Source of the DNA: Candidatus Poribacteria bacterium
Lineage (GTDB): Bacteria > Abyssobacteria > SURF-5
Reading direction: 5' to 3'
Length of the DNA stretch: 10,596 nucleotides
NCBI GenBank assembly: GCA_016215705.1
Contig: JACRIR010000112.1
Coordinates: forward strand, 1 to 10,596
This document shows, piece by piece, positions 1 through 10,596 of the stretch. The translations under genes and the position numbers were made by a program. Every line of letters begins with the position of its first letter. Position 1 is the first letter of the stretch. The notes beneath the pieces were generated by a model, which was not told the DNA's origin, did no database searches, and was given only the letters and a program-made list of their open reading frames with translations.

Positions 1-430
1 CACGGCCCAGCTCATCTTCTGGCTGCTGGGGGCGCCGGACGGGCACGCCAAGAACTTCAGCGTCTTCCTCGAACCCGAGGGACGCTTCCGACTGACACCG
101 CTCTACGACGTGATGTCAGCCTGGCCGGTGACCGGCTCCGGGCCGAATCTTTTCGATCGCAAGAAGCTCAAGCTGGCCATGGCTGTGTGGGGCAAGAACA
201 AGCACGACCTCGTTGACGGCATCCAGCGACGGCACTGGAACGAGACGGCTAAACGCAACGCCATGGGCCCAAGTTTCGAGACGAGCATTGAGAACGTACT
301 GGCGGCGGTGCCTGCCGTGCTCGAAAAAGTTGCGGCAGAGCTGCCGCCAGGCTTTACAGCAAAGGTGAGTGTGCCGATCCTTGAGGGCATTCAAGTGCAG
401 GCCGTGCGACTCGCCGCGATGCCCGCGTAA
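1..430 (+). CDS. hipA: HipA-type serine/threonine kinase toxin, C-terminal part (5' end outside window)
   Basis: This is the C-terminal end of a HipA kinase, the toxin of a HipBA toxin-antitoxin pair. E. coli HipA phosphorylates glutamyl-tRNA synthetase and stalls translation. The reading frame is open from base 2 and ends at TAA 428-430, giving 142 visible residues. Visible hallmarks are LLGAPDGHAKNFSVF, the catalytic loop whose Asp is the catalytic base, followed about 20 residues later by LTPLYDVMSA, which carries the metal-binding Asp. After that come KLKLAMAVWGK and a helical tail, in the same order as in E. coli HipA, and the C-terminus appears intact. The N-terminal half and any hipB partner lie upstream of the window. 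It converges on the five-gene minus-strand operon across a 100-bp gap and is probably not part of that system. The substrate cannot be inferred from this part. Confidence 0.9.
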   Translation, partial: TAQLIFWLLGAPDGHAKNFSVFLEPEGRFRLTPLYDVMSAWPVTGSGPNLFDRKKLKLAMAVWGKNKHDLVDGIQRRHWNETAKRNAMGPSFETSIENVLAAVPAVLEKVAAELPPGFTAKVSVPILEGIQVQAVRLAAMPA

Positions 431-530
431 ACAGCCGCTATTGGAAAATTTTGTGTTCCTCTTAAAGGCACTACAAAGAAGACCTCCGCCGCAAGTACTT
501 CAGTAAGGTACGGCAAGCTGTGACTAGCGA
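431..530. other. Convergent intergenic gap, no convincing terminator
   Basis: This gap separates the 3' ends of hipA and the PfkB-like gene. It contains an AAAATTTT palindrome (445-452) flanked by GGAA and TTCC, an AAGTACTT palindrome (493-500), and a direct repeat GACTAG (522-527 and 529-534) beside the kinase stop codon. None forms a long GC-rich stem followed by a T run in either direction, so I do not call a Rho-independent terminator. The plus strand can be read as a short peptide ending at 531, but it has no start codon and no recognised family. Confidence 0.4.
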
Positions 531-1646
531 CTAGACTAAAGTTGGGTGACGGGCTTTGTCTTGTCTGCTTGAAACACTTTGCCCCCTACCTCGATTGCTT
601 TCTTGGGGGCAGGCAGGACATGCAACAGAGGCGACAGGCCGACGCTTACCGCCGACGGGAGTGGGCACTGATTCGAATCGCCCCGACGAAAGTGCCTTGA
701 TATGGGCGTCCAAGAGCTGCCGGTCAACTACGTACATACCGCCGCGGGCACCCTCGAAACCACAATTCCAAGCGGCTAATGTTTGTCCGTATTGCAACGC
801 TGCAACCAAACCCGATGAGCCGGTGCGGACTAGACCTTCCCGACCTTCTCCAGCAATCTTTGCAATGAGGCCAGCAGTACACCAATCCCCAGATCCGCAT
901 GTATCTGCAAGCAGCGGAGCTGGGATCGCAGCCAACTGCTTCCATGCAGAAACGCCACGACCTAACCTATGCCGAAACCGTAAGCCAGTTGCGCCCAAAG
1001 TCTGTATCTCAACCAGCGTTGCGCTGCCTCGTTCCATCGCACCCAGGACTTTCTCAAACCGCTGGTCAGAGTACTTGATTACATGTGCAATGCCAACAGC
1101 TTCGCGCAAAAGCTTCTCATCAGATTTTGCCGAAGGTTCGAACACGACGACAGCACCGTTTTCAGCAGCCTGTTGAGCCAAGAGCAGTGCGGCACGAGAT
1201 AGACGATCCATAAAAAACACTTTGGCATCTTTCATACTCGCAGCGACCACCTCAACAACCTTCGTCGTAACCGGCTTAAAGCCTGGTAACCAACTGCCAC
1301 AGTGAGGACAAGACCATGAGAAGCGATGCTTTGGCGATCCATCGCGCGCGCGAAGAATATGTTGAATAATGATGGGAGTATCTGTGGTCGGGCCACACCC
1401 AACGAAATCGAGGTGCACACCCCATCGCTTCATGTCAGCGCGGATTAGTTTAGCGGCTGGATCACTATTCAGGCGAGCGATCGGATAGGCATCCCAACCG
1501 AGGTATGACAAGATAGAAAGTACATTCCCGCAAGTACCACCAGCCCATGAACGCACAGGCACGTCAGGATTCGCACTGATGACCAAGTCAAGGGCGACCA
1601 ATCCCGTTCCAAAAATCTGTGGGGGCCGATTAATCGGACTGGTCAT
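531..1646 (-). CDS. PfkB-family sugar/nucleoside kinase with inserted CPxCG motif
   Basis: This is the last gene of the operon. PfkB/ribokinase-family enzymes transfer phosphate from ATP to a sugar or nucleoside hydroxyl in the cytoplasm. Visible parts, numbered from the preferred start: an N-terminal strand (IFGTGLVALDLVI, 11-23), the glycine-rich substrate lid region (AGGTCGNVLSILSYLGW, 35-51), and the anion-hole/catalytic motif DTCGSGDW (248-255), with D254 as predicted base. Unusual for the family is CPHCGSWLP at 113-121, between the lid and the nucleotide-binding part, plus CPAC at 343-346 in a polar tail; together these could bind zinc. The 371-aa length is somewhat longer than a typical ~300-aa member. 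ATG 1646 is preferred because it overlaps the upstream stop as ATGA and has GGAAG eight bases before it. ATG 1661 would add five residues but has poorer upstream sequence. The substrate is unknown; from its neighbours a ribose-, inositol- or nucleoside-like compound is plausible. Confidence 0.82.
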   Translation of the reverse strand: MTSPINRPPQIFGTGLVALDLVISANPDVPVRSWAGGTCGNVLSILSYLGWDAYPIARLNSDPAAKLIRADMKRWGVHLDFVGCGPTTDTPIIIQHILRARDGSPKHRFSWSCPHCGSWLPGFKPVTTKVVEVVAASMKDAKVFFMDRLSRAALLLAQQAAENGAVVVFEPSAKSDEKLLREAVGIAHVIKYSDQRFEKVLGAMERGSATLVEIQTLGATGLRFRHRLGRGVSAWKQLAAIPAPLLADTCGSGDWCTAGLIAKIAGEGREGLVRTGSSGLVAALQYGQTLAAWNCGFEGARGGMYVVDRQLLDAHIKALSSGRFESVPTPVGGKRRPVASVACPACPQESNRGRGQSVSSRQDKARHPTLV

Positions 1647-2758
1647 CGCACGGACTTCCATTCGCTTTTAAGTGGGGGCCTAGGCTGTGGATAAACATCT
1701 CCTTCAAGCCAGATATGCACCAAGAACGGACGCGGGTGTTCCGCAAACTGTGCAGCGTCGCAATTGTACCCGATGGCCTCCAGATACGCGACAGGCAAGT
1801 CTCGTTCAAGTGCAGCCATCAGTGCGCCCAAGGCCATTATCTTGCTGCCGACAGGCGACAGCACCAGCATAGATCCGCCAAACTCCTCGAAGACTGGTCT
1901 TCGAAGGTCATCAAGTTTCAGAATTGTCCGGTAAAGGTCCAGCGGATCGTCTTCAGCCGCGTAGACGATGTTGCGGGTATCTACTGACCATGTGCTTTCA
2001 AACTCGGCCAGAAAATCGTTCGCAAGTTCATCGCCAAGCCGAGGGTTGCTTGCGGGAAACGGGAGGATAGGGCACGTGTCATGGGGCGCAACGAAATCGT
2101 GAAGCCGGATAAGCGCGCCACGTCGCTCGCGTGCCAGTTGCGGTAGCCACAGTTTAGCCGCCTCTGCGTTTTGGTTCAGCGTCGATGCACCGCGAAATCC
2201 ATGCACGTGCCCTGGCACGTCGCTTGCGACAGGAACGATAGCGTGATCGAGCGCAGCATTGTGCGCAACGAACACATGCAGATTCATCGGCTCGTTACCT
2301 CGTTCAACGCGTTCGACCAAGTACTTGATAAGCGGAAAGCTCGTTCCTACCGATAATGCGCTGATGTCGATCGCGACGTCAGTAATCCCGGAGAAGTCCC
2401 ATCGATTAAGCGCTGCTACGACACTGCGGCCACCAACGACCGCACCATCGGGTCCAAATATCTCAATGGGCACTACTTCGTGATGTGCAAAAGACACTGC
2501 CAGTGTATTGCTGTTCGTTTCCGCGCGTTGCACCAAGTCTTGCGCCGGGTTTGGCCGAACTTCCTTGACGAGGAATGCCTCAACATTCTTGGAAGCACTC
2601 GCAAGCTCCGTCGCGACAAGCGCTGAACGCGGATCGAATCCCGCTCCACCAACAAACAGCACGCGTCGATTAGGATCCTTGAAGTAATCCTTCACGAACG
2701 AACACACTTCATCTCCACGATGGGCGATGCAGGGATCCCACCGTAACAATCGTGGCAC
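1643..2758 (-). CDS. Unidentified Rossmann-like protein of the operon
   Basis: I do not recognise the family. Numbered from GTG 2758, the 371-aa protein has a strand-turn segment RRVLFVGGAGFDPRS (31-45), typical of a Rossmann-type first strand and glycine loop. A second strand-helix unit follows, DVAIDISALSVGTSFPLIKYL (127-147). Further on are a conserved-looking CPILPFPASNPRLGDEL (229-245), an acidic AEDDPLDLYRTI (268-279) and a late LVLSPVGSKIMALGA (298-312) before another helix and strand. Alternating strands and helices, with glycine/serine-rich turns before helices, suggest nucleotide or nucleotide-like ligand binding; no catalytic motif stands out. The GSKIMALGA turn recalls ligand-sensing Rossmannoid domains such as CARF, but that is a weak resemblance. 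GTG 2758 lies one base after the ATPase stop and has GAGGG five bases upstream, which decides the start. A longer reading from GTG 2815 would overlap the ATPase gene by 56 bases. There are no membrane segments or signal peptide, so it should be cytoplasmic. Confidence 0.75.
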   Translation of the reverse strand: MPRLLRWDPCIAHRGDEVCSFVKDYFKDPNRRVLFVGGAGFDPRSALVATELASASKNVEAFLVKEVRPNPAQDLVQRAETNSNTLAVSFAHHEVVPIEIFGPDGAVVGGRSVVAALNRWDFSGITDVAIDISALSVGTSFPLIKYLVERVERGNEPMNLHVFVAHNAALDHAIVPVASDVPGHVHGFRGASTLNQNAEAAKLWLPQLARERRGALIRLHDFVAPHDTCPILPFPASNPRLGDELANDFLAEFESTWSVDTRNIVYAAEDDPLDLYRTILKLDDLRRPVFEEFGGSMLVLSPVGSKIMALGALMAALERDLPVAYLEAIGYNCDAAQFAEHPRPFLVHIWLEGDVYPQPRPPLKSEWKSVR

Positions 2759-2759
2759 G

Positions 2760-4670
2760 TTAGCCCTCACCCAAAATACGGACAAGATCCTCAGCGCTTC
2801 GCTCCAGGAACCCACCTCGCCGAAGGGTCAGTCCATGATGCAACAGCAATACCCCGCCCAGCTCTATCAAGCACCATAGCCTCTTCTTTGTCCCATGATT
2901 TGGAACCAGGGTGAAGCTGTTATAGGCAACGCCGAACTGCAGTACCAGAGCGAGATTTGGATATTTGGACGGAATGCTATCGAATTCTTCCTGTGGAATT
3001 CCGAATGCGGACGCTCCGCCGCCAAGCGACGCATTCGGCTCAAGACTTTTCTCGATACACTCCGCCGCAATTCCGTCCGCCAGGCGCCGAACAAGTTGAT
3101 GTTGAGGAAAGTCCCAATCTCGAACAATCTCCGCTGCCTTCTCGCGAAGTAGAGAGTGCTGAGTCCCGCTGCTCAGCGTGGCGGACTTGGCGCGAATTAG
3201 TTGCGTCTCGGACTGAGCCACAAGACGGGCCGCAAGTTGAAGAAACTGCTCAGCGTTCTCGGAACTTGCGTCGCACAGTGAGTCAATGCCATAGTAGTAA
3301 GGACGTGCGTATTTATGCATCAGGTGCAGACGAGCACCATCGGCCACCTCGGCGTCTGCAGTAAGCGGCCGAGTTGGTTCCACGTCCGCGGATCCGGCTT
3401 CGAATAAGCCACGTTGTGGGGTACGCTTCCCATAGCGTGCGAACAGGATCGCAAGCATCGCAAGCTTAAGGTCCTCGCCAGACTCTCCAGTACCGTTCAA
3501 GTATCGATCCACTTCAGCTTCCAGATCACGACGACGGGAAGCCGCAACACCATGGCGTCTCTGTAGAACATCCAGATGTTCCCGCAGATTCTCACGCTTT
3601 CCGGGTGCAATAGTTTCAGGCTCGGTCGCGAGCAGATCGCCCAAGCTGTTCAATCGTCGCCGGTTAAAAACTTCCATCTGCTGGAGATATCTGTTGGCCA
3701 TGTCTTTGGCCATCTTACGGAACGCTCGCCGTTGATTGCTTCGATCTTCGCTGCTTTGCAACCAAATGCTAGTGATTTCACGAGATCGTTTGAGGCCAGG
3801 TTCACCTGGTCCATCGGTATTCGACTGTTCAGTTAACACATCAGCCGGAGTAAGCGCATCCAGCCGCATCAAGACCCATCGCGCCACTTTCAACTCGCGA
3901 CGCGCAAGCCAGCGCTTCAGCGCCACAAGTTGAGCAGGATGCAGACTGTGTGCATCATCGAATATCACGAGCGGCCGCAGCAGAAGTGTATCCTCACCGT
4001 CACGGACACGGATTGAATCAATCACGTCGAATGGGCGATAGGCGGCAGCAGCATCTGCGTCAATATCCGATAAGCTGGGTGGCATTAACGCAGCGGAAAT
4101 CTTGTAGATCGCCAACTCCACTTGAGAGGCGCGCTGGAGAACGCTAGGACCTGACACTCCACCAATTGCTGTTAACGCAGCATCAGCGCCAACACGGGGA
4201 ACGATCTCGACATCCTCCAAGCGCACGCCGGCAGTCGTGAATCCACGTAACCATGTAAGCACTGTGCGCGCTTGCAGCAGCGCAATCATCAGGCCTGCCT
4301 TCAGCTCATCAGGATATGGGAACTCCCAGAAGTCACGATATTCGGCTTCGAGCGGCAGGCGCCCACCGACTACGGTCGGCAGATCGTCGACCACAGCCAA
4401 GCAGGCCGTCAGCGTATCAATCAACGGTTTGTATGTATTAAGGTTCTTGTTTCGAAGCAAGGTCCGAAGCGTCGGATACTGAAAAAGTCGAGCGAGCGTC
4501 GTCTTGCCACTACCCGGCGTTCCGATGATTACGGCCAAGCGATCATAGAGGCGCCCTTCTTCAGCCGGCTTTTGGAAGAAAGTCGAGAGCGGTTCGGGTG
4601 TCACGACGGCAAGAAATGCCTCGTCGTCCCGGAGGTACTCGGTTGCGCGTTTTTCGAATGGGTTTGCCAT
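2760..4670 (-). CDS. Large P-loop ATPase, ORC/CDC6-like AAA+
   Basis: This is the central and largest regulatory-type gene of the operon. Numbered residues show a Walker A loop IIGTPGSGKTTLARLF (48-63), a Walker B PLVIFDDAHSL (233-243) with D238/D239, and a sensor-1-like strand RWVLMRLDAL (264-273). A roughly 170-residue insertion separates Walker A from Walker B. Beyond that are a helical middle region and a C-terminal segment with LGGVLLLHHGL and RRGGFLERSAEDL, possibly a winged-helix-like end. The order and the FDDAH box resemble ORC/CDC6-like AAA ATPases found in bacterial conflict loci; this is from family knowledge, not a search. Role inferred: ATP-driven sensor or switch, possibly binding nucleic acid or partners. 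The ATG at 4670 lies 8 bases after the preceding stop, with no clear Shine-Dalgarno sequence, so translation may depend on coupling. A STAND-type ATPase is the main alternative. No nuclease or protease motif was seen in the protein. Confidence 0.82.
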   Translation of the reverse strand: MANPFEKRATEYLRDDEAFLAVVTPEPLSTFFQKPAEEGRLYDRLAVIIGTPGSGKTTLARLFQYPTLRTLLRNKNLNTYKPLIDTLTACLAVVDDLPTVVGGRLPLEAEYRDFWEFPYPDELKAGLMIALLQARTVLTWLRGFTTAGVRLEDVEIVPRVGADAALTAIGGVSGPSVLQRASQVELAIYKISAALMPPSLSDIDADAAAAYRPFDVIDSIRVRDGEDTLLLRPLVIFDDAHSLHPAQLVALKRWLARRELKVARWVLMRLDALTPADVLTEQSNTDGPGEPGLKRSREITSIWLQSSEDRSNQRRAFRKMAKDMANRYLQQMEVFNRRRLNSLGDLLATEPETIAPGKRENLREHLDVLQRRHGVAASRRRDLEAEVDRYLNGTGESGEDLKLAMLAILFARYGKRTPQRGLFEAGSADVEPTRPLTADAEVADGARLHLMHKYARPYYYGIDSLCDASSENAEQFLQLAARLVAQSETQLIRAKSATLSSGTQHSLLREKAAEIVRDWDFPQHQLVRRLADGIAAECIEKSLEPNASLGGGASAFGIPQEEFDSIPSKYPNLALVLQFGVAYNSFTLVPNHGTKKRLWCLIELGGVLLLHHGLTLRRGGFLERSAEDLVRILGEG

Positions 4671-4678
4671 AGCCGTGA

Positions 4679-5824
4679 TTACGCGTGCCGCTGACGACGT
4701 CGAAACAGCGGGCGCATCGCCGGCGCATCAATATCCTGATCGCGTGCTCCTCCTTCCGTCTCTGCCCACAACAATGCCACGGAGTTATTTGGCGTATTGT
4801 GATCGAGCACAAGCGGCAGCGCACAGCCTCCGTATCCCAACCCGAGATGTGTTACGCCACCGACGTCAGTATGGCGGGTCTGGATGATGGGGTCGTAATA
4901 TTTTTTCGTTAAGTCGATGAAATCGTCGTAGCGCCCCCCGGCCTTGTCGATCGGAAAATCATCAGGCAAGACGGTACCAAACGAGAAATGAATTGTTTTT
5001 GGCCAACCAGCCCCTGTCAAGCTCGTGTTCGCTTCCAGGGCTCGTTCTTCGATGACCTTTTTCGCATGAGCACTGCCAATATAATGGTGCACACAGAGAT
5101 GCCAGTCCGGTTGGAACAACTGGTCATTTTCAAGAGCCTCTGCCGCTGCCTGCATTGAGTCCTTGAACCTCACGAGTTTGCCGCCCCACTTCTGCTTCAC
5201 CTTGTTGTAAGACAGCAGCGAGGTTCCGGTACCCATGAAGTCATCGATCAAATAAACCATTGCAAATCGTGCTTCCTGATCTTTCAAATCTTCTCTCAGC
5301 TTGTCCAGTAAGTCTTTCCACTTGGCTGCATCGACCTGGGTTGCAACTACGAGTTGCTCATTTGTGAGCAAACCCACATTAGAGTGTCGAACAATGTCGA
5401 CTCTTGCGCCGTCACTGAGCCCCATGAACAATGTCTGGCGCCTCAAACGATTGAGTGCTTTGGTTGCCTCCAGGTCCGCCAGCACACGGTACATCGGTAT
5501 CTCGCGCTGCGCAGCGATAGTCCGCACCAACCGATCGCGGACTTCACGCGGATAGAACTGCTCCACCAGGCGCTGCATTTCGCTAGGCCCAATGTAGACA
5601 AGCGCCGAGCGAATGAAGCCATACGCAGTTTCGCGCTCAGCCTTCGTAAACTGCTGCAACCAGGTTGCCAGACTCTCAATGAAGCGCATCCCCGCCTGAA
5701 AATCGCGATAGCCGTCGTACTTCAACCGCGCCATCAGACGCAACCAGTCAAACTCGTTACGGGCGCGTTCATCGTTCCAATCCAAAATGCGGCTGAGGAT
5801 GTTAAGCCCAAGGTCTTGGTTCAT
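4679..5824 (-). CDS. Phosphoribosyltransferase-like protein (PRTase-CE type)
   Basis: Residues 189-203 read MVYLIDDFMGTGTSL, a near-canonical type I phosphoribosyltransferase PRPP-binding motif: hydrophobic strand, two acidic residues D194/D195, then the GTGTS phosphate loop. Such enzymes join or release a base at C1 of PRPP. The first ~110 residues are helical and charged with no known motif. The C-terminal part has a glycine-rich GLGYGGCALPLVLDHN stretch running into NTPNNSVALLW (about 328-353), which I associate with the PRTase-CE group described computationally in bacterial conflict systems. The 381-aa length is about twice a housekeeping PRTase, so this is not a standard purine or pyrimidine salvage enzyme. 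ATG 5824 overlaps the upstream stop as ATGA (5821-5824), indicating translational coupling. Substrate base and reaction direction cannot be read from sequence. Some PRTase-fold proteins are regulators that only bind PRPP, which remains possible. Confidence 0.8.
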   Translation of the reverse strand: MNQDLGLNILSRILDWNDERARNEFDWLRLMARLKYDGYRDFQAGMRFIESLATWLQQFTKAERETAYGFIRSALVYIGPSEMQRLVEQFYPREVRDRLVRTIAAQREIPMYRVLADLEATKALNRLRRQTLFMGLSDGARVDIVRHSNVGLLTNEQLVVATQVDAAKWKDLLDKLREDLKDQEARFAMVYLIDDFMGTGTSLLSYNKVKQKWGGKLVRFKDSMQAAAEALENDQLFQPDWHLCVHHYIGSAHAKKVIEERALEANTSLTGAGWPKTIHFSFGTVLPDDFPIDKAGGRYDDFIDLTKKYYDPIIQTRHTDVGGVTHLGLGYGGCALPLVLDHNTPNNSVALLWAETEGGARDQDIDAPAMRPLFRRRQRHA

Positions 5825-7764
5825 TGCAACTTGGTCGAGTCGATCCGTAAGCCGGAGTTGGTTACGGTAAGCGCTTTGAGGTAAAAGAGCGTTGCAGCGA
5901 TCCCACGCTGCCCACGCGGCGCCAAATTCCAGCAGGTAGCCGGATCAACACTAAGTTCGTCGACACTCAACGCGAAAGGCTCTTTCAGCAGTTCATAGTC
6001 GTTCCCTGGCCATCGACCCCGGTCGCCGATCATCAGAACTGGTGCGGCGCCGACACTCTGGCGCAAGTGCTCAAGCACATTGAGTTTTGAAACGCCCTCC
6101 GCCATGATGTCGATGGAATGGCTAGACCGGGTAATAGTGACATTACGCTGTGCCGCCATCAGTACCGTTTGGTGCGCGAGATCCCATAACCGCCCCTCGG
6201 GCGTTGGTCGTAGTGCCTCCAAAGTGATTTGAGAGTGCCTATCAGTTTGCTTGGCAATGTCAGCCAATTCGGACTGCCCGCGCAATGCAGAGGCAATAGA
6301 GGCTAAAGACTCACAAACCACATCCTCGCCATTGGGCGCTTGATCGTCAGCGAGCGTCGCTATCTGCGCGCCATTGTAGTAACCAATAATGATTTTCGGC
6401 CAAAGATCTGGGGAGAGCAGTTTCCGTAGATCCCGCTTGACGGATACACCTCGCCCGGTAGCAATCGCCAAATGAATTCCAGACCTGACGATCCGGACCA
6501 GCTCGTCGACGATTTCTTTGTGAGGCGGGAAGAACCGTTCGCGGGTATCGACGACCGTGCCATCGTAGTCGAGTATGAGCCCACTGAACAGCGCCTCAGC
6601 AAGGTCGCTGCGGAAACGCTTGAGCGCGGTGCGCCAGCGATCAAGTTCGGCCCGCTCGACCAAGCGCGCCAACGCAATCCCAGACTTCCGTTCTATGGCA
6701 ACCGCATCTATGTCGTCGATGGTCGAGAGGCCTTTTCGAGGCCGCTCCTTTGGTAAGGGAAGATGATAGAGCTTGCGACCGAATTCCGGTACGCCTGGGC
6801 GGCCCGGATCAATGGCTCGCGCCTTGCCGGCCCATCCCGTAATCTTAAGCGCCGCGATCAACGACACTAGTTGGGCAGCTTCCGGAGATCCTTCAATAAG
6901 TAGCCGAGCTTGAGGGATATCTTCAGGGATCAACGCAAGTGTTCGCTCGGCGAGAGTCTGATCAGCACTGGAAACAAATGCCAGCACGCTACTAATATCG
7001 GCGCGTTTGGCAAGCCAATGATGGCGGCCATGTGCGAAGTTTCGGTAGTCCGCAATCTGCAAGTTGCCTACCGCAGCTTCGGTAAACTTCGATTCAAGAT
7101 CAACCGCACCAATCCGCGTTGTTGCTCCGTGCAGGACAATCGTCGTACTCCGAGACCACAGCCTCTCCGTGCTGGACTCCCACTTACCCCAGCGGGCTTC
7201 ATCCTGCAAAAGCGAATAAATCGCGGCCATTTGAGAATCGAGGTCTGACGTTGAACCCTCAAACTCGCTCATGTAAGCACGCGTCATGAGCGTAACAAAA
7301 GCAAGCAACGAATTGGTAGCTAAAAAACCGTCCTTCCCCGTCGGAGGTTCATAGAGCAGCAGATCGCAAAAACCATGATCGCGCGCTGCACTCGCGAGCG
7401 GACTATTAGAGCGCCCGCACAAGACGCCAAGCTGACGCGGCTCTCTTGCAACTAGCGCTCGGAACGCGGCCAAAATGTCCACGTTGCCTCCACCCGCACT
7501 AACAAGCCATGTCGCGACACCAGAACCTAAAGGCTCCACAATGGCCTCCAGCGGGGTTGCTACCGCAGACATCTGTTCAGTGCATCTCCGATGAAGGCTA
7601 GCAAGCGCATGTGCGGCAGTCAGCGACCCGCCCGATCCGATCGCAAGCAGCGGGGAAAGACCTGCCGTCTTAACTGCCAAGCGCAATGGCGCAATATCGC
7701 TCGCCATCGCCCAAGCGAACGTATCCGCGAGCTTTGACATTTCGGTGTTGTATGGCTTTGCCAT
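5821..7764 (-). CDS. Tandem SIS (sugar isomerase) plus HAD phosphatase fusion
   Basis: This is the first gene of the operon. The N-terminal ~330 residues look like two SIS units, the fold that binds and isomerises phosphosugars in GlmS, AgaS and FrlB. The first has AIGSGGSLTAAHALA (41-55) and WLVSAGGGNVDILAAF (86-101). The second has TIVLHGATTRIGAVDLESKF (208-227) followed by ADYRNFAHGRHHW (238-250). The C-terminal part (about 395-635) is a HAD hydrolase, similar to Cof-type, with all four motifs: LDYDGTVV (D399, D401), ATGRG (T436), K560, and GDRGRWPGND (D581, N588, D589). One polypeptide therefore offers phosphosugar handling and dephosphorylation. ATG 7764 is used: it is the longest start, with an in-frame stop upstream; AAGGA lies upstream but about 15 bases away. 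ATG 7740 would remove eight residues and cannot be excluded. The protein appears cytoplasmic, and its true substrate is unknown. Confidence 0.85.
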   Translation of the reverse strand: MAKPYNTEMSKLADTFAWAMASDIAPLRLAVKTAGLSPLLAIGSGGSLTAAHALASLHRRCTEQMSAVATPLEAIVEPLGSGVATWLVSAGGGNVDILAAFRALVAREPRQLGVLCGRSNSPLASAARDHGFCDLLLYEPPTGKDGFLATNSLLAFVTLMTRAYMSEFEGSTSDLDSQMAAIYSLLQDEARWGKWESSTERLWSRSTTIVLHGATTRIGAVDLESKFTEAAVGNLQIADYRNFAHGRHHWLAKRADISSVLAFVSSADQTLAERTLALIPEDIPQARLLIEGSPEAAQLVSLIAALKITGWAGKARAIDPGRPGVPEFGRKLYHLPLPKERPRKGLSTIDDIDAVAIERKSGIALARLVERAELDRWRTALKRFRSDLAEALFSGLILDYDGTVVDTRERFFPPHKEIVDELVRIVRSGIHLAIATGRGVSVKRDLRKLLSPDLWPKIIIGYYNGAQIATLADDQAPNGEDVVCESLASIASALRGQSELADIAKQTDRHSQITLEALRPTPEGRLWDLAHQTVLMAAQRNVTITRSSHSIDIMAEGVSKLNVLEHLRQSVGAAPVLMIGDRGRWPGNDYELLKEPFALSVDELSVDPATCWNLAPRGQRGIAATLFYLKALTVTNSGLRIDSTKLQ

Positions 7765-7817
7765 TGTTCTATTTTTATGTCCTTGTTGTTTTTGTCATAC
7801 TCGTCCAGCCGGGTACT

Positions 7818-7848
7818 TTATTAGGCGAAGTCGGACGTACCAATTCAA
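7818..7848 (-). promoter_or_regulatory. Weak candidate promoter for the five-gene operon
   Basis: On the minus strand a TTGAAT (7848-7843) is followed 19 bases later by TAATAA (7823-7818), about 54 bases before the ATG at 7764. The hexamers resemble sigma-70 elements but the spacing is longer than ideal. The leader after it is A-rich (7801-7765). No convincing promoter was seen inside the operon, so transcription of all five genes probably begins near here. Confidence 0.25.
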
Positions 7849-8000
7849 GAATGCACATATTACCCGATGGCTGTTTGGATGGCCGAGACACCGCTTTACA
7901 CGACCGCCACGCTGGGAGGCACACTTTTTCAATTTCTCACGATGGCTTCTGGTCGCCAGTTCTCAGATAACGGGACAGCAACCGGCTGGTCCAGGGTTAT

Positions 8001-8261
8001 TTGGGACTTGATCGAAAACGGCTTGAAGAAGGGTTTTACGAGGAAACGAACGGGGCATGCTCCCAGTCCTGGGTCGCGCATGTCTGGCGATCCCATTCCT
8101 CAGTACGCCTGCTATGCGAGGGGTTTAGAAGAACTACCGAATCCATTGTTGACGACATTCTCGGACCTAGCGCGAAGATGCTAAGGAATGCAGGTGAAGA
8201 TGGTTCCATCCCGCCAGACCTGCCATTTCAAATGGAGTTCGACGACCCGATTGGGGGATAA
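8001..8261 (+). CDS. Short unidentified ORF, possibly a truncated gene end
   Basis: The plus-strand frame is open from 7971 (after an in-frame TAA) to the stop at 8259-8261. The first start candidate is TTG 8001, giving 86 residues, but no good ribosome binding site precedes it. The sequence is polar and mixed, with GFYEETNGACSQSWVAHVW near the start and an acidic, proline-containing end (DLPFQMEFDDPIGG). It looks protein-like rather than random but matches no family I know. A GGGGGA overlapping its end is well placed for an ATG at 8264. This suggests it was once the upstream member of a gene pair. It may be a real small gene, the 3' remnant of a longer one, or chance. Confidence 0.25.
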   Translation: MGLDRKRLEEGFYEETNGACSQSWVAHVWRSHSSVRLLCEGFRRTTESIVDDILGPSAKMLRNAGEDGSIPPDLPFQMEFDDPIGG

Positions 8262-8263
8262 GC

Positions 8264-8320
8264 ATGATCATCATTGAAACTGACGAAACAGAACTTCCGG
8301 AAGAATTCGCTGATTCCTGA
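8264..8320 (+). CDS. 18-codon ORF with good ribosome binding site
   Basis: ATG 8264 sits two bases after the preceding stop and about six bases after GGGGGA, a good initiation context. It encodes 18 residues, beginning MIIIETDETELPEEF, and stops at TGA 8318-8320. The peptide is acidic, with no known function. It may be the surviving start of a truncated gene, since a decayed coding frame in the same phase follows; a functional micro-peptide is less likely. Confidence 0.2.
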   Translation: MIIIETDETELPEEFADS

Positions 8321-8374
8321 GCTACGGCCGTAAACGAATCCATACCCGCCGCGAGAGCCTCTTGGAACGAATAG

Positions 8375-8551
8375 CAGGAATGGCAGCTTTCGGCCGCCTG
8401 TACCGGTCAGATGGAACGATCAACAGCGCTCGTAGTGCAGATGAATAGCATCAACCACAGCTTTGGCAAGAGAGCCCTCCGGCTTTGCAGCGGTAGTGCC
8501 GAGCAGCGCAGGAGAATGCGCCCAACTGCACCACACGAAGCACTGACCTAG
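8375..8551 (+). pseudogene. umuC: Decayed UmuC-like (DNA polymerase V) C-terminal fragment
   Basis: Read in the frame of 8375, the plus strand gives QMERSTALVVQMNSINHSFG, then KRALRLCSGSAEQ and RRRMR, ending at TAG 8549. This matches the usual pattern near the UmuC C-terminus: R-S-x-x-L-M-x-x-M-D-x-I-N-x-x-F/Y-G-x-G-x-L, then W-x-M-R. The expected YTTRWDEL end is missing, stop codons lie upstream at 8372 and 8318, and the catalytic polymerase region is absent, so it cannot be functional. UmuC/RumB genes are often carried by mobile elements, including SXT/R391. The assignment rests on a pattern of about 35 residues and could be coincidental. Confidence 0.38.
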
Positions 8552-8582
8552 CCATCGCCAAAGCAGGCTGATCGGCAGTTGC

Positions 8583-9041
8583 TCAAACCCGGTCCGCCGC
8601 ACTCCGAGCGTGCCTGATGCAGATGATGGCTTTTACCAAGTGGATTGCTTCGCGCCTGATTTTCGTCAGCTGGAACTCGGTTTCCTCAACCATGTCCGCC
8701 TCCCAATCCTGGGCCAAGGCTTTCAGCTTTGACAATGTGTATCCGTAGGCTCCTTTAGGCCTGGTGACATGCGTCCGTATGGATTTCCGGTCGCCATTGG
8801 CTTTGGATCCATACCACTTGATTCCGCACCAATCCAGCCTGATGGAGTTTCCCTCCTGCATGCACCGGACTTGAAGGGTACTTTTGTGTTCCCAGCCAGT
8901 GAGCTTTTGCTCCATGCTGTAGACGAAGGTCCAGTGCCTATCAACGATGCTGTGCGCGCTCGCATGCAGGGCATCAATACGACGTTCCAGTACGGCAATC
9001 GCCTCATCGTGGCAGCCCGGTTCAAGGGGTACTTCAGTCAT
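8583..9041 (-). CDS. mobI: MobI-like conjugative transfer protein
   Basis: The 152-aa protein resembles MobI(A/C), an auxiliary mobilisation protein of SXT/R391 elements and IncA/C plasmids that is needed for transfer and encoded beside oriT. Supporting sequence: an N-terminal helix ending in VDRHWTFVYSMEQKL, a central strand pair with GNSIRLDWCGIKWYG, then RPKGAYGYTLSKLKALAQDWE, and a final long helix (ETEFQLTKIRREAIHLVKAI). Length and this order fit the family. ATG 9041 is chosen because AAAAGGAG lies 10 bases upstream; TTG 9095 would add 18 unsupported residues. It diverges from the ParM-like gene across a repeat-rich region, as expected at an oriT locus. Cytoplasmic, with no catalytic motif seen. 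No relaxase is present in this window, so it must lie elsewhere on the element. Confidence 0.68.
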   Translation of the reverse strand: MTEVPLEPGCHDEAIAVLERRIDALHASAHSIVDRHWTFVYSMEQKLTGWEHKSTLQVRCMQEGNSIRLDWCGIKWYGSKANGDRKSIRTHVTRPKGAYGYTLSKLKALAQDWEADMVEETEFQLTKIRREAIHLVKAIICIRHARSAADRV

Positions 9042-9232
9042 GGCTGTAACGCTCCTTTTACTGTGGTGCAATCTGATGTCATTCCGCTCCTCCAAAGCAG
9101 TCCATTGCCCACGTCAATCACGCGAAACGCCAATAATCAGGAGCGATTGACTCCCTGTTCGCTCATCCCGATTTCTTCTCCATCCGAGACGCATCAAGCC
9201 ACCAACGCCTGACCACTACTTTCGAATACCTG

Positions 9233-9306
9233 ATCGCTCCTATTAGTAGCGTCGCCCCATCGATCGCGAAATGATCCTCAGTGGATGGCGTATTCATAGG
9301 AGCGAT
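9233..9306. repeat. 11-bp inverted repeat (ATAGGAGCGAT) with 52-bp spacer
   Basis: ATCGCTCCTAT at 9233-9243 is the exact reverse complement of ATAGGAGCGAT at 9296-9306. The nine-base core AGGAGCGAT occurs a third time at 9139-9147 on the plus strand, and a related GGTCGCTCC lies at 9317-9325. Three copies within 170 bp between mobI and the ParM-like gene suggest protein-binding sites, for example for MobI, a relaxosome protein or a repressor. Confidence 0.55.
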
Positions 9307-9461
9307 TTGCCGTCCGGTCGCTCCGTTCGCCCTCCCTGATTCATCAGCTCATTCGACCGCCGGTTCTTTATGAGAGCCAGGCCGCAGCCTTCTTTCGAAT
9401 GGTGAGGCGCAACGTCGTTACCGCAAGCAACCGCTCGCCACCCTACCAAATCGGGAGTCAG

Positions 9462-9508
9462 AAACGAGGGTGAAAAGCGCACGCTTTGTGCGCTTTTCAC
9501 CCTCGTTT
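9462..9508. repeat. Perfect 21-bp inverted repeat with 5-nt loop
   Basis: The left arm 9462-9482 (starting AAACGAGGGTGAAAAGCG) and right arm 9488-9508 (ending CACCCTCGTTT) are exactly complementary around a GCTTT loop (9483-9487). The strong stem is followed on the plus strand by only a short T run (CGTTTTA). Because both flanking genes point away from it, a terminator for them makes no sense. A cruciform, a single-strand transfer or replication signal, or the end of an unseen small RNA are better options. Confidence 0.8.
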
Positions 9509-9535
9509 TACGGGAAGCGCTTGCTATGTTTCCAG

Positions 9536-9679
9536 GCGGTGCACTAGCGGTCGACAGACATCAATCAGCCATCGCAATTTCTACGATTGTTCTCTGACGG
9601 TCGACTGGCGGTGCACTGCAGCGCCACTCGATGGTGGCATTTGAAGCTTTGTGCTCTAGCGGTAGACAGGAGGTCGACT
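9536..9679 (+). repeat. Paired 11-bp direct repeats, parC-like centromere/operator
   Basis: Ten-base units of the form GCGGTCGACT or GCGGTGCACT occur in pairs set 11 bp apart: 9536 and 9547, 9597 and 9608, 9659 and 9670. The pairs are 61 and 62 bp apart. The last pair overlaps the ribosome binding site and the first base of the TTG start. A longer relation is also visible: the 19 bases at 9539-9557 match 9651-9669 in 17 positions. Type II (ParM/ParR) partition loci have centromeres made of ~11-bp direct repeats just upstream of parM and are autoregulated from them, so a ParR-like protein, expected downstream, is the likely ligand. Confidence 0.6.
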
Positions 9680-9681
9680 TG
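9668..9681 (+). promoter_or_regulatory. Ribosome binding site and TTG start of the ParM-like gene
   Basis: AGGAGGT (9668-9674) is a near-perfect Shine-Dalgarno sequence four bases before TTG 9679-9681. The frame from that TTG begins with the actin phosphate-1 motif NILGIDIGYSN, as expected for the true N-terminus, so the rare TTG start is well supported. The site lies inside the last repeat pair, so a bound repressor would also cover it. Confidence 0.75.
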
Positions 9682-10596
9682 AACATTCTTGGTATTGACA
9701 TCGGGTATTCCAACCTGAAGCTCGCGTATGGCGAAAAAGGCGCGACGCCGAAAACACAGCTCCGCCCGGCCGGAGCGGCGCCTGCTGATCGCTTCAGTTC
9801 GCGTTTTGACGGGAAAACCCAGGATGATTTTCTGCATGTGCAGGTGAATGGGGATCCCTTCATTGCCGGTGTAGCACCCGACCGCGCAGAAATGTGGAGC
9901 CGATCGCTGCATGCCGACTACCCATCCAGCGCGTCCTACCGGGCGCTTTTCCACGCAGGCCTCTTGCTGTCCGAGGTTGATCACGTCGATATGCTGGTCA
10001 CTGGCTTGCCCGTTTCCCAGTATCTCGACGAGAACCGACGCCATGCCATCGCGGAGCAGATGAAGGGTAGCCACCAGGTCACGCCGAAGCGCTCCGTCTC
10101 GGTTGATGCCGTCAAAGTCATTCCGCAACCCGTTGGGGGATTCCTGGATTTCATTGCCGGCGATGACGCAGATTTTGAGGGTGCCCGTGTCCTCGTCATC
10201 GATCCAGGATTTTTCTCGGTCGATTGGGTGGTCATTGCCGATTCGGACCTCCATCGTCAGTCATCGGGTACTTGCCTGGAGGCATCTTCCGTCGTTCTCG
10301 AGGAGGCTTCCCGCCTGATCGCCAAGGACTATGGCTCCAACGTCAGTACGGAAAAACTTGAGAACGCGATCCGTGGCGGCAAGGCTGAGGTTCTTGTACT
10401 GGGCAAGCGCGTGGATCTGGGTCCGTACATCGAGCAGGCATCCAGAAAGGTGGCTCCCGTTGTCGTCGAATCGATCCAGAAGTCGCTGCGCAAGGAAAGT
10501 GAATCCGTAGACAGGGTTCTCCTGGTAGGTGGCGGCGCGACCTTCTTCAAGGATGCGCTGGGTGCCGCGTTCGCTCAATTGACGGTCGTAACCACG
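9679..10596 (+). CDS. parM: ParM/StbA-like bacterial actin (3' end outside window)
   Basis: The frame from TTG 9679 is open for 306 codons to the window edge. It shows the actin-fold ATPase motifs in order: phosphate 1, NILGIDIGYSNLKLAYG (residues 2-18); a mid-domain LVTGLPVSQYLDENRRH; phosphate 2, VLVIDPGFFSVDWVVI; and the adenosine motif VLLVGGGATFFKDAL near the end. ParM-type proteins polymerise into filaments that push apart plasmid or ICE copies bound through ParR at a parC centromere. PilM and Alp7A relatives share these motifs. The start is chosen from the strong AGGAGGT and the position of the phosphate-1 motif. An expected small downstream adaptor (ParR-like) would lie past the window. 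In SXT/R391 a comparable ParM homologue lies near mobI and stabilises the excised element. An opposing long open frame (10254-9565) is a shadow of this gene. Confidence 0.88.
   Translation, partial: MNILGIDIGYSNLKLAYGEKGATPKTQLRPAGAAPADRFSSRFDGKTQDDFLHVQVNGDPFIAGVAPDRAEMWSRSLHADYPSSASYRALFHAGLLLSEVDHVDMLVTGLPVSQYLDENRRHAIAEQMKGSHQVTPKRSVSVDAVKVIPQPVGGFLDFIAGDDADFEGARVLVIDPGFFSVDWVVIADSDLHRQSSGTCLEASSVVLEEASRLIAKDYGSNVSTEKLENAIRGGKAEVLVLGKRVDLGPYIEQASRKVAPVVVESIQKSLRKESESVDRVLLVGGGATFFKDALGAAFAQLTVVTT

Follow-up and report, generated by a model that had tools for sequence, protein, structure and literature searches.

Five tightly packed genes on the minus strand (positions 531-7764) of the 10,596-nucleotide stretch analyzed here, which we call the window and which is an entire contig, form a recurrent unit of two co-evolving modules that we tentatively read as a mobile conflict system directed, most probably, against phages or plasmids. 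A conflict role is likely, and the chemistry proposed for it below is one that we infer. Every part of the unit is a member of a known family: a fusion of a sugar isomerase (SIS) fold with a HAD phosphatase, a phosphoribosyltransferase (PRTase), an ORC/CDC6-like ATPase, a tandem CARF protein and a PfkB kinase. These assignments bear out the earlier note's theme of ribose-phosphate or nucleotide chemistry coupled to a sensor.

All five open reading frames are present in the window, and the four junctions given in the earlier note were found as described, with an ATGA overlap between the SIS-HAD and PRTase genes (5821-5824), an 8-nt gap before the ATPase gene (4671-4678), a 1-nt gap between the ATPase and CARF genes (2759), and a second ATGA overlap between the CARF and PfkB genes (1643-1646). 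The flanking genes had been called unrelated, which is true only in part, as mobile-element genes are among them: profile searches identified MobI (8583-9095) and a ParM-like actin gene (from 9679), and the end portion of a HipA-like gene lies at 2-430. A search of the window for RNA families found none. The GC content of the operon and its flank is 0.55, compared with 0.51-0.56 at other loci of the genome bin to which the window belongs, a composition that neither supports nor excludes contamination of the bin by the operon.

The first gene (5821..7764, 647 aa) combines, by profiles, AlphaFold and VIA-align, a double-SIS domain of the GlmS/NagB-II-like isomerase or deglycase type (residues 1-337; 6754..7764) with a Cof-type HAD-IIB phosphatase domain (residues about 395-640; 5845..6582; PF08282, 8.8e-10; TIGR01484, 1.9e-9). 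Its AlphaFold model (pLDDT 94.1) aligns with double-SIS proteins at Z 32.1 over 325 residues (rmsd 2.8), and the N-terminal part is accordingly modelled as a GlmS-type double-SIS fold; PDB sequences searched with the SIS part alone gave no match. Across 72 loci, E229, H245 and G246 of the SIS domain are invariant, and E229 and H245, 16 residues apart, may correspond to the similarly spaced catalytic Glu and HGP His of GlmS; K331, which might match the ring-opening Lys of GlmS, is unconserved. In the HAD domain the DxDGT, Lys and GDxxxND motifs are 97-100% conserved, with D399, D401, K560 and D581 invariant. At one locus (L020) a degenerate SIS-HAD homologue adjoins a sugar ABC transporter.

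The next two genes both score above the gathering thresholds of their Pfam models. Gene 2 (4679..5824, 381 aa) matches PRTase-CE (PF24390, 1.1e-14) and the PADLOC model PRTase_III-A (8e-12), and its DD..xGT loop together with the PF24390 match identifies it as a putative type I PRTase. The predicted PRPP-binding loop, LIDDFMGTGTS (residues 192-202; 5219..5251), weakly matches orotate PRTase 3mjd and is conserved in the 72 loci as LIDDFxxxGTS (D194 99%, D195 100%, G200 100%), and a family-specific C-terminal motif, HNTPNNS (residues 342-348; 4781..4801), is 94-100% conserved over residues 342-347. Gene 3 (2760..4670, 636 aa) had been called an ATPase, and it fits the Pfam model for ORC/CDC6-like AAA+ ATPases (PF24389, 1e-12), with Walker A GTPGSGKT at residues 50-57 (4500..4523; K56 and T57 100%) and Walker B PLVIFDD at residues 233-239 (3954..3974; D238 100%, D239 97%). 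Gene 5 (531..1646) belongs to the PfkB/ribokinase family (PF00294, 3.9e-12; fructokinase 5ey7, 5.9e-15); it ends with a stop at 531 and starts at ATG 1646 within the overlap or, alternatively, at ATG 1661. It carries the PfkB GxGD catalytic motif as DTCGSGD (885..905), in which D254 (D259 in P0001 numbering) is 97% conserved, the remainder being alignment gaps.

Gene 4 (1643..2758, 371 aa, GTG start at 2758 in a frame extending to GTG 2815) had been described as Rossmann-like; the Rossmannoid fold and the sensor type stand, but the protein is not anonymous. It matches the PADLOC CARF6 model PDLC01916 over its full length (E 4.5e-130), its relatives match their best CARF6 models at 1e-93 to 1e-146, and profile and model alike place it in the CARF6 group of the CARF superfamily. 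Foldseek ranking of the AlphaFold model (pLDDT 93.3) was uninformative (TM about 0.25), which VIA-align resolved: the best 19 rows are all CARF proteins (Z 12.5 to 7.7, the next unrelated fold at 7.5), the nearest being Csm6, Can2 and Card1. Two CARF halves are apparent from model, alignment and conservation, the first at about residues 30-180 (2219..2671) with the motifs GFDPR and DISALSxG, and the second at about residues 195-355 (1694..2176), which carries SPxGSK and aligns with the ring nuclease Sso2081 and with Cam1. A positively charged residue after strand 4 (the K/R motif) is a hallmark of the CARF superfamily (PMC4012209). The model places K306 after a core strand of the second half, and this position is K in 93% and R in 7% of the 72 loci. 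Gene 4 is a predicted CARF nucleotide sensor.

The grouping of the five genes goes far beyond chance, since 70 of 80 genome loci retrieved independently by the PRTase alone contain all five, and the 4-nt overlap recurs (an xTGA overlap joins SIS-HAD and PRTase in 34 of the 50 loci with that gene order). At the remaining 10 loci the missing gene would lie beyond a contig end. Among 72,556 plasmids, 17 carry the set, with CARF, PRTase and SIS-HAD searches all matching the same 17 and the ATPase matched in 16 of them; only two fragments were found apart in the plasmid set. The versions on Shinella and Agrobacterium plasmids share the gene order of the window. The system occurs in at least 10 phyla, many copies being on long, apparently chromosomal contigs, and catalytic motifs across it are 97-100% conserved. 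It was absent from the two other genomes of the host phylum examined, in a survey of the host lineage from genus to phylum that comprised three genomes, too few for a frequency; a DNA search of E. coli genomes and a CARF search of phage records likewise found none. Homologues are therefore neither mostly apart nor fixed in core genomes, and the proposal of one functional unit spread among unrelated hosts on mobile DNA agrees with the co-occurrence, the plasmids and the range of phyla, with the proviso that changes of phylum label in the tree are no proof of transfer. Integrases, transposases and defence genes occur near the loci, and the support that they lend to the defence cargo reading comes only from this uncontrolled survey of neighbourhoods.

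Within the unit, mirror-tree correlations of pairwise identities separate two co-evolving modules, A (PRTase, ATPase and CARF; 0.77-0.87) and B (SIS-HAD and PfkB; 0.90), with cross-module values of 0.60-0.69, a split that could also stem from separate recombination histories. Two loci (L010 and L011) hold two divergent module A triplets (ATPase 24%, CARF 27-28% identical) with one shared B pair, as expected if module B handles a common product. A NADAR hydrolase joins the system in 27 of 86 non-redundant loci; neither the window nor its genome bin was found to have one.

Taken together, module A would be the sensing and acting part of a conflict system. Invader nucleic acid may provide an assembly site or a trigger for the ATPase, which would then license the PRTase to transfer 5-phosphoribosyl from PRPP to an acceptor (a base or an amine). 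The tandem CARF protein may gate activity by binding a nucleotide, which could be what the PRTase makes or one that arises from infection. Module B would process the PRTase product in three steps, starting with the kinase, continuing with isomerization or C-N cleavage and ending with the phosphatase, and thereby serve as off-switch or antidote, assisted in a third of loci by the NADAR N-glycosidase. The trigger, the substrates, the direction of flow and the defence role are those that we infer. The five proteins contain no domain of evident killing function, such as a nuclease or a membrane pore, so the effector step would rest on the PRTase. A more specific and rather unlikely version is a CRISPR-independent immunity with its own PRPP-derived messenger or poison, in which the ORC-like ATPase licenses the PRTase, the tandem CARF protein reads a phosphoribosyl product in place of a cyclic oligonucleotide, and a dedicated set of kinase, SIS and phosphatase clears that product.

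Accessory metabolism is a rather unlikely alternative. The operon would then serve to synthesize or break down a phosphoribosyl- or amino-sugar compound, to support growth or for secretion, with the PRTase regulated or aided by the CARF protein and the ATPase. Four sugar or nucleotide enzymes with intact active sites would suit this reading, as would the degenerate homologue beside the sugar transporter and the known pairing of SIS and PfkB proteins in fructoselysine catabolism (FrlB/FrlD). A distant PRTase-CE and CARF6-like pair in a Streptomyces cluster, together with PRPP synthetase, a phosphatase, pgi and PEP mutase, is further evidence in its favor; the clustering with PRPP synthetase points to PRPP chemistry, which also favors the conflict reading, and the lack of an ATPase there, which counts against that reading, suggests that the CARF6-like protein may be a catalytic partner, not a sensor. 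The conserved unit, however, has no transporter or permease, is patchy across at least 10 phyla, sits on plasmids and beside integrases and transposases, and contains an ORC/CDC6-like ATPase and a CARF protein, both unusual for catabolic operons. A core catabolic operon fixed in one lineage was rejected on the patchy occurrence and the mixing of phyla, with the same proviso on changes of label.

Quite unlikely, in our view, is a toxin-antitoxin or plasmid addiction system, in which a module A toxin would phosphoribosylate nucleic acid or protein and module B, with or without NADAR, would remove and recycle the adduct. We know of no demonstration of nucleic-acid phosphoribosylation by such a PRTase. 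The two co-evolving modules, the B pair serving two A triplets and the frequent plasmid location are consistent with it, and so is NADAR, which reverses guanine ADP-ribosylation and is the antitoxin of DarT1 (PMC11543638, PMC11125620); against it, many copies are apparently chromosomal, and an ATPase plus a nucleotide sensor exceed the needs of a typical toxin-antitoxin system. An ancillary module of type III CRISPR, its CARF protein answering to Cas10-made cyclic oligoadenylate, is suggested by the PADLOC name PRTase_III-A and by the likeness to Csm6, Can2 and Card1 but is very improbable and was rejected, because the tested hosts are without Cas10 (Csm1 above cut-off in 0 of 27 host genomes and not in the window's bin; Cmr2 in 0 of 28 genomes including that bin), no cas1 was found in the bin, and the matches to PRTase_III-A models reach no more than E about 1e-11, compared with 1e-130 for CARF6. 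A weak PF22335 match in the bin was discarded, as E. coli also matches.

The conflict system favored here had been called undescribed, which is right only in part: its PRTase and ATPase have curated models in Pfam, and its CARF family is in PADLOC-DB. The literature consulted gave nothing on CARF6 or PRTase-CE by name and no account of the whole five-gene unit; an earlier description may exist. To our knowledge, what CARF domains sense outside CRISPR is largely unknown, and a CARF protein in a strict five-gene unit with a plausible ligand-maker (the PRTase), a plausible ligand-remover (SIS/HAD/PfkB) and no Cas10 makes this question directly testable. If our reading is true, phosphoribosyl chemistry would be added to the known bacterial means against invaders, and NADAR enzymes would gain a context other than DarT.

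Among known systems, the pair FrlB/FrlD (SIS deglycase and PfkB) joins the same two fold classes as module B (FrlB structure match, Z 24.6), whereas here SIS is fused to HAD and linked to PRTase, ATPase and CARF, with no transporter. The Pfam entries PRTase-CE and ORC-CDC6-like, matched by genes 2 and 3, gave, as consulted, no system context. With the CARF6 group (PDLC01916, PDLC01910) gene 4 shares a full-length profile match and the fold of CARF effectors; PADLOC labels CARF6 as three CARF domains and names no partner genes, whereas gene 4 is modelled with two clear halves of Rossmannoid fold and has no effector domain fused to it, and the tested hosts have no Cas10. The CARF fold is also common to the ancillary type III effectors Csm6, Can2, Card1, Cam1 and Chp, of which Chp combines CARF and HAD phosphatase (PMC12715507); in the present unit CARF, HAD and PRTase each lie on a protein of their own, the HAD domain has SIS as its fusion partner, and Cas10 is absent. 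In the Ter system, PRTases and HAD phosphoesterases are thought to produce a nucleoside-like signal (PMC7824862), and one Ter cluster contains a CARF family (PMC4012209), whereas the most frequent flanking families listed for our loci include no Ter genes, and the loci have SIS, PfkB and an ORC-like ATPase instead. As in DarT-NADAR, the NADAR enzyme of 27 loci could cleave an N-glycosidic adduct, although no ADP-ribosyltransferase is among the conserved genes. Finally, the DprA-PRTase system of P2 hotspots places a PRTase in an experimentally shown anti-phage system (PMC9122126), one that differs in having two genes, a DprA partner and a different context.

The window is one entire contig (10,596 bases) of a 5.47-Mb host genome in 270 contigs, and the five minus-strand genes that the earlier note had placed at 531-7764, together with the junctions it described, are borne out by the sequence. 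Pfam identified the HAD part of gene 1, SIS-HAD (PF08282), as well as gene 2, PRTase-CE (PF24390), gene 3, the ORC-CDC6-like ATPase (PF24389), and gene 5, PfkB (PF00294); as PF24390 and PF24389 are numbered consecutively, both entries may stem from a single paper. The operon's neighbours are the C-terminal end of a HipA-like protein (2-430), truncated at the contig start, a MobI protein gene (8583-9095) and a ParM/PRTRC-D-like actin gene (9679-10596), flanks that fit a conjugative element or plasmid. Upstream of the actin gene lie an inverted repeat at 9462-9508 (21 nt perfect, loop 5 nt; AAACGAGGGTGAAAAGCGCAC...) and, at 9139-9323, AGGAGCGAT-type motifs repeated in both direct and inverted orientation, which could be iterons or a centromere site.

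Gene 4 had no significant match in Pfam and was recognized by the PADLOC CARF6 model PDLC01916 (E 4.5e-130). AlphaFold models of the SIS-HAD and CARF proteins, built on 56 and 58 relatives, respectively, were confident (pLDDT 94.1 and 93.3). The best structural alignments of the gene 4 model were all to CARF proteins (rows 1-19; best non-CARF row 7.5), headed by cyclic penta-adenylate-bound Csm6 (Z 12.5, 255 residues), with further matches to Can2, Card1, Cam1, Csa3 and the ring nuclease Sso2081. The model has two Rossmannoid halves, which together probably make up a single pseudo-dimeric pocket. Membership of a CRISPR system was rejected, since Csm1 gave no match over the cut-off in 27 host genomes or in the window's own, Cmr2 none in 28 genomes, and Cas1 none in the window's genome.

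Residues 1-337 of the gene 1 model have a double-SIS fold, aligning to 2aml (Z 32.1), to the GlmS/GFAT isomerase domains (Z 30-31) and to the FrlB deglycase (Z 24.6). Across 72 loci, conservation of the key residues is 97-100% at the HAD, SIS, Walker and PfkB sites and in the PRPP loop; the CARF lysine is kept in 93%, with arginine in its place elsewhere, and on this conservation all five proteins are probably active. The aligned PfkB proteins also share a CPxCG insertion, its first Cys conserved at 97% and its second at 76%, often with a second CPAC near the C-terminus, a possible zinc site that would be unusual for PfkB.

The five genes co-occur across unrelated hosts, as expected of the single system that the earlier note had proposed. 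The PRTase alignment, used as the query, picked out 326 relatives in 84,980 species genomes, and among the best 80, which we examined, the operon was complete in 70, a contig end preceding the missing gene in the other 10. In tblastn searches of 72,556 plasmids, CARF, PRTase and SIS-HAD queries all matched the same 17 records (the ATPase query 16 of them), and elsewhere only a single PRTase fragment and a single degenerate SIS-HAD; divergent queries recovered this set and added one Streptomyces plasmid. Five putatively viral IMG/VR contigs contain the operon, whole or in part; the CARF protein was not found in any phage record searched. Hosts include Pseudomonadota, Actinomycetota, Planctomycetota, Gemmatimonadota, Chloroflexota, Bacteroidota, Myxococcota, Thermodesulfobacteriota, Chlamydiota and Tectimicrobiota, with several phyla interleaved in the PRTase tree. 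The window's host belongs to a lineage that is either rare or little sampled, and the PRTase was absent from both other genomes among the three examined from its phylum. Two copies carry apparent insertions, one with ATPase-like sequence in two ORFs and extra ORFs between (L054), the other with CARF in two ORFs ~2 kb apart (L065). A stand-alone SIS-HAD homologue with a degenerate SIS half (L020:7125-8819) adjoins a sugar ABC transporter and an aldose epimerase.

The operon is divided into two modules. The order PRTase, ATPase, CARF is constant throughout (two seeming exceptions are overlong ORFs), and SIS-HAD and PfkB vary in position around this triplet: SIS-HAD, triplet, PfkB in 51 loci; triplet, SIS-HAD, PfkB in 15; SIS-HAD, PfkB, triplet in 3; and divergent in 1. 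Across 72 loci, the correlation of pairwise identities is 0.90 between SIS-HAD and PfkB and 0.77-0.87 within the triplet, versus 0.60-0.69 between modules. On two rhizobial plasmids (L010:6507-17158, L011:12001-24175) one SIS-HAD/PfkB pair is common to two divergent triplets.

Of 86 non-redundant loci, 27 have a NADAR gene and 18 a small Cro-like HTH gene, the two often together; NADAR, found beside the operon in L009, L010, L011, L012, L016, L017, L018 and 21 other loci, is concentrated in the order PRTase, ATPase, CARF, SIS-HAD, PfkB. In one subtype (L017, L105) NADAR is present and PfkB was not found. Resolvases, integrases, transposition and conjugation genes also recur nearby, and defence families appear as single cases (type I methyltransferases, HEC-01A, PD-T7-1, PD-T4-1, DpdF, MzaA, AbiEii, among others); these mobile and defence neighbours, read from operon loci only, are no more than suggestive as to the operon's role. 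Upstream of a Bradyrhizobium copy (L015:1377-3419) are multiubiquitin, ThiF-like and DUF6527 genes of bacterial ubiquitin-like conjugation.

On Streptomyces scopuliridis plasmid NZ_CP109092.1 (L112:8929-10841), a distant PRTase-CE gene overlaps a CARF6-like gene by 4 nt, without the ATPase; the latter gene retains the second half only and has lost the lysine. The surrounding PRPP synthetase, nucleotide kinases, inositol-monophosphatase-like protein, pgi, PEP mutase and homocitrate-synthase-like genes look like a phosphonate/nucleotide biosynthetic cluster, and this setting supports PRPP-dependent chemistry for the pair. It also cautions that the role of the CARF protein may be that of a partner in catalysis, and not of a sensor alone.

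The evidence best supports reading the operon as a mobile conflict system, proposed to act in defence, that combines a sensing/acting module with a product-handling module. No description of the five-gene unit was found in a literature search that covered part of the relevant papers; every part of it is a member of a named family. CARF proteins read nucleotides, and the fructoselysine pathway offers a model for the product-handling module, which, given that pathway and the SIS-HAD fusion, would act in the order kinase, SIS, phosphatase. ORC/CDC6-like ATPases serve as scaffolds in BREX and similar invader-sensing systems (PMC12839542), and PRTases are known from an experimentally tested anti-phage system (PMC9122126).
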